Shown one piece after another: positions 1 to 64,000 of a stretch of DNA of 64,000 nt. Source of the stretch: Pseudomonadota bacterium (lineage in GTDB: Bacteria; Pseudomonadota; Gammaproteobacteria; Burkholderiales; Rhodocyclaceae); assembly GCA_018241725.1 (NCBI GenBank), contig JAFEDI010000124.1:142471-206470 (forward strand), read 5' to 3'. A program made the position numbers and the translations under genes. The stretch's first letter is position 1. Each line of letters opens with the position of its first letter. A model generated the notes under the pieces. It saw nothing but the letters and a program-made list of their open reading frames with translations, made no database searches and had not been told where the DNA came from.

Positions 1-666
1 GCCGTAGTTGGACGAGAACATCACGCCGGCAACCGCCGCCAGCGCGGAACCGATGATGAAGGTGGCGGCGATGATCTTGTTGGTGTCCACCCCCATCAGG
101 CTGGCCACCTTGTGGTTCTCGGCGGTGGCACGCATCGCGCGGCCGAGGCGTGTTTTATTGACGAGCAGCATCAGGGCCACCATCAGCGCTGCAGACACCA
201 CCAGGATGGCGATCTGCACCGGCGTGATGAAGACGCCGGCCACCGGCTCCAGCGGCGTGGTGGATACCAGTTGCGGGAAGGTATGGTAGTTGCGGCCCCA
301 GATGATCATCGCGATCGTCTGCAGCAGGAAGGACACGCCGATGGCGGTGATCAGCGGTGCCAGCCGCGGCGCGTTGCGCAGGCGGCGGTAGGCGGTGCGC
401 TCGATGGTGTAGCCGAGCACCATGCACACCAGCACGGAAGCGGCCAGGCCGCCGAGCAGCGTCGGCACCAGGCCGAGCTCGGGCGCATGGGTCTGGATCA
501 GGCGGATCGCCTCGAGGGCAACCAGCGCGCCGACCATCAACACATCACCGTGGGCGAAATTGATCAGCCCGAGAATGCCGTAGACCATCGTGTAGCCGAG
601 GGCGACCAGCGCGTACACGCTACCCACTACGAGGCCATTCACGGTTTGTTGGAGGAGGGTTTCCAT
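1..666 (-). CDS. livH: Branched-chain amino acid ABC transporter permease LivH (3' end outside window)
   Basis: About 222 N-terminal residues are visible; the reading frame runs off the left edge of the window, so the gene is partial only because of the cut. The start METLLQQTVNGLVVGSVYAL and the following YTMVYGILGLINFAHGD motif are characteristic of LivH-type inner-membrane permeases of the high-affinity Leu/Ile/Val ABC importer. Several hydrophobic segments follow. It lies downstream of two periplasmic binding-protein genes on the same strand, the usual liv order. Substrate could also be a short-chain amide or urea (UrtB-like), but the binding proteins look like the Liv type. Confidence 0.93.
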   Translation of the reverse strand, partial: METLLQQTVNGLVVGSVYALVALGYTMVYGILGLINFAHGDVLMVGALVALEAIRLIQTHAPELGLVPTLLGGLAASVLVCMVLGYTIERTAYRRLRNAPRLAPLITAIGVSFLLQTIAMIIWGRNYHTFPQLVSTTPLEPVAGVFITPVQIAILVVSAALMVALMLLVNKTRLGRAMRATAENHKVASLMGVDTNKIIAATFIIGSALAAVAGVMFSSNYG

Positions 667-743
667 TGATTGCGATACACCGCAGAGTGAAGAGAGGGAA
701 AAACCCCGGTTGGGGCAAACTCGATCGCCCCCGGAGATACAAC

Positions 744-783
744 AATGGGCGCCAGTCGCCTGAAAGTCGACTCCGCGCCCATT
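744..783 (-). other. Intergenic stem-loop between binding-protein gene and livH
   Basis: AATGGGCGC (744-752) pairs perfectly with GCGCCCATT (775-783), and AGTCG/CGACT (754-758/768-772) extends it inside. No T-run follows. Such hairpins commonly protect the upstream mRNA or reduce read-through, so that more binding protein than permease is made; that role is inferred. Confidence 0.55.
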
Positions 784-809
784 CGAGCCCCTGAGGGCCG
801 GCTATCGGA

Positions 810-1922
810 TTACTGCACGGCCTCCCACTTGCCGGCCTTGAACTGGTAGACGGTGACTGCACCGTCCTTGATGTCACCCTTGGCGTCGAAGGCCACGGTG
901 CCGATCACGCCAGGGAAATGCACCTTCGAGATGAAGGGACCGTACTTGGCCGGGTCGGAACTGTTGGCAGCCTTCATCGCCTCGATGATCGCCGCGGCGG
1001 CGTCGTAGGAATACGGGGCATAGATCTGCACGTCGGTGTTGAAACGCTTCTTGAAGCGGGCGTTGAAATCCTTGCCGCCCGGCATCTTCTCGAGCGGCAG
1101 GCCGGGCTGGGTGCAGAAGGCGTTGGCGCCGATCGCGTCGCCGGCCAGCTTGGCGATCTCGCCGGTGCAGCCGCCGTCGCCGGTGATGAACTTGGCGGTG
1201 ATGCCCAGCTGCTTGATCTGCTTGAGCATCGGACCGCCCTGGGTGTCCATGCCGCTATAGACGATCACGTCCGGGTTCTGGGACTTGATGCGGGTCAGGA
1301 TGGCCAGGAAGTCGGTGGCCTTGTCGCTGGTGAATTCGCGCCCGGTCAGCGTACCCCCGGCGGCCTTGACGGCCTTGTCCACCTCGTCGGCGAGGCCCTG
1401 GCCGTAGGCCGTGCGGTCGTCGATCAGCGCAATCCGCTTGCCCAGCTTGGTGGCGGCGTAACGGCCGATGGCCTGGCCCTGCTGCACATCGTTGGCGATG
1501 GTGCGGAAAGCGCCCTTGAAGCCCTGCTGGGTCAGCTTGGGGTTGGTGGAGGCCGGCGACACCTGCGGCAGGCCGGCTTCGTTGTAGATCCGCGAGGCGG
1601 GGATGGAGGCACCGGAATTGAGGTGGCCGATGACGCCCTTCACACCGCTGTCGGCCAGGCGCTGAGCCACCGTGGTGGCCGTCTTCGGATCGGCCTGGTC
1701 ATCCTCGGCCTGTACCTCGAACTTCACCTTCTTGCCGCCGAGGGTCACGCCCTTGGCGTTGTACTCCTCGATGGCCAGGCGCACGCCGTTCTCGATGTCC
1801 TTGCCCAGATGTGCCTGGGTGCCGGTCAGTGGCGCGGCGGTGCCGAGCTTGACGACTTCCTGGGCGTAAGCGCCGGATGCACCAAGACCGAGCACGGCGA
1901 GGGCGACAAGGGTGTGTTTCAT
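810..1922 (-). CDS. Branched-chain amino acid ABC transporter substrate-binding protein (copy 1)
   Basis: 370 aa periplasmic binding protein of the Leu/Ile/Val type (Peripla_BP_6). The start is placed at the ATG at 1922 because a GAGGAG ribosome-binding site lies just upstream and the next 20 residues form a signal peptide ending in AYA. The mature part begins EVVKLGTAAPLTG and contains the SGASIPASRIY and IDDRTAYGQG segments typical of LivJ/LivK. It is followed by livH after a 143-base gap with a stem-loop. It delivers ligand to the LivHMGF inner-membrane complex. It is a close paralogue of the next gene upstream. Confidence 0.92.
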   Translation of the reverse strand: MKHTLVALAVLGLGASGAYAQEVVKLGTAAPLTGTQAHLGKDIENGVRLAIEEYNAKGVTLGGKKVKFEVQAEDDQADPKTATTVAQRLADSGVKGVIGHLNSGASIPASRIYNEAGLPQVSPASTNPKLTQQGFKGAFRTIANDVQQGQAIGRYAATKLGKRIALIDDRTAYGQGLADEVDKAVKAAGGTLTGREFTSDKATDFLAILTRIKSQNPDVIVYSGMDTQGGPMLKQIKQLGITAKFITGDGGCTGEIAKLAGDAIGANAFCTQPGLPLEKMPGGKDFNARFKKRFNTDVQIYAPYSYDAAAAIIEAMKAANSSDPAKYGPFISKVHFPGVIGTVAFDAKGDIKDGAVTVYQFKAGKWEAVQ

Positions 1923-1978
1923 GCGGTTTTCTCCTCGGATTTGTAAAGTGTGAAGCAGGCAAGCAACTTCGGGGCCGT

Positions 1979-3103
1979 TCAGTTGCGGGGCTCCCACTGG
2001 CCGGCCTTGAACTGGTACAGGGACACGCCGCCTTCGCGGCTATCGCCGTTGGCATCGAAGGCGATGTTGCCGGTGATGCCCTTGAACGCCACTTTCTGCA
2101 AGAAAGGCAGATAACGGGCGGGCTCGGTCGAATTAGCCAGCTTCATCGCTTCGATGAGTGCCATCGTGGCATCGTAGCTGTAGGGCGCATAGAGCTGCAC
2201 CGGCACCTTGAAACGCGCCTTGAAGCGCTCGTTGAACTGCTTGCCGCCGGGCATCTTCTCCATCGCGATACCGGCCTTGGTGCAATACACGTCCTCGCTC
2301 ATCGCCGCGCCGGCGATCTTGATCATCTCGGTGGTGCACGCCCCGTCGCCGCCCAGGTACTTGGCGCCAATGCCGAGCTGCTTCATCTGCTTGAGCAGCG
2401 GTGCCCCCTGGGCGTCCATGCCACCGTAGAAGATCGCATCCGGCTGGGCCGCCTTCAGCTTTGTCAGGATGGACGCAAAATCGGTGGCCTTGTCGGACGT
2501 GAACTCCCGCCCGACCGGCGCCAGGCCACGACGCTTGAGGCTGTCCACCACCGCGTCGGCCAGCCCCTGGCCGTAGGCCGTGCGGTCGTCGATGACGGCG
2601 ATGCGCTTGGCCTTCAGCACGTCGGCAGCGAAGCCGACCATCGCCGCGCCTTGCTGGGTGTCGTTGGCAATGACCCGGTAGGTCGTGCGGTAGCGCTGCT
2701 GGGTCAGCTTGGGACTGGTGGACGACGGGGTGACCGCCGGGATTCCGGCCTGCTCATAGATGCGCGAAGCGGGAATCGACGCACCGGAGGTGACGTGCCC
2801 GACCACCCCCTTAACGCCCGCGTCGGCGAGACGCTGGGCCACTGTGGTGGCGGTGCGCGGATCGCCCTGATCATCCTCGGACAGCAGCTCGAAACGCAGC
2901 TTCTGCCCCCCAAGCACCACGCCCTTCGCGTTGGTGTCGTCGAGGGCCAGCTGGGCACCGTACTGCTCGTCCTTGCCCACGTGGGCGATCGGCCCGGTCA
3001 GAGGTCCTGCAAAACCGATCTTCACGATCACGTCGGCCCATGCCGCGGTACCGCCAAACATCATCACGCCCGCCAGGGCCAGCACCTTCATGTCGTGTTT
3101 CAC
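1979..3103 (-). CDS. Branched-chain amino acid ABC transporter substrate-binding protein (copy 2)
   Basis: 374 aa; same family and clearly homologous over its whole length to the downstream copy (shared ADSGVKG/ADAGVKG, SGASIPASRIY, IDDRTAYGQGLAD). The start is probably GTG at 3103, four codons before an ATG at 3091, because GGAGG lies 8 bases before the GTG and 20 before the ATG. The signal peptide ends near TAAWA. Only 56 bases separate it from copy 1, so both are likely cotranscribed, and this first gene probably owns the promoter. Tandem copies may broaden ligand range. Confidence 0.92.
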   Translation of the reverse strand: MKHDMKVLALAGVMMFGGTAAWADVIVKIGFAGPLTGPIAHVGKDEQYGAQLALDDTNAKGVVLGGQKLRFELLSEDDQGDPRTATTVAQRLADAGVKGVVGHVTSGASIPASRIYEQAGIPAVTPSSTSPKLTQQRYRTTYRVIANDTQQGAAMVGFAADVLKAKRIAVIDDRTAYGQGLADAVVDSLKRRGLAPVGREFTSDKATDFASILTKLKAAQPDAIFYGGMDAQGAPLLKQMKQLGIGAKYLGGDGACTTEMIKIAGAAMSEDVYCTKAGIAMEKMPGGKQFNERFKARFKVPVQLYAPYSYDATMALIEAMKLANSTEPARYLPFLQKVAFKGITGNIAFDANGDSREGGVSLYQFKAGQWEPRN

Positions 3104-3172
3104 CTGTCCGTCCTCCGCCAAGTGGGTTCGTGCCAGAATCGACCGTGAAAGCCCCGGTCCTGCCGGGGGTGG

Positions 3173-3201
3173 ATTGTAACCAAGCCCGGCCGCTTTGACC
3201 G
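3173..3201 (-). promoter_or_regulatory. Possible sigma-70 promoter for the liv genes
   Basis: Read on the minus strand, CGGTCA (3201-3196) and TACAAT (3178-3173) are 17 bases apart, about 65 bases before the GTG start at 3103. The -10 is good and the -35 weak. Confidence 0.35.
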
Positions 3202-3226
3202 GAAACGGGTAGATATGGAGCTCCCG

Positions 3227-3709
3227 ATGCGCCAACTGATCGCCCTCCTGCTCGGCGCCCTGACCGCCCTCGGTCTGGCCGGCTGCGACGCCGCAAACAT
3301 GCAAGACCTCAAGCCCGGCGTGTCCACCGGCTACGACGTGCGCACCAAACTCGGCCAGCCCGGTATCGAATGGCGCAACGAGGACGGCAGCGTGACCTGG
3401 GAATACACGCGCCAACCCGAGGGCACCGAGTGCTTCATGGCCACCATCGGCCCCGACAACATCCTGCGCAGCCTGGAAAACGTGCTGACCCCGGAGAACT
3501 TCGCCCGCGTCCAGCCCGGCTGGACCCGCGATCAGGTCCGCCGCCTGCTCGGCAAACCGCGCAGCATCCAGAAATTCGCGCTGAAAAGGGAAGAAGTCTG
3601 GGACTGGCGCCTGCCTCCCGAATTCAACGCGGCCCTATTCTTCAATATCCATTTCGACCAGAACGGCGTCGTCACGGGTACCAGTCGCAGCACCGAAATA
3701 CGCGGATAA
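3227..3709 (+). CDS. Lipoprotein with two BamE/SmpA-like repeats
   Basis: 160 aa. The ATG at 3227 is preferred over one 12 bases upstream because GGAG lies 6 bases before it and the resulting N-terminus is a clean lipoprotein signal with lipobox LAGC (Cys20). Two BamE-type segments follow: LKPGVSTGYDVRTKLGQP and VQPGWTRDQVRRLLGKP, each of the 'PGMT..V...LG.P' kind seen in BamE/OmlA outer-membrane lipoproteins. The protein is therefore expected in the periplasmic face of a membrane. It stands alone between divergent liv genes and a chemoreceptor. It is not certain to be the housekeeping BamE, whose usual neighbours (fur, dapB) are absent. Confidence 0.8.
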   Translation: MRQLIALLLGALTALGLAGCDAANMQDLKPGVSTGYDVRTKLGQPGIEWRNEDGSVTWEYTRQPEGTECFMATIGPDNILRSLENVLTPENFARVQPGWTRDQVRRLLGKPRSIQKFALKREEVWDWRLPPEFNAALFFNIHFDQNGVVTGTSRSTEIRG

Positions 3710-3713
3710 CGAT

Positions 3714-3740
3714 AAAACCATATAAAAATAATGGTTTTTT
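3714..3740 (+). terminator. Rho-independent terminator after the BamE-like gene
   Basis: AAAACCAT (3714-3721) pairs with ATGGTTTT (3731-3738) around a 9-base A/T loop, followed by more T. The stem is AT-rich but the position right after the stop codon fits. Confidence 0.6.
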
Positions 3741-3832
3741 GTAAAAAGTCCGTCCGCATGATGCGAATAGCCCTTCAGCATCGAGGGTTTAATCCGTTAT
3801 AAACGCGCACCGACCCTGCCCCGGAGCCCCCC

Positions 3833-5659
3833 GTGCGCAACAACCAGCCTGTCAGCCAGAACGAATATGTCATCCCGGATGGCGCGGCAATCATCAGCCG
3901 CACCGACCAGGACGGGAAGATCACCGACTGCAACAGCGAATTCCTCGCCGCCAGCGGCTTCACCTACGATGAACTCATCGGTCAGCCTCACAATATCGTC
4001 CGCCACCCCGACATGCCGTCGGAAGCCTATCGGGACATGTGGGACACCCTGTTACGCGGCCGCCCATGGAGCGGCGTCGTCAAAAACCGCCGCAAGAACG
4101 GCGACTTCTACTGGGTCAACGCCACCGCCACGCCCCTTCCCGACGGTTCCGGTTACATGTCCGTGCGCATCAAGGCCACGCGCAGCGAGATCAGCGGCGC
4201 CGAAGCCCTCTATGCGCAGATGCGGCGCGATCCGAGCATCCTGTTGCAGGAAGGACGTCTCGCCCCCCGCGGCATCGCCGCGCTGGCACAACGGATCGTT
4301 CCAGCCCTCAGCATCGGCACCCGCATCTATCTGCTCACAGCCTTCGTGGCAGCCATCGGTGCCGGTTTCGGTATCGTCGGGCTCAACGACGCGGCACAGG
4401 CCCGCGATGCACTGAAACAACACCAGGGCGCACAAGCCGGACTCGTGCAACAGGTCGCCTCCCTGAGCACCCAATTGCGGGCCAACGGCAGCCTCGACGC
4501 AGGCGGGCTGGACCAGCTCGGTGAAACGCTGCGCCACCAGGGAGACGTGGCCCAGGCCGAATACGCCCGTGCCGAAGCCCACTACCAGGACTTCCTGCAG
4601 TTGTTCATCGGACTCGGCGCAATCGGCCTGCTCGCCGCTGCACTGGGGTCCGCGGCACTGGCTCACCGCCTGCGTCAGTCCGTTGACGCTGGCAAGGGTG
4701 TTGCCGAGGCCATTGCCAGCGGCAACCTGCTGCAACCGCTCCCCCAGGCCGGATACGATGAACTGGGTGCCCTGATCATCCACCTGGCGGTCATGCGCAA
4801 CAACCTGCACGAGCTGATCGCATCGATCCGCAACCAGGTCACCGCGCTGCTCACCAACGCCCGCCAGCTCAGCCAGACCGCCAGCGACACTCACCGGCTC
4901 GCCGAAGATCAGTCCGAATCGGCGTCGGCGATGGCCGCGGCCGTGGAGCAACTGTCGGTCTCCATCGACCACATCGGCGACCACGCCCGTGAATCACGGG
5001 AACTCTCGGAAGGCTCGGGCAGCCAGGCCAGCAGCGGTGCCAGAGTCATCACCGCGGCGGCCGGCGAGATGCGCGCCATCGCCGAATCGGTAAACGAGTC
5101 GGCCAACTCCGTACGCGATCTCGAAAGCCTGTCCGGTGACATCTCGATGATCGTCGGCGTGATCCGCGACATCGCCGACCAGACCAACCTGCTCGCCCTC
5201 AACGCCGCCATTGAGGCAGCCCGCGCCGGCGAATCGGGACGTGGCTTCGCCGTCGTTGCCGATGAAGTGCGCAAGCTGGCCGAGCGAACCACCAACTCCA
5301 CCGCCGAGATCACCACGATGATCGAACGCATCCAGAGTGCGACCCGTGGCGCGGCCGACGACATGGAGGCCGGCGTCACGCGGGTGGCCCGCGGCGTCTC
5401 GCTGGCCGCCGAGGCCGGCGCCACGGTCGGCAGCATCCAGGACAGTACCCAGCGGGTGCTTGCCTCGGTGGCCGGCATCACGCTGGGTCTCGAGGAACAA
5501 TCGACCGCCGCCCGGGACATCGCGCAGCGGGTCGAACGCATTGCCGGCACCTCCGAATCCAACGCCGCCAGCGCCGCCACACTGACCCGCGCGGCCAGCG
5601 AACTGGCCGAACTGTCCCGCCAGCTGGAAGTCGTATCCGGACGCTTTCGCATCGCCTGA
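3833..5659 (+). CDS. PAS-domain methyl-accepting chemotaxis protein, Aer-like
   Basis: 608 aa with a GTG start. An N-terminal PAS domain (about residues 10-115) carries Aer hallmarks: NIVRHPDMP and [14 protein letters not shown], the region that binds FAD in aerotaxis receptors. Two hydrophobic segments (about 163-185 and 252-278) flank a short loop, then a HAMP-like stretch and a long coiled-coil signalling domain with the conserved tip [20 protein letters not shown]. It should sit in the inner membrane and report redox or oxygen state to CheA/CheW. There is no chemotaxis operon next to it. The domain order PAS-TM-TM-HAMP-MA is somewhat longer than in E. coli Aer. Confidence 0.9.
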
Positions 5660-5668
5660 TGCAACGCC

Positions 5669-5702
5669 AGGTGCTCCATCGTGCACTTCGCATGGAGCAC
5701 CT
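5669..5702. repeat. 11-bp perfect inverted repeat downstream of the chemoreceptor / upstream of the aldehyde dehydrogenase
   Basis: AGGTGCTCCAT (5669-5679) and ATGGAGCACCT (5692-5702) are exact inverted copies separated by 12 bases. There is no T-run, so either a weak terminator for the chemoreceptor or an upstream binding site about 120 bases before the sigma-54 promoter. Confidence 0.55.
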
Positions 5703-5818
5703 GTATCGAAATTAAACACTTCATCAGCCCGGTCATTGCGCTGCACAAAATTTGGACAACTCCGCCAAACCACTGATAAACAAGACGTTTGAATCCATAA
5801 CCAGACCTGATCCGATAC

Positions 5819-5834
5819 TGGCATGCCCCCTGCT
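5819..5834 (+). promoter_or_regulatory. Sigma-54 (RpoN) promoter for the aldehyde dehydrogenase
   Basis: TGGCATGCCCCCTGCT matches TGGCACG-N4-TTGCW at all but two positions, with GG and GC exactly 12 bases apart. It lies 58 bases before the ATG. AcoD/ExaC-type aldehyde dehydrogenases are often RpoN-dependent, which supports the call. Confidence 0.8.
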
Positions 5835-5891
5835 GAATAAGGTTCAGCGCTGCACGAAGCGTTTTCGAACCGACACCTGGAGGAGATACCC

Positions 5892-7412
5892 ATGCTGTAC
5901 GCATTGCCCGGCTCTGCCGACGCCAAAGTCCAATACAAGTCCAAGTACGACAACTTCATCGGCGGCAAGTGGGTCGCTCCGGTCAAGGGCGAGTACTTCG
6001 ACGTCGTCACCCCGATCACCGGCAAGCCCTACACCCAGGCTGCCCGCTCCGGCGCCGAAGACGTCGAGCTGGCCCTCGACGCCGCCCACGCCGCCGCCGA
6101 CAAGTTCGGCCGCACCCCGGCTGCCGAGCGTGCCAACCTGCTGCTGAAGATCGCCGACCGCCTCGAAGCCAACATCGAGAAGCTGGCTTACGCCGAAACC
6201 GTTGATAACGGCAAGGCCATCCGCGAAACCCTGAACGCCGACATCCCGCTGGCTGTCGACCATTTCCGCTACTTCGCCGGTTGCCTGCGCGCCCAGGAAG
6301 GCGGCATCTCCGAGATCGACGAAAACACCGTCGCCTACCACTTCCATGAGCCCCTGGGCGTCGTCGGCCAGATCATCCCCTGGAACTTCCCGATCCTGAT
6401 GGCCGCCTGGAAGCTGGCTCCCGCCATCGGCGCCGGCAACTGCGTGGTCCTGAAGCCGGCCGAGTCGACCCCGATCTCCATCCTGATCCTGACCGAGCTG
6501 ATCGCCGACCTGCTGCCGCCGGGCGTGCTGAACATCGTCAATGGCTACGGCCGCGAAGCCGGCATGCCGCTGGCCACCAGCCGCCGCATCGCCAAGATTG
6601 CCTTCACCGGCTCCACCGCCACCGGCCGCGTGATCGCCCAGGCCGCTGCCACCAGCCTGATTCCCGCCACGCTGGAACTGGGTGGCAAGTCCCCCAACAT
6701 CTTCTTCGAAGACATCATGGCGGCCGACGACGCCTTCCTCGACAAGGCTGTCGAAGGCATGGTGCTGTTCGCCTTCAATCAGGGCGAAGTGTGCACCTGC
6801 CCGTCCCGCGCCCTGATCCAGGAGTCGATCTACGACCGCTTCATGGAAAAGGTGCTGGCCCGCGTCAAGGCCATCAAGCAACTCAGCCCGCTCGACACCG
6901 ACAGCATGATGGGTGCCCAGGCCTCCCAGGACCAGCTGAACAAGATCATGTCCTACATGGAAATCGGTCGCCAGGAAGGCGCCGAGTGCCTGATCGGTGG
7001 CGATCGCACCCATATGAACGGTGATCTGGCCGGCGGCTACTACATCCAGCCGACCCTCTTCAAGGGCCACAACAAGATGCGCGTGTTCCAGGAAGAGATC
7101 TTCGGACCGGTGCTGGCTGTGACCACCTTCAAGGACGAAGCCGAAGCCCTGGAAATCGCCAACGACACCCCCTACGGTCTCGGCGCCGGTGTGTGGAGCC
7201 GCGACGGCAGCCGTGCCTACCGCATGGGCCGCAACATCAAGGCCGGTCGCGTATGGACCAACTGCTACCATGCTTACCCGGCCCACGCCACCTTCGGCGG
7301 CTACAAGGAATCCGGCATCGGCCGCGAAACCCACAAGATGATGCTCGACCACTATCAGCAGACCAAGAACCTGCTGGTCAGCTACAGCCCGAACGCGCTG
7401 GGCTTCTTCTGA
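5892..7412 (+). CDS. Aldehyde dehydrogenase, AcoD/ExaC type (acetaldehyde)
   Basis: 506 aa NAD(P)-dependent aldehyde dehydrogenase, start ATG preceded by GGAGGAG. NAD-binding PWNFP (163-167) and GSTATG (240-245), general-base Glu262 in LELGGKSPN, and the nucleophile Cys301 in GEVCTC are all present; the second Cys two residues on is typical of the AcoD/ExaC group that oxidises acetaldehyde to acetate during ethanol or acetoin catabolism. It acts in the cytoplasm. A sigma-54 promoter lies upstream and a DUF779 gene follows after a strong terminator-like hairpin, a pairing seen with this subgroup elsewhere. Substrate is inferred from family membership. Confidence 0.92.
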
Positions 7413-7443
7413 TCCAGGCATTTCACGAGTAAGGCAAGGTGTT

Positions 7444-7472
7444 ACGGGGCGGGTTTCTCGCCCCGTTTTTTT
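7444..7472 (+). terminator. Rho-independent terminator after the aldehyde dehydrogenase
   Basis: ACGGGGCG (7444-7451) pairs with CGCCCCGT (7459-7466) followed by a run of T to 7472. It lies between the dehydrogenase and the DUF779 gene, so DUF779 must depend on read-through or its own start. Confidence 0.85.
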
Positions 7473-7493
7473 CGCCCTCAGGAAAGCGCGAAC

Positions 7494-7862
7494 ATGACCG
7501 AACGCATCGTGGCCACCGAAGCGGCCAATCAGTACATCGACGAACTGCGCGCCGAGCATGGCCCGCTGATGTTCCTGCTGTCCGGCGGCTGCTGCGACGG
7601 CAGCGTGCCCAACTGCTACAAGCTCGGCGAGGTGCTTCCCGGCCAGACCATGCTCAAGCTGGGCACGATCAATGGCGCGGATTTCTACCTGGGGCATCAG
7701 GAGTTCCAGTACTACGAGAACAGCCAGCTGACCCTCGACGTAAAACCGGGCAACGGCGGCGACTTCTCCCTCGACTGCGGCCGCGGCAAGGCCTTCTTCA
7801 CCCACTCCCGCCCGTTCACCGACGACGAGCTGCCGAGCGTGTGTCCCGTCAGCGCGGGCTGA
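7494..7862 (+). CDS. DUF779 family protein
   Basis: 122 aa; recognisable as DUF779 by the segment SGGCCDGSVPNCYK and the central YLGHQEFQYYENSQLTLDV. GGAAAG precedes the ATG. Members of this family are small cytoplasmic proteins commonly encoded beside acetaldehyde dehydrogenases of the AcoD/ExaC type, as here; their biochemical role is unknown to me. The Cys pair plus third Cys could bind a metal, but that is only a suggestion. A terminator hairpin separates it from the dehydrogenase. Confidence 0.85.
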   Translation: MTERIVATEAANQYIDELRAEHGPLMFLLSGGCCDGSVPNCYKLGEVLPGQTMLKLGTINGADFYLGHQEFQYYENSQLTLDVKPGNGGDFSLDCGRGKAFFTHSRPFTDDELPSVCPVSAG

Positions 7863-7873
7863 AGGTAGCGACA

Positions 7874-7902
7874 AAAAAAGCGCCCCCGCCAGCGGGAGCG
7901 CG
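7874..7902 (-). terminator. Rho-independent terminator for the Sel1/ExbB/DUF2149 operon
   Basis: On the minus strand GCGCTCCCGC pairs with GCGGGGGCGC and is followed by seven T (complement of 7874-7880). It directly follows the DUF2149 stop codon. Confidence 0.85.
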
Positions 7903-7914
7903 CAGATCAGCAGA

Positions 7915-8229
7915 TCATTCCGGAACGTAGACCAGCGAACCGTCCGGCATCCGGTAGGCGATGCCGGCCTTGACGCCCTGGCCGGCCGACGCCGCGGCGC
8001 CATCGCCGCGGAAACGCTCGATCTTCTTCCCGTTCTTGACGACGATCTCCATGTCCGGCGTACCGGCATCGCGGATCACCGTCACCTGCCCGGCATCGAA
8101 GACATTCACCGGGCTGCGGGCCACCGCCAGCAACAGCGCGGCGATCAGCACCAGGAAGACGTCTACCAGATTGACCACCGACAGCAGCGGATCGTCGTCC
8201 TCGCCGGCATCGTGCAGACGCCATTTCAT
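7915..8229 (-). CDS. DUF2149 (ExbD-like) protein
   Basis: 104 aa. One transmembrane segment near the N-terminus, VVNLVDVFLVLIAALLLAV, carries an Asp in the membrane as ExbD/TolR/MotB proteins do; the remainder is a small periplasmic domain ending in GIAYRMPDGSLVYVPE, which is the DUF2149 signature region. Its ATG overlaps the stop of the ExbB-like gene (ATGA). Together they probably form a proton-driven energy-transducing complex in the inner membrane. DUF2149/ExbB pairs occur near CobN/HmuS-type chelatases in other bacteria, but no chelatase is visible here. The partner is unknown. Confidence 0.8.
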   Translation of the reverse strand: MKWRLHDAGEDDDPLLSVVNLVDVFLVLIAALLLAVARSPVNVFDAGQVTVIRDAGTPDMEIVVKNGKKIERFRGDGAAASAGQGVKAGIAYRMPDGSLVYVPE

Positions 8230-8738
8230 CGCGCCACCTCCATGGCTGCCGGACCGTCCGCGGGCAGGCCCTTCTCGACCGCCAGCAGATCCGTCGCATA
8301 CCAGCGCCGCCGCACGCTGTGCGCCCAGAAGGTGAGCGCCGCCGCGATGAGGGCCAGGATCACCGCCGAGAAGGCCACCATCAGGCTGTGCGACACATCG
8401 GCCAGCTGCCCGTCGCCGAGCGCCTTGAGGGCCGGCCCCATCGGAATCATCGTCGCCACCAGGCCGAGCATCGGCGCCACCCGTGTAGCGATGCGGGAGA
8501 CCTCCAGACGCTGGCTGGCTGCCGCCTCCAGCTCGGCGATGTCGAGCGCGGGATTGGCGCGGTGCAATTCGACCAGCTCGAAGCCGGCATCCACGCCCAG
8601 CCGCCGTTGCCAGGCCTGCCACAGGAAGGCCCCGCAGGCGTGGAAGGCGTACAGGAACAACGCCGCGATGGCGAGCAGTACCGGCACCAGGAAGAGCTGG
8701 CTGGCGTCGTACATCAGGATTTCAAGATTGGCATTCAT
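8226..8738 (-). CDS. MotA/TolQ/ExbB-type proton channel protein
   Basis: 170 aa with three membrane segments (about 15-37, 88-110 and 122-145). The central motif RIATRVAPMLGLVATMIPMGPALKAL corresponds to the conserved GLxGTV region of ExbB/TolQ, and the third helix LMVAFSAVILALIAAALTFWA completes the fold. It starts 4 bases after the Sel1-repeat gene stop and overlaps the DUF2149 gene by 4 bases, so the three are translationally coupled. Expected to form the pentameric stator-like channel around the DUF2149 dimer. No TonB-like protein is encoded next to it, unless the proline-rich upstream gene plays that part. Confidence 0.85.
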   Translation of the reverse strand: MNANLEILMYDASQLFLVPVLLAIAALFLYAFHACGAFLWQAWQRRLGVDAGFELVELHRANPALDIAELEAAASQRLEVSRIATRVAPMLGLVATMIPMGPALKALGDGQLADVSHSLMVAFSAVILALIAAALTFWAHSVRRRWYATDLLAVEKGLPADGPAAMEVAR

Positions 8739-8742
8739 CGTT

Positions 8743-9669
8743 TCAGGCCCGGGAAAGGAAAAGTGAGCGGCGCGCCGTCGGCGCACGCAGGGACTGGCGC
8801 AGGGCGCCCGACAGGAGCAGCACGCCGAACAGCGCGGCCAGCCCGCCCGACGCGGAACCCACGGGCTGCACCACGGGTTCGGCCAGCTTCGCCAGATGCT
8901 GCCCGGCGACCGGAGCGGATACGGGCGCCGTGGCGGGCGGTGGCGGGCTGACAGGCGGCGCATCATCCAGCAGACGCCGTGCGCTGGCCCCACGCACCTC
9001 CTGGGCAGGCCGTGGGGGTGCTTTTGGTTGTGCGGCCTCGAACAGCTCCCCCGGCAAAGGCGGCGTCGGGCCCACCGGCACCGGGGGCGGCGGCGTGCCG
9101 GTGCCCCGCGCCTGCCCGTCCCGGTCACCCACGTGGTAGCCGGTGCGCAGGAACTCGATGGCATCCGGATTACCGTCGCGCGCCGCCGCCTCGAACCACT
9201 TGCGCGCCTCCACCTCGTCCTTTGGCACGCCGCGTCCCTCCTGCAAGGCGCTCGCGTAGTGGAGCTTGCCCAAGGTCGCATACGGGGAATCGCCGGCCAG
9301 CGCCGCCCGGTGCATCAGCTCGGCGGCGGCCGGCAGATCCGGTCGCACGCCGCCCGCCCCGTCCTGCAGCATCAAGGCCTTCCAGATCATCGCGCCGATG
9401 TAGCCGGCGGCGATGCACTTGTCGAAGACCTTGCGGGCGTTGTCGTGGTCGCCGCATTTTTCCAGCAGATAGCCCTTGCTGCACACCATCAGGCTGGCCG
9501 GCTGATCCACGATGTATTCAAGGGTCTGGTCGCCGACCACGTGGGCCAGGTCGGTGGGCTCCCCGGTCTGCGGCACCGGCCCACCGCAGAAGCGGTTGTC
9601 CGCAGCCACTGCGGAGGTGGTGAAAAACAGGGCCAGCATGGCGGCCCCGGTCGATCTGCGCATCGGCAT
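8743..9669 (-). CDS. Secreted Sel1-repeat protein with proline-rich region and C-terminal membrane anchor
   Basis: 308 aa. Starts at 9669 or, two codons later, 9663 are both possible; either gives a signal peptide ending ...TSAVAA. Residues about 75-190 contain Sel1/TPR-like helical repeats (YASALQEGRGVPKDEVEARKWFEAAARDGNPDA). A Pro-rich linker (PPPPVPVGPTPP; PPPPATAPVSAPV) leads to SASGGLAALFGVLLLSGAL, one hydrophobic helix followed by an Arg-rich tail, which resembles a sorting signal of the GlyGly-CTERM kind. It is the first gene of an operon with an ExbB-like channel and DUF2149 protein. Function unknown; a periplasmic scaffold or energy-coupled partner is plausible. Confidence 0.7.
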   Translation of the reverse strand: MPMRRSTGAAMLALFFTTSAVAADNRFCGGPVPQTGEPTDLAHVVGDQTLEYIVDQPASLMVCSKGYLLEKCGDHDNARKVFDKCIAAGYIGAMIWKALMLQDGAGGVRPDLPAAAELMHRAALAGDSPYATLGKLHYASALQEGRGVPKDEVEARKWFEAAARDGNPDAIEFLRTGYHVGDRDGQARGTGTPPPPVPVGPTPPLPGELFEAAQPKAPPRPAQEVRGASARRLLDDAPPVSPPPPATAPVSAPVAGQHLAKLAEPVVQPVGSASGGLAALFGVLLLSGALRQSLRAPTARRSLFLSRA

Positions 9670-9764
9670 CCCCGTCGAGTCATGGCGGGAACCCGTGCCC
9701 CGCCTCACTCCGACTCTAGGCCTGGGGACGAACCGGGGCATCGGCATCCTGCCCGGATGCCGGT

Positions 9765-9777
9765 GGGCAAATTGCCC
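9765..9777. promoter_or_regulatory. GGGCAAATTGCCC palindrome (site 1a)
   Basis: Perfect 6+1+6 inverted repeat in the divergent region between the Sel1-repeat operon and the cupin gene. The same 13 bases, with flanking GT before and GA after, recur at 12506-12518. Probably an operator for the nearby NarL-like regulator (inference). Confidence 0.6.
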
Positions 9778-9800
9778 GACCATCAGACCTCATCTGCATC

Positions 9801-9813
9801 GGGAAGATTGCCC
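9801..9813. promoter_or_regulatory. Degenerate copy of the GGGCAAATTGCCC palindrome (site 1b)
   Basis: GGGAAGATTGCCC matches 11 of 13 bases of site 1a; the centres are 36 bases apart. Confidence 0.45.
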
Positions 9814-9906
9814 ACCCTTTTCCGGGCAGGCTGACCTCACGGCGGAGCAACCCGCCAGGGTCTACTGGCAGCGGCCATCCGGCCTCGACAACCAGGAGAC
9901 AAACCC

Positions 9907-10362
9907 ATGCCCCACCACTTTGACGAACGCGTCATCCGCTGGCAGCCCTTCGGCGACTTTCCCCATTTCGTCTATGCGATCCTCCAGGTGGACATGCAGC
10001 AGCGCATCGCCGATGTGCTGTTCAAGTTCGCCGCGGGTCAGCAGATCGTCCTGCACCGCCACAAGGCCCTCAACCACACCTTCGTCGTGCAGGGAGAGCA
10101 TCGCCTTTACGAACTGGACGGCCGCCTGCGGGAAGTACGCCCGACCGGCAGCTACACGGTGTCGCCGCCCAGCGAAACACCGCACCGGGAAGGCGGCGGC
10201 GCCGAAGACTGCATCGTGCTGTTCAGCATGCGCCCGCAGCCCGGCGAGTTGCTGTACGAAATCCTCGACGATTCCGGCGAGACGATCGCCGAACTGAGCC
10301 TGGAAACCCTGCAGGCCCTCTTCGAGGCCGCTGCCGCCGAAGCGGAGGCGGAGACGGCCTGA
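9907..10362 (+). CDS. Cupin-domain protein
   Basis: 151 aa single cupin. The first metal-binding motif HRHKALNHTFVVQGEHRLYELDG and the second around SPPSETPHREGGG supply His/Glu ligands of a ChrR- or acetylacetone-dioxygenase-like cupin. No signal peptide, so cytoplasmic. It is transcribed away from the Sel1-repeat operon across a region with two GGGCAAATTGCCC-like sites, and converges on the two-component genes. A metal-dependent small-molecule sensor or enzyme is likely; I cannot name the substrate. Confidence 0.75.
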   Translation: MPHHFDERVIRWQPFGDFPHFVYAILQVDMQQRIADVLFKFAAGQQIVLHRHKALNHTFVVQGEHRLYELDGRLREVRPTGSYTVSPPSETPHREGGGAEDCIVLFSMRPQPGELLYEILDDSGETIAELSLETLQALFEAAAAEAEAETA

Positions 10363-10365
10363 GCC

Positions 10366-11001
10366 TCAGATCAGCCCGAGACGCAGCGCCAGCCGGGTCA
10401 GTTCGATATCGCTGCGCACGCCGAGCTTGCTCTTGATCTGGTAGTGACAGTTCTGCACCGTTTTCGAGGAGATCGACAAACGCTCTCCGATCTCCTCGGC
10501 ACTGCAGCCGTCGAGGAGCAGTCGCAGGATCTCGAACTCCCGCGGAGCCAGCTCGGCGAGCGGCTCCCGCGGGCGGTCGACGAGCGCCAGGGCCAGCTCC
10601 GGGGCGATGTCAGGGCTGATTACCTGACGCCGTGCGGCCACCGTGTAAACCGCCTCCACCAGCACCGTCGGCGGGCTGCTCTTGGTTACGTAGCCAAGGG
10701 CGCCGGCACGCAGCGCCTGGGTCGCGAACAAGGGCTCCCGGTGCATGGTGAAGACCAGGATGCGCACGCGGTCGTCACGCTGCACGAGGCGTCGGATCAG
10801 CTCCACGCCGCCCATGTCGGGCAAACCCAGATCGAGGACCAGCACGTCGGGCTCAAGCGCCCGGAACTGTTCCAGCGCGTCGCGGGCCGTGCCCGCCTCG
10901 CCGACGATGCGCAGATCCGGCCGCATCTCGAGCAGACGGCGATAGCCTTCGCGCACGATGGCATGGTCATCCACCAGCAGCAGGCGAGTGATGTCAGACA
11001 T
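10366..11001 (-). CDS. NarL/FixJ-family response regulator
   Basis: 211 aa. Receiver domain with acidic pocket Asp11-Asp12, phospho-acceptor Asp57 (VLVLDLGLP) and Lys in YVTKSS; C-terminal LuxR-type helix-turn-helix LAPREFEILRLLLDGCSAEEIGERLSISSKTVQNCHYQIKSKL. It starts 3 bases after the kinase stop, so kinase and regulator are one transcript. The best candidate for the factor that binds the four GGGCAAATTGCCC-like sites in the neighbouring intergenic regions, since NarL-type dimers bind inverted repeats. Confidence 0.92.
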   Translation of the reverse strand: MSDITRLLLVDDHAIVREGYRRLLEMRPDLRIVGEAGTARDALEQFRALEPDVLVLDLGLPDMGGVELIRRLVQRDDRVRILVFTMHREPLFATQALRAGALGYVTKSSPPTVLVEAVYTVAARRQVISPDIAPELALALVDRPREPLAELAPREFEILRLLLDGCSAEEIGERLSISSKTVQNCHYQIKSKLGVRSDIELTRLALRLGLI

Positions 11002-11004
11002 GGG

Positions 11005-12405
11005 CTACCCTTCCTCGTGGCAGGCATCGGGCGGAAAGATCGCACTCACCCGCATGCCCCGCGGCGCGACCGGCTCCAGCGCGAAGCGCCCGCCGAGGGC
11101 TTCAACCCGCTCGTGCATGCCCAGCACCCCGAGGCCACTGCCGGCCGTATCGCCCTCGCGCGGCGCGCCGTCATCCTCAACCCACAGGCGGCAGCCAGCC
11201 GCGTCCAGCTGCAGGCGCACCGCCACCTTTTCCGGATCGCCGTGGCGCAATGCATTGGTGAGGCTCTCCTGCACGATACGATATAGGCTGACCGTGAGGC
11301 CGTCGGGCAGATCGTCCACTGCCCCGTCAATGTCCAGCGTGAAAGCGCAGTCAGGCCGCCGACGGCGCCAGCCTGCCAGCAACTGCTCAAGCGCCGCCTG
11401 CAGACCGAACTCCTCCAGCCCCACGGGCCGCAGCTGGTGCAGGATGCCCTGCAGGCTCTCCATCATGTGGCCGGTGACCGATGCGATAGCCTGGGCGGCA
11501 GGCAGCAGATCCGGACGGGAGTTCTCCACCGCGGCGCTGACATAGGCGGCCTCGGCGCCGATGGAGGCCAGGCACTGGCCGAACTCGTCATGGAGCTCCC
11601 GCGCCAGGTGGCGGCGCTCCTCTTCCCGCACCGTCAGCAGACGCAGGGCCAGCTGACGCTGGCCGGCCAGGGTCTGCTGCAGGCGTGCCACCAGGTGATC
11701 GAAGCCGCTGGCGATAAGGCGCAGCTCCACCAGCCGCGGGCGCGGCATGCGCGCCGCCAGGTCACCGGCCTGCAGACGCCCGAGCACTGCCAGGATCTCC
11801 TGCGCCGGCCCCAGCGCACGGCGTACCGGCAGGTAGACCAGCAGGTTCAGCACCAGGATGCCGATGGTCATGCCCAGCACGGTGCGGATCTGGTCCCACA
11901 CCGCGTTTGCCTCGCTATCCAGGTTGGGGGTGACGACGAACTCGCCTACCTTCACGCCCGGATACTGGCCGATCACCCCACGGAACGCGATGTCCGGCCC
12001 GGTCAAGGCTGCCAGCAAGCCGCGCAGCAGGATCGGCGCCTCCGCCCCGTCGCCGAAGCAGCGGTGCACCACCGGCCGCTTGTAGATGTCCTCCACTGCC
12101 ACGCAGATACCCAGCAGCGGCCCGATGCCGTCGAGGGACGAGAGGTCCAGGCCGTCCAGGCTACGCCGGAATACATCCCGCGGCTGCGCCGCCTCGCTGG
12201 CCAGCAGGCGCTCCACGGCACCACCCGCCCGCTCGATATGGGCCCGCATGCGCGCCTCGGCCCGCTGCAGCACCACCGCGCTGGCCAGCAGCCCGATCAC
12301 CACCGCGAACAGACTGACCCGCAGCAACAGCGTGCGCTTCAGGTCCACGCTGTGCTCATGCCCCTCGTCCATCGCCACGGCCGGACGGCCCATATACGTC
12401 TCCAT
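11005..12405 (-). CDS. NarX/DegS-type sensor histidine kinase
   Basis: 466 aa. Two transmembrane segments (about 26-45 and 175-192) enclose a periplasmic sensor region of ~130 residues; then a HAMP domain, a HisKA_3 dimerisation domain with the phospho-accepting His272 in [11 protein letters not shown], and a HATPase domain with NALRHG and [13 protein letters not shown]. The start ATG is preceded by GAGGGGAAGG. The stimulus is unknown. The promoter region, shared with divergent selO, contains two palindromes like those before the cupin gene, suggesting autoregulation. Confidence 0.9.
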
Positions 12406-12482
12406 CCTTCCCCTCAGGCCTGCGCAGCCATACCATAGTGAAACAGTCGGATTTTATAAAACACGTGGCCCGAGCCGCGGTC

Positions 12483-12495
12483 CCGCAGATTACCC
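12483..12495. promoter_or_regulatory. Degenerate GGGCAAATTGCCC-like site (site 2a)
   Basis: CCGCAGATTACCC followed by GA matches 9 of 13 core bases of the palindrome and lies 23 bases (centre to centre) from a perfect copy. Confidence 0.35.
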
Positions 12496-12505
12496 GAACC
12501 CCCGT

Positions 12506-12518
12506 GGGCAAATTGCCC
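12506..12518. promoter_or_regulatory. GGGCAAATTGCCC palindrome (site 2b)
   Basis: Perfect copy in the divergent kinase/selO promoter region, identical to 9765-9777 and with the same flanking GT and GA. It ends 11 bases before the selO ATG. Confidence 0.6.
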
Positions 12519-12529
12519 GAACAGAGACC

Positions 12530-14026
12530 ATGCACACCCTCGAGACCCTGCCCTTCGACAACGCCTTCGCGCGGCTGCCCGCCGCCTTCTACACACGCCT
12601 GCCGCCGCAGCCGCTGCCCGATCCCTATCTGGTCGCCGCAAGCCCGTCCGCGGCCACACTGATCGGCCTCTCGGAGGGCGAACTGGCACGCCCCGAGTTC
12701 GCCGAGTTCTTCGCCGGCAACCGCCTGCTGCCTGGCAGTGAGCCCCTCGCCGCGGTGTATTCCGGCCACCAGTTCGGCGTATGGGCCGGCCAGCTCGGCG
12801 ACGGCCGCGCCCACCTGCTCGGCGAAGTGGCCATTGGCCTGACAGACACCGCCAGCGGCTGGGAGATCCAGCTCAAGGGCGCCGGCCAGACGCCCTACTC
12901 CCGCTTCGCCGACGGACGCGCAGTGCTGCGTTCGAGCATCCGCGAGTTCCTCTGTTCGGAGGCCATGGCCGGCCTCGGCATCCCCACCACGCGCGCGCTG
13001 GCGGTGGTCGGCTCGAACGCGCCGGTGCGCCGGGAAAGCATCGAAACCGCCGCCGTGGTGACGCGGCTGGCGCCGAGCTTCATCCGCTTCGGCTCCTTCG
13101 AGCACTGGGCCGCCAACCGCAAACTGGACGAACTGCGCCAGCTCGCCGACTACGTGATCGACCGCTTCCGCCCCGAATGCCGGGACGCCGCCAATCCCTA
13201 CGAAGCCCTGCTGCGCGACGTCGGCCGGCGCACCGGCGAGCTGATCGCCCGCTGGCAGACGGTGGGCTTCATGCACGGAGTGATGAACACCGACAACATG
13301 TCCATCCTCGGCCTGACCCTCGACTACGGCCCCTTCGGCTTCATGGACGCCTTCGACGCCAACCACATCTGCAACCATTCCGACGATCACGGCCGCTACA
13401 GCTACAAGGCGCAGCCGCAGATCGGCCACTGGAACCTCTACGCCCTCGGCCGCGCGCTGGCCCCACTGATCGGCGAGGCCGCCGCAGTGCAGGCCGCCAT
13501 CGAGGAGAGCTACACACCGGTGTTCGAGCAGCAGTTCTTCGCGCAGTTCGGCGCCAAGCTGGGCTTCGCCGAAATCCGCCCGGGCGACGAAGACTTCATC
13601 GGCGACACCTTCCAGCTGCTCCAGCAGCAGCACCCGGATTTCACGCTGTTCTTCCGCAATCTGGGCCGCCTGCCGGCTCAGGTGGACGAAGCCGGGCGGG
13701 CCGCCGCCGACGCGCCGCTGCGTGACCTGCTGATCGATAGGGATGCCGGCGACGCGTGGATCGCCCAATGGCGGGCGCGCATCGCCGCCGACGGACGCCC
13801 CGACGCCGAACGCCAGGCCGCCATGGACGCCGTCAATCCCAAGTACGTGCTGCGCAACTGGATCGCCGAAGGGGCGATCCGTGCCGCGCAGGCCGGCGAT
13901 TTCAGCGAAGTGCGCAGCGTACTGGCCTGCCTGTCGCGCCCCTTCGACGCTCAGCCGGAATACGAACGTTTCGCCGCGCCGCCGCCGGACTGGGCGGAAG
14001 GTCTGGCGGTGAGCTGTTCGAGCTGA
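12530..14026 (+). CDS. selO: Protein adenylyltransferase SelO (YdiU/UPF0061)
   Basis: 498 aa, normal length for the family. Conserved blocks are all present: [49 protein letters not shown] and [25 protein letters not shown]. SelO is a pseudokinase that transfers AMP to protein Ser/Thr/Tyr and is linked to redox stress responses. Many family members end in a Cys or selenocysteine motif; here the tail is AVSCSS, with Cys third from the end. It is divergent from the NarX-like kinase gene, and an operator-like palindrome ends 11 bases before its start, so it may belong to that regulon. Confidence 0.93.
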
Positions 14027-14032
14027 CCCCGA

Positions 14033-14527
14033 TCAGACCGGGAAGACCCAGCCGCCGTGGCTGCCCGCCACGGCGCCGAGCACCACGATCAAGCTCACGC
14101 TCAGGAGCACCACGTGCACGCGCTGGATGCGTGCCATCGTGCCCAGCGGGTCGCGCCGGGCACTTGCCCGGAAAGCCTTGTGCAGCACGAAGGGTTCGAG
14201 GATGAAGAGCATCGCCGCGAACAGGGTCCACACGATCACCATGCCGTGCATCCACCACCAATTGGCCGGGTCGGCAAAGCGCGAACCGACACCCAGCCGC
14301 CATACCAGCCAGGCCCCCGACGCACCGGCCAGCAGCACGCTCCAGCGGGCGATCCCGGCGAAACGGTGCTCCAGCCGCTCGAACAGTTCGAGCTGGGCCT
14401 GCGGCTCGGCCAGAGCCCGGCAGGCTGGCAGCAGCACCAGCGTCACAAAGGCCACACCGCCGATCCACAGTAGTACCGCCAGCACGTGCAGCGCACGGGC
14501 GATGGCGAAATCGTTGAAGCCACTCAC
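14033..14527 (-). CDS. CopD-like integral membrane protein
   Basis: 164 aa with four membrane helices. Helix one contains HVLAVLLWIGGVAFVTLVLLPA, helix two/three WWWMHGMVIVWTLFAAMLFILEPFVLHKAF and helix four RVHVVLLSVSLIVVLGAVAG; the placement of His residues resembles CopD/YebZ-type proteins that may bind haem or copper. Its ATG overlaps the stop of the ferredoxin-type gene (ATGA). As last gene of a compact membrane operon it may take part in electron transfer or cytochrome assembly. No specific function can be assigned. Confidence 0.65.
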   Translation of the reverse strand: MSGFNDFAIARALHVLAVLLWIGGVAFVTLVLLPACRALAEPQAQLELFERLEHRFAGIARWSVLLAGASGAWLVWRLGVGSRFADPANWWWMHGMVIVWTLFAAMLFILEPFVLHKAFRASARRDPLGTMARIQRVHVVLLSVSLIVVLGAVAGSHGGWVFPV

Positions 14528-15516
14528 AGGTTCTTCCTTTCCGGTTTCGGCGCGCTGAAGGCCGCCTCGTTATGCCGTGCCGCCTCGCCGCTGACCCATT
14601 GCAGCAAGGGGCCGCGGGGGTTGTCGCGCTGGGTCGTCTCACAAGCGCTGACGCACTGGGCGCACTGGGTGCAGGTGAACATCGCGCGCTTGATGTTGCG
14701 CGGCTTCAGGCGCATCGGGCAGACATGGTCGCAGGCGCTGTAGCAGCTCGCGCAGTCGGCGGCCCGCTCGCGCTCGAAGCCGACCACCATCGCCGCCTTG
14801 TTGCCCATCCAGGCCAGGCTCTGGAACAGGCCGACCGCGCAGGCATAGCGGCAGAACAGATGGCGCGCGAACAGGAACTCCGCCGACAGTACCAGCGTGC
14901 CGGCGGTGATGAAGATGAATTCGTTGCGGCTCGGCGCCAGTACCAGCAAGTGTCCGTACACCTGGAAAGGCGGCAGCAGGTAGGTGAGCAGTACCACCGC
15001 CCACACGAAGGCGAAGCCCACCGCCAGCGGCACGGTCACCAGCCACCACAGGCGGTCGTAGCGGACCGGCGTGCCGTCTGGTTCCCACGGGGGCAGCTCA
15101 CGAGCCTCCCACACGCTGGGGCGACCGATGGCGCGGCGCATGAAGCCATTGATGGTTTCCACCACCGAGAAATGCGGACACAACCAGCCGCAGTACAGCC
15201 GCCCCCAGCGCCAGGCCACGCCGATCAGCACAGCACCGACAGCGAGGATCGGCAGCAACACCCGCCCGATGACCCGCAGCACCACCCCCAGCGCATCGAC
15301 GTGGCCAGCCGAGAAATCTTCCAGGCCGGCGTGCCACTCAAAGCCAAAGAGCCAGGCGTGCCCCGCCACCAGGTCATAGCGCAGCAGATTGAACACCGGA
15401 GCCAGCACGAACAGCACGAAGAAGCCGCCTTGGGCCCAGCGCCGCAGACGCTGTCGGCCTCCGTCTGGCCGCACCGTGCTGACCGGGTGGATCGGGATCA
15501 CACGAGGCGTTGCCAT
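14524..15516 (-). CDS. NapH/CcoG-like membrane polyferredoxin
   Basis: 330 aa. Five or so membrane helices carry the NapH/CcoG motifs YCGWLCPHFSVVETIN and FCRYACAVGLFQ, and the C-terminal part holds two cluster-binding stretches: C-x2-C-x3-C-x3-CP (CASCYSACDHVCP) and C-x2-C-x2-C-x3-C (CTQCAQCVSAC). The start ATG at 15516 overlaps the previous stop by one base. It should move electrons across or along the inner membrane. No ccoNOQP or nap genes lie next to it, so partner complex is unknown; CcoG-like copper-reductase activity is one possibility. Confidence 0.85.
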   Translation of the reverse strand: MATPRVIPIHPVSTVRPDGGRQRLRRWAQGGFFVLFVLAPVFNLLRYDLVAGHAWLFGFEWHAGLEDFSAGHVDALGVVLRVIGRVLLPILAVGAVLIGVAWRWGRLYCGWLCPHFSVVETINGFMRRAIGRPSVWEARELPPWEPDGTPVRYDRLWWLVTVPLAVGFAFVWAVVLLTYLLPPFQVYGHLLVLAPSRNEFIFITAGTLVLSAEFLFARHLFCRYACAVGLFQSLAWMGNKAAMVVGFERERAADCASCYSACDHVCPMRLKPRNIKRAMFTCTQCAQCVSACETTQRDNPRGPLLQWVSGEAARHNEAAFSAPKPERKNL

Positions 15517-15905
15517 CAACGGGGGCCGATCAGGGGAAAACGGAAGGGTTTGCCCGCCAGCGCCTTGGCGAGGCCAATGGCCCCACAGAAGATCAGCGTG
15601 GAATGGCAGGTCGTGAAATAGAGGATCACGATCACCCAGGTGGCCGGCGAACCGTAGCCGCCGGCGAGGATGATCGCCCCGTTGGCGACCACCAGCAGCA
15701 CGCCGGCCCACAGGCTGGCGGCCACGGTCTGGCTCAGGTGCCCACGGGCCAGCTCGGGCGCCCGCCGATGCTCACGGAACCACAGCGCCAGCAGCGCGAT
15801 GAAAGCAATGCCCGGCACGATCATCAGATTGGCCAGGTACAGAGCCTCTGCCGCGACGGCGATCTCGCGGCCTGGGATATTGAAGTCGAGCTCGGAACTG
15901 GCCAT
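15516..15905 (-). CDS. Small integral membrane protein of the polyferredoxin operon
   Basis: 129 aa with three hydrophobic segments: ALYLANLMIVPGIAFIALLALWF, TVAASLWAGVLLVVANGAIILAGG and TWVIVILYFTTCHSTLIFCGAIGLAKAL. I do not recognise a named domain. It overlaps the start of the NapH/CcoG-like gene by one base and is therefore translationally coupled to it, which suggests a subunit or assembly partner. His residues in the third segment (CHST) could bind haem, unproven. Confidence 0.65.
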   Translation of the reverse strand: MASSELDFNIPGREIAVAAEALYLANLMIVPGIAFIALLALWFREHRRAPELARGHLSQTVAASLWAGVLLVVANGAIILAGGYGSPATWVIVILYFTTCHSTLIFCGAIGLAKALAGKPFRFPLIGPR

Positions 15906-15942
15906 GGCATCCTCAGCTTAGCCATCCCCTGCCGCCGCGTAC

Positions 15943-15956
15943 TTGATGCGGCGCAA
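15943..15956. promoter_or_regulatory. Possible FNR/Anr-type site
   Basis: TTGATGCGGCGCAA matches TTGAT-N4-ATCAA at 8 of 10 defined bases and lies 38 bases before the start of the polyferredoxin operon. Confidence 0.35.
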
Positions 15957-15973
15957 GTGCGGTTGCGCCCGCC

Positions 15974-16483
15974 TCAGATCACCTCGAGCAGCAGGCGGCG
16001 CAGTTGTTCGGCCTCCCGCCGGCCGTCGCGGGAGCTGACGATGGCGTAATACCACTCATCGAACAGCTCGCGCAGTGCGGCCGGACTGGCGGCCGCGTCG
16101 ATACGGTTCTGCAGCGAACTGGTCCCCACCGCGCCAATGAAGGTATTGAGGGTGTTGACCATGAAGTTGCGGGCTTTTCTGAAACGCTGCGGGTCATCCC
16201 CCGGGGGATGCAGGCGAAAGGCCGTCAGTGGAGGTTGCTGTGGTGGCGGGGCCTGGCGCACGCCGTCCGGCCCGATGGCCTCCACCATCCCGATGTAGCC
16301 CTCTTCCTCGAGCATGCCGAGGGTGTGCTCCAGATCGTCCGACTGCAGCAGGCCGCGCAGGTCCTCGACCGTACGCTTCCCATCCACGAAGATCAGCAGA
16401 CGACGCACCCGTGGGCTGAAGCCGGCAGCCCGGCGCTCGATCTCCTCGTACCCCTTCAGGGTCTTGGCAAAAATGACGCTCAT
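15974..16483 (-). CDS. Conserved hypothetical protein
   Basis: 169 aa, start chosen at 16483 for its GGAGGAG site. The N-terminal half (MSVIFAKTLKGYEEIERRAAGFSPRVRRLLIFVDGKRTVEDLRGLL) looks like a winged-helix-type fold; a Pro/Gln linker leads to a helical C-terminal half (FMVNTLNTFIGAVGTSSLQNRIDAAAS...FDEWYYAIVSSRDGRREAEQL). Soluble, no signal peptide. I have a sense that this architecture is widespread in betaproteobacteria, but I cannot name a function. It lies 68 bases upstream of the polyferredoxin operon on the same strand. Confidence 0.7.
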   Translation of the reverse strand: MSVIFAKTLKGYEEIERRAAGFSPRVRRLLIFVDGKRTVEDLRGLLQSDDLEHTLGMLEEEGYIGMVEAIGPDGVRQAPPPQQPPLTAFRLHPPGDDPQRFRKARNFMVNTLNTFIGAVGTSSLQNRIDAAASPAALRELFDEWYYAIVSSRDGRREAEQLRRLLLEVI

Positions 16484-16635
16484 CCCTATCTCCTCCACAT
16501 GGCCCGCGTATCCCGGGCCTTCATGTCCGATCCGCGCAGCATTGTAACGACATTGGAATGAGCCGGGCAGCCGGCCCTCACCGGGGACGTCCGCCGAGAG
16601 CCGGAATATGCGGGGCATACGCCGGACATACGCGG

Positions 16636-17721
16636 CTAAGTCCCCACGATGACCTGAACGGCCAGGCGGCGGGCCTGCTCGAGCAGCTCGGTCCCGTTCT
16701 CCAGGCCGTCGATGAAGCGCTGGGGAATGCCCGACAAGCCGCTCTGGGCGCCGGCCAGAGCACCGGTGAGGATGGCTCGGGCCTGGTTCTGGCCACCGCC
16801 GTTCACCGCATGCAGCACCGCCGATTCGAAATCGTCCGGAAAGCGGGCGGCCAGGTAATAGGCGGCAGGGAACTGGTGATACACCGCGCAAGGCAATCCA
16901 TAGACCAGCGACACCTTCCACGCAGGCTCGATGCGGATGGACGGATCACGTGCGGCCCGCGCGGTGTCGGACGGCCCGAGCAGGGCGTCCGGGGACGGGA
17001 AGCGTCCGGCCACCGGCGCCTCCTCGGCATCCGGATGAGGCGCCTGCAGCGCGCCGCGGGTCACCGAGTGGAATGGCAGCAACCCGTTCTTCACGCGGGC
17101 CATCAGGCGGCCCGACAGCTGTTCGTCCAGCGCATAGCCTTCGACGAGCATGCCGAGCACGGCCCCGAAAGCCACGGTCATCGCCACCACGGTGCCATCG
17201 GTCTGCGTCAGTACGGTGTTGCGCGTCACCGCCGACGCCAGTTCGGCAGGCCGCAACGCATAGCGTACGGCGATCGCCAGCGTCCGCTCAGCCGCCTCGG
17301 TGGTATCCGCATTGCCGCCGCAATGGCCCCACGCCAGCCCCTGCCCGACGCGCCGGCGCCAGGCCTCGCGGATCGACTGGCTGGTATAGCCGCCAGGGCC
17401 GTGCATCGGCGTACCATCGATCAGCGGGAAGAAATCCTCATCCATGCGCCGGCAGAAGTCGGCTTCGTCATACCCACCCCTCTCCACCAGCGAATCCAGC
17501 GTCAGCGCCAGCAACACCCCGGCCTGGGATGGCTGGCCGGCCGCCAGCCCGGCGTGATAGCGGCCGGGGCGCGGCGTCGTGTAGGTATCGATCCAGTTGC
17601 CATAGTCTGCACGCAGGGCATCCAGGTCGTAGTACCAGTGAGGGCCGAGAGCCAGTGCATCGCCGATGAAGGCCCCCATCAGGGCTCCGACGGCACGATC
17701 CTGCAGGGATTGAGCGGACAT
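16636..17721 (-). CDS. ADP-ribosylglycohydrolase family protein
   Basis: 361 aa, GGAGG before the ATG. The family hallmarks are visible: ALMGAFIGDALALGPHWYYD near the N-terminus, GGYTSQSI, GHCGGNADTTEA and, near the C-terminus, AVNGGGQNQARAILTGALAGAQSG, which is the second metal-binding segment (usually GGDxDT). Here the sequence reads GGGQNQ, lacking the usual acidic residues, so activity may be altered. DraG-type members remove ADP-ribose from proteins, but no nif genes are present. It stands alone. Confidence 0.85.
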   Translation of the reverse strand: MSAQSLQDRAVGALMGAFIGDALALGPHWYYDLDALRADYGNWIDTYTTPRPGRYHAGLAAGQPSQAGVLLALTLDSLVERGGYDEADFCRRMDEDFFPLIDGTPMHGPGGYTSQSIREAWRRRVGQGLAWGHCGGNADTTEAAERTLAIAVRYALRPAELASAVTRNTVLTQTDGTVVAMTVAFGAVLGMLVEGYALDEQLSGRLMARVKNGLLPFHSVTRGALQAPHPDAEEAPVAGRFPSPDALLGPSDTARAARDPSIRIEPAWKVSLVYGLPCAVYHQFPAAYYLAARFPDDFESAVLHAVNGGGQNQARAILTGALAGAQSGLSGIPQRFIDGLENGTELLEQARRLAVQVIVGT

Positions 17722-17850
17722 GCGAACCTCCGGAAGAATTGACGCAGATCATTCGGGCGCCGGGAAAAGCGAAGCGCGTGCAATTCGATGATGGCCGGCG
17801 CGCAGTGGAGTGATTATGCTAGCGGCAGCGCATGACACAAGGCCCGCCCG

Positions 17851-20271
17851 ATGACTTCGCTGCATCCCCTGCCACCGGATGTTCTCTACACCGCCTGCAT
17901 TCCGGCCGATCTCCCCTTCGAAACCAGTGCCGAGTTGCCCGACCTGGATGCCGCGCAGATCCACGGCCGGGCCATCGAAGCGATCCATCTCGGGCTGGAA
18001 ATCCGTCACGACGGCTACAACCTGTTCCTTCTCGGCGAGACCGGTAGTGGCCGCCACGCCATCATCCGCCAGCTTCTGGAAGCCGAGAGCCACAGTGGCG
18101 ATGCACCGGCCGATTGGTGTTACGTCTTCAACTTCGGTGACGCGGACAGGCCACGTCTTCTGCGTCTGCCCTGCGGCCGCGGCGCCCGCCTGCGGGACGA
18201 CATGCAGCACTTTGTCGAGGAACTGATTCCAGCCATCAATGCCGCCTTTCAGAGCGACGACTACCGGGGCCGCCTGGAATCCATGCAGGAGGAAGAGAAG
18301 CTGCGCGAGGAAACCGCGTTACAGACCCTCGGCCGCGATGCGGGAGAACTGGGCGTGGCCCTTTTGCGCACGCCCCATGGCTTTGCCTTCGTGCCAATGA
18401 AGAATGGCGAGGCCACGCTGACGCCGGAAGAATTCGCCGAACTGCCGGAAGCCCGCCAGCACGAGTTGGAGGAGCACATCAAGGGCTTGCGTGAGCGCCT
18501 GCACAAGCTGACGAACGACTTCCCGCGCTGGCGCCGGGAACTTCAGAACCGGATCAGGCAGGCCGGTAGCGAAGCCCTGCAAGTCACCGTGACCCATCTG
18601 GTGGACGATCTCAAACCGGACTACGCCGACCTGCCGGATGTCATCGCCTATTTGGACGAGCTTCTGCGCGACGTCACGGAGAGTGGCGAATCCCTGCGCG
18701 AATCCACGCGCGGCGACGAGGAGAGCGAAACCACCACCTACTCCGGCATGATCGCCGTGCAGCGCTACCTGGTGAACCTGTTGGTGGAGAACCCATCCGG
18801 TGGCCAGCGGCCTGTGGTGTATGAGGACCATCCGACCCTGCAGAACCTCGTCGGGCGCATCGAGCACATGGTTCACATGGGCACACTGATGAGCAATTTC
18901 ACACTGATCCGCGCCGGCGCACTGCAGAGGGCCAATGGCGGCTTCCTGGTCCTCGACGCGCTGCGCGTACTGAACCAGCCCTACGCCTGGGAAGGCCTCA
19001 AGCGCTGCCTGAAGGCTGGAGTGGTGCGCATCGAGTCCCTGTCCGATCTGATCGGCTTGGGCAGCACCGTCCAGTTGGAGCCGGAGCCGATGCCGCTGAA
19101 CCTGAAGGTAGTGCTCGTCGGCGAACGGCTGGTGTATTACCTGTTGTCGCAGTACGACCCGGAGTTTCCGTCCCTGTTCAAGATCAACGCCGACATGGAA
19201 AGCGAGATCGTCCGCACACCGGAGAACACCGCGACCTATGCCCACCTGATCGCCACGCTGGCCCGCCAGGCCAAGTTGCGCCCGCTGTCGGCCCCATCGG
19301 TGGCACGGATCATCGAGCATGCGGCACGGCTGGCCGGCGATGCAGAACACCTGAGCACCCACACCCAACCCATTGACGACCTTCTGCGCCAGGCCAACCA
19401 TTTCGCTGCCAGCGCGGAAGCCGACACCATCGGCCGCGAGCACGTGGAAGCCGCCCTTACCGCCCAGCGGCACCGCAACGAGCGCCTGCGCCTGCGCTAC
19501 CGGGACGAAATGCTGCGCAACCAGCTGCTGATCGCCAGTGCGGGCCAGCACGTCGGCCAGGTCAACGGCCTGGCGGTGATCCAGCTGGGGGAAAGCACGT
19601 TTGCGCACCCGGCCCGTATCACCGCCACGGTGCGGGTCGGCGACGGGGAGATCATCGACATCGAACGGGAAGTGAAACTCGGCGGGCCGATCCACTCCAA
19701 GGGCGTACTGATCCTGTCGTCCTTCGTCGGCGCCCGCTTCGGCCTCGGCACGCCGCTGTCCCTGAAGGCCAGCCTGGTCTTCGAACAGTCTTACGGCGGC
19801 GTGGAGGGCGACAGCGCGTCTCTGGCGGAGTTGTGCGCGCTGCTGTCGGCCGTGGCCAAACTGCCGCTGAGCCAATCGCTGGCCGTCAGCGGATCGGTGA
19901 ACCAATTCGGCATCGTGCAGCCTGTCGGCGGCATCAACGAAAAGATCGAAGGCTTCTTCGAGCTCTGCGCGGCCCGTGGCCTGACCGGCGAACAGGGGGT
20001 GCTGATCCCCAGCGCCAACGTGTGCCACCTGATGCTCGCCAGCGAGGTGGTCGATGCCGTTCGTAGCGGGCACTTCCACATCTGGGCGGTCAATAGTGTG
20101 GACGAGGCGCTGACACTGCTCACCGGGCTGCCAGCCGGCCAGGCCGACACCGATGGCAATTGGCCGGATGGTTCGGTCAATGGCCGCATCGCAGCGGGCC
20201 TGCAGGAGCTGGCCCGCCTGCGCCAGGCCTTCATCCATCCGAAGAAGGACGACAAGACCCACGACGCGTAA
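17851..20271 (+). CDS. Lon-like ATP-dependent protease (AAA_32 / S16)
   Basis: 806 aa. N-terminal AAA+ module with Walker A GETGSGRH, where Arg replaces the usual Lys, as is common in this LonB/LonP-like bacterial group. A long coiled-coil insertion (about residues 130-260) interrupts the ATPase. The C-terminal S16 protease domain has the dyad Ser655 (EGDSAS) and Lys698 (GINEKIEG), separated by 43 residues exactly as in Lon. It is a paralogue of, not a substitute for, housekeeping Lon. Substrates are unknown. Monocistronic, followed by a very strong bidirectional terminator. Confidence 0.9.
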   Translation: MTSLHPLPPDVLYTACIPADLPFETSAELPDLDAAQIHGRAIEAIHLGLEIRHDGYNLFLLGETGSGRHAIIRQLLEAESHSGDAPADWCYVFNFGDADRPRLLRLPCGRGARLRDDMQHFVEELIPAINAAFQSDDYRGRLESMQEEEKLREETALQTLGRDAGELGVALLRTPHGFAFVPMKNGEATLTPEEFAELPEARQHELEEHIKGLRERLHKLTNDFPRWRRELQNRIRQAGSEALQVTVTHLVDDLKPDYADLPDVIAYLDELLRDVTESGESLRESTRGDEESETTTYSGMIAVQRYLVNLLVENPSGGQRPVVYEDHPTLQNLVGRIEHMVHMGTLMSNFTLIRAGALQRANGGFLVLDALRVLNQPYAWEGLKRCLKAGVVRIESLSDLIGLGSTVQLEPEPMPLNLKVVLVGERLVYYLLSQYDPEFPSLFKINADMESEIVRTPENTATYAHLIATLARQAKLRPLSAPSVARIIEHAARLAGDAEHLSTHTQPIDDLLRQANHFAASAEADTIGREHVEAALTAQRHRNERLRLRYRDEMLRNQLLIASAGQHVGQVNGLAVIQLGESTFAHPARITATVRVGDGEIIDIEREVKLGGPIHSKGVLILSSFVGARFGLGTPLSLKASLVFEQSYGGVEGDSASLAELCALLSAVAKLPLSQSLAVSGSVNQFGIVQPVGGINEKIEGFFELCAARGLTGEQGVLIPSANVCHLMLASEVVDAVRSGHFHIWAVNSVDEALTLLTGLPAGQADTDGNWPDGSVNGRIAAGLQELARLRQAFIHPKKDDKTHDA

Positions 20272-20272
20272 A

Positions 20273-20304
20273 CGACGAAAGGGCCCCGAAGGGCCCTTTC
20301 GTCG
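20273..20304. terminator. Strong bidirectional terminator between the Lon-like gene and the phasin gene
   Basis: CGACGAAAGGGCCC (20273-20286) and GGGCCCTTTCGTCG (20291-20304) form a perfect 14-bp stem with a CGAA tetraloop. It serves two convergent genes. Confidence 0.85.
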
Positions 20305-20338
20305 GACGCTATGAACGCGCGGCGCGAGCCGCGGACGA

Positions 20339-20917
20339 TCAGGCGACCTTCAGAGCGGAAGCGGCAGCCTTGGTGCCCTTGTCGACGCTCTCGACGGCAA
20401 CCAGGGTGGCCTTCTCGACGCTGGCCTGGGCGGCTGCGGCAACTTGCTTGGCAGCCTTGGTGGCGCCTTCGTAAGCGCTGCTGGCGTTGGCCAGGGCGGT
20501 CTTCACGGCCTTGATGGCGGGCTCGGAACCGGCCGGGGCGTTCTTGAAGAAGCCGTCCAGCGCGACGTCGATGTTCTTGGACAGAACAGCGGCTTCAGCT
20601 TCGATCAGCTTGGTCAGCTCTTCCTGGGTATCGCCACCGATGTCGGACAGGCTGCGGCCGTAGGCCACGGACTTCTCGACGGCCGGGGTGATGGCGCCCA
20701 GTTGCAGGGCAGCCAGGGCCTGCGGATCCTTGGCGGCGAGCACAGCCTTGGAGAAAGCCAGGCTGTCGTCAAAAGCACCACGGGCGGTGGCCAGGTTCAG
20801 GCTGGCAATGCGCTCGACAGCGGTGAAGAGGGTGGTGGCGAAGCTGGTGGCGGTCTTCAGACCGGCTTCGACGTTGGCCTTGGAAGTGGCCACGAACTGT
20901 TCGGGGCTGACGGACAT
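20339..20917 (-). CDS. phaP: Phasin (polyhydroxyalkanoate granule-associated protein)
   Basis: 192 aa, start ATG at 20917 with GAGGAG. The sequence is a typical PhaP/phasin_2: EQFVATSKANVEAGLKTATSFATTLFTAVERIASLNLATARGAFDDS, with long amphipathic helices and a C-terminus rich in Ala and Lys (AAKQVAAAAQASVEKATLVAVESVDKG). Phasins coat polyhydroxybutyrate granules. Two TGC-N3-GCA boxes upstream suggest repression by PhaR. Codon use is strongly biased, in keeping with high expression. No phaC/phaR gene is in the window. Confidence 0.93.
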   Translation of the reverse strand: MSVSPEQFVATSKANVEAGLKTATSFATTLFTAVERIASLNLATARGAFDDSLAFSKAVLAAKDPQALAALQLGAITPAVEKSVAYGRSLSDIGGDTQEELTKLIEAEAAVLSKNIDVALDGFFKNAPAGSEPAIKAVKTALANASSAYEGATKAAKQVAAAAQASVEKATLVAVESVDKGTKAAASALKVA

Positions 20918-20973
20918 GGTGTTCTCCTCGAAGTGGGTTGCGGTCACCGAATCGTTTCGGTATGGCGCTATGT

Positions 20974-20982
20974 TGCATCGCA
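20974..20982. promoter_or_regulatory. PhaR-like box 1 (TGCATCGCA)
   Basis: Fits the TGC-N3-GCA pattern known for PhaR repressors of phasin genes; lies 57 bases before the phasin start. Confidence 0.5.
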
Positions 20983-21007
20983 CAAAGAGAGAATGCAAGC
21001 GTTTTTG

Positions 21008-21016
21008 TGCAATGCA
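21008..21016. promoter_or_regulatory. PhaR-like box 2 (TGCAATGCA)
   Basis: Second TGC-N3-GCA box, centre 34 bases upstream of box 1 with respect to the phasin gene. Confidence 0.5.
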
Positions 21017-21062
21017 ACAAAAAATTCTTTCGCGCCCTGGGCATCCCGGAAAACTGCCCATG

Positions 21063-21668
21063 TCATCCCGTCGTGGAAACCTCCAGGGCTTCGCCCGTGG
21101 CGAAGAACTGCCCACCGGAAACGTAATGGAGAGAGCGCCGCTCGTCCGCCGAAAAATGCCAACGCCCGTCGGAGAACTCGGCCGGATCGGCCCACGCAGC
21201 CAACACCTCGCCGAGGAACAGATCGTAGGTGTGCTGGATCCCCGGCTCGTCGATGACCCGGCATTCGAGCCAGGCAATACAGCCCACCGGAAGCGGTGCT
21301 GCCACGTGGCTGGCCGGAAAAGTCTCGAATTCGAGTGCGGCGAATTTGTCGCCGTCACGGCCGCTCGACCGCCCTGCAGCCAGGGTCTGCTCGGCGATGG
21401 CGCGGCATGGCACCGCGAGCACGAACTCACCGGACGCATCGACCAACTCACGGGTCAGCGTTGCCCGGTCGAGCACTACGGCGACCTTCGGCGGATCGAA
21501 ATCGAGCGGCATGCTCCAGGACGCGGCCATGATGTTACGGCGCGTCCCATGGGCGGAAGACACCAGGACCGTGGGACCATGGTTGAGCAGTCGATAGGCC
21601 TGGGCCAGGGGAACGGGCTGGGGAACGGACAGGGCATTCATGATGCGGGACGGTGACACACTCGACAT
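21063..21668 (-). CDS. Flavin reductase-like (FMN-binding split barrel) protein
   Basis: 201 aa. The fold is recognisable from NHGPTVLVSSAHGTRRNIMAASWSMPLDFDPPKVAVVLDRATLTRELVDASGEFVLAVP, the FMN-binding region of the flavin reductase/DIM6-NTAB family. Such proteins reduce FMN or bind it for a partner oxygenase, or act alone as reductases. A second start nine codons in (MNALSVPQPVPL) is possible since neither ATG has a good ribosome-binding site. No oxygenase lies next to it, so the partner is unknown. Confidence 0.82.
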   Translation of the reverse strand: MSSVSPSRIMNALSVPQPVPLAQAYRLLNHGPTVLVSSAHGTRRNIMAASWSMPLDFDPPKVAVVLDRATLTRELVDASGEFVLAVPCRAIAEQTLAAGRSSGRDGDKFAALEFETFPASHVAAPLPVGCIAWLECRVIDEPGIQHTYDLFLGEVLAAWADPAEFSDGRWHFSADERRSLHYVSGGQFFATGEALEVSTTG

Positions 21669-21772
21669 GCCCCGAGTTTAGCCGCTGACGCACAGCGCGC
21701 CCGTGACCGAATAGCGACTCGACATCAGATGACAACGACTGGCCCCCCAATCCGCACCAGCGACGGGAGCGG

Positions 21773-22201
21773 TCAGCGCACAAGCACGTTCAGGCCCGCT
21801 TTCACATCGCCCTTCATGTCGGCCTCATCCACGTATCCGACGGCACCGGGCGTGGCCCCAACCCGCCGGATCATCTCCGCCGTCGTCGGCACCTGGGATG
21901 GCGGTACCCCCTTGCCCACATAACGGCGTACGGTCCAGTAGGCCGAATAGCGCTCCTCGTCCCGATCCAGCCAACGAGCCAGGAAGCGCCCCCGCAAAGG
22001 ATGACCCGCTACGAGATCGAGCGGCGTGACACGCACGCCCCCAACTTCGACGATCTTTCCGGTGTAGATACGCTCGACCATCACGCTGTCCAGACGGGGC
22101 ACGGAAGGATGGGCGATCACCACCACGTCGCCGGCAAACGCATGGCCGCTCACCATGTTCCCGCACAGGAACAGGATCAGGCCGGCGCGACGGATTCCCA
22201 T
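21773..22201 (-). CDS. PstS-like periplasmic phosphate/anion-binding protein (short)
   Basis: 142 aa. Signal peptide MGIRRAGLILFLCGNMVSGHAFA then GDVVVIAHPSVPRLDSVMVERIYTGKIVEVGGVRVTPLDL, the N-terminal lobe pattern of small PstS-like proteins; near the end TPGAVGYVDEADM matches the GxIGYV element of this fold. It is less than half the length of PstS, as usual for this 'phosphate ABC transporter substrate-binding' subgroup, and no ABC permease genes are present. It overlaps nothing but follows the outer-membrane gene by 8 bases, in one operon with a hybrid kinase. A signalling ligand-binding role is inferred. Confidence 0.75.
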   Translation of the reverse strand: MGIRRAGLILFLCGNMVSGHAFAGDVVVIAHPSVPRLDSVMVERIYTGKIVEVGGVRVTPLDLVAGHPLRGRFLARWLDRDEERYSAYWTVRRYVGKGVPPSQVPTTAEMIRRVGATPGAVGYVDEADMKGDVKAGLNVLVR

Positions 22202-22209
22202 GACGCGCC

Positions 22210-23490
22210 TCAAAAGGTGAAGTTGTACGACATGGACAGGACATCCACCGCGCGATGCCCGCTGTTCTCCCCGGCCGGCGCATCCAGGAAGTCCGATGCG
22301 CTGCCGGTACGGGTGTGCAACCACTCGACCTTCAGTTTCTGCTGGGGAGTCAGTGTGTAGGACGTCCCCACTGCGATGGAGCGCTGGTCAACGACATTGA
22401 GGGAATCGACACCTGCCCGCTGGGTGGGGTTGATGATCTCCACTCCGGCGACCGACGCAGGCAGCAGGTTTCCGTTGACATCGGTGTAGAGCCGCCGTGC
22501 GCCCGACGATGACAGGATTCTTGCAATATACACATAGGGCGTCCAGGACCCGATCCGCCGTTGCAGTGCCGCATAGGCCGCCCACGAGTCGGTACCGAGC
22601 GTGGCACGCGTGACCCGCCGGCGCACCGCCTCGCCGGTAAAGATGAAGTCGTGGGACAGCGCAAGCTCGACACTGGCCGTGAACGTATAGTTAAGCACCC
22701 GATTGACGGTTGGCACGCCCGGGCCCGGCAGGGCATCGGTGACTTGATAGTAGCCGCCGCTCGCCACCGGCACGAAGGGATAGGTCACCGGAATCGGGCC
22801 ATCGGCGCGCTTGACATCGCTGCGATGAACACTCAGGCGCAGCCGGTCATCCCCGTCCCGCACCGTCAGCAGCGCGCCGGTCAGCCACATGTCTATATGT
22901 TCGAACCATGCCCCCCGGGGGCGGGATCCGGGCACCGCATCTCGGCGGAAGAAGCGCCAGTAGGAGTCGGCAGAGCCTACGTAGCCCTCCAGGCTCACCT
23001 CCCTGTCCTCGTCCAGCCAGTTCCGCGCCACCGCCAAGCCGGTCACGTCGGCGGTGGGGGCCAGCGAATAGACCTCGACCGGCAGACGGGCGAAATTGAA
23101 GGTCGTCCCCACGTCCAGGGTTTCCGAGAAACGCAGCAGCGGCAGACGCAGCTTGCCGGCCCGCAGCAACCAGTCGTTGTCCGGCCTCCAGGAGACGAAG
23201 GCCCAGGGCAGGGTCAGATCCCATTGCCGGTCGCAGTCCGGCGCAGGCGCTAGCGCTGCCTGCACGGTGGCGCTCCACTCCGGCGTCAGGCTGGCGTCGA
23301 GTTGTACGCCGAGGCGCGAGTCCCGCTGCAAGGTCCCACCGCTGTCGATGAACCGCTGATAGCGATAGGAGCGGTTGGACTGGGCATACCCCAGCGTACC
23401 GAAGCCCGACAGGCTGATCTCCTGAGCCGCGGTCAGCGACGGCACCAGGAGAGCTGTACATCCGGCGAGAATCGGCAACAGGTGTTTCAT
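22210..23490 (-). CDS. Outer-membrane porin-like beta-barrel protein
   Basis: 426 aa. Signal peptide [22 protein letters not shown] followed by a start typical of a barrel (QEISLSGFGTLGYAQSN) and alternating hydrophobic/polar strands to the terminal ...MSYNFTF, ending in Phe as outer-membrane proteins do. Its ATG overlaps the hybrid kinase stop (ATGA). It is the middle gene of a kinase/porin/PstS-like operon. Substrate unknown; coexpression with a small anion-binding protein suggests uptake or sensing of an anion or other solute. Confidence 0.82.
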   Translation of the reverse strand: MKHLLPILAGCTALLVPSLTAAQEISLSGFGTLGYAQSNRSYRYQRFIDSGGTLQRDSRLGVQLDASLTPEWSATVQAALAPAPDCDRQWDLTLPWAFVSWRPDNDWLLRAGKLRLPLLRFSETLDVGTTFNFARLPVEVYSLAPTADVTGLAVARNWLDEDREVSLEGYVGSADSYWRFFRRDAVPGSRPRGAWFEHIDMWLTGALLTVRDGDDRLRLSVHRSDVKRADGPIPVTYPFVPVASGGYYQVTDALPGPGVPTVNRVLNYTFTASVELALSHDFIFTGEAVRRRVTRATLGTDSWAAYAALQRRIGSWTPYVYIARILSSSGARRLYTDVNGNLLPASVAGVEIINPTQRAGVDSLNVVDQRSIAVGTSYTLTPQQKLKVEWLHTRTGSASDFLDAPAGENSGHRAVDVLSMSYNFTF

Positions 23491-26477
23491 TGAACCAGCT
23501 CCGGAGGATTTGCGCCGGCGGCTGACGACGCGGGCGGAGTTTCGTTACTCGTTTCCAGCATGGGCAGGATCTGCCCCAGCCCCTTGACGATCGGGCGCAA
23601 CTGCTCTTCCAGCGCCCGGAGTGCCGCCCGCGCGCGTCCGCTGTCACGGGCCCGTGCTGCGGCTTCCAGACGTCCGGCGATAGCAGAAATTTCGATCATG
23701 CCCAGCAGCCCGGCCCGGCCCCGGAGGGTATGGGCGAAAGGCACCACCCGCTCCCAGGCCCGGTTTTCCACATCGATGCGCAGGCGTTGCGGACCATCGG
23801 CGAACTGATCGCGGAACTTGGCCAGCAGGCGGGGATACAAGGTCGGGCTGACGCCGGTGTCGTTGATCGCACAACGCGGGTCGATACCCGGAATGCCGGC
23901 CAGCCCCGTCACTGCCTCCAGACCGGACTGGAGCTGCGGTGTCGGCTCGGGCTGCACCGGCCCGCGATAGTGCTTGCGCAACACCGCATAGAGCTCTCCG
24001 GGCTCATAGGGCTTGGCGAGGCAGCCGTTCATGCCAACCGCCAGACAACGCGTCAGCGCAGTGCGCCCACCATGAGCCGACAAGGCATAGATCGGCAGGC
24101 TGTCGAAGGCGGATTGCGCACGGATGCGACGCACAGCCTCGTAGCCATCCATCATCGGCATCTGCAGATCCATGAATACCAGGTCGTAGCAGTCGGGAGG
24201 CTGGGCGGCGAGCTGGGCCAAGGCATCCCGGCCGTCGGCGGCGCTGTCCGTCTCCACCCCCCAGCGCCCCATCAGGGCTACAGCCACGTCGCGACTGGTG
24301 GAGTTGTCCTCGACCAGCAGCACGCGCATGCCGTCCAGCGCCCCCTCAGGGCTCCGCCCTCCGCCCTCCACCTCCCGGCGACCGAAGATCACGTCACCGA
24401 GACGTTTCAATGCAGCGGGCAGCAGGGGCTTCTCGCAGACGTGCAGGCCACCGGGAAGAATCTCGTGGATACGCGCATCCAGCGCGCGCGGCGTGGTCAT
24501 CAGCGCGATGTGCCGTGGCACCAGCTCCGTCCGGCTGCGCAGACACTCCAGCAGCGCACCGCCGTCCCGATCCGGGAGCGTCCAGTCGAGGAACAGCAGA
24601 TCGTAGGGCACGCAATCCCGCTGGGCCGCCTGCAGGCACTCAAGCACCTCGGCCGCGCTGGTCGCCGCATCCACCGCCTCGATGCCCTGCTGGTTGAGCA
24701 GGTCGATCAAGGACAGCCGTGCTTCCGGATAATCGTCGGCCACCAGCACCCGCAGCCCCTCCCAGGGAAGCGGCGCAGCGGGCAGCGCGTCGTGGTCATC
24801 GCCAAGGACCAGCGGCAGACGTACCTGGAACACACTACCGCGCCGGGGCTCGCTGCTGACCCGCACCTCGCCCTCCATCGCCTCCACCAGGCGCCGCACG
24901 ATGGCCAGTCCCAGGCCAGTGCCGCCGTACTGGCGGGTGGTGGCGCCGTCGGCCTGCACAAAGTCCTCGAAGATGTGTTCGATCTGCACTGCACGCATAC
25001 CGATGCCGGTGTCCTCTACACTGAAGCTGACCGGCAGGACCCCAGCGGCGGCCGGCCCGGCCCCGACGCGCAGGGCAACATGTCCGGCGGGGGTGAACTT
25101 CACGGCGTTGGAGAGCAGATTGCCAAGCACCTGACCGATGCGCAGCGGGTCGCCGAGGAGCGGAGCTTCGAGCGCCCGAGAGCAGTTCGGCCCAACCTCG
25201 AAGATCAGTTCGATCCCCTTTTCGCGAGCCGCCCCCTCGACCATCTGGAGCGCATTGGCAACGACCTGCTCCAGACGGAACGGAATATCCTCGAGCTCCA
25301 GGCGGCCCGCTTCGATCTTGGAAAAATCGAGTATGTCGTTCAATGTGTCGAGCAGCGACCGGCCGGCGCTACGGATCTTCTCCGCATACTCGCGCTGGCG
25401 TGGCAGCAAGCGGCTGTGCAGAATCAACTCCGCCATGCCGATCACTGCATTGAGGGGAGTACGGATCTCATGACTCATGTTGGCCAGGAACATCGACTTC
25501 GCTTGCGTGGCCTGTTCCGCCCTGGCGCGGGCCTGCTGCAGCTCCCGGCCGATCGCCTCGCGCTCACGGATGTCGGTCTCGATGGCCCGGGCCATCGAAT
25601 TGAGGGTCGTACTCAGCGCCTGCACTTCCTCCACCCCGTTCGCGCAGCCCAAGCGCACGTCGTACTGGCCCCGGGCCAGCTGACCGGTCACTGCGCACAT
25701 GTCGGCGAGCGGCTGCAGCACCTTCCTGTGGGTGGTGCGGAAGGCCAGCAGGACCAGCAGGGCCGTCATGCCCATACTGACCACCGACGCGATGATCCAT
25801 GCCCCCAGCCGCTCGCGGGCCTCGGTGACCTCGGCGCCGGTGCGCTGGTCCACCCGCTGCATCAGCTCGGTGACCGCGGTGGCCACGCGGAACCGCTGGC
25901 GGTCGTAGTCCGACCCGAAAACCAGTTTCACTGCCACGTCGGGCCGCGGCACCCCCTCTGAGACGATCATGCGGGTATGGGGATCGTACAGTCCCTGGGT
26001 GGCCGCGAAGGCCACTTGCTCGATGGCCTTCAGCCCTTCCGTCTCCACCAGCACCTTTTCCAGCGTCGCCAGCTCCGGGCCCTCGAAACCCAGCGCCACC
26101 ATGCGGGAGCGCATCGATACGCGCGGCCCGGCTCCGCCGGGCACATAGCGGGCCTGCCCGGCGATCACCCGCTCCCAGAACGTCGCGTCATCACCGTCCA
26201 CGATCGCCGGCGCTTCACCCTCGCGGATAGCCAGGATCGCGTAGTAATAAGTGAGGTAGCGGGTTTCACCAGTCGCTGCATAGGCCCGTACGAGGCGCGA
26301 CAGGGTATCGGTCTCGCGGCGCAGTTCCTCGACCACCCGCAGAGCGTCAACGCGATGATCCTGGACCGCTTGGGCCTGGTCGAAGGCGCGCAGCACGAGC
26401 ATCGAGATCGAGCCATTGATACCGACGATCAACAACAACGCAGCCGAGAACAGGAGGGAAAGCTTGCTGAGCTTCAT
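23487..26477 (-). CDS. Hybrid sensor histidine kinase with two receivers and an HPt domain
   Basis: 996 aa. Two membrane helices at the N-terminus enclose a periplasmic sensor region (about residues 35-235), then HAMP, HisKA with His336 ([18 protein letters not shown]) and HATPase ([20 protein letters not shown]). A first receiver ([14 protein letters not shown]...[14 protein letters not shown]), a second receiver ([14 protein letters not shown]...[14 protein letters not shown]) and a C-terminal HPt module with [13 protein letters not shown] complete a full BarA/TorS-like phosphorelay. No separate output regulator lies next to it. It heads an operon with an outer-membrane protein and a PstS-like protein, which may be its ligand-delivery partners. 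Confidence 0.92.
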
Positions 26478-26506
26478 GCACGGGCAAGAACGGGCGACGA
26501 CCCGAA

Positions 26507-27157
26507 TTATGCCGTACGCAATCGCCGGCGGGGGTGCGCGGCATCACTGAGAAGATCGAGAACGCAATAGAAGGCGCCAGCGGCCAGGGGCGGATTGGTC
26601 ACCGGCCAGCCCAGGCCTGGAGCAAAGGCCCGCCAACTCCAGCAGCCCAGCCAGGTTCCCCACAGTTCCATCAGCAGGGACAGCAGGAACATCGTCACGT
26701 ACAAGGCCGGCGCCGGCCCACGTCGTACACAGAGCAGGAACAACAGCACCAGCGGTGGCCCCAGCCAGTCCAGGCCGGCCAGCGCCAGCACCGACACCGC
26801 AACGACTGCCAGCCGTGGGCCCCACACCAGCAGCCAGACCGGTAGTCGCACAGCCAGGAATAGGCCCAGCCAGTACAGGAGCACATGGCCAGGAGGTACG
26901 AACAGCGGCAGGTTGCCGAGGCGGTAGTCATACAGCTCCCACCACAGCGACAACACCATTTCCCCAGCCGTTGCAATCACGAGGCAGGCGAGCAGGCGTG
27001 GCCTCAGCTCCCGCTCCCGCCACAGCAGCCAGCCGAACAGCGCCCACACCCACAGGCTGACCAGCGGCTGCCCCCAGCTACCGGCCAGGCTGTCGGCCAG
27101 CAGGCCGCCGGCGATGGTGACGACGATCAGGAAGGCCAGGCGCGGGGCGGACGACAT
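26507..27157 (-). CDS. Hypothetical integral membrane protein
   Basis: 216 aa with six or seven hydrophobic helices (LAFLIVVTIAGGLLADSL; LVSLWVWALFGWLLW; LLACLVIATAGEMVLSLWWELYDY; HVLLYWLGLFLAVRLPVWLLVWG; LVLLFLLCVRRG; LYVTMFLLSLLMELWGTWLGCW). GAGGGG precedes the ATG. The acidic WWELYDY and MELWGTW motifs inside or beside helices recall carotenoid-type or lysoplasmalogenase-like membrane enzymes, but I cannot place it. It lies 29 bases upstream of the hybrid kinase gene and may share its transcript. Confidence 0.65.
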   Translation of the reverse strand: MSSAPRLAFLIVVTIAGGLLADSLAGSWGQPLVSLWVWALFGWLLWRERELRPRLLACLVIATAGEMVLSLWWELYDYRLGNLPLFVPPGHVLLYWLGLFLAVRLPVWLLVWGPRLAVVAVSVLALAGLDWLGPPLVLLFLLCVRRGPAPALYVTMFLLSLLMELWGTWLGCWSWRAFAPGLGWPVTNPPLAAGAFYCVLDLLSDAAHPRRRLRTA

Positions 27158-27190
27158 ACCGGAACCCCTCGCCTGACCGATGGCTGTGGC

Positions 27191-28822
27191 TTACTCGATG
27201 CCCTGGCTGGCCAGGTATTCCTCGTAGGTGCCGCGGTAATCGATGATTTCGCCCGGCCCGCGGATCTCGAGGATGCGGGTGGCGATGGAGGACACGAAGG
27301 CCCGGTCATGGGACACGAAGAACAGCGTGCCGGTGAAGTCCGCGATGCCCGAGTTGAGGGACTCGATGGACTCCATGTCCATGTGGTTGGTCGGCTCGTC
27401 GAGGAGCAGCACGTTCTTGCGCTGCAGCATCAGCTTGCCGAACAGCATCCGGCCTTGCTCGCCGCCGGAGATCACCTTGACCGACTTCTTCACGTCGTCG
27501 CCCTTGAACAGCAGACGACCCAGCGTGCCGCGGATCAGGGTCTCCGCATCGTCGCCCTCATAGCCACCTTCACGCACATAGCCGCTGATCCAGTCGGTGA
27601 GGTTCTCGCCACCGGCAAAATCCTCGGCGTGGTCCTGAGCGTAATAGCCGAGCTTGGCCTTCTCGGCCCACTTGATGGTGCCGAACTGGGGTGTCAGGCC
27701 GTGCAGCTCGGAACCGACCAGCAGCTTCAGCAGCGTCGTCTTGCCGATACCGTTCTCACCGATGATCGCGATGCGGTCGTTGGCGTCGGCGGTGAAAGTG
27801 AAGTTCTTGATGATCGGGTTGGCCGGATCGTAGCCGAAGGTGAGGTTCTCGATCTCGACGGCCTGGCGGTGCAGCTTCTCCTTCTCGTCGTAGTCGAAAC
27901 GGATCCACGGGTACTGGCGGCTGGACGGCTTGAATTCCTCGATCTTGATCTTCTCGATCTGCTTGGCGCGGCTGGTCGCCTGGCGGGCCTTGGACTTGTT
28001 GGCCGAGAAGCGGCGCACGAACTCCTGCAGCTCCTGAACCTTTTCCTTGGCCTTCTGGTTGGCCGCCGACTGGCGCTCGCGGGCCTGCGTGGACGCCTCG
28101 ATGTAGTCGTCCCAGGTACCGGGCCAGACCTGGATGCGGCCGTAGTCGAGGTCGGCCATGTGCGTACACACCTGGTTCAGGAAGTGCCGGTCGTGGGAGA
28201 TGATGATCATCGTGGAGTTGCGCTCGTTGAGCACGTTCTCCAGCCAGCGGATGGTGTTGATGTCGAGGTTGTTGGTCGGTTCGTCGAGCAGCAGGATGTC
28301 CGGGTTGGCGAACAGGGCCTGGGCCAGCAGCACCCGCAGCTTCCAGCCGGGGGCGACCTCGCGCATCGGGCCGTTGTGCTGCTCGGTGGGGATGCCGACG
28401 CCGTGCAGCAGTTCGCCCGCACGCGCCTCGGCGGTGTAGCCGTCGTACTCGGCGAAGTGGCCTTCCAGCTCGGCCGCCTTCATGTAGTCCTCTTCGGTGG
28501 CTTCCGGATTGGCGTAGATGGCGTCCTTCTCCTGCATGCAGGCCCACATCTCGGCATGGCCCATCATCACCACGTCGATCACCCGTACGTCTTCATAGGC
28601 GAACTGGTCCTGCTTCAGGAAGGCCATGCGCTCGCCGCTGTCGATGGCGACGTTGCCGGCGGTCGGCTCGAGCACGCCGGCCAGGATCTTCATGAAGGTG
28701 GACTTGCCGGCCCCGTTGGCGCCGATCAGGCCATAGCGGTTGCCGTCACCGAACTTGACGGAGACGTTCTCGAACAGGGGCTTGGCCCCGAATTGCATCG
28801 TGATGTTATTGGCGATGAGCAC
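27191..28822 (-). CDS. ybiT: ABC-F ATPase YbiT
   Basis: 543 aa with GTG start at 28822 ([43 protein letters not shown] corresponds to the YbiT N-terminus). Two ABC modules: Walker A GANGAGKS and GENGIGKTT, signature regions [15 protein letters not shown] and [11 protein letters not shown], and Walker [14 protein letters not shown] and [13 protein letters not shown]. The linker between them holds the P-site tRNA interaction motif typical of ABC-F proteins. The first signature is degenerate (not LSGGQ), as in E. coli YbiT. It acts on the ribosome, not in a membrane. Length and ends match YbiT closely, including the terminal ASQGIE. Confidence 0.93.
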
Positions 28823-28870
28823 GGCAGGTATTCCTTGAGTCCGCCGAGGGAGCGGCGCGACAGCAAAACG

Positions 28871-28900
28871 GAAAAGGAAAACGCCGGCCAGCGGCCGGCG
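28871..28900 (-). terminator. Terminator after the PilZ gene
   Basis: On the minus strand CGCCGGCC pairs with GGCCGGCG (28882-28889/28893-28900), followed by TTTTCCTTTTCC. Confidence 0.5.
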
Positions 28901-28959
28901 AAGCTGTTGCAAATTTTACCGATGTTTCAAGCACCTGGGCAAATATCTCGCCCCGGCGC

Positions 28960-29382
28960 TCAGACCAGCGAAGGGCCGGCTACGATGGCCGCCGCCTCCT
29001 GCTCGGAAATGCGCACCGAAGCGGAGGCGATTACATGCACGGTCAGCCAATCGTGCAGCCGCAGAGCGCCATCCTCTTCGAAGGAAGTGAAGCGGCAACC
29101 GAGTTGCCCACCCTCCGGCGTGGCGAGAAAATTCACCGTCGTCGCCTCACCGCGGATCTGATCGGGAATGCCATCCAGATGCAGCACAAAGGGGAAGCTG
29201 CGCGGCTCCGCCGGCGGCGCACTTGCCGGCACGCCGAAGCCCTCGAGGGACAGGTCGTTCAGCGGCAACCGGAGCCCATCGATCGACACCCAGAAACAGG
29301 TGCTACCCCAGCGCCGCGCCACGAAACGCTGACGCTTTCGGCGCTCCGCATGTTGCCCTGCGTCCAATCCATCCTCCGCCAT
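28960..29382 (-). CDS. PilZ-domain protein
   Basis: 140 aa. The cyclic-di-GMP-binding elements are present: an Arg-rich RRKRQRFVAR stretch at the N-terminus (RxxxR) and NDLSLEGFGV ([D/N]xSxxG) about 25 residues later, followed by a beta-rich PilZ barrel. Soluble, no signal peptide. It probably senses cyclic-di-GMP and passes this to motility or surface functions, though no target is next to it. It is read away from the Mn-riboswitch gene. Confidence 0.78.
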   Translation of the reverse strand: MAEDGLDAGQHAERRKRQRFVARRWGSTCFWVSIDGLRLPLNDLSLEGFGVPASAPPAEPRSFPFVLHLDGIPDQIRGEATTVNFLATPEGGQLGCRFTSFEEDGALRLHDWLTVHVIASASVRISEQEAAAIVAGPSLV

Positions 29383-29558
29383 CGCCTCAACCTTTCCACT
29401 CTTGCCATCCAGATCTCGATTCTATCCTCTTCCCATAGCTTCATCCCATTGCCGTTTGAAAGCGGCATAGCCACGGCCAACCATGGCCGAAGCCGGACGA
29501 ATATGTCCCTGCATTGCGGATGGACAGGCACCGTTGCCTCGCGTAGCATCGCGGCCGT

Positions 29559-29700
29559 CATTGGGGAGTAGCCTCCTTTCTCTCGAAAGGGCCTGCGTCA
29601 ACATACTTGGCTTCGCGGCCATGGCGCAGGCGGTCCCAAACTTGGCAAGACCTTTGACCACCCGCCTCCGGATTTGGCCGGAGAGGCGCGTGGTCATTCG
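29559..29700 (+). promoter_or_regulatory. yybP-ykoY manganese riboswitch
   Basis: The leader of the TMEM165-type gene contains the aptamer hallmarks in order: TTGGGGAGTAGCC (29561-29573), CGTCAACATACTTGGC (about 29598-29613) and GGCAAGACCTTTG (29644-29656). These are the conserved junction sequences of the Mn2+-sensing yybP-ykoY class found before mntP and alx. A long hairpin TGACCAC...GTGGTCA (29655-29696) follows and may be part of the expression platform; no T-run is seen, so translational control is more likely. The 29383-29558 stretch before it shows nothing clear except presumed promoter sequence. Confidence 0.9.
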
Positions 29701-29725
29701 TCTCTATCCGGCCAAGGGATTTCAC

Positions 29726-30301
29726 ATGGAAGCTTTCCTCGTCTCCACGGGCATCGTCGCCCTCGCCGAAATCGGCGACAAGACCCAATTGCTGGCCTTC
29801 ATCCTGGCCGCCAAATTCCGCAAGCCGGTGCCGATCATCATCGGCATCCTCATCGCCACGCTGGTCAATCACGGCTTCGCCGGTGCCGTCGGTACCTGGG
29901 TCACGACCCTGCTCGGCCCGACCACGCTACGCTGGGTGCTCGGCGTGTCCTTCATCGCAATGGCGATCTGGACGCTGATCCCCGACAAGTTCGACGAGGA
30001 CGACGCCAAGCTGGCCCACTTCGGCGTCTTCGGCACCACGCTGGTGGCCTTCTTCCTCGCAGAAATGGGCGACAAGACGCAAGTGGCGACCATCGCGCTG
30101 GCCGCCCAGTACCAGAATCTGGCGGTCGTCGTGGCCGGCACCACCCTCGGCATGATGATCGCCAACGTGCCGGCGGTGCTGCTCGGCGACCGCATCGCGC
30201 ACGCGATCCCGGTCCGCCTGGTGCATGGCATCGCCGCTGCGATCTTCGCCGTGCTCGGCGTCGCCACGCTGCTCGGTGCCGGCGAGAGCCTCGGTTTCTG
30301 A
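29726..30301 (+). CDS. mneA: TMEM165/GDT1 (UPF0016) family manganese exporter
   Basis: 191 aa with six membrane helices. Two copies of the family motif E-x-G-D-K-T are present: AEIGDKTQ near the N-terminus and AEMGDKTQ after the central loop, the Mn2+/Ca2+-binding ends of an inverted repeat. The ATG at 29726 has AAGGGA upstream and sits right behind a yybP-ykoY riboswitch, which strongly supports Mn2+ efflux from the cytoplasm when Mn2+ is high. The symbol follows the Vibrio MneA usage and is by homology only. Confidence 0.9.
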   Translation: MEAFLVSTGIVALAEIGDKTQLLAFILAAKFRKPVPIIIGILIATLVNHGFAGAVGTWVTTLLGPTTLRWVLGVSFIAMAIWTLIPDKFDEDDAKLAHFGVFGTTLVAFFLAEMGDKTQVATIALAAQYQNLAVVVAGTTLGMMIANVPAVLLGDRIAHAIPVRLVHGIAAAIFAVLGVATLLGAGESLGF

Positions 30302-30339
30302 ATCCGGCTGCCTGCGTAACACGGCGCCCCTATTCTCCC

Positions 30340-30361
30340 CCGGCGGGCAGCAACCCGCCGG
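30340..30361 (+). terminator. Hairpin between the TMEM165-type and MgtC genes
   Basis: CCGGCGGG (30340-30347) pairs with CCCGCCGG (30354-30361); only a short CCCTTT follows, so termination may be partial. Confidence 0.45.
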
Positions 30362-30379
30362 CCCTTTGGAGATGACCGC

Positions 30380-31102
30380 ATGACCCTGCAAGCGATCGAG
30401 AACATCAACCTCGTATCCCTCCTCGACACCCTGTTGAGCCTGGTGACGGCCTTCGTGCTCGGCGGGCTGATCGGTTACGAGCGCCAGTACCGGCAGCGTA
30501 CCGCCGGGCTGCGCACCAACGTTCTGGTGGCGGTGGGGGCGGCGATCTTCGTGGACATGGCCAACCACCTGGGCGGCCACGAGGGCGCCGAGCACGTGGT
30601 GGCCTATGTGGTGTCGGGCATCGGTTTCCTCGGCGCCGGCGTGATCATGCGCGAGGAGGGCAACGTGCGCGGCCTCAACACCGCCGCAACGCTGTGGGGC
30701 TCGGCTGCGGTCGGCGCCTGTGCCGGCGCCGACCTGCTGCCCGAGGCCGCCCTCGGCGCGCTGTTCGTGCTGGCGGCCAACACGCTGCTGAGGCCGGTGG
30801 TAGACCGCATCAACCGGGAGCCCATCGACACGCTGGCAGTGGAGGTCACCAACACCGTCTACGTGATCGCCCCACGCGAACGCCAGAAGGAAGCTCTGCG
30901 CCTGCTCGAAGCCGCACTGGAAGCCGCCGACCACACGGCCCGCGACCTCGTCGTACATGCCTTCGGCGACGATGCGGTGGAAATCGAGGCTGTGCTGATG
31001 GCCACCGCCGTGGACGGCGACGAACTGGACCAGCTGACCCGCCGGCTCGCCGAGCAGCCTGGCATCAGCCAGGCCTTCTGGAGCCCCAGCACCACCGAAT
31101 AG
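30380..31102 (+). CDS. MgtC/SapB family membrane protein
   Basis: 240 aa. Four or five membrane helices with the MgtC signature [28 protein letters not shown] and [40 protein letters not shown]; a cytoplasmic ACT-like C-terminal domain ([27 protein letters not shown]...). The family is linked to growth at low Mg2+ and to F-type ATPase control; its transport activity is disputed. It follows the Mn exporter by 78 bases on the same strand, with a hairpin between, so partial cotranscription in a metal-homeostasis unit is likely. Confidence 0.9.
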
Positions 31103-31114
31103 ATGCCACGCCCT

Positions 31115-31690
31115 TTACTCCCGCTCCGTTCGGCGCAACATCTCGTCGAGCATCGCGGAGAACTGCTCGGCGGTCTCGTGGCGTACCAGCGACGGGCCGA
31201 TCATCGGCGGAAACCAGAAACCCGGCTGGGCTTCGGCGTGGTAACTGAGGCGGGTGCCGCTCCCCTCCGGCTCCAGACGCATCAGGCTCTCCATGCGCTG
31301 GACGTTGCCCCCCAGGCCATGGGCACGGATCTCGCTGCAGGGCGTCAAACGGATTTCCCGCAGGGACTCGAAGTTCGCGGAAAACAAGCCGTAGCGGGCT
31401 ACACCCTGCTGAAGCACCTTCAACACGCCCTCGCCACGCTCAAGGACGCGGCTGCTCTTCAGGTTCGGCACAAAAGACGCCATGTGCTCAAAGTCGGTCA
31501 GCACCGCCCAGGCCAGAGCGGGCCGCGCCGACGTGTGCATCACCACATCCACCACGAAACCGCCGTTGGCACGCTCCACATGCACATCCTGCTCGAGCAG
31601 CAGCGACCCCATGGCCAGACACCCCGGAGGCGAGGCCAGCAGAGCCGTAGCGAGCACCACGGGAAATGAACGAAGCGCAATCCGCGACAT
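31115..31690 (-). CDS. Secreted SRPBCC (START-like) family protein
   Basis: 191 aa from the ATG at 31690; an in-frame ATG seven codons earlier (31711) is possible. A signal peptide (MSRIALRSFPVVLATALLASPPGCLA) precedes a ligand-binding SRPBCC fold: VHTSARPALAWAVLTDFEHMASFVPNLKSSRVLERGEG in the first strand-helix region and the long C-terminal helix RHETAEQFSAMLDEMLRR. The fold binds lipids or small hydrophobic molecules. Periplasmic SRPBCC proteins of this type are known in betaproteobacteria but lack assigned functions. It converges with the MgtC gene. Confidence 0.75.
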   Translation of the reverse strand: MSRIALRSFPVVLATALLASPPGCLAMGSLLLEQDVHVERANGGFVVDVVMHTSARPALAWAVLTDFEHMASFVPNLKSSRVLERGEGVLKVLQQGVARYGLFSANFESLREIRLTPCSEIRAHGLGGNVQRMESLMRLEPEGSGTRLSYHAEAQPGFWFPPMIGPSLVRHETAEQFSAMLDEMLRRTERE

Positions 31691-31777
31691 AGCATGGGCA
31701 GTTTGGAACAACTGCTACCAGTCTGCCACTTCAAGCTGTCAACTGGCTTCCCGAACGCATACGCATTGTGACTGCTG

Positions 31778-32704
31778 TCAGCGCCCCCGTCCGTAACGCT
31801 CCCACGGCGGCTCGGGGCTCAGCCAGGCCTGGAACTCGCTCAGGAAAGCCCGCACCGCCGGCAGGCGCCCACGGCTGGGCAGATAGCAAGCGTACAGATT
31901 GCGACCGAAATCTACTTGCGGCTCGTAGGCGTCGAGCAATGTTTCCAGTTCGCCACGCGCCAGCCCATCGCCGCACAGGTAGGTGGGCAGGATCGCGATG
32001 CCCTGCCCGGCGCGCACCGCGTCCAGCGTACTGCCGATGTCATTGAAGCGCAGGCGGCTGTGGATCGGTACGCCGATTTCGTCGCCCTGGGCATCCCGCA
32101 GTCGCCACACGCCGCCGTCGCTGAGCAGGTGGCTGAAGCACTGGTGCACCGCCAGGTCGGCCGGCAACCGGGGCCGACCGTGGGCTTCCAGATAAGCCGG
32201 TGACGCGCAGATCACGCGCCGCAACACCAGCAGCAGGCGCGACACCACGTCCTCCGGCGGGGACTTGGTCATGCGCAGCGCCAGATCGATGCTCGCATCG
32301 GCGAAGTCCACCCGCTCGTCGCTGAGGATCAACTCGCACTCCAGTTCCGGATAGCGTGCCAGCAGGCGCGGTACGAAGGGCGCCACACATTGACGCCCGA
32401 ACACCGCCGAGGCGCCGATGCGCAGCACGCCGCGCGGTACCTCGTCCACGTTGCGTACCGCCAGTTCGGCGCCATCCACCGCATCGAGGGCCTGCAGCGC
32501 GTGGCGGTGGAAGATCTCGCCGGACGGCGTCAGCACCAGCTTGCGGGTGGAGCGCTCGAACAGGCGCACACCAAAGGCCTGCTCCAGTTCGCCGACCTGT
32601 TTGCTGACCTGGGCCCGCGTGCAGTCCAGGCGCCGGGCCGCGGCGGCCATGCTGCCTTCCTCGACGACGCGGACGAAACTCTCCCAACTGGCCAGCCAGC
32701 GCAT
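31778..32704 (-). CDS. LysR-family transcriptional regulator
   Basis: 308 aa. N-terminal winged helix WESFVRVVEEGSMAAAARRLDCTRAQVSKQVGELEQAFGVRLFERSTRKLVLTPSG, then the periplasmic-binding-like effector domain. It is divergent from an MFS transporter gene across 101 bases that contain a perfect palindrome, the classic arrangement of a LysR activator and its target. The effector is presumably the transporter's substrate or a related compound. Confidence 0.92.
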   Translation of the reverse strand: MRWLASWESFVRVVEEGSMAAAARRLDCTRAQVSKQVGELEQAFGVRLFERSTRKLVLTPSGEIFHRHALQALDAVDGAELAVRNVDEVPRGVLRIGASAVFGRQCVAPFVPRLLARYPELECELILSDERVDFADASIDLALRMTKSPPEDVVSRLLLVLRRVICASPAYLEAHGRPRLPADLAVHQCFSHLLSDGGVWRLRDAQGDEIGVPIHSRLRFNDIGSTLDAVRAGQGIAILPTYLCGDGLARGELETLLDAYEPQVDFGRNLYACYLPSRGRLPAVRAFLSEFQAWLSPEPPWERYGRGR

Positions 32705-32731
32705 TTGTCAATGATCCGTTGACGCACTGGT

Positions 32732-32744
32732 GACGATTATCGTC
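32732..32744. promoter_or_regulatory. Palindrome GACGATTATCGTC in the LysR/MFS divergent promoter
   Basis: Perfect 6+1+6 inverted repeat, 28 bases before the LysR start and 62 before the MFS start. Likely LysR operator. Confidence 0.5.
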
Positions 32745-32805
32745 TTTTTCAGAGCTTATGCGAAACCTATAGTCGATCCATCCCCTGCTCACCCGGATCG
32801 GCATC

Positions 32806-34026
32806 ATGTTCCATACCTTGCGCAAGCCCGACGTCCTGCTCACCACGCTGGCCGCCGCCGGCATCCTGTTGGTCACCATGGGCGCCCGCCAATCCATCGG
32901 GCTGTTCGTCAGCCCGCTGAACACTTCCACAGGCCTGGGTATCGCCACCATCAGCCTGGCACTGGCGATCGGCCAGTTCAGCTGGGGCGCCATCCAGCCC
33001 ATCGCCGGCGCCATAGCCGACCACCATGGGCCGCGCCCGGTGCTGATCGGCGGAGTGCTGCTGCTGGCCGTCGGAAGCGCGCTGACGCCCTTCGTGGACT
33101 CCGCCTTTGGCCTGGTGCTGACCCTGGGCCTGCTGTCGGCAATGGGCTCCGGCGCCGGCAGCTTCTCCGTACTGATCGGCGCCGCCGCCCAGCGCATGCC
33201 GACGGAGGCCCGCGGCGCGGCGTCCGGCGTCATAAACGCCGGCGGCTCCTTCGGCCAGTTCGTCTTCGCGCCGGTGCTGCAGGCCTTGATCCAGGCCCTC
33301 GGGTGGATGGGCGCGATGTGGTCGTTGGCGCTCATGACCCTCGGCGCACTACCCCTGGTAAACAAGCTCACCGACCGGCCCGTCACCCAGCCCCACCACG
33401 CCAATGCGACCGCCGACGGCGGCCTGCGCCAGGCCATCGGCACGGCGCTGCACAACCGGGACTACCTGCTACTGCACGCCGGCTTCTTCACCTGCGGCTT
33501 CCACATCGCCTTCCTGGTCACCCACCTGCCCGGCGAGGTGAACCTGTGCGGCCTGCCCGCATCGGTGGCGAGTTGGTCGCTGGCGATCATCGGCCTCTCC
33601 AACGTGGTCGGCAGCCTGTACGCCGGCGCCTGCATCTCGCGCTATCGCAGCAAGCACGTTCTGGCGGTGATGTACGCATCGCGCGCGGCACTTATCGGCT
33701 GGTACCTGCTGGCGCCGCACACGACGATGACCTTCTACCTGTTCGCCGCCGGCCTCGGCCTCACCTGGCTGGCCACCGTACCCCCCACCGCCAGCATCGT
33801 CGGCAAACTGTTCGGCATCCGCTACCTGGCCACGCTGTTCGGGCTGACCCTGCTGTCCCATCAGATCGGCGGCTTCCTCGGCGCCTGGCTGGGCGGCCTG
33901 ACCCTGGCCCACTTCGGTGACTACGGCTGGATGTGGTACGCCGACATGGCGCTGGCGGTGTTCGCCGCGCTGGTCAACCTGCCGATCCGCGAAGCGCCGG
34001 TGGCCCGCAAGCTGGCCACTGCCTGA
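32806..34026 (+). CDS. Major facilitator superfamily transporter
   Basis: 406 aa, twelve predicted helices. N-terminal MGARQSIGLFVSPLNTSTGLGIATISLALAIGQFSWGAIQPIAGAIADHHGPRPVLIGG includes the MFS loop 2-3 motif (G-x3-D-x2-G-x-R-P). C-terminal half shows PTASIVGKLFGIRYLATLFGLTLLSHQIGGFLGAWLGG, the OFA/monocarboxylate-like pattern. It sits in the inner membrane; direction and substrate are not evident. A divergent LysR gene probably controls it. Confidence 0.88.
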   Translation: MFHTLRKPDVLLTTLAAAGILLVTMGARQSIGLFVSPLNTSTGLGIATISLALAIGQFSWGAIQPIAGAIADHHGPRPVLIGGVLLLAVGSALTPFVDSAFGLVLTLGLLSAMGSGAGSFSVLIGAAAQRMPTEARGAASGVINAGGSFGQFVFAPVLQALIQALGWMGAMWSLALMTLGALPLVNKLTDRPVTQPHHANATADGGLRQAIGTALHNRDYLLLHAGFFTCGFHIAFLVTHLPGEVNLCGLPASVASWSLAIIGLSNVVGSLYAGACISRYRSKHVLAVMYASRAALIGWYLLAPHTTMTFYLFAAGLGLTWLATVPPTASIVGKLFGIRYLATLFGLTLLSHQIGGFLGAWLGGLTLAHFGDYGWMWYADMALAVFAALVNLPIREAPVARKLATA

Positions 34027-34046
34027 GCGCAGCAAGCCCGCGCTCA
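34024..34046. terminator. Short hairpin between convergent MFS and chemoreceptor genes
   Basis: TGAGCGC (34024-34030) pairs with GCGCTCA (34040-34046); it overlaps both stop codons and has no T-run. Confidence 0.4.
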
Positions 34047-36071
34047 GGGCAGGCGGAAACGGGCGATGTCCTGTTCCAGATGACCGGCTAGCGCCTTCAG
34101 CTGATGGGCGGTCTGTTCCGTCTCGCTGGAATTGAGGCTGTTGCGCTCGGCCATCTGCGCAATACCCTCGACACGGCGGGCGATCTCGGTACTGGCGGCG
34201 CTCTGCTCGCGCAGGGCGTCGCTGATCTCGTTGATGGCCTGCACGGTCCGCCCCGAACCGTCGCGGATCTCGGCAATCGCACCGCCAGCCTGACCGGCCC
34301 GCTCCACGCCCTCGCCGACCCGGCCGACGCCCTCTTCCATGGCCTGCACCGCATCCCGCGTGCTGTCCTGGATCGCCTTGACCATCGCAGCGATCTCCTG
34401 GGTCGACTGACCGGTACGCTCGGCCAGCTTGCGCACCTCGTCGGCCACCACCGCAAAACCGCGCCCCTGCTCGCCGGCCCGGGCTGCTTCGATGGCTGCG
34501 TTGAGGGCCAGCAGATTGGTCTGGTCGGCGATCTCCTTGATCGTGCCGACGATGGCCGAAATCTGCGTCGAGCGCTCGCCAAGACCGCCAACGATGCCGG
34601 CAGTGCGCTGCACAACCTCGGAAATCCGGTTGATGTCATCGATGGTCCGTCGCACCACGTCGCCTCCCTCCACCGCCAGCTGACCGGCGTGGGTCGCTTC
34701 ACCCTGGGCATCCTGCGCATTGGATGAGATGTGGTTGATGCCCACCGTCATCTGCTCGACCGCCGCCGCCATCGCCGACGCTGCGTCGCTCTGGCCGCAC
34801 GAACTCTGCGCCACCTCGCCGGAGGCCACCACCAGGCGATCCGCCGCCGTCGACAGATCGTCCGCGGTCTGGCGCGCCCCGCGCAGCAGAGTGGCGATCG
34901 ACCCGCTCATCCGATTGAAGGCCTGGGCCACCCGCTGCAACTCGTCCCGGCAGACCAGATCGACCTTCACCGTGAGGTCACCATCGGCGACCCGCTCGGC
35001 ACTGGTCGCCAGGCTCGCCACCGCCCCACCGATCGCCGATGACACTGCGGCCAGCAGGTAGATGATGAGCAAGGACACGCCGCTGGCGACCGCTACGGTA
35101 ATTGCGAAGGTCTGCAGCAAATGGCTCTCGCGGGCCGCGAGCAGACCTTCCAGTTCCGGCAGGAATTGCGTAAAGACATGCCCGTACAGGGCGTCGATGG
35201 TGGCCGTCGTGCGCTGCACCCAATCGGCCGCCGGCGTCTCGTAGCGGCCGGCCAGGATGTCGCGCCGGACCACATCGGTTAGCGCCTTCAACTGCGGACC
35301 GGCCTCGCCCTCAAGACGCGCCACCGCGGCGGCCAGCGCCGGCCGCTCCGCACTGGCCTTCTTCAGCTCCTTGACGACACTTTGATAACGCGCATCGCTG
35401 ACCGCCAGCAGTGTAGCCAGGTCTTCCCGATCCTTGTCGGTGGCGCTCTTCTGGGTGAGCAATTGATTGCCCATCGCGCGCATCTTGCCGATCCGCTCCA
35501 TCACGTCAGGAAGGCGGACCAGCACGGCATCGACGAGATAGAAGCCATCCGCCTCCCGGTCGAGCAGCAGGCCCGACACCGTCACCACATCATCGAGGTA
35601 ATCCAGCAGGTGCTCGATCAGCTCGCGGTGGGCCATGCGATTGGCAGTGGCGTCCATGCTGCCGCCAGTGGCGACCAGCCGCGACCACTCCTCCCGTACG
35701 GCCTGCCACTTCGAGCGGGTCGGCTGCAGCACCGGCGCAGCCTTCAGCACTTCGTCCACCTGATCCATCCAGCGCCCAACCTGGACGGAAGTCTCGTCGG
35801 CCCGCCCTTTTGCGTCAGCCTGGCCGGACAGCACGCTGATCATCGCGGCCCTGTGCTTCTGCGCGTCCTGCAAGGCATGCAGGGCCGGAGCCAGAAGCCG
35901 CATGCCGGCCTGCTCGGCACGGGTCGCCTGCACCTCGCCCCACAGATTGAAGCCCAGCAGGCTCCCGAGGCCCGCCAGCGCACACACCACGCAGGCGCTG
36001 ATCACCGCGAACTTGCCGCGAAAACCCAGACGATTAAGGAAGGCCACGGCCGGGGCGAGAAAGACGTTCAT
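34044..36071 (-). CDS. Methyl-accepting chemotaxis protein (periplasmic helical sensor)
   Basis: 675 aa, start at 36071 with AGGTG upstream. TM1 around residues 15-38 ([21 protein letters not shown]), a long helical periplasmic region of ~300 residues, TM2 around 340-365 ([27 protein letters not shown]), HAMP, and the signalling domain with tip [40 protein letters not shown]. The large all-helical sensor is longer than the usual four-helix bundle and looks like a double bundle (nitrate/nitrite or HBM-type sensor). Ligand unknown. No pentapeptide for CheR docking at the C-terminus. Confidence 0.9.
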
Positions 36072-36232
36072 GGTGACACCTGCATTCAGTGCGTTGACTT
36101 CCTGCCCATCATCACTGGCTGGGGACTCCCTATCATTGATGGACAACAAGAAACGCGAACGATTGTCAAGCCCTCCGCATGCTGCCCCACGGCGGCCATG
36201 TGCAACGAAATGCACCGAAAAGCACAAAAAAC

Positions 36233-36261
36233 TTGCCAACCACGAAACTGGTTGATACTAT
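36233..36261 (+). promoter_or_regulatory. Sigma-70 promoter for the tRNA-Gly/tRNA-Thr transcript
   Basis: TTGCCA (36233-36238) and TACTAT (36256-36261) are 17 bases apart. The predicted transcription start is about 90 bases before tRNA-Gly. Confidence 0.7.
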
Positions 36262-36311
36262 GCGCCCGCTTTTTGCAGTTGCCGAAACATTCGCAACCCA
36301 CCCGATTTCGC

Positions 36312-36346
36312 AAAGAGTCCAATCGTCCGGTTGGGCTCTTTGTTTT
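36312..36346 (+). terminator. Terminator-like hairpin in the tRNA leader
   Basis: AAAGAGTCCAA (36312-36322) pairs with TTGGGCTCTTT (36331-36341), 11 pairs with one G-T wobble, followed by GTTTT. It lies 11 bases before the tRNA-Gly gene and could end a short leader RNA of about 78 nt or attenuate the operon. Confidence 0.5.
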
Positions 36347-36356
36347 CAGGTAGTAC

Positions 36357-36432
36357 GCGGCAGTAGCTCAGTTGGTAGAGCGCAACCTTGCCAAGGTTGA
36401 GGTCGAGAGTTCGAGACTCTTCTGCCGCTCCA
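36357..36432 (+). tRNA. tRNA-Gly (anticodon GCC)
   Basis: 76 nt with CCA encoded. Acceptor arms GCGGCAG/CTGCCGC, D-arm AGCTCAGTTGGTAGAGC, anticodon stem-loop CAACC-TTGCCAA-GGTTG with anticodon GCC, and T-arm with TTCGAGA. Confidence 0.97.
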
Positions 36433-36505
36433 GTCAAAAGCGCGGCGCCCGTCACATGGCGTTTCGTTGTCACCGGGCCTTCTGGCCTGCGACATGCCGG
36501 TTCCG

Positions 36506-36580
36506 GCTCATGTAGCTCAGTGGCAGAGCACTCCCTTGGTAAGGGAGAGGTCGGCAGTTCAATCCTGCCCATGAGCACCA
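36506..36580 (+). tRNA. tRNA-Thr (anticodon GGT)
   Basis: 75 nt with CCA encoded. Acceptor arms GCTCATG/CATGAGC, D-arm AGCTCAGTGGCAGAGC, anticodon stem-loop CTCCC-TTGGTAA-GGGAG with anticodon GGT, and T-arm with TTCAATC. It lies 73 bases after tRNA-Gly, likely on one precursor. Confidence 0.97.
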
Positions 36581-36588
36581 GCACTTGC

Positions 36589-36620
36589 CACAAAGGCCGA
36601 CCTCCGGGTCGGCCTTTGTG
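36589..36620 (+). terminator. Terminator of the tRNA operon
   Basis: CACAAAGGCCGACC (36589-36602) and GGTCGGCCTTTGTG (36607-36620) form a perfect 14-bp stem with a TCCG loop. Confidence 0.85.
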
Positions 36621-36833
36621 CTTTCCGCTCCTCTCCCACGCGGCTCCCGCCAACCGCTTCCGCGGCCGGACGACCATCTTTCGCCCGTTCATCGGGCTGA
36701 CGCCTCCGCGAACTATCCTGTGACCTGAACAGCGACACACCACAACGGCAATTGGCCTTTGATGCATCGCAACAGGGACGCTATCCTGTCTCTATCCTTT
36801 CATTCGGCTCCACTCTTTCAAGCGAGACACAGC

Positions 36834-39143
36834 GTGAGCGACATCGATCTGAAACGCTTCTTCCTGGAACAGGTGCGCCTGTTCGAGCATTTCCCGGCCG
36901 ACAAGGTCGAGGAGATCGTTGCCAGCGGGCGGCTGGCCACCTACGAAGGCAACGAGGCCATCCTGGAAACCGGCGACGAGGGCCAGTACCTCGGCGTGCT
37001 GATCACCGGCCACGCGGAGATCTCGGTCACCGACAACACCGGCACCCGCACAGTGCTGACCCAACTCGGGCCGGGCGAGGTGTTCGGTGTGATGTCCACC
37101 CTGACCGGCGACCGCGTCACCGCCGACGTGATCGCCGGCAACCGCTGCTACGTGTTGCTGATCCCGCTGGAGACCTTCAACACCCACATCCTCACCAACC
37201 CGAAGGCCATCGGCTACCTGTCGCGGATGCTCCTCGAACGCATGCGCAGCATGTCGCTGGACATCGTGTCGGCCAAGTCCTCCGCCGCGTCGGTGCTGTC
37301 ACTGCACTCCGCACGCCCGGGCAAGGTAATCGCCCTCAACGTGGGCCTCAGCCAGATCCACTTCGGCATTTACGACACCCGCGACCTCGGCTCCGACGTC
37401 CACGGCATCATCGACAACACCGACGAGTACGTGTCGCGCATCAGCGTGATGGTCGGCCCGCAGGTCAAGACCATCACCCGCGACCCCTTCCCCCTGTCCG
37501 AGCTGTTCCCGGTCATGCAGGACGCCGCCCGCCAACTCGGCGACGCCTTCGCCTTCGAACTCGATGAAATCTGCGCCGTCGGCCACCGGGTCGTCCATGG
37601 CGGCAACCGCTTCGCCGCTGCGGCCGTCATCACGCCGACGGTCATCGCCGACATCGAGGCGCTGTCGGTCTTTGCCCCGCTGCACAACCCGGTGAACGTG
37701 GCGGGCATCCGCGAAGCCCTCAAACAGCTGCCCGACGTGCCCCACGTGGCGGTCTTCGACACCGCCTTCCATCAGACCCTGCCGCCCTATGCCTACCTGT
37801 ACGGTCTGCCCTACGACCTCTACAAGCAGGACGGCATCCGCCGCTACGGCTTCCACGGCACTTCCCACCGCTACGTGTCGCTGAAGTCGGCCGAGGTGCT
37901 GAAGCGCCCCCTGGGCGAACTGGAGATCGTGTCCTGCCACCTGGGCATCGGCGCCTCCGTGTGTGCCATCGACCACGGCCGCTCGGTAGACACCTCGATG
38001 GGGATGACGCCCACCGATGGGCTGATCATGCCCAGCCGTTCCGGCAGCATCGACCCGGCGGTCATGGTGCACCTGATGGAACGCCAACAGATGTCGCCGG
38101 AGGCCCTGTCCACGCTGATCAACACCGAGAGCGGCCTGAAGGGCATCTCCGGCATCTCCAGCAACATCCACGACATCGAAACCGCCGCCGGCAACGGCCA
38201 CCACCGCGCACTGCTGGCCCACAAGGCCTTCTGCTACCAGATCCGCAAGAACATCGGCGCCTATATCGCGGCGATGGGCGGCATCGACGTGCTGGCCTTC
38301 ACCGGCGACATCGGCGAGACCAGCGCCGCGGTGCGCAGCCTGGCCTGCCAGGGCCTCGCCTACATGGGCATCAAGCTCGACGAAGAAAAGAACCGCAACC
38401 TCGGCAAGGTGGACGACTTCGCAATCATCTCCACCGACGACTCGCCGGTGACCATCCTCGTCATCAACAATGACGACGAGCGCCTGGTGGCCTGGGAAAC
38501 CCTGCGCGCCATCGAAAGGGACGAACTGATCCGCGAGGCCAAGGCCGAGGAAAAGGCGCCGATGCCGATCCCCGTCGAGATCTCGGCCCACCACGTGCAC
38601 CTTTCGCAGGCCGACGTCGAAAAACTGTTCGGCCCCGGCCACCAGCTCACGCCGGAACACGAACTGTCCCAGCCAGGCCAGTTCGCCTGCGCCGAGAAGG
38701 TGCACCTGGTCGGCCCCAAGGGGCGCATCGCCAACGTGCGCGTGCTCGGCCCGACCCGCAAGGAAACCCAGGTCGAAATTGCGATGACCGAGCAGTTCAA
38801 GGTCGGCCTGCAGCCGCCGATCCGCGAATCCGGCGACCTCGCCAACACGCCGGGCATCACCCTCGAAGGCCCGGCCGGCAGCACCACCATCGAACGCGGC
38901 GTGATCTGCGCCCAGCGTCACATCCACATGACGCCGGAAGACGCGCGCCGCCTGCGGGTGCGCGACAAGTACGTGGTGCGCGTGCGGGTCGAGGGCGAGC
39001 GCGAGCTGATCTTCGGCGACGTGATCGTGCGGGTCAGCCCGAGCTACCGGCTGGCAATGCACATCGACACCGACGAGGGCAACGCCGCCAACATCCGCAC
39101 CGGCATGCTCGGCTACATCGAGGAAATCCAGAGCCGCCATTGA
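36834..39143 (+). CDS. Fusion protein: cyclic-nucleotide-binding domain, acetate/propionate kinase, PduL-type phosphotransacylase
   Basis: 769 aa from a GTG at 36834; an in-frame ATG at 36759 would add 25 residues that look non-coding. Residues about 10-130 are a cNMP/Crp-type beta roll (VGLSQ absent; LGVLITGHAEISVTDNTGTRTVLTQLGPGEVFG). About 155-540 form an AckA-like kinase with HRVVHGG, FDTAFHQTLP, YGFHGTSHRYV, MPSRSGSIDP and FTGDIGETSAAVR, but the first phosphate loop reads NVGLSQIHF instead of NAGSSSLKF. About 570-765 match PduL, with Zn-binding ISAHHVHLSQAD and CAQRHIHMTPEDA. The two enzymes would convert acyl-CoA and phosphate via acyl-phosphate to acid and ATP in one chain, possibly gated by a nucleotide or other ligand. 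Monocistronic. Confidence 0.9.
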   Translation: MSDIDLKRFFLEQVRLFEHFPADKVEEIVASGRLATYEGNEAILETGDEGQYLGVLITGHAEISVTDNTGTRTVLTQLGPGEVFGVMSTLTGDRVTADVIAGNRCYVLLIPLETFNTHILTNPKAIGYLSRMLLERMRSMSLDIVSAKSSAASVLSLHSARPGKVIALNVGLSQIHFGIYDTRDLGSDVHGIIDNTDEYVSRISVMVGPQVKTITRDPFPLSELFPVMQDAARQLGDAFAFELDEICAVGHRVVHGGNRFAAAAVITPTVIADIEALSVFAPLHNPVNVAGIREALKQLPDVPHVAVFDTAFHQTLPPYAYLYGLPYDLYKQDGIRRYGFHGTSHRYVSLKSAEVLKRPLGELEIVSCHLGIGASVCAIDHGRSVDTSMGMTPTDGLIMPSRSGSIDPAVMVHLMERQQMSPEALSTLINTESGLKGISGISSNIHDIETAAGNGHHRALLAHKAFCYQIRKNIGAYIAAMGGIDVLAFTGDIGETSAAVRSLACQGLAYMGIKLDEEKNRNLGKVDDFAIISTDDSPVTILVINNDDERLVAWETLRAIERDELIREAKAEEKAPMPIPVEISAHHVHLSQADVEKLFGPGHQLTPEHELSQPGQFACAEKVHLVGPKGRIANVRVLGPTRKETQVEIAMTEQFKVGLQPPIRESGDLANTPGITLEGPAGSTTIERGVICAQRHIHMTPEDARRLRVRDKYVVRVRVEGERELIFGDVIVRVSPSYRLAMHIDTDEGNAANIRTGMLGYIEEIQSRH

Positions 39144-39148
39144 GCCCC

Positions 39149-39177
39149 GTGGGTCGGGCTGTGCCCAGCCCGACCAC
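39149..39177 (+). other. Stem-loop after the fusion gene
   Basis: GTGGGTCGGGCT (39149-39160) pairs with AGCCCGACCAC (39167-39177) with one bulged G. No T-run; may be a Rho-independent-like 3' end or an mRNA-protecting hairpin. Confidence 0.4.
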
Positions 39178-39251
39178 CGTGAAAACCAGGAAGCCCGGCA
39201 TGGCCCGGCGTTTCCTGGCACGCCGCGGCAGACAGCTCGAACGTCGGCGCG

Positions 39252-39431
39252 CTAATCGTTCCGTTCGAGAAAGCGCCGGGTCGCCAGGCGCAGAAAATCC
39301 ATCTGCTGGCGGAAGGCCCGGCAACCACGGCAGAACAGCAGGTGCAGTCTCAGGCGCAGCCGCTCGCCATGACTGAGCGGGCGGTCCAGCGCCTCGGACA
39401 TCAAATGGGTGGCGTCCTTGCAATTCATCAT
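39252..39431 (-). CDS. Small zinc-finger anti-sigma factor
   Basis: 59 aa (start 39431, or the adjacent ATG at 39428). Sequence begins [20 protein letters not shown] and contains HLLFCRGC, the His-x3-Cys-x2-Cys of zf-HC2 anti-sigma domains; a further Cys sits at residue 4. There is no membrane segment, so it is a soluble ZAS-type regulator. It overlaps the ECF sigma gene stop (ATGATG), the tight coupling typical of a sigma/anti-sigma pair. A thiol- or metal-responsive switch is inferred from the zinc ligands. Confidence 0.82.
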   Translation of the reverse strand: MMNCKDATHLMSEALDRPLSHGERLRLRLHLLFCRGCRAFRQQMDFLRLATRRFLERND

Positions 39432-40015
39432 GATGCCCGGCCCTCCTCGCCGAACCAGCCGTGGCTGAGACACTGCCGCAGCGCCGCGCGGGCCCGGTGC
39501 AGGATCACATTGCAGTTATTGGCAGTAAGCGCCAGCGTGGCGCAGATCTCGTCGGTCTCGAAACCGAGGAATTCGCGCATCATGAAAACCCGCGCGGTGC
39601 GCGCCGGCAGCACCTCCAGGCAGGTCTCGAAGACCTGCCAGAACTGGCGCTGGGCCAGCGCCTCTTCCGGGTCGCCCCAGGCCTGCGGACGCCCCTGCGG
39701 GCTCCAGTGTTCGTTTTCCTTGAAGAGCTTGTCGAAGGCCTCGTCGAGTTCGCCCTCGTCATGCTCGAAGCTGGAAATCTGCACCGTGCGGCCGCGCTCC
39801 CGCAGGGTGTCGATGATCTTGTGGCGCAGGATCGTGAAGATCCAGGTCTTCAGCGCCGAGCGCCCGGCGAAACGGTCAATGCCGAGCAATGCCGACTCGA
39901 TGGCTTCCTGCACCGCGTCGTCGGCGGCTGCCTCATCGTGTAGTTGCAGGCGTGCGAATTTCAGCATCTGCGGGCGAAAGCCCGAAATGAGGTCGGCATT
40001 CCCGGAGTCGATCAT
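39428..40015 (-). CDS. ECF-family RNA polymerase sigma factor
   Basis: 195 aa. Region 2: [64 protein letters not shown]; region 4: [48 protein letters not shown]. Start at 40015 overlaps the DoxX stop by ATGA. Fifth gene of the bufferin-like operon, so it most likely activates its own promoter upstream of the precursor gene, where an ECF-type TGTAAGAA/CGTCCAAT pair is found. Comparable ECF genes regulate DUF2282/DUF692 operons in other proteobacteria. Confidence 0.9.
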
Positions 40016-40566
40016 GTCTGGCGAATGGGTTGCAGGGCGGCTCTCCCGTACGGTCCGCCATGCAGCCACCGACGGATCCACGCATCCATGCTCAGCCGCC
40101 CCGGCCCAAGCAGGATCAGTGGCATGAGCATAGCAAGGAAGAGCAGCGGCAACTTGAAATTGCCGTGGCCATCGTCGGTGATCGCATAGCCCAACCACAG
40201 CTCGCCGAACCCGGCCCACTCCGCCGGCCAATGCACGGCAGCGATCGCCACCACCGTCAGCACTGCCAGTGCCACGCTGAAGAAGCGTGTCGCCAACCCC
40301 AGCAGCAAAGCCACGCCGCCGATCAACTCGATCCACGTGGCGAGCTGCCAGCTGATCTCCGGCGGAACCACGTCAAAGGGAAACGGAAACTGGTCCTGGA
40401 TGTCGGCGAACCAGTTGTGACCGAAAAATTTTTCCCGTCCCGAATCGAAGAACTCCCAGGCCAGCAGAGCCCGCAGGCCGAGCAGGGCAACCCACTGGCC
40501 AAAGCTATCCAGGTGGCCGAGGCCGCCATCGAGACAGGCCGATACCTGGCTGCGGATCGTATTCAT
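40012..40566 (-). CDS. DoxX-family membrane protein
   Basis: 184 aa, four helices. [25 protein letters not shown] and the second pair [39 protein letters not shown] are the DoxX signature. Overlaps the DUF2063 stop and the sigma start by 4 bases each. DoxX proteins are regular members of bufferin/HvfABC-type operons; the role there, perhaps quinone-linked or in exporting or handling the modified peptide, is not settled. Confidence 0.85.
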
Positions 40567-41324
40567 GTGCGTTCTCCCAGTAAAACGCCGTGGTGGCGCA
40601 ACTCGGCCAGGTTATGCCGGCCAAAATCGATGAAAGCGGTGTCGGCCGGTCGTCCCAGCTCCGCCGCCAGGGTTTCGAAGGCGATCCGCCCGCTGCACTC
40701 GCCATCGAGCAAGCTCAACAGGCGCGCCGTAGCCGGGCTCAATGCCATGAAGCACACCGCGTCCAGCGCATTCCGATACACCGCCAGGTGAACCGGTTCG
40801 GGCTGGCGCGGCCGGAAATCCGGGCCGATGCGCTGCACCGGCCATGCGAAGGCCAGGGACAGCAGGGCCGGGTTGACCAGCGGCACGCCGTCGACCAGGT
40901 CACCATCCGGACGGTGCGGCGGCACCGCCACCTCCATCACATCCACCGCCAGCTCGGCCCATTCATAGCGCAATAGTTCACCGAACCAACGCGGCAACCG
41001 CTGGCGGCAGGCGCCGCTGTCAAGGTAAGCCAGCAGCTCTTGCGGAATCTCGCGGAACCATGGCGTCACGCAGTCCCAGTCGCGCAGGAAGGCGCGGCAA
41101 AGGCGAGTCCACCGCGCTTCGCCCAGGGTGGCCCGCGCCACCGGAAAGCAGCGATCCAGGAAACCTCTCAGACGCTGGAACACGAGCCTCTCATACACCG
41201 CCATGCGCGCGGCGGGCACGCCTGCCGGACAGGCGGCGCGCCGGCCATGACGCAGACGCCGGCCGAAGGCAGCCTGCCAGGCCTGCAGCGTCCCTGGCAC
41301 AGCCAGATCAGCGGGCCGGCTCAT
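40563..41324 (-). CDS. DUF2063 (BufC/HvfC/MbnC-like) RiPP maturation partner
   Basis: 253 aa, start at 41324 overlapping the DUF692 stop (ATGA). N-terminal DUF2063 helical domain: [15 protein letters not shown]...[44 protein letters not shown]-terminal part includes [16 protein letters not shown] and a winged-helix-like end ([24 protein letters not shown]). This family binds the peptide substrate and its DUF692 partner, as MbnC does with MbnB. Probably both modify the small precursor encoded first in the operon. Confidence 0.87.
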
Positions 41325-42166
41325 GCCACCACCTCGGCCGTGCGCCGCGCGCAAGCCTGGCGGGCGACGATCTGCGCAACCTCAGCCCCCAGCGCGGCCA
41401 GGGGCGGAAAGTTGAAATCCCGCTCCAGGCAGGTCGGCAAGGGTCCAGTACGTGCATAGGCGGCATCGAGCAGCGCCCACACCGGATCGATCACATCCGC
41501 GCCGTGGGTGTCGATGCGCAGCCCGTCCGGCTCCACGTCATGCCCCGCCACATGAATGTAGCAACAGCGCTCCAGCGGCAGCCCGTGCAGAAAGTCGTAA
41601 GGGTCGAAGCCAAAGTTGGCCGCATTGACGAGAATGTTGTTCACGTCCAGATGCAGGCAGCAGTCTGCCTCCTCCACCACGGCGCGGATGAATTCCGCCT
41701 CGCTCATTTCGGCACCCGGAGGGGCGACGTAGTAGGAGGCATTCTCTATGCCGATGCGCATGCCCAGCATGTCCTGGGCCTGACGGATGCGCGCGGCAAC
41801 CCAGCGCACCGCGTCACCGGTACAGGGCAGCGGGAACAGGTCATAGAGCTGGCCGGCATCGCCGCACCAGGACAGATGCTCGGTGTACAGACCGATGCCG
41901 TGCTCAAGCATGAAAGCACGGATGCGCGCCAGCAGCTCCATGTCGAGGGGCTGGGGGCCGCCGAGATTCAGCGACAGTCCATGGCAGACGAAGGGATAAC
42001 GCTCGGTGAAGGCACGCAACTGGCGGGCCGAACGGCCGCCCATGGCGGCCCAGTTTTCAGGCGCCAGCTCGAAGAAATTCACCGCGGCGGGCACGCCGGC
42101 CTCCAGCTCGGCCAGCAGTTCGCGGCGAAAGCCGAGCCCGGCCCCGTGGGGAATGCATCCTGACAT
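41321..42166 (-). CDS. DUF692 multinuclear non-heme iron oxidase (BufB/HvfB/MbnB-like)
   Basis: 281 aa, AGGGAGAG before the ATG at 42166. All hallmark metal-site segments are present: HGAGLGFRRE, FELAPENW, HGLSLNLGG, EHLSW, IENASYY, LHLDVNN, HVAGHDV and THG. MNIO enzymes use two or three irons and O2 to rework Cys residues in precursor peptides, giving oxazolone/thioamide or thiooxazole groups that bind copper. The substrate here is surely the Cys-rich peptide encoded immediately upstream. TIM-barrel, cytoplasmic. Confidence 0.93.
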   Translation of the reverse strand: MSGCIPHGAGLGFRRELLAELEAGVPAAVNFFELAPENWAAMGGRSARQLRAFTERYPFVCHGLSLNLGGPQPLDMELLARIRAFMLEHGIGLYTEHLSWCGDAGQLYDLFPLPCTGDAVRWVAARIRQAQDMLGMRIGIENASYYVAPPGAEMSEAEFIRAVVEEADCCLHLDVNNILVNAANFGFDPYDFLHGLPLERCCYIHVAGHDVEPDGLRIDTHGADVIDPVWALLDAAYARTGPLPTCLERDFNFPPLAALGAEVAQIVARQACARRTAEVVA

Positions 42167-42184
42167 GTCGAACTCTCCCTTGAG

Positions 42185-42215
42185 GGCCGGGGAAGGGCGT
42201 CTGCCCGCCCCGGCC
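42185..42215 (-). other. Stem-loop between precursor gene and DUF692 gene
   Basis: GGCCGGGG (42185-42192) pairs with CCCCGGCC (42208-42215) with a further GGGC/GCCC inside. It probably sets more precursor than enzyme by partial termination or mRNA protection. Confidence 0.5.
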
Positions 42216-42226
42216 ATTCCGCCCGA

Positions 42227-42538
42227 TTACTTCTTCTTGTCGGCACCGCAGCTGCCGTCAGCCTTCTTGTCGGCGCCACAGCTGCCATCGGCTTTCTTGT
42301 CCATCGCCATCTTGTCGTTCATTTTCGCTTCGGCCTTGTGCGCGGACTTCCTCGCGGCCTTTTTGTCGGCACCGCATTTGCCTTCGCCGCACTTGCCGTC
42401 CTGCATCTTGGTGTCGGCCTGGGCCAGCTGGTAGCCGGCAGCCAGCGGCTTGGCGGCAAAGGGGTTGTCGGCGGCATGGGCGGCGCCGAAGGCGACGGAA
42501 GCGGCGAGAGCAGCGGTGAGAGCGGTAGCCTTGTTCAT
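42227..42538 (-). CDS. Bufferin/HvfA-like RiPP precursor, secreted Cys-rich peptide
   Basis: 103 aa. Signal peptide residues 1-22 (ends AAHA). The mature peptide has exactly four Cys: Cys50 and Cys55 in DGKCGEGKCG, and Cys87 and Cys97 in two copies of ADGSCGADKK. The first pair matches the EGKCG-type motif of HvfA peptides, the known kind of MNIO substrate. The rest is rich in Lys, Ala and Met with low complexity. It heads an operon with DUF692 and DUF2063 genes. After modification it should be exported to the periplasm to sequester copper or a related metal; both modification and metal are inferred. Confidence 0.85.
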   Translation of the reverse strand: MNKATALTAALAASVAFGAAHAADNPFAAKPLAAGYQLAQADTKMQDGKCGEGKCGADKKAARKSAHKAEAKMNDKMAMDKKADGSCGADKKADGSCGADKKK

Positions 42539-42613
42539 TGCGAATCTCCTAGAGGGGTTGAAAGCAGACCTGCCGGACGCCAACGTGGCGCCCCGAATTA
42601 TCAGGTACTGGCG

Positions 42614-42644
42614 ATTGGACGGAGATGCCCCCCGCGTTCTTACA
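42614..42644 (-). promoter_or_regulatory. ECF-type promoter upstream of the bufferin-like operon
   Basis: On the minus strand TGTAAGAA (42644-42637) and CGTCCAAT (42621-42614) are 15 bases apart, with an ECF-like -35 containing TGTAA and a -10 containing CGTC. It lies 76 bases before the precursor ATG. The ECF sigma encoded in the same operon is the expected reader. Confidence 0.6.
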
Positions 42645-42668
42645 CGCCTGGAGAAAATAATTTGGCGC

Positions 42669-42693
42669 AAAAAAACGCCGGCATGCGCCGGCG
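42669..42693 (-). terminator. Terminator after the AhpD-like gene
   Basis: On the minus strand GCCGGCG and CGCCGGC (42693-42687/42682-42676) form a stem followed by seven T. Confidence 0.85.
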
Positions 42694-42746
42694 GGTAAAG
42701 GGCCGGACTAGCGGCCGAGAGGGAAAGGAAAAACGGTGTCGGGCGC

Positions 42747-43328
42747 TCAGCTCTTCGGCAGGCGGCCCATGAGGTAGAACTCGTCGTTGGGGCGCAGGGA
42801 GATCAGGTTGGCGAGCCGGTTGCTCATCGCGAAGAAGGCGGTGATCGCACCGATGTCCCAGATCGCCTCGTCGTCGAAACCGTGATCATTGAGCGCCGCG
42901 ATGTCGGCATCGCCGACGCTGGCCGAGTCGAGGGACAGCTTCAGTGCGAAGTCGAGCATGGCCTGCTGGCGCGGGCTGATCTCGGCCTTGCGGTAGTTGG
43001 TGGCCAGCTGGTCGGCGACGCGCGGGCTCTTGGCCCGGATGCGCAGGATCGCCCCGTGGGCGACCACACAGTACAGGCACTGGTTGGCGCCGGAGGTGGC
43101 GACGACGATCATCTCCCGCTCGGCCTTGCTGAGGCCGGCATCCTTCTCCATCAGCGCGTCGTGGTAGGCGAAGAAGGCGCGGAATTCCTCCGGGCGGTGG
43201 GCCAGCGCAAGGAACACATTGGGCACGAAACCGGCCTTCTCCTGCACGGCCAGGATGCGGGCACGCACATCCTCGGGCAGGTCGGCGAGTTCGGGAACGG
43301 GGTAGCGGCTGATCGGCAGATCGGACAT
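42747..43328 (-). CDS. AhpD-like peroxidase-related (carboxymuconolactone decarboxylase) protein
   Basis: 193 aa, AGGAGAC before the ATG. The active-site segment SGANQCLYCVVAHGAILR has the C-x2-C-x3-H pattern of AhpD-type alkylhydroperoxidases; the preceding GLSKAEREMIVVATS helix is also conserved. It matches the 'peroxidase-related enzyme' subgroup of about 190 residues. It probably removes organic peroxides using an unidentified thiol donor. Monocistronic with its own terminator, located just upstream of the bufferin-like operon on the same strand. Confidence 0.87.
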   Translation of the reverse strand: MSDLPISRYPVPELADLPEDVRARILAVQEKAGFVPNVFLALAHRPEEFRAFFAYHDALMEKDAGLSKAEREMIVVATSGANQCLYCVVAHGAILRIRAKSPRVADQLATNYRKAEISPRQQAMLDFALKLSLDSASVGDADIAALNDHGFDDEAIWDIGAITAFFAMSNRLANLISLRPNDEFYLMGRLPKS

Positions 43329-43577
43329 GGCTTGTCTCCTGGAATCTTGTTATGGCTTAGCGCGGGGTGCGCGGAGGCAGTGTAGCCGGCCCGCCGCAGC
43401 CCACGGCGCGGGCCGGCTCAGATCGTCGGAAAGTACAAACGAATTGGCGGAAAGCGCATGACGGCGGCCACCGGGCCAATACCGGCGGTATGCACAGAAC
43501 TGCTGCCTGCAGCACTTATCGCCACCGCCCCACTCCCCTAAGATCAGCCCGACATCATCGAAACGAGGAACACGGCC

Positions 43578-43928
43578 ATGCGCATCCGGATTGCCTGGGA
43601 CCACGGGGAAGTCTTTGCCCGCCTGGACGACACGCCGGGCAGCCGCGCGATGCTGGCTGTGCTGCCGCTGCAATCCACCGCAGCGAGCCGCGGCGATGAG
43701 CTCGTCCTCAGCGTTCCGCTGCGCGTCCGCGCTGGCAGCAAGACCCGTAACAACCTGGAGCCGGGCACCGTGTGCTACTGGCCAGCCGGCGCGTCCATCG
43801 CCCTGCCCTTCGGCTCGTCGGCGGTCCACCACAATAGCGGCTGCCAGGTGCTCGGCCGCCTGGAGGACGACCCGCGCCTGCTGCGCCAGGTGCGCAGCGG
43901 CCACCTGCTGACGGTAACGCTGGCCTGA
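43578..43928 (+). CDS. Cyclophilin-like fold protein
   Basis: 116 aa; GAGGA before the ATG. The pattern MRIRIAWDHGEVFARLDDTPGSRAMLAVLPLQSTA...GDELVLSVPLRV...NLEPGTVCYWPAGASIALPFG is that of small cyclophilin-like (DUF3830/AF2212-related) proteins, without the catalytic Arg of true peptidyl-prolyl isomerases. Soluble. Function unknown. It stands alone between an AhpD-like gene and the LysR gene of the glyoxylate operon; the 249 bases before it show no clear promoter. Confidence 0.72.
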   Translation: MRIRIAWDHGEVFARLDDTPGSRAMLAVLPLQSTAASRGDELVLSVPLRVRAGSKTRNNLEPGTVCYWPAGASIALPFGSSAVHHNSGCQVLGRLEDDPRLLRQVRSGHLLTVTLA

Positions 43929-43953
43929 TGGACACGCAGCACCTGGGCTGCCC

Positions 43954-44859
43954 TCAGCGTTCCCAGTAGCCCGGCTCGGCATAGATGCGCTTGAGGTAGT
44001 CCATGAAGACGCGCACCTTGGCCGGCAGGTAGCGCTGCTGCGGATAGACCGCCTGGATCGCGTAGGCCGGCGCGGCGAAGTCGTCAAGCACGGTGACCAG
44101 CTCGCCGCGCTTCAGCTCACCTTCGATCTCCCACGTCGACCGCCAGCCGATGCCGAGGCCCTGCTTGACCCAGCTGTAGAGCAGCTCGCCATCGTTGCAG
44201 TCGAGGTTGCCGCTGACCTTCACCGCCACCATCTTGCCGTCCTGCAGGAAGGACCAGCCACGCTGCTGGCCGCCCTGCAGGTTGAAGGCCAGGCAGTTGT
44301 GGTGGGCCAGGTCGTCCAGCGTGCGCGGCACGCCGTGACGCTCGAAATAGGCTGGCGTGCCGCACACCACCCGCCGGTTTCCGGCCAGCCTGACCGCCAC
44401 GTAGTTGGGGTCGATCACCTCGCCGATGCGGATCGACATGTCGTAGCCCTCGCGCACCAGGTCCACCACGCTGTCGGTCAGGTTGAAGGACAGCTTGAGG
44501 TCCGGATACAGGGCCTGGAAGGTCGGCCCGTGGGGCGCCACATGGCGCCGCCCGAAGGCCGCTGGCGCCGACACCACCAGGTGGCCGCGCACCGTGTTGC
44601 GGCCAGCAGTGATCGCCGACTCCACGTCGTCGAAGTCCTTGAGCAGCTGGCGCGCCTGTTCGAGGAAACGCTCCCCCAGCTCGGTAAGGTGCAGACCGCG
44701 GGTCGAACGGTGCATCAGCTTCACGCCGAGGCGCCCCTCCAGCGCATCCAGGCGTCGCCCCATGACCACCGGCGTGACCTGCTCGACCAGCGCCGCCGCC
44801 GCGAAGCTGCCCTTTTCCGCCACCAGCACGAAGCTCCTCAGCTCGGTGTAACGATCCAT
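43954..44859 (-). CDS. LysR-family regulator at the end of the glyoxylate operon
   Basis: 301 aa. Winged helix ELRSFVLVAEKGSFAAAALVEQVTPVVMGRRLDALEGRLGVKLMHRSTRGLHLTELGERFLEQ and a LysR substrate-binding domain. It follows the pyruvate kinase gene by 37 bases on the same strand and so probably belongs to the gcl transcript. It is the most likely protein to bind the TCGATA-N7-TATCGA elements placed near -65 of the gcl and enolase promoters, the normal LysR activation site; this is inference. Confidence 0.9.
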   Translation of the reverse strand: MDRYTELRSFVLVAEKGSFAAAALVEQVTPVVMGRRLDALEGRLGVKLMHRSTRGLHLTELGERFLEQARQLLKDFDDVESAITAGRNTVRGHLVVSAPAAFGRRHVAPHGPTFQALYPDLKLSFNLTDSVVDLVREGYDMSIRIGEVIDPNYVAVRLAGNRRVVCGTPAYFERHGVPRTLDDLAHHNCLAFNLQGGQQRGWSFLQDGKMVAVKVSGNLDCNDGELLYSWVKQGLGIGWRSTWEIEGELKRGELVTVLDDFAAPAYAIQAVYPQQRYLPAKVRVFMDYLKRIYAEPGYWER

Positions 44860-44896
44860 GCGGACCCCTCCTGCGCGGACAGCAGCCGGCCGTCCA

Positions 44897-46318
44897 TCAG
44901 GCCCCCGGCACGCGGGCCACGTGCAGCAGGTTGGTGCTGCCCTGCTGGCCGAAGGGCAGGCCGGCGATGACCACCACCGTGTCGCCCGGCTGTGCCACGC
45001 CCTCGCGCAGGGCCGCGGCGGTGGCGTGCTCGATCATCTCGACCACGTCATGCACCTCGTCGAAGGGCACCGGATGCACGCCCCAGGCGATGGCCAGGCG
45101 GCGCGCCGTGGCCTGCCGCGGGGTCAGCGCCAGGATCGGCGTCACCGGGCGTTCCCGGCTGGCCCGCAGGGCGCTGAAGCCGGAGCTGGTGAAGGCCACC
45201 GTGGCGGCCGGTTCGAGCAGGCCGGCGATGCGGCGCAGCGCGCAGCAGATGGCGTCCGGCGTGGTCGCCGCGGCCGGCGTGTGGCTGGCCTCCAGCTCGC
45301 CGCGCCAGGCCGGGTCCTGCTCCACCTCGCCGATGATGCGGTCCATGATGGCCACCGCCTCCACCGGGTACTGGCCGGAGGCCGACTCGGCGGACAGCAT
45401 CACCGCGTCGGCACCTTCATATACCGCGGTGGCCACGTCGGAGGCTTCGGCGCGGGTCGGCACCGGCGCGCTGATCATCGACTCGAGCATCTGCGTCGCC
45501 ACCACCACCGGCCGGCCGGCGGCCCGCGCGGCACGCACGATACGCCGTTGCAGCACCGGCACCTGCTGGGGTGGCAGTTCGACGCCCAAGTCGCCACGGG
45601 CCACCATCACGCCGTCGGCCAGCGCCACGATCTCGTCCAGGTGCTCGATGGCCGCTGGCTTCTCCAGCTTGGCCATGATCCACGCCTGATCGCCGATCAG
45701 CTCGCGGGCCTCGCGGATGTCTTCGGGGCGCTGCACGAAGGACAGCGCGACCCAATCGACGCCCATCTCCAGGCCGAAGGCCAGGTCGGCCCGGTCCTTG
45801 GCCGTCAGCGGCGAGATCGGCAGCACCACGCCGGGCACATTGACGCCCTTGCGGTCGGACAGGGGGCCGCCGACCAGCACGGTGGTCTCGGCATGGTCCG
45901 GCCCGAAACTATCGACACGCAGGCGCAGCTTGCCGTCGTCGAGCAGCAGCTCGGTACCGGCTTCCAGCGCAGCGAAGATCTCCGGATGCGGCAGACCGGC
46001 GCGGGTCGCGTCGCCGTCGGCCGGGTCCAGGTCGAGGCGGAAGGACTGGCCGGCCTCGAGCAGCACCTTGCCGCCGGCGATGCGGCCGACGCGCAGCTTG
46101 GGGCCCTGCAGGTCCATCAGCACGCCGATCGGGCGACCGCGCTCGGCCTCCACCTGGCGGATCAGCTTGAGGCGTTCGGCGTGGTCGGCATGGCTGCCGT
46201 GGCTGAAGTTGAGACGGAAGACATCGGCACCGGCATCGAAGAGTTCGCGGATGCGCTCCAGCGTCGAGCTGGACGGGCCGAGGGTGGCGAGGATGCGGGA
46301 ACGGCGGGCGCGCTTCAT
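44897..46318 (-). CDS. pyk: Pyruvate kinase (glyoxylate-operon isozyme)
   Basis: 473 aa. Complete PK: RILATLGPSSS, FRLNFSHG, LMDLQGPKLRVG, IMAKLEKPAAIEHLDEI with catalytic Lys, MVARGDLGVELP, VATQMLESM and the C-terminal allosteric-type domain ending ...STNLLHVARV. It starts one base within the stop of the DUF336 gene. It converts phosphoenolpyruvate to pyruvate with ATP formation. Its place at the end of gcl-hyi-garR-glycerate kinase, with an enolase gene upstream, marks it as the dedicated last step from glyoxylate to pyruvate. Confidence 0.93.
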   Translation of the reverse strand: MKRARRSRILATLGPSSSTLERIRELFDAGADVFRLNFSHGSHADHAERLKLIRQVEAERGRPIGVLMDLQGPKLRVGRIAGGKVLLEAGQSFRLDLDPADGDATRAGLPHPEIFAALEAGTELLLDDGKLRLRVDSFGPDHAETTVLVGGPLSDRKGVNVPGVVLPISPLTAKDRADLAFGLEMGVDWVALSFVQRPEDIREARELIGDQAWIMAKLEKPAAIEHLDEIVALADGVMVARGDLGVELPPQQVPVLQRRIVRAARAAGRPVVVATQMLESMISAPVPTRAEASDVATAVYEGADAVMLSAESASGQYPVEAVAIMDRIIGEVEQDPAWRGELEASHTPAAATTPDAICCALRRIAGLLEPAATVAFTSSGFSALRASRERPVTPILALTPRQATARRLAIAWGVHPVPFDEVHDVVEMIEHATAAALREGVAQPGDTVVVIAGLPFGQQGSTNLLHVARVPGA

Positions 46319-46725
46319 CACTTCACCTCCGCCAGTGCGGCAACCCCGGCGCGGGCCACCTGGGCATCTTCGCCGGCCTTCACGCCGGACACGCCGACGG
46401 CGCCGATGATCGTGCCATCGACGACGATCGGCTCGCCGCCTTCCAGCGGCACCACCGGCATCGCCAGCGCGGCGATGCGGCCGTTGTTCACCATCTCCTC
46501 GAAGGCCTTGCTGGGCTTGCCGGTGAGCACGCTGGTGCGGGCCTTTTCCGGCGCCACGGCGGCGCTCATCAGCGGTGCGCCGTCCATGCGCTGCAGCCAC
46601 AGGGCGTGGCCGCCGCCATCGCAGACGGCGATGCTGACCGCCCAACCCTGGGCCCGCGCCTCGGCCTCGGCGGCCGCGGCGATACGCTTCACGTCATCGA
46701 GCGTGAGCGCCTTGATGTTCTTCAT
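46318..46725 (-). CDS. GlcG/HbpS (DUF336) family protein
   Basis: 135 aa, GAGGAGACACAC before the ATG. Family pattern: ALTLDDVKRIAAAAEAEARAQGWAVSIAVCDGGGHALWLQRMDGAPLMSA and a C-terminal GGEPIVVDGTIIGAVGVSGVKAGEDAQVARAG. GlcG proteins are found with glycolate/glyoxylate genes; HbpS binds haem and cobalamin-associated PduO has the same fold. A role in the operon is unproven; binding of a small ligand or cofactor is likely. Cytoplasmic as no signal peptide is present. Confidence 0.85.
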   Translation of the reverse strand: MKNIKALTLDDVKRIAAAAEAEARAQGWAVSIAVCDGGGHALWLQRMDGAPLMSAAVAPEKARTSVLTGKPSKAFEEMVNNGRIAALAMPVVPLEGGEPIVVDGTIIGAVGVSGVKAGEDAQVARAGVAALAEVK

Positions 46726-46788
46726 GTGTGTCTCCTCGTTATTCGTTTGGTGTGCTGCAGCCGGGGCGACTGGATTCGCCCCGGCGGG

Positions 46789-48051
46789 TCAGGTGACCAG
46801 GATCGCCCGGAAGTCATTCACGTTGGTGAGGGTCGGCCCGGTCACCAGCGAATCGCCGAGGGCCTCGAAGAAGCCGTGGCCGTCGTTGTTGTCGAGGCTG
46901 TCGCGGGGGCGGATGCCCTTCGTCCAGGCCCGTTCAAGGGTGTCGGGGAAGACCAGCGCGCCGGCGATCTCCTCCAGGCCGTCCACGCCATCCGTGTCGC
47001 CGGCCACCGCATGGATGCCGGACGCACCGTCGAGGGCCACCGCCAGGGACAGCAGGAACTCCACGTTGCGCCCGCCGCGCCCCTTGCCGCGCACGGTGAC
47101 GGTGGTCTCGCCGCCGGACAGCAGCACACAGGGCGCCGCGATGGGCTGGCCGTGGCGCTTCACCTGCAGCGCGATGGCGGCCATCACCTTGCCCACGTCG
47201 CGGGCCTCGCCCTCGATGCTGTCGCCGAGCAGCAGCGGCGTCACGCCGGCAGCGCGGGCCACCTCGGCGGCGGCCTCCAGGGCCATCTGCGGGGTGGCGA
47301 TCAGGTGCGTGCCCACGCCCGCCAGGCGCGGATCGCCCGGCTTGACGGTCTCGCCGGAGCCGCTCTCCAGCAGCGCGCGGGCACCGGCCGGCAGCTCGAT
47401 GCCGTAGCGGCGGACGATCTCCAGCGCACCGGCGCAACTCGTCGGGTCGGCCACCGTGGGCCCGGAGGCGATGTCCATCGGGTTGTCGCCGGGCACGTCG
47501 GAGATCAGCAGGTTCACCACCCGCGCCGGGTGGCAGGCCGCCGCCAGCTGGCCGCCCTTGATCGCCGACAGGTGGCGGCGCACGCAGTTCATCTCGGAGA
47601 TCGTCGCACCGGACTTGAGCAGGGCCCGGTTGATGGCCTGCTTGTCCTCCAGCGTGACGCCCGCGCCGGGCAGCGGCAGCAGCGCCGAACCGCCACCCGA
47701 GATCAGGCAGATCACCAGGTCGTCGGCGGTGAGGCCGCGCACCAGTTCGAGCATCCGCGCGGCCGCCTCGCGGCCCGCCGCGTCGGGCACCGGATGGGCC
47801 GCCTCGACGATCTCGATGCGCTCGCAGGGCACCGCGTAGCCGTAGCGGGTCACCACCAGGCCGGACAGCTCGCCCGGCCAGTGGCGCTCCAGCGCCTGGG
47901 CCATCGCCGCCGAGGCCTTGCCGGCGCCGATGACGAGGGTTCGCCCCTTGGGCGGCTCGGGCAGGAAGCGGGGAATGCAGTGCTCGGGCTGGGCGGCATT
48001 GACCGCGGCGGTGAACATTGCGGTGAGGAGATCGCGGGGGGCGCTGTGCAT
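46789..48051 (-). CDS. ttuD: Glycerate kinase, MOFRL/TtuD family (2-phosphoglycerate-forming)
   Basis: 420 aa. N-terminal glycerate kinase fold (GRTLVIGAGKASAAMAQALE, ICLISGGGSALLPLP, NLLISDVPGDNPMDIASGPT) and C-terminal MOFRL domain (GETTVTVRGKGRGGRNVEFLLSLAVAL...GDTDGVDG...NDGHGFF). Class II glycerate 2-kinases of this type make 2-phosphoglycerate, not 3-phosphoglycerate, which feeds enolase directly. The nearby enolase and pyruvate kinase genes fit this. Older annotations call it hydroxypyruvate reductase. Confidence 0.92.
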   Translation of the reverse strand: MHSAPRDLLTAMFTAAVNAAQPEHCIPRFLPEPPKGRTLVIGAGKASAAMAQALERHWPGELSGLVVTRYGYAVPCERIEIVEAAHPVPDAAGREAAARMLELVRGLTADDLVICLISGGGSALLPLPGAGVTLEDKQAINRALLKSGATISEMNCVRRHLSAIKGGQLAAACHPARVVNLLISDVPGDNPMDIASGPTVADPTSCAGALEIVRRYGIELPAGARALLESGSGETVKPGDPRLAGVGTHLIATPQMALEAAAEVARAAGVTPLLLGDSIEGEARDVGKVMAAIALQVKRHGQPIAAPCVLLSGGETTVTVRGKGRGGRNVEFLLSLAVALDGASGIHAVAGDTDGVDGLEEIAGALVFPDTLERAWTKGIRPRDSLDNNDGHGFFEALGDSLVTGPTLTNVNDFRAILVT

Positions 48052-48069
48052 GTGGGTTGTCCTTGTCGT

Positions 48070-48492
48070 TCAGCGGCGGCCCAGGTCGAGGAAGCGCACC
48101 CACTGGGAGCCCTTCCACAACACCGTGCGGCCCATGTCCATCAACTGCTCGGCGCCTTCCACGACGGTCAGGAAGTGGTTGCCGGCGAGCTGCCCCATTT
48201 TGCTGGCAAAGCGGCTGCTGCCATAGGCAAACAGGATCTCGGTCTCCGAGAAGCCGCCCGGGTAGAGCAGCACATCGCCCCGCGACGGGTGGCTGGTGTG
48301 GTTCTCGAAGTCCAGGCCGGTGTCAAAGTCGGCCAGCGGCACCCACACCGCCTCGCCGCTCCAGCGGGAATGGATGACCTGGTTGGAGAAAGGCAGCATC
48401 TTCAGGAAGGCCGCGCAGGTCTTCGGCGCGGCATCCTCTTCGAGCCGGGCGACAAAGCGGTAGGAACCGACTTCGATGGCGAGATGGCGCAC
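48070..48492 (-). CDS. DUF3830 family protein
   Basis: 140 aa with a GTG start (GAGGAG upstream). RFVARLEEDAAPKTCAAFLKMLPFSNQVIHSRWSGEAVWVPLADF and SRGDVLLYPGGFSETEILFAYGSSRFASKMGQLAGNHFLTVVEG are the DUF3830/cyclophilin-like fold. Its substrate and activity are unknown. It lies between the tartronate-semialdehyde reductase and glycerate kinase genes with short gaps, so it is expressed with glyoxylate catabolism and may act on an intermediate. Confidence 0.8.
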   Translation of the reverse strand: MRHLAIEVGSYRFVARLEEDAAPKTCAAFLKMLPFSNQVIHSRWSGEAVWVPLADFDTGLDFENHTSHPSRGDVLLYPGGFSETEILFAYGSSRFASKMGQLAGNHFLTVVEGAEQLMDMGRTVLWKGSQWVRFLDLGRR

Positions 48493-48503
48493 CGGCTCGC
48501 TCC

Positions 48504-49400
48504 TCAGTCGGCAGCCTGCTGGCCGATCTCGAAATTGGCCATCTTCTCGAGAGCCCGCACCAGCGCCGAGTGGTCCCAGCCGGCGCCGCCGTGGGCCGCG
48601 CAGGTGTTGAACAGCTCCTGGGCAATGGCGGTACTGGGCAGCGCGACGCCGAGCTGGCGGCCGGTGGTGAGAGCCAGGTTGAGGTCCTTCTGGTGCAGGG
48701 CGATACGGAAACCCGGATCGAAAGTCCGCTTGACCATGCGCTCGCCGTGCACTTCGAGGATGCGCGAGTTGGCGAAGCCGCCCATCAGCGCCTGGCGCAC
48801 CTTGGCGGGATCGGCGCCGGCCTTGGCGGCCAGCAGCAGGGCCTCGCCCACCGCCTCGATGGTCAGCGCGACGATGATCTGGTTAGCGACCTTGGTGATC
48901 TGGCCGTCGCCGTTGCCGCCGACCAGGGTGATGTTCTTGCCCATCAGCTCGAACAGCGGCTTGACCTTGTCGAAGGCCGCCTCGCTGCCGCCGACCATGA
49001 TGGTCAAGCTGGCCGCCCTGGCGCCCACTTCGCCGCCGGACACCGGCGCGTCGAGGTATTCGCAGCCCAGCGCATTGATGCGCTTGGCGAAATCCTTGGT
49101 GGCCACCGGGGAGATGGAGCTCATGTCCACCACCGTCTTGCCGGCGGAGAGGCCCGCGGCAACGCCCTCGGGGTTGAACAGGGCGTCTTCCACGTGGGGG
49201 GTGTCGGGCACCATGGTGATGATGATGTCGGCCTGGCGGGCCACCTCGGCGCCGTTGGCGCAGGTCCGCGCACCGGCCTCGACGAGTTCCGCCGGCGTGG
49301 CGCCGTGGGTGAAGGTGAAGACGGTGTGACCGCCCTTGATGAGGTGACCGGCCATGGGGGCGCCCATGATGCCGAGACCGATGAAGCCGATGTTTGCCAT
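48504..49400 (-). CDS. garR: Tartronate semialdehyde reductase (2-hydroxy-3-oxopropionate reductase)
   Basis: 298 aa, start at 49400 with CAGGAGACAAG. N-terminal Rossmann motif IGFIGLGIMGAPMAGHLIKGGHTV, catalytic segment DAPVSGGEVGARAASLTIMVGG and Lys in GNGDGQITKVANQIIVALTIEAVGEAL. It reduces tartronate semialdehyde to D-glycerate with NAD(P)H, the step after Gcl and Hyi. Length and context (gcl, hyi upstream; glycerate kinase downstream) match GlxR/GarR. Confidence 0.94.
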   Translation of the reverse strand: MANIGFIGLGIMGAPMAGHLIKGGHTVFTFTHGATPAELVEAGARTCANGAEVARQADIIITMVPDTPHVEDALFNPEGVAAGLSAGKTVVDMSSISPVATKDFAKRINALGCEYLDAPVSGGEVGARAASLTIMVGGSEAAFDKVKPLFELMGKNITLVGGNGDGQITKVANQIIVALTIEAVGEALLLAAKAGADPAKVRQALMGGFANSRILEVHGERMVKRTFDPGFRIALHQKDLNLALTTGRQLGVALPSTAIAQELFNTCAAHGGAGWDHSALVRALEKMANFEIGQQAAD

Positions 49401-49441
49401 GATGTCTTGTCTCCTGGTGGTGATCGTCGTGGGGCCGGCGC

Positions 49442-50215
49442 TCAGGCGTTCTTCAGCCAGCCGAGGCCTTCCGTGGTGGTGGTGGCGGGCTTGTATTCGC
49501 AGCCGATCCAGCCGGCGTAGCCGAGCCCGTCGATGTGGCGCAGCAGCCACGGGTAGTTGATCTCGCCGCTGCCCGGCTCGTGGCGGCCGGGGTTGTCGGC
49601 CAGCTGGATGTGGGCGATGCGCGGCAGGTTCTTTGCAATGGTCGCCGCCAGCTCGCCCTCCATGCGCTGGGCGTGGTAGATGTCGTACTGCACGAACAGG
49701 TTGTCGGAACCGACCTCGTCGAGGATCTCCAGCGCCTGCGCCGTGCGGTTCAGGTAGAAGCCGGGGATGTCGTAGGTGTTGATCGGCTCGACCAGCAGGC
49801 GGATGCCGGCTTCCTTCAGCTGCGCCGCGGCGAAGCGCAGGTTGGCGACGAAGGTCTCGCGCAGCGCGGCCTCGGACACGCCGGCGGGGGCGATGCCGGC
49901 CAGGCAGTTGATCTGCGAGCAGCCGAGGGCACGGGCATAGTCGATGGCGGTAGCGACGCCATCACGGAACTCGGCGACCCGCGCCGGGTGGCAGGCGATG
50001 CCACGCTCGCCGGCTTCCCAGTTGCCGGCGGGCAGGTTGTGCAGCACCTGGACCAGGCCATGGCGTGCCAGCTCGGCGGCCAGCTCTTCCTTGGCAAAGG
50101 CATAGGGGAAGAGGTATTCGACCCCCTTGAAGCCGGCTGCCGCGGCGGCGCCGAAGCGCTCCATGAAAGGCAGCTCGGTGAACAGCATGGAAAGGTTGGC
50201 GGCGAAACGCGGCAT
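49442..50215 (-). CDS. hyi: Hydroxypyruvate isomerase
   Basis: 257 aa, start at 50215. TIM-barrel sugar isomerase: MPRFAANLSMLFTELPFMERFGAAAAAGFKGVEYLFPYAF, then metal-site segments LLVEPINTYDIPGFYLN, DNLFVQYDIYHAQRMEG and IAHIQLADNPGRHEPGSGEINY. It interconverts hydroxypyruvate and tartronate semialdehyde. Second gene after gcl, 78 bases from its stop. Confidence 0.94.
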   Translation of the reverse strand: MPRFAANLSMLFTELPFMERFGAAAAAGFKGVEYLFPYAFAKEELAAELARHGLVQVLHNLPAGNWEAGERGIACHPARVAEFRDGVATAIDYARALGCSQINCLAGIAPAGVSEAALRETFVANLRFAAAQLKEAGIRLLVEPINTYDIPGFYLNRTAQALEILDEVGSDNLFVQYDIYHAQRMEGELAATIAKNLPRIAHIQLADNPGRHEPGSGEINYPWLLRHIDGLGYAGWIGCEYKPATTTTEGLGWLKNA

Positions 50216-50293
50216 GGTCGTGTCCTTTCGTTGGCCCGGAGGGGCGTGAGGCCGTGGGGCGAATGACATCGCCCGCACGGGGTCAGGGTGCAA

Positions 50294-52069
<1,776 letters not shown>

Positions 52070-52112
52070 TTCTTGTCCTCCTTTGGGGTCTGTCCGATGA
52101 ATCGATGGGGAC

Positions 52113-52141
52113 AGCTTAGGGATAAAGGCGGGCGGCTTGAA
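52113..52141 (-). promoter_or_regulatory. gcl promoter
   Basis: TTCAAG (52141-52136) and TAAGCT (52118-52113) are 17 bases apart on the minus strand; the same boxes and spacing recur before the enolase gene. Confidence 0.6.
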
Positions 52142-52162
52142 TTGCCGCCGGGATCGGTTCTT

Positions 52163-52181
52163 TCGATACTTTTCATATCGA
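52163..52181. promoter_or_regulatory. Activator-type operator of the gcl operon
   Basis: TCGATA and TATCGA arms around 7 bases, 21 bases upstream of the -35. Same sequence arms and identical distance as before the enolase gene. Confidence 0.65.
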
Positions 52182-52252
52182 CTACCGGTGCAAGAAGGCC
52201 GCCCTCGATACGCTGCGCGGATTGCCGCAGCGCACCGAAGGCGGCCCCGTGA

Positions 52253-52768
52253 TCAGCGCAAAGTGCCGTTCAGCAGCAGATAACCGGGCACCCAGCCGGT
52301 CAGCACACCCTGCCCGATGGCGACGCAGGCGGTCAGCCGGGTCAGCGGCTTGTTCAGCGCCAGCAGCAGGAAGAAGAGCAGCCAGAGTATCGACCAGGCC
52401 ACCCACGACAGGCCCAGCCACCATTCCCCCGGCGAGTTCGCCAGGCGTAGGCAGTCCGCCGCCACCGGCACCGCGGTGAGGGCCACGAACAGACTGAACC
52501 AGCCCAACCCACGGCCGTCGGCACCGCTGTAGCGGTTGATCGCCACCCACAGGTAGGTGAAGGAGAACAGCAGCGACAGCGCCGCCGCCTTCACCGAGGC
52601 CAGGTCAGCCCCGTCGCCGAAGGCCAGCTTGAGGGCCACCAGCAGGCTCAGGCCGCCGGCGAACAGGTTGATCACCGGGATCTCCCGGTCGCCGATGCGG
52701 CCGAGCATCCACAGGCCGTTGAGGATCAGCACGGCGCCCACGTAGAGCAGCGCCAGTCCGAGCAACAT
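52253..52768 (-). CDS. AmiS/UreI-family urea/amide channel
   Basis: 171 aa with six membrane helices; begins MLLGLALLYVGAVLILNGLWMLGRIGDREIPVINLFAGGLSLLVAL, and contains SVKAAALSLLFSFTYLWVAINRYSGADGRGLGWFSLFVAL and WLGLSWVAWSILWLLFFLLLALN, the signature helices of AmiS/UreI. Starts 10 bases after the enolase stop. Urea is released by allantoicase and ureidoglycolate lyase encoded nearby; a channel to export or recapture urea or short amides is a sound inference. No urease gene is in view. Confidence 0.85.
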   Translation of the reverse strand: MLLGLALLYVGAVLILNGLWMLGRIGDREIPVINLFAGGLSLLVALKLAFGDGADLASVKAAALSLLFSFTYLWVAINRYSGADGRGLGWFSLFVALTAVPVAADCLRLANSPGEWWLGLSWVAWSILWLLFFLLLALNKPLTRLTACVAIGQGVLTGWVPGYLLLNGTLR

Positions 52769-52778
52769 CGCCGCGCCC

Positions 52779-54059
52779 TCAGCGCCGGGCCAGCGCCGCG
52801 CCGCCGGCGAAGCGGGCCGCCGGGCCCAGCTCGCGCTCGATGGCGAGCAGCCGGTTGTACTTCTCGACGCGGTCCGAACGGCTCGCCGAGCCGGTCTTGA
52901 TCTGCCCGCAGGCGGTGCCCACCGCCAGGTCGGCGATGGTCGTGTCGCCGGTCTCGCCGGAGCGGTGGGAGACGATTGCCCCGTAGCAGTGCTGGCGCGC
53001 CAGCGCGATGGCGGCGAGGGTCTCGCTGAGGGTGCCGATCTGGTTGGGCTTGATCAGGATCGCGTTGGCGACGCCCTTGTTGATGCCCTCGGCGAGCAGG
53101 CGGGTGTCCGTCACGAAGAGGTCGTCGCCGACCAGTTGCGTGCGCCGGCCGAGACGGTCGGTGAGCTGGCCCCAGCCGGCCCAGTCGTCCTCGGCCATGC
53201 CGTCCTCGATGCTGACGATCGGGTAGTCGGCGACCAGCTTGGCCAGGTAGTCACAGAACTCGGCCCGCGACAGGTCGAGGGATTCGCCGGCCAGCACATA
53301 GCGCTCGCCCTGGGCGAACTCCGACGACGCGCAGTCGAGGGCCAGCGCTACCTGGCTGCCCGGCTCGTAGCCGGCCAGGCGGATCGCTTCGAGGATCAGG
53401 TCGAGGGCCTGGCGGGTGCCCTCCACGTTGGGCGCGAAGCCGCCCTCGTCGCCCACCGAGGTCGGGAAACCGTAGCGGTCGAGCAGGCCGCGCAGCGCAT
53501 GGAAGACCCCGACCCCGGCGCGCAGCGCGTCGCCGAAGCGCTCGAAACCATGGGGCACGATCATGCATTCCTGGATGTCGAGGCTGTTGTTGGCGTGGGC
53601 GCCGCCATTGAGCACGTTCATCAGCGGTACCGGCAGCACCGGCTCGCGGCCGTCCGACAGGTGGCGGTACAGCGGCTGGCCGGCCGCCGCCGCCGCCGCA
53701 TGGGCGCTGGCCAGCGACACCGCCAGCAGCGCGTTGGCGCCGAGGCGCGACTTGTCGGGCGTGCCGTCGAGTTCGCACAGGATGCCGTCGACATCCGCCT
53801 GGCGGGCCGCGTCGCGGCCCTTCAATGCGGCGGCGATGGGGCCTTCGACGTGGGCCAGGGCCTTTTGCACGCCCTTGCCGCCGAAGCGCGCGGGGTCGCC
53901 GTCGCGCAGCTCGAGGGCTTCACGCTTGCCGGTGGACGCCCCGGAGGGCACCGCCGCGGTCCCGCGGTGGCCGGACTTCAGCGTGACGGTTGCCTGCAGG
54001 GTCGGATTGCCACGGGAATCGAGGATTTCGAGTCCTTCGATATGGCTTATTTCGTACAT
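52779..54059 (-). CDS. eno: Enolase (second copy, glyoxylate-pathway)
   Basis: 426 aa, start at 54059. Complete enolase: [104 protein letters not shown] and [19 protein letters not shown] with the catalytic Lys in LIKPNQIGT. It converts 2-phosphoglycerate to PEP. The sequence begins [11 protein letters not shown] and ends [13 protein letters not shown], distinct from housekeeping enolases beside pyrG. It is paired with AmiS and shares promoter sequence with gcl. Confidence 0.93.
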
Positions 54060-54130
54060 GTAATGCTGTCTCCAGGAAAGTACTCGGGGCCAATTCGCAG
54101 GCCCGGCGAACGCCGGGCCGCTGCGCCAAC

Positions 54131-54159
54131 AGCTTAGGGACAAAGCCGGGTCGCTTGAA
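54131..54159 (-). promoter_or_regulatory. Enolase/amiS promoter
   Basis: TTCAAG (54159-54154) and TAAGCT (54136-54131), 17 bases apart, identical in boxes and spacing to the gcl promoter. Confidence 0.6.
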
Positions 54160-54180
54160 TTGGCACCGGAATAGGCACTT

Positions 54181-54199
54181 TCGATACGCACCGTATCGA
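54181..54199. promoter_or_regulatory. Activator-type operator of the enolase gene
   Basis: TCGATAC and GTATCGA arms around 5 bases, 21 bases upstream of the -35, exactly as at gcl. Confidence 0.65.
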
Positions 54200-54219
54200 C
54201 GCTGGCGCGCGGGGCATGG

Positions 54220-55092
54220 TCAGAAATGCCACTCCAGCTGCAGCGTCGGGGCGCGGGTGTTGATGCCCGGCTTGGTGACGCCGGCGGCGGTGGCATGGTT
54301 GCCGAACTTGTTGAGCCACAGCTCGTAGCCGACACCAGCCCAAACGGTGTTCTTGCGGCTGCCGGCGAGTTGGCCCAGGTCGGCCATCAGGGAGGTCCGC
54401 ATCAGGGTTTCCGCCTCGGTCTTCACGCCGGCGTAGTCCTTGCCCTTCTCGCCGATGTAGTTGATGAAGCCCTGGAACTTGAGGGGCAGCGGACCGGCCT
54501 GGAAGGGGATGCCCCACGCGGCGCTGAGCATCCACTGGGTGTCGAAGGAGATCTCGGCCTGTGGACAGGCCGGTGCGCCGAGGCCGCAGTGGTTCCACTC
54601 GCGGGCAGCGAGCAGGCTCACGTCCAGGAAGCCGGGCACGTCGAACTTGAGGGTCGGGCCAACCACCAGCAGGCGCTTGCGTGGCGCGAAGCGGGTGTCC
54701 TTGGTGTTGAGGTCGAAGCCACCGGTCAGCGCCACTTCCTTTACTGGCCCGAAGGACAGGTCCTTGTCGAGGGCCTTGCCCAGGTGCAGTTGGTGGCGGT
54801 AGGTCAGGTAGAACTCGGTGGCGCCGGAGCCGCCGCCATTCACCGGGTCGTTCTTGTCGGACTGCAGCACGTCCAGGTTCAGGAAGTTCTGGCCGACCGC
54901 GTAGCCGCTGCTGTGGGTGAATTGCAGCACGTTCTTGCGCACGTCCTGGGTGTTGTTCGGCTCGCGGAACTGGGTGCCGTAGCGGTAGCCGAGGAAGGTG
55001 TCGGACCAGGTGGCGGCGGAAGCGAGGGGCGCGGCAATCGACAGGCAAAGGGAGGCCACGCCGGCCAGCGGCCGGCAAAAAATCTTCTGCAT
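54220..55092 (-). CDS. Tsx-like nucleoside-specific outer-membrane channel
   Basis: 290 aa. Signal peptide to ASA, then [52 protein letters not shown], close to the Tsx family start, and strands ending in ...LQLEWHF with C-terminal Phe. It forms a barrel for nucleosides or bases across the outer membrane. It follows the purine permease gene by 36 bases on the same strand, so uptake across both membranes is encoded together. Confidence 0.85.
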
Positions 55093-55128
55093 GATTGTCT
55101 TTCGGTGAGGTGTGGGCCGGGCTGGGAA

Positions 55129-56538
55129 TCAGTGGGCTTCGTGGGCGACGTGCTCGCAGGCTTCGCCGCTGGCATTGCGGCGGCCGGTGCCGTTGAGGAA
55201 CACGTTGAGTACCACTGCGGACAGGGCGGCGAGCAGGATGCCGCTGTGCAGCAGCGGGCCGAGGGCCTTCGGCATGCTGTGGAAGAAGGTCGGCGCGACC
55301 AGCGGGATCATGCCCAGGCCAATGCTGACCGCCACCACGTAGAGGTTGTTGCGGTTGCTGCGCAGGTCGGCGCCGACCAGGATCTTGATGCCCGTCGCGG
55401 CGACCATGCCGAACATCACGACGCCAGCGCCGCCGAGCACGAACTGGGGCACGGAAGCGATCACCACCGCCATCTTCGGGAACAGGCCGAAAGCCATCAG
55501 GATCACCCCGCCGACGATGCACACCCAGCGGCTCTTCACGCCGGTGACGCCCACCAGGCCGACGTTCTGGGAGAAGGAGGTGTGCGGGAAAGTGTTCAGC
55601 AGACCGCCGATCAGCGTGCCGAGGCCGTCGGTGCGCAGGCCGCGGGTCAGGTCGTCACGGCTCAGGCGGCGCCCGGTGAGGTCGCCGAGGGCCAGGAACA
55701 TGCCGAGAGATTCGACCATCACCACCACCATCACCAGGCACATGGTCGCCACCGACACCAGGTCGAAGGTCGGCATGCCGAACTGCAGCGGGGTGACGAG
55801 GGCGATCACCGGCGCCTCGTCGATGCCGGCGAAACTCACCTTGCCGAGGGCCATCGAGATCAGGAAGCCGACCACCATGCCGAGCAGCACCGACACGTTG
55901 GACAGGAAGCCGCGGCCGTACTTGGTGATCAGCAGCACGGAGACCAGCACGATGGTGGCGATGGCGATGTGTTCCGGCGCACCGTAGGCCGGGTTGTCGA
56001 TCATCTTGCCGGTCGCCGCGTCCTTGATCGTCGGATTGCCGCCGGCCGCCCAGTTGACCGCCACGCGCATCAGCGAGATGCCGATCACCGAGATAATGGT
56101 GCCGGTGACGACGGGCGGAAACAGCGGCAGACAGCGGGATACCAGTGGCGCGAAGAAGATGCCGAAGATACCCGCCGCGATGCCGGCCCCCAGAATGGCG
56201 TTGATGCCCAGCTCGGGGTTGCCGGCCATCGCCACCATCGGGCCGACGGCGGCGAAGGTGACACCCATCATCACCGGCAGGCGGATGCCGAACTTGCCGA
56301 TACCGAAGGCCTGGATGATGGTCACCAGACCACAGCACAGCAGATCGGAATTGATCAGCAGCGCGATCTGGTCCTTCGGAAACCGGAGGGCGCCGCCGAC
56401 GATCAGCGGCACCGCGATAGCGCCGGCATACATCACCAGCACGTGCTGCAAGCCCAGGGCCAAGAGGCGGCCGGCGGGCAGGCGCTCGTCGACCGCATCG
56501 ACCGGTTGGGCACTTCTTTCCTGCGAATACTCCGACAT
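55129..56538 (-). CDS. NCS2-family xanthine/uric acid permease
   Basis: 469 aa, AAGGAG before the ATG at 56538. About 14 helices. The NCS2 signature QNVGLVGVTG and the TM8 Glu segment MVESLGMFLALGDLTGRRL are present; Gln in the signature and Glu in TM8 are characteristic of xanthine or urate carriers, not uracil ones. It imports a purine base with H+ or Na+. The start lies behind a promoter with a TCGATA half-site at the same distance from the -10 as at gcl and eno. The C-terminal His-rich CEHVAHEAH tail is unusual. Confidence 0.9.
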   Translation of the reverse strand: MSEYSQERSAQPVDAVDERLPAGRLLALGLQHVLVMYAGAIAVPLIVGGALRFPKDQIALLINSDLLCCGLVTIIQAFGIGKFGIRLPVMMGVTFAAVGPMVAMAGNPELGINAILGAGIAAGIFGIFFAPLVSRCLPLFPPVVTGTIISVIGISLMRVAVNWAAGGNPTIKDAATGKMIDNPAYGAPEHIAIATIVLVSVLLITKYGRGFLSNVSVLLGMVVGFLISMALGKVSFAGIDEAPVIALVTPLQFGMPTFDLVSVATMCLVMVVVMVESLGMFLALGDLTGRRLSRDDLTRGLRTDGLGTLIGGLLNTFPHTSFSQNVGLVGVTGVKSRWVCIVGGVILMAFGLFPKMAVVIASVPQFVLGGAGVVMFGMVAATGIKILVGADLRSNRNNLYVVAVSIGLGMIPLVAPTFFHSMPKALGPLLHSGILLAALSAVVLNVFLNGTGRRNASGEACEHVAHEAH

Positions 56539-56634
56539 GGAGGTCTCCTTCGTTATCAGCATGAGCGCCTCTGCGGGCGCTGGTGGCGAATGCTCCGGAC
56601 GAGGAATCGACCGGACTCAGGCCCAGTTTAGGTG

Positions 56635-56689
56635 GCGGCCCGCAGCGCGGCAGAGCCCAGTCTTGATAAGCGGAATAAGCACTTCGATA
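56635..56689 (-). promoter_or_regulatory. Permease promoter with TCGATA half-site
   Basis: A TAAACT -10 (56640-56635) and a TCGATA half element (56684-56689) 43 bases upstream of it; gcl and eno have 44. The other arm and the -35 are degenerate. Confidence 0.45.
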
Positions 56690-56864
56690 TTGTCGCAACG
56701 CAGCATTTTCAATCCCCCTCCAGTCCTGGCCCATCCTCCGCCCATCATGCAGTGCACCACGTTTTTCCAGGCCGTGCGGGATGGCCGGCAAGATCATCGG
56801 CGGCACCTAGTGGGTATTCTGCGGACCAAGCGATGCCCACCATTATTCGAAATCCGATAAGCCG

Positions 56865-57770
56865 ATGAAGCCGTCCTCCTCCTTCCCCCGTCCCGCCGCC
56901 GTCGCGCTGCTGCTGATGTCCCTGATCTGGGGCTACAACTGGGTGGTGATGAAGCAGGTGATCCGTTACGCCGATCCCTTCGACTTCTCGGCGATCCGCA
57001 CCCTGCTCGGCGCCCTGTCCCTGTTCGCGCTGCTGCTCCTGCGCCGCCGCCCGCTGAAATTGGTGGCCGCCCGCCAGACCCTGCTGCTCGGCCTCCTGCA
57101 GACCGCCGCCTTCACGGCGCTGATCCAGTGGGCGCTGGTGGCCGGCGGCGCCGGCAAGACCGCGGTGCTGGTCTACACCATGCCCTTCTGGCTGGTGCCG
57201 CTGGCCGCCTGGCGCCTCGGCGAGCGCATCAGCCCGCTGCAGCAGGCCGGCACCGCCGTGGCTGCCGGTGGCCTGCTGCTGATCCTCGAACCCTGGGGTG
57301 CCGCCCACGGCAGCCTGGCCAGCAACCTGCTGGCGCTCGCCGGCAGCCTCGCCTGGGCGCTGGCCACCATCGTCGCCAAGCGCCTGCGCCAGCAGCACGA
57401 GGTGGACGTGCTGACGCTGACCGCCTGGCAGATGCTGTTCGGCGCGCTGGCCCTGTGCGTCGTCGCCGCGCTGCATCCGTCGCGCCCCATCGAGCCGACC
57501 CCCTACTTCTTCGGCGCCCTCGCCTTCAACGCCGTACTCGCCACCGGTCTGGCCTGGCTGCTGTGGCTCTACGTGCTGGAGCACCTGCCCGCCGCCATCG
57601 CCGGCCTGTCGGCCCTCGGCATCCCGGCCATCGGCGTGCTCGCCGGCTGGCTGGAGCTGGGCGAACGCCCGAGCAGCGCCGAGCTCGGCGGCATGCTGCT
57701 GATCGGCGCCGCGCTGCTGCTCGTCAATCTCGTCCCGGTCCTCCGCCGCGGCGGCCCACCCCGCTCCTGA
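56865..57770 (+). CDS. EamA/DMT-family transporter
   Basis: 301 aa, ten helices in two EamA repeats: LLMSLIWGYNWVVMKQVIRYADPFDFSAIRTLLGALSLFALLLL and later SLAWALATIVAKRLRQQHEVDVLTLTAWQMLFGALALCVVAAL. Exporters of amino acids and metabolites belong here, but the substrate cannot be told. It is divergent from the purine permease and stops 11 bases before a response-regulator gene on the same strand, which may be cotranscribed. Confidence 0.88.
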   Translation: MKPSSSFPRPAAVALLLMSLIWGYNWVVMKQVIRYADPFDFSAIRTLLGALSLFALLLLRRRPLKLVAARQTLLLGLLQTAAFTALIQWALVAGGAGKTAVLVYTMPFWLVPLAAWRLGERISPLQQAGTAVAAGGLLLILEPWGAAHGSLASNLLALAGSLAWALATIVAKRLRQQHEVDVLTLTAWQMLFGALALCVVAALHPSRPIEPTPYFFGALAFNAVLATGLAWLLWLYVLEHLPAAIAGLSALGIPAIGVLAGWLELGERPSSAELGGMLLIGAALLLVNLVPVLRRGGPPRS

Positions 57771-57781
57771 ACAGGTTTGCC

Positions 57782-58486
57782 ATGACCACGCCCCGCCCCA
57801 CCATCCACTGCATCGACGACGCTCCGGCCACCCGCCGCGCCCTCGCTTCCTGCGCCCACAGTCTGGACCTGCCGCTGCACGTCTGGAACAGCCCGGACGA
57901 GCTGCGCACCACCCTCGACGGCGACACCTGCGGCGTGATCCTGGTGGACATCCGCCATATCGACGGCGACGGCGACTGCGCCGACTTCATCGCCGGCCTG
58001 GCCGCCGACGGCATCGACCTGCCGGTGATCGTGCTGGCCGCCGACGCCGACGCGGCGCAATGCCGCCAGGCCTTCCGCGCCGGCGCCGCCGACTTCCTGG
58101 AGAAACCCCTGCAGCGCGCCGAACTGCGCCAGGCCCTGCGCCACACCATCGGCCAGCACGTGCTGCAGCACGCCCGCCTCGACGCGGAACGCCAGGCCCG
58201 CCGGCGCTACGCGCAGCTGTCGGAGCGGGAGCGGGAAGTCCTGGCGATGATCGTCGCCGGCCTCACCAACAAGGAAGTCGCCCGTGCGCTGGAGGTCTCG
58301 CCGCGTACCGTCGAGGTGCACCGTTCGCGCCTGGGGCGCAAGCTCGGGACGGATTCGTTTGCGCAGATGGTGAGGTGTTATGCGGGCTTGGTGGAGAGGG
58401 ATGGTGTGGCGGACGCGGTTGGCGTCGTGCGGGCTAGCGGGTGCGTGCCCATCCCTGGTGCGAGTTCACTGGACTTGCGGATGTAA
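57782..58486 (+). CDS. FixJ/TodT-type response regulator (orphan)
   Basis: 234 aa. Receiver with Asp12-Asp13, phospho-acceptor Asp56 (VILVDIRHIDGDGD) and Lys in FLEKPLQ; C-terminal LuxR helix-turn-helix QLSEREREVLAMIVAGLTNKEVARALEVSPRTVEVHRSRLGRKLG. The part after residue ~203 (DGVADAVGVVRASGCVPIPGASSLDLRM) has no counterpart in FixJ proteins and may arise from fusion with the flanking repeat element. No kinase gene is adjacent. Confidence 0.87.
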   Translation: MTTPRPTIHCIDDAPATRRALASCAHSLDLPLHVWNSPDELRTTLDGDTCGVILVDIRHIDGDGDCADFIAGLAADGIDLPVIVLAADADAAQCRQAFRAGAADFLEKPLQRAELRQALRHTIGQHVLQHARLDAERQARRRYAQLSEREREVLAMIVAGLTNKEVARALEVSPRTVEVHRSRLGRKLGTDSFAQMVRCYAGLVERDGVADAVGVVRASGCVPIPGASSLDLRM

Positions 58487-58504
58487 TTGCTTGGTGGTCC
58501 TTAC

Positions 58505-59609
58505 TGGGCGGCTTTCCTTTTTATTGGCTTGCATTGGCCGGGACGCGCCCCGGCGGGCGCCCTACTTTCTTGCGTCGCCAAGAAAGTAGGCAAAGAAGGC
58601 GACCCGAGCCTCACCGGTCGTCCGCGTTGCGGACGACTTCCCTGCGCTGCTCGCAGCAGGCGGCCGGCGCGGAACTCGCCGGCTACGCCGGCTCAAACAG
58701 CCGCGCCGGACATCCCCGCCTGCCGCTGCGCTGCTCGGCGGTTCGGAACGGGCTTTGGGAGACACCGAGCCTTTTCGGAAATTGAGGTTTGTTGCTGGAC
58801 ATGGCTGCGCAGCCCTGATCCGCCCGTCCCACCCTCCACTCGGCGCGTCAGAGGGGGAAGGAAAGGCCCGGCGAACTGCCGCGCCGGGGGAAACTGGTTC
58901 AGTACAAAGTAAGCAAGCCTCCCTTGGACTTGAACCAACTCAGCTCCCAGCCGAACTCTTTCAGCTCCGAGGGCAGTGCTCTCACCGCCGGAGGAAGCTG
59001 GTTCATCTCGGACGGAAGCTGACCCAGCGCAAAGGTAAGCGAACCTCCCTCTGACTTGAGCCAGCTCAGCTCCCAACCGAACTCTTTCAGCTCCGAGGGC
59101 GGTGGCCTCACCACCGGAGGGAGCGGGTTCATCTCGGACAGGAGCTGAACCAGCACAAAGGTAAGCGAGCCTCACTTGGACTTGAACCAGCTCAACTCCC
59201 GGCCGAACTCTTTAAGCTCCGAGGGCAGTGCTCTCACCGCCGGAGGAAGCTGGTTCATCTCGGACGGGAGCTGACCCAGCACAAAGGTAAGTGAACCTCC
59301 CTCGGACTTGAACCAGCTCAGCCCCAGCCTCAGCAAACGCTCGGTGCATCCTCAACGCCCGTCCTGAACCGCCGAGCAGCACAGCAGCAGGCGGAGAAGT
59401 CCGGCGCGGCTGTCTGAGGAGGCGAAGCCGACGAGTTCCGCGCCGGCCGCCTGCTGCGAGCAGCGCAGGGAAGTCGTCCGCAACGCGGACGACCGGTGAA
59501 GCACGGGTCGCCTTCTTTGCCTTCTTTCTTGGCGACGCAAGAAAGAAGGTCGCCCGCCGGGGCGAGTCCCGGCCAACGTAAGGAAACAAAACGGAAAGCC
59601 GCCCAGAAA
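58505..59609. repeat. Composite element: long inverted-repeat arms around tandem repeats
   Basis: 58505-58771 and 59334-59609 are imperfect inverted copies about 265 bases long. Shared blocks include CTTTCTTGCGTCGCCAAGAA, GGCAAAGAAGGCGACCC, GGTCGTCCGCGTTGCGGACG and CTGCGCTGCTCGCAGCAGGC. Sequences containing such 'CGCCAAGAAAGTAGGCAAAGAAGGCGACCC'-like blocks recur across many betaproteobacterial and Xanthomonas genomes and are often mis-called as hypothetical genes. No transposase is inside. It fills the whole gap between the FixJ-like gene and the tautomerase gene; I see no convincing gene in 58487-59719. Confidence 0.8.
58911..59330. repeat. 126-bp tandem repeats, about 3.3 copies
   Basis: Units start at 58911, 59037, 59163 and (partial) 59289, an exact 126-base period (42 codons in every frame). 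Copies differ at scattered positions. On the minus strand each unit can be read as an open frame, but with no start signal or conserved family. Confidence 0.88.
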
Positions 59610-59719
59610 AGAGCAACCAAAACCAAAAAACAAAAACCCAAAAAAAACGGCCCACCACCAGCCGGGAGGGGGAGAAAACCAGCAGCGGGCCCAGGGCAAA
59701 AAAAGAAAAGCCCAGGCGC

Positions 59720-59911
59720 TCAGCCGCCCCTCTCCGACCACAATACCCCACCCGTCGCCCAATTCTCCCGCTTCACATCCACCAACAGGATATCCACCGC
59801 CGACGGCTCACACCCAAGCACCCGGCAGGTTTCACGCGTCAAAACCTCGACAAGCTCACGCTTCTCGGCCGGCGTGCGCCCCTCGAAAAGTTCGATATGA
59901 AAAGTCGGCAT
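59720..59911 (-). CDS. 4-oxalocrotonate tautomerase family protein
   Basis: 63 aa from the ATG at 59911. MPTFHIELFEGRTPAEKRELVEVLTRETCRVLGCEPSAVDILLVDVKRENWATGG has Pro2 as catalytic base after Met removal, and the typical length and fold of 4-OT subunits. Ribosome-binding site is weak. It follows the class II aldolase gene by 56 bases and probably ends the allantoicase operon. Substrate unknown; an enol/keto isomerisation is expected. Confidence 0.85.
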   Translation of the reverse strand: MPTFHIELFEGRTPAEKRELVEVLTRETCRVLGCEPSAVDILLVDVKRENWATGGVLWSERGG

Positions 59912-59967
59912 GGAAGAGTTCTTTCGGAAAACGGAAGGGGAAAAAGCACCAGCAGCGAAACAGAAGA

Positions 59968-60750
59968 TCAAGCCGCAAACGACGGATCGTCCCGCATCAG
60001 CCGACGCAGCAGCATCGGCCATTCGAGCGCGCCTTCCGGCGCCGGATCGGCAGTGAGCTGGCGGTGGCTGCGGGCCAGCACGGCGTCCGGCGGCATTACC
60101 CGCCGGGCGGCGTCAGGCGCGGCGGCCAGCGCGGCGAGCTGGATCTCGCAGGCCTGCTCTAGCGTATGCATCAGCACATAGGCCTCGGCCACCGTCCGCC
60201 CGCAAGTCAGGGTGCCGTGGTTGCGCAGCAGCAGCGCCGGGTGCTGCCCGAGGGCGGCGACCAGGCGGGCCAGTTCGGGGGCATCGAAGACCAGGCCGCC
60301 GTAGTCGTGGATGCCGATGTCGCGCCAGAAGCGCAGCGCCGGCTGGGACAGCGGCAGCAGGCCATCGGCCAGCGCGGACACGGCGATGCCGGCGCGGGTG
60401 TGGAGGTGCAGCACGCAATGGGCGTCCGGCCGGGCGCGGTGCACGGCGGAATGGATCGCGAAACCCGCCGGGCTGGCGACGCCCTCCCCGGCCAGCACCT
60501 GGCCGGCGAAATCCACCACCAGCAGGTTGGAGGCGGTGACCTCCTCGAAGCCCAGCCCGAAGCGGTTGATCAGGAAGGCGTCGTCGCGCCCGGGCAGGCG
60601 CCGGGAGATGTGCGTGTAGACCAGGTCGTCCCAGCCCTTGCGGGCGACCAGGCGGTAGCAGGCGGCCACGTCCACCCGCGCCCGCCACTCTTCCTCGCCG
60701 CAGGCCGGGAGCCGCCGGGCGTAGGCTTCGCTGACATCGTCGGTGGACAT
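59968..60750 (-). CDS. Class II aldolase/adducin family protein
   Basis: 260 aa. WDDLVYTHISRRLPGRDDAFLIN, VLHLHTRAG and LLRNHGTLTCG contain the substrate and Zn-ligand His residues of class II aldolases and adducin-like decarboxylases. Starts 10 bases after the ureidoglycolate lyase stop. A role in ureide or glyoxylate metabolism is suggested by the operon, but the reaction is unknown; members decarboxylate or cleave 3-keto or 2-hydroxy acids. Confidence 0.85.
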   Translation of the reverse strand: MSTDDVSEAYARRLPACGEEEWRARVDVAACYRLVARKGWDDLVYTHISRRLPGRDDAFLINRFGLGFEEVTASNLLVVDFAGQVLAGEGVASPAGFAIHSAVHRARPDAHCVLHLHTRAGIAVSALADGLLPLSQPALRFWRDIGIHDYGGLVFDAPELARLVAALGQHPALLLRNHGTLTCGRTVAEAYVLMHTLEQACEIQLAALAAAPDAARRVMPPDAVLARSHRQLTADPAPEGALEWPMLLRRLMRDDPSFAA

Positions 60751-60760
60751 GGCCGTCTCC

Positions 60761-61261
60761 TTACAGGGCCGGGATCACCGCGCCGGGATCGAGGACGACC
60801 TCGTCGCAGTTGGGGGCGCTGCCGCTGCGGTCCACGACCAGGAAGTCGCACACCGTCTCCAGCGCCAGCAGCGGGTGGTGCCACACGCCGGTGGCGTAGT
60901 TGACGCCCTGGTCGCCGCGGGCCAGGAAGACCCGCAGGTCTTCCGCCTTCGGCGCCGCGCCGGCCGGCGCCACCACCACCAGGTAGGGCTTGCCGGACAT
61001 CGGGATGAAGGCCTGGCTGGCCAGCGGGTGGCGTTCCATCATCTCGACGCGGAACGGCAGCGTGCGCGGCTGGCCGCGGAAGATGGAGACGATCACCTTG
61101 CCATCCGGGCCGGCCTCGATCTGGGCGAGGTCGTGGTAGCGCTCGGTGTTGCCGGCGTTGATGGTGAAATGGCGCACCGCGTCGCTCGCTTCGATGACTT
61201 CGCCGAAGGGGGCGAAGGCTTCGCGGGTGAGCGGCTGCGGGTTCAGGCTGAGGCTGCTCAT
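60761..61261 (-). CDS. allA: Ureidoglycolate lyase
   Basis: 166 aa. [81 protein letters not shown] and [16 protein letters not shown] are AllA signatures. It splits ureidoglycolate into glyoxylate and urea. It lies 9 bases after allantoicase, whose product it uses; the glyoxylate then feeds the gcl operon. Confidence 0.94.
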
Positions 61262-61270
61262 GGCCGCTCC

Positions 61271-62314
61271 TTACTTGGCCACCTTGCCCCACAGGCGCAG
61301 GCGCGACACGCCGCCGTCGGGGAAGATGTTGAAGCGCACGTGGGTGATCGGCCCGAGCTTGGCGACCTGTTCGGTGAAGGTATGCACCGCGTCCATCGTC
61401 AGCTTCTGCTCGGGCAGCAGGGTCTGCCAGAACATGCTCTGGGTGGTGATGGAACGGTCGGTGCCACCGCTCACGAAGGCCGCCTGGATCGAGCAGCGGT
61501 CGGGGTAGTTACCCTTGAAGAAGGCGGTGTCCACTTCGATCTTGTCGACCGTGCCGGCCGCGCCCAGTTCGAGCACGCACCAGTCGTTGCCCGGTTCGCG
61601 GCGGCGGCGGGTCTCCCAGCCGTCGCCCATGTTCTGGCCGCGGCCGGGCAGCAGCAGCGCGGCGACGGTGGAACCGAAGCTGGCGTCGTTCCACGACACG
61701 GCGCGGCCGCCGTTCTCCATGGCCACCAGGTCGATGGTCTCGTCGCCGGTCAGGCTTTCCAGCGCGCCGACCGGGCGGCCATAGACGCGCAGGCGGGCGA
61801 TGCCGCCGTCCGGGAAGATATTGACGCGCAGGTGGGTCCACGCCTTGCCATTGGCGCATTCGAGGATGTGGTGGCTGTTGGGGCCGAGGGGCGTGGCCGG
61901 CAGGATCTCGGTCCAGCTGGCGGCCTGCAGGGTTTCCACGTCGTCGCTGACCGACACGGTGGCCTCGATGGACACCGCCGGCGGGTAGTTGCCGGTGAAG
62001 TGACTGGTGTCCACGTCGAAGCCGCGGATCACGCCCTTCACGCCGAGCTTGACCAGCGCCCAGTCATGGCCGGCGACGCGCTTGCGGCGGGATTCCCAGC
62101 CGTCCATCCACTTGCCGTTGGTGTCGAACTTGCCCGGCACGAACTGGGCCGGTTCCGGGTTGAGCATGCGCGACACTTCGGCGAAGAAGTCGTCGGAGGC
62201 GTACAGCGCCTGCGCGCCCAGGCGCGGGTTGGCGAGGTCCACCGAACGCAGCGCCCAGTCGGGCAGGTCGGCGGGGGCGGCAAAGACGGGGGCGCCGGGG
62301 GTGTGGCTGGCCAT
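61271..62314 (-). CDS. alc: Allantoicase
   Basis: 347 aa, start at 62314 with GGAGACCCATCC upstream. Two homologous halves, each with a galactose-binding-like fold: [41 protein letters not shown] and [41 protein letters not shown]. It hydrolyses allantoate to ureidoglycolate and urea. First gene of the alc-allA-aldolase-tautomerase operon. Uricase, allantoinase and the HIU/OHCU steps are not in the window. Confidence 0.95.
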
Positions 62315-62440
62315 GGGATGGGTCTCCTTTGAGTTTTGGCTTGTGATGCGTGGAAGCGATCTGCCCGGCAAGGGCGTCAGCTTCCGGTTTTACGAAAAAC
62401 GGGCCGGAACGCCGGGCTGGCGCCTTCCTGGCCATACGAA

Positions 62441-63805
62441 TCAGCTACGGGATGCCAGCTCCTGTTGCGCTGCCAGCGGGCCGGTGCTTGCCAGAGCCTC
62501 GCGCTCTTCAACGAGGGCGTCCGGGGTAGTCGCGTTGAGATCCACCGGGATCACACCATCCAGTACGCCCTTCGCCCGCGCCCGATCAATGTCCTTCTCC
62601 CACACGCCGATCACGACGGTGGCGACGCAGTTGCCGATCATGTTGGTAAGCGCCCGTGCCATGCCCATGAACCAATCCACCGACAGCACCAGCACCAGGC
62701 CGATGGCCGGGATCGCCGGCACCGCCGACAGCGTGGCGGCAAGGATCACGATGGCGGAGCCCGGCACGCCGTGCGCGCCCTTGGAGGTCACCAGGGAAAT
62801 GGCAAGGATGGTCAGCAGGTCCGTCAACGACAGCGGCGTGTTGGTGGCCTGGGCGATGAAGACCGCCGCCAGGGTCAGGTAGATGGAGAAGCCGTCCAGG
62901 TTGAAGGAATAGCCGGTGGGGATCACCAGGCCGACCGTCGAGTTCTTGATGCCCATGAGTTCAAGCTTGCGCATGACCTGTGGCAGCACCGCATCCGACG
63001 AGGCGGTGCCCAGCACCACCAGCAGTTCCTCCCGCAGGTAGCGCAGCAGCTTGAAGATGTCGAAGCCCGCCAGACGCAGGATGGTTCCAAGCACGACCAC
63101 CACGAAGATCGCGCAATTCACGTAGAACAGTGCCACCAGCATGCCCAGCTGCTTGAGCGAGCCGACGCCGTACTTGCCCACCGTGAAGGCGATCGCGCCG
63201 AGCACGCCCAGCGGCGCCAGCTTGACGATGTAACCGATGATCTTGAAGAACACATGGGCCAGGCTGTCGATCGCATGGGTGACCGGCCGCCCCCGCTCGC
63301 CGAGGGCCGCCACCGCACAGCCGAACAGGATGGCCAGCAGCAGGACCTGCAGGATGTCGCCCTTGGCGAAGGCATCGGCGAAGGTGGTCGGGAGGATCCT
63401 GAGCAGGAAATCCACCGTGCTGGTGGCTTGGGCAGCCTTCTCCGCGTAACCCGCCAACGCCGATCCGTCGAGGTTGTGGGGATCCACGTTCATGCCGGCG
63501 CCGGGTTGCAGCACGTAGGCCAGCAGCACGCCGAGAGCCAGCGCGAAAGTGGTGACGACCTCGAAATACAGCAGTGCCTTGACCCCGACGCGCCCGACCT
63601 TCTTGAGATCGCCGGTGCTGCAGATGCCATGGACCACCACGCAGAACACCAGCGGCGCGATGATCGCCTTGATCAGCTTGATGAACCCATCGCCAAGGGG
63701 CTTCAGCTTGGTGGCGAAGTCGGGCCACAGGGCGCCGACGGCGATCCCCAGGATGAGGGCAATGACCACCTGCCCGAACAGAGTCTTGTAAAAACGCTTG
63801 TGCAT
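62441..63805 (-). CDS. dctA: C4-dicarboxylate transporter DctA
   Basis: 454 aa, DAACS family. MHKRFYKTLFGQVVIALILGIAVGALWP, HGICSTGDLKKVGRVG, SSDAVLPQVMRKLELMGIKNSTVGLVIPTGYSFNLDGFSIYLTLAAVFIAQATNTPLSLTDLLTILAISLVTSKGAHGVPGSAIVILAATLSAVPAIPAIG contain the helical-hairpin HP1 (serine-rich) and the NMDGT-like NLDG and SKG motifs. It imports succinate, malate and fumarate with protons or Na+. It stands 126 bases before the allantoicase gene and could be cotranscribed with it. Confidence 0.95.
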   Translation of the reverse strand: MHKRFYKTLFGQVVIALILGIAVGALWPDFATKLKPLGDGFIKLIKAIIAPLVFCVVVHGICSTGDLKKVGRVGVKALLYFEVVTTFALALGVLLAYVLQPGAGMNVDPHNLDGSALAGYAEKAAQATSTVDFLLRILPTTFADAFAKGDILQVLLLAILFGCAVAALGERGRPVTHAIDSLAHVFFKIIGYIVKLAPLGVLGAIAFTVGKYGVGSLKQLGMLVALFYVNCAIFVVVVLGTILRLAGFDIFKLLRYLREELLVVLGTASSDAVLPQVMRKLELMGIKNSTVGLVIPTGYSFNLDGFSIYLTLAAVFIAQATNTPLSLTDLLTILAISLVTSKGAHGVPGSAIVILAATLSAVPAIPAIGLVLVLSVDWFMGMARALTNMIGNCVATVVIGVWEKDIDRARAKGVLDGVIPVDLNATTPDALVEEREALASTGPLAAQQELASRS

Positions 63806-63959
63806 GGTTTACCTCTTGAGCCGGATGAAAGAAGGCCCCCCAGGGGCGGCCGTTCGGGTGCCGCGGTGACGACGGAAGCGATTGCCACCCGTCCATCCTT
63901 GGCCATCGATGCCAAAGCCGCCTGGTATTGCAGCCCGCACAGATGCCTACAAACATATT

Positions 63960-63979
63960 TTGTAAAATGTTAGTTACAA
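63960..63979. promoter_or_regulatory. Inverted repeat in the dctA promoter region
   Basis: TTGTAA and TTACAA arms around 8 bases (63960-63979), overlapping a possible -35 TTGTAA on the minus strand with a TATGTT -10 16 bases on. Candidate repressor operator. Confidence 0.5.
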
Positions 63980-64000
63980 GCTCAGAGATATACCAATAAA

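Follow-up and report, generated by a model that had tools for sequence, protein, structure and literature searches.

A captophorin-type operon with its own ECF sigma factor in Zoogloea, and the mutually exclusive distribution of HvfX and Trx-CcdA in that genus

What does a peptide-modification operon that carries its own sigma factor and anti-sigma factor make, and what is the membrane protein HvfX doing in it? The question is raised by six genes read from the sequence on the minus strand, from 42538 to 39252, of a 64,000-nucleotide stretch of Zoogloea DNA, here called the window. An HvfA/HvfB/HvfC/HvfX set, of the type whose product is variously named captophorin, oxazolin or Buf_EGKCG, comes first, and behind it lie the genes of an ECF sigma factor and of a 59-aa zinc-finger anti-sigma factor. 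A preliminary description of this DNA had counted six genes, four of them coupled by ATGA overlaps; the minus-strand gene calls and the sequence agree, with overlaps at the hvfB/hvfC, hvfC/hvfX, hvfX/ECF and ECF/anti-sigma junctions. The features are as follows.

42614 to 42644, minus strand: predicted sigma-E-type promoter, TGTAAGAA-N15-CGTCCAAT, from alignment with 16 other Zoogloea upstream regions.
42227 to 42538, minus strand: hvfA, precursor of 103 aa, core DGKCG EGKCG ... DGSCG DGSCG (KCGExKCG_twice match).
41321 to 42166, minus strand: hvfB, MNIO (DUF692) enzyme of 281 aa (PF05114, NF003818, 3bww).
40563 to 41324, minus strand: hvfC, DUF2063 + RRE-type partner protein of 253 aa (PF09836, PF22106, NF050145, 3dee).
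40012 to 40566, minus strand: hvfX, DoxX-family membrane protein of 184 aa (PF07681, NF050144).
39428 to 40015, minus strand: ECF sigma factor of 195 aa, ATG at 40015 (Sigma70_r2, r4_2, NF009184, TIGR02943).
39252 to 39431, minus strand: soluble zinc-finger (ZAS) anti-sigma factor of 59 aa (zf-HC2, NF052368).

In profile searches, five of the six proteins exceeded curated cut-offs, the precursor being a domain match. HvfB is an HvfB-type MNIO (322 bits to PF05114; 388 bits to NF003818, cut-off 360), with 3bww as the closest solved structure by sequence (E=1.5e-72). HvfC, with both of its Pfam domains and 243 bits to NF050145 (cut-off 142), is the PME1 partner and a relative of the solved structure 3dee (NGO1945, E=6e-17). 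HvfX reaches 143 bits against the NF050144 equivalog (cut-off 80) in addition to its PF07681 match. The ECF protein, scanned without its first residue, scores 260 bits to TIGR02943 (cut-off 162), and the anti-sigma, scanned from Cys4 on, 74 bits to NF052368 (cut-off 50) and 36 to zf-HC2 (cut-off 22.2). Its Cys4 and His30-x3-Cys34-x2-Cys37 have the spacing of MseR, going by the MseR positions in the available part of PMC2893595, and the zinc-finger motif recurs in 58 of 60 ECF-linked relatives. The precursor has cysteines at 50, 55, 87 and 97; it scores 24.7 with KCGExKCG_twice (NCBIfam, cut-off 19.5) and 26.3 bits with the full HvfA model, far under the cut-off of 95, and its N-terminus shows, by eye, typical Sec-type signal peptide regions and an AHA cleavage motif. 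These matches bear out the earlier reading of a RiPP operon of the HvfA/MNIO type that brings along an ECF sigma and a soluble zinc-finger anti-sigma, including the four precursor cysteines and the 59-aa length of the anti-sigma. No second precursor or second MNIO was found in the same genome.

The architecture is not new, because the Neisseria sigma-E operon (NMB2140-2145 in Neisseria meningitidis; also NGO1948-1943, gonophorin) unites all six gene families; the Zoogloea operon is a known type of gene set with its own switch. According to the available part of PMC2893595, the meningococcal sigma-E operon is co-transcribed and controls its own expression, with the ZAS anti-sigma MseR keeping it in check. 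Both operons end with the sigma factor and a ZAS anti-sigma of Cys4/His30/Cys34/Cys37 type, and the predicted promoter of the window resembles the Neisseria consensus, with halves GTAAG and CGTCYAA. They differ in that DoxX stands first in Neisseria and fourth in the window, in the mixed GKCG/GSCG repeats of the window precursor, and in msrAB, which Neisseria sigma-E also drives, whereas no sigma-type motif was found at either msrA locus of the window's genome (3.5 kb searched), so that msrA was rejected as a target there. Haemophilus influenzae HvfABCX (oxazolin) with RpoE2/HrsE shares the four Hvf families, a small cytoplasmic anti-sigma and a sigma-dependent hvf operon; unlike in the window, its sigma and anti-sigma genes sit with msrAB, apart from hvf, and its HvfA has three AEGKCGEGKCG motifs. 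The fontiphorin (fon) cluster, as far as its published description is available, likewise combines an MNIO and PME1, with corresponding enzyme residues, and an EGKCG-type precursor, a type that the window's repeats fit in part; it has seven sites against four in the window, two of which are Ser-Cys. The bufferins Buf1 and Buf2 also pair an MNIO with a DUF2063 partner and a Sec-exported precursor, as the window's putatively is, sometimes with an ECF sigma, but Buf1 clusters carry a sigma factor with NrsF where the window has a soluble ZAS protein. The window further differs from Buf1 in that its precursor has no Pfam match at E<=0.1, hence no DUF2282, and its HvfB scores 245 bits with the BufB model NF050167, under the cut-off of 310.

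Taken strictly, the promoter pattern is matched at one place in the 5.9 Mb genome and its reversed control at none. Of the 49 related loci in which an ECF gene follows, 40 have a loose form of the pattern, against a shuffled mean of 0.28. The idea of a wider regulon in the same genome was rejected, since looser motifs were rarer than in the reversed control (2 vs 9 and 6 vs 17 sites); one motif site in genome G018, before a GAPDH-like gene, was taken as chance. Captophorin-type HvfB is present in 18 of 23 Zoogloea genomes (72-89% identical, or the window's own). The ECF and anti-sigma genes both lie behind HvfB in 15 of the 17 other Zoogloea captophorin loci; in the remaining two (L034 and L042) the contig ends before their position.

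HvfX is frequent in such clusters and is termed uncharacterised in the available part of a July 2026 preprint. Seven of the 23 Zoogloea genomes carry HvfX (one as a remnant), ten carry a pair of a periplasmic thioredoxin and CcdA (Trx-CcdA) and none carries both; this mutual exclusion seems to be a new observation. All ten Trx-CcdA-bearing genomes have the captophorin operon. Six of the 10 pairs have the loose form of the motif no more than 150 bases from trx, and all 10 have the weak form there (expected rates 0.011 and 0.033 per 250 bases); the weak form was picked with the sequences already in view, which makes the second figure post hoc. As Zoogloea carry either one behind the same kind of promoter, we infer that HvfX most likely stands in for the Trx-CcdA pair, the two interchangeably keeping the thiols of the exported thiooxazole product reduced, or performing an equivalent redox step. 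Such natural replacement by a known thiol-reducing pathway, under the same kind of promoter, points to a specific role for HvfX that experiments can probe. A further suggestion is that captophorins require a reductant once exported, a requirement that DTT would mask in vitro. More than 24,000 MNIO-PME1 loci were counted in one survey (PMC13097082, available part).

That the exclusion is a matter of lineage history, not shared function, is a serious possibility, although we lean away from it. Across 52 related genomes the two modules exclude each other strongly, though not without exception: five genomes carry both HvfX and Trx-CcdA and three carry neither (a weak CcdA in L068, at 34% identity, and a weak DoxX in L080, at E 6e-11, were scored absent). 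Fisher's test of the exclusion ignores kinship, and an independent-pair test on well-supported branches yielded five pairs (mean 3.1 opposite, 0 same), too few for significance. The two modules also share no chemistry visible in their sequences. On the other side, HvfX changed at least eight times and CcdA at least nine times on a quick tree of the related genomes that has several long branches. In L063, L073 and L074, trx lies between hvfC and the ECF gene, which is the slot of hvfX in other operons, and a sigma-type motif stands before HvfX and before Trx-CcdA, each in its own lineages. In each of the seven Acinetobacter loci, hvfX and hvfA point away from each other, and the motif is found on the hvfX strand as well. 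The 52-genome table leaves out, as more distant, 16 of 50 searched genomes (L076, L077, L091-L094, L102, L104-L107, L114, L116, L117, L121 and L126); none of these 16 has a strong CcdA match although seven lack HvfX, a point against the proposed replacement. L093, a Nitrosospira and thus one of the betaproteobacteria, has neither of the two genes.

An alignment of 55 HvfX sequences contains no conserved Cys and no CxxC, which counts against the proposed role: HvfX is itself no dithiol reductase, and a role as dithiol oxidoreductase was rejected; the alignment does show invariant Arg, Lys, Glu and His. The AlphaFold model is good (pLDDT 87.7), yet Foldseek returned nothing at E<=0.001 with it, the matches to NACHO/TMEM35A (top, E 0.31) and vitamin-K carboxylase being too weak to assign a fold, and no PDB sequence match was found. 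A bolder reading, less likely than not, is that HvfX and Trx-CcdA are swappable modules of one sigma-E regulon that both pass electrons across the membrane, HvfX probably from the quinol pool and CcdA from cytoplasmic thioredoxin, so that the exported 5-thiooxazole thiols, and hence Cu(I) binding, are maintained.

Taken together, the operon very probably produces a periplasmic copper-buffering captophorin (HvfA/oxazolin) RiPP and switches itself on, with HvfX as a membrane helper. By analogy with characterised relatives, HvfC would bind the precursor, HvfB would oxidise its cysteines, each to a 5-thiooxazole (-4 H per Cys), the Sec pathway would export the peptide, and its heterocyclic thiols would bind Cu(I). 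At rest the ECF sigma would be bound by the Zn-containing anti-sigma; once an oxidant or a metal had disrupted the Zn/thiol site of the anti-sigma, the sigma would be free to transcribe the operon from 42614-42644. The anti-sigma may sense copper or oxidants. The available part of PMC13097082 describes the products of such clusters as Cu-binding 5-thiooxazole peptides. The gonococcal, Haemophilus and Fontimonas products carry 5-thiooxazoles and bind Cu. Two points tell against this reading: the precursor falls short of the full HvfA model, and a related cluster in Microbulbifer was not expressed under copper and protected E. coli slightly at best.

It is conceivable, if rather doubtful, that the operon serves mainly in defence against oxidants such as hypochlorite, the Cys/Met-rich peptide and HvfX or Trx-CcdA protecting the envelope and copper binding being secondary. 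Both HOCl and H2O2 raise the expression of H. influenzae rpoE2, whose product controls the hvf operon together with msrAB; Trx-CcdA, which lies behind a promoter of the same type, is a pathway of thiol repair; and some Zoogloea precursors have Met-rich stretches. Against it stand the copper binding of the characterised products, the two msrA loci of the window's genome, without the motif in the 3.5 kb searched, and the meningococcal sigma-E relative, which, in the available part of PMC2893595, is unresponsive to H2O2, to diamide and to singlet oxygen.

The preliminary description noted that the C-terminal repeats of the precursor are not the usual EGKCG motif and considered a new product or metal specificity possible. 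This fails in part, as the precursor also has DGKCG-EGKCG, at residues 47-56, beside the two DGSCG. DGSCG is not special either: 48 of 85 related precursors have Ser-Cys sites, which account for 97 of the 526 motifs counted across 95 loci (100 minus 5 duplicates), or for 96 of 519 once 11 loci that lacked an accepted precursor are dropped and 84 remain.

It is unlikely that the DGSCG sites stay unmodified, which would give a product with two thiooxazoles and two free cysteines. Ser is not among the position-3 variants described for FonBC, and several natural motifs are modified just once by it; on the other hand, FonBC fully modifies DGKCG and tolerates Ala, Arg and Thr in place of the Lys at position 3 (all from the available part of PMC13097082), and in L034 a Ser-Cys-only precursor is paired with an enzyme that retains the usual residues. 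That DGSCG receives a different modification or binds another metal is very improbable: Ser-Cys dominates some Zoogloea precursors (all four core cysteines in L034, three of four in L029, L030, L037 and L038), but across the family it mixes with Lys-Cys, FonBC accepts the three substitutions just named, and the HvfB specificity residues are kept in eight Ser-Cys-rich rows, L034 included. A candidate co-change in HvfB, at the residue after the Phe (Asp in four of five Ser-Cys-rich Zoogloea, Asn in L030), was set aside. Over all 96 aligned HvfB rows the specificity residues are D250 in 96, F251 in 84, R14 in 90 and R15 in 87.

The operon reads in the order given here, with its two flanking genes.

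42538 to 39252, minus strand: hvfA (RiPP precursor), hvfB (MNIO, DUF692, enzyme), hvfC (DUF2063 partner), hvfX (DoxX-family membrane protein), ECF sigma factor gene and gene of a 59-aa zinc-finger protein
42747-43328, minus strand: AhpD/CMD-family peroxidase-related gene (TIGR01926, 232 bits), next to the operon on its upstream side
36759-39143, plus strand: 794-aa fusion of cyclic-nucleotide-binding domain, acetate kinase and PTAC phosphotransacylase, all three domains above cut-off

The preliminary description of six genes, four of them coupled by ATGA overlaps, was borne out by reading the sequence, where the overlaps join the last five genes. Profile searches placed five proteins, all except the precursor, above curated family cut-offs. 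Among sequence relatives in the PDB, 3bww leads for HvfB and 3dee (NGO1945) is the sole match for HvfC, and a genome search found one MNIO gene and one precursor of the hvfA kind. The six-gene operon is sound, belongs to a known kind and is unsurprising.

The core of the window precursor is DGKCGEGKCGADKK ... KADGSCGADKKADGSCGADKKK; the earlier statement that its C-terminal twin repeats are not the usual EGKCG motif overlooked the first pair, DGKCGEGKCGADKK. We compared it with 95 related loci selected by HvfB similarity, 84 of which gave accepted precursors. At least one Ser-Cys site is present in 48 of the resulting 85 precursors (window included), with a Ser-Cys majority in 11. Lys-Cys and Ser-Cys account for 393 and 97 of 526 motifs in the 95 loci, and for 393 and 96 of 519 in the 84 accepted ones. 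In the HvfB alignment (96 rows), R14 is Arg in 90, and R15, D250 and F251 are conserved in 87, 96 and 84; these were equated with Arg15, Arg16, Asp249 and Phe250 of FonB, the fontiphorin-cluster enzyme, by position and motif, FonB itself being outside the alignment. All four equivalents are retained in the eight Ser-Cys-rich rows inspected. Passages of PMC13097082 report that FonBC tolerates Ala, Arg or Thr in place of the Lys and that it modifies DGKCG in full. Since Ser-Cys sites are common, the HvfB residues are kept and FonBC is tolerant, ordinary 5-thiooxazoles would be expected at all four Cys of the window precursor. A good test substrate is the hvfA product of L034, a Zoogloea locus, in which each of the four core Cys is Ser-Cys, in an Asp-Ala/Gly-Ser-Cys-Ala context. 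Two other precursors (L029, L037) carry a Met-rich stretch between leader and Cys repeats (MEGKAMEGKAMEGK, MDGKMMDGKMMD), which could serve Cu(I) binding or oxidant uptake.

The zinc-finger protein has Cys4, His30, Cys34 and Cys37 at the positions reported for MseR, the anti-sigma of Neisseria meningitidis, in which, according to passages of PMC2893595, Cys34 is indispensable, with a contribution from Cys4 and Cys37. Of the 95 loci, 60 have a same-strand ECF gene no more than 6 kb away, directly followed by the Cys-His-Cys-Cys motif in 58 of these 60; no motif was found behind the ECF gene in L086, and the contig of L034 ends there. In six loci (L053, L061, L068, L069, L072, L123), the ECF and anti-sigma genes are upstream, not downstream, of hvfA; there the switch genes have changed place together.

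An alignment of the regions before hvfA from 17 Zoogloea sequences shows a common TGTAAgAA-N14/15-CGwCyAAt with few deviations; the Neisseria sigma-E consensus is GTMAGBWTT and CGTCTAAH, spaced by 12-13 bases. Across all 5.9 Mb of the window's genome, the strict pattern matches once, against 0 for the control. The loose form precedes the precursor in 40/49 loci with a downstream ECF gene (shuffled mean 0.28, 50 simple shuffles), in 2/7 with an upstream ECF gene and in 12/28 without a nearby one. Given an MseR-type anti-sigma and a motif before precursors with downstream ECF genes, autoregulation of the operon from a putative sigma-E-type promoter is the natural reading. Looser pattern searches of the window's genome gave no further targets. 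Unlike Neisseria, where msrAB is a main sigma-E target, this genome has no motif at either msrA locus.

The part worth following is a proposed substitution of HvfX at the level of the regulon. A near-strict pattern, TGTAAKAAN{14,15}CGWCYAW, matches 19 times across the 23 Zoogloea genomes, against 1 match for the control. Thirteen of the sites are at hvfA and one is before a GAPDH-like gene; the other five precede the gene of a small exported thioredoxin (WCPTC), behind which lies a CcdA/DsbD-type membrane gene. By protein search, CcdA is present in 10/23 genomes (E<=1e-20), HvfX in 7/23 (E<=1e-5) and both together in 0/23. All 17 fall within the 18 genomes with an HvfB of the captophorin type; G022 (77% complete), also with such an HvfB, has neither gene, nor do the five genomes without one. 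Two of the seven HvfX genomes are special cases: G013, which is closely related to the window's genome and lacks the thioredoxin-CcdA pair, has no more than a short hvfX remnant between hvfC and the ECF gene (L028), and in G014 a stop removes only the last few residues of HvfX.

L154-L158 and L177-L181: exported thioredoxin and CcdA pairs of ten Zoogloea genomes without hvfX

Within 150 bases before these ten thioredoxin genes, the motif is found in 6/10 in its loose form and in 10/10 in its weak form, the latter defined after sight of these sequences (chance expectation per 250 bases, 0.011 and 0.033).

Beyond the Zoogloea set, 13 genomes have a strong CcdA match; the counts by script are 7 for the loose and 11 for the weak form and omit a site before ccdA in the L070 genome, and the L064 genome has no motif site. 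In Azonexus and kin (L063, L073, L074), hvfC and the ECF gene are separated by trx, and ccdA stands before hvfA; trx and ccdA each have a motif of their own, and the search of these genomes gave no hvfX. A table of HvfX and CcdA covers 52 genomes, 34 taken from 50 further genomes searched and 18 of Zoogloea; many of the genomes compared are incomplete. Of the 52, 26 have HvfX only, 18 CcdA only, 5 both and 3 neither (Fisher p = 7e-7, kinship ignored). The HvfB+HvfC tree, a quick one with some long branches, requires at least 8 changes for HvfX and 9 for CcdA; a kinship-free test of five pairs on well-supported branches gave a mean of 3.1 opposite and 0 same, which is not significant. Outside the table, 16 more distant genomes have no strong CcdA match, and seven of them have neither gene. 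From table, tree and pair test together, the sequence comparison points to an exclusion that is strong, not perfect, within Rhodocyclales and kin.

The periplasm is oxidising, and the thioredoxin-CcdA pair would keep exported thiooxazole thiols reduced. In passages of PMC13097082, free thiols of the thiooxazole are alkylatable and the peptide aggregates, its authors suspecting disulfides. No Cys is conserved across 55 HvfX sequences; R32, K46, E80, G90, R94, H112, W117, G135, N136 and D161 are among the invariant residues. If HvfX replaces the pair, it would have to use other chemistry, speculatively a quinol-driven one, for example. DoxX proteins elsewhere have been proposed as additional Cu-binding factors or as protection against other stresses. 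We found no link between DoxX, MNIO clusters and CcdA in the open-licence literature; the CcdA mentioned in the MNIO paper PMC12257519 is an unrelated antitoxin, in a reference title.

The reverse-strand control of the loose-motif count gave seven matches, above the shuffling level. Reverse-strand sites occur in 7/7 Acinetobacter loci (L108-L113, L115), with hvfX on the motif-bearing strand, divergent from hvfA, in all seven, as in L109.

4847-5446, minus strand: hvfX of L109 (NF050144, 240 bits), starting about 35 bases behind the motif

Because motif and hvfX share a strand in these loci, HvfX seems to be co-regulated even where it is outside the operon. A different MNIO, about 40% identical, lies near a related pair of ECF and ZAS anti-sigma genes in two Zoogloea genomes (L043 of G005 and L044 of G009).
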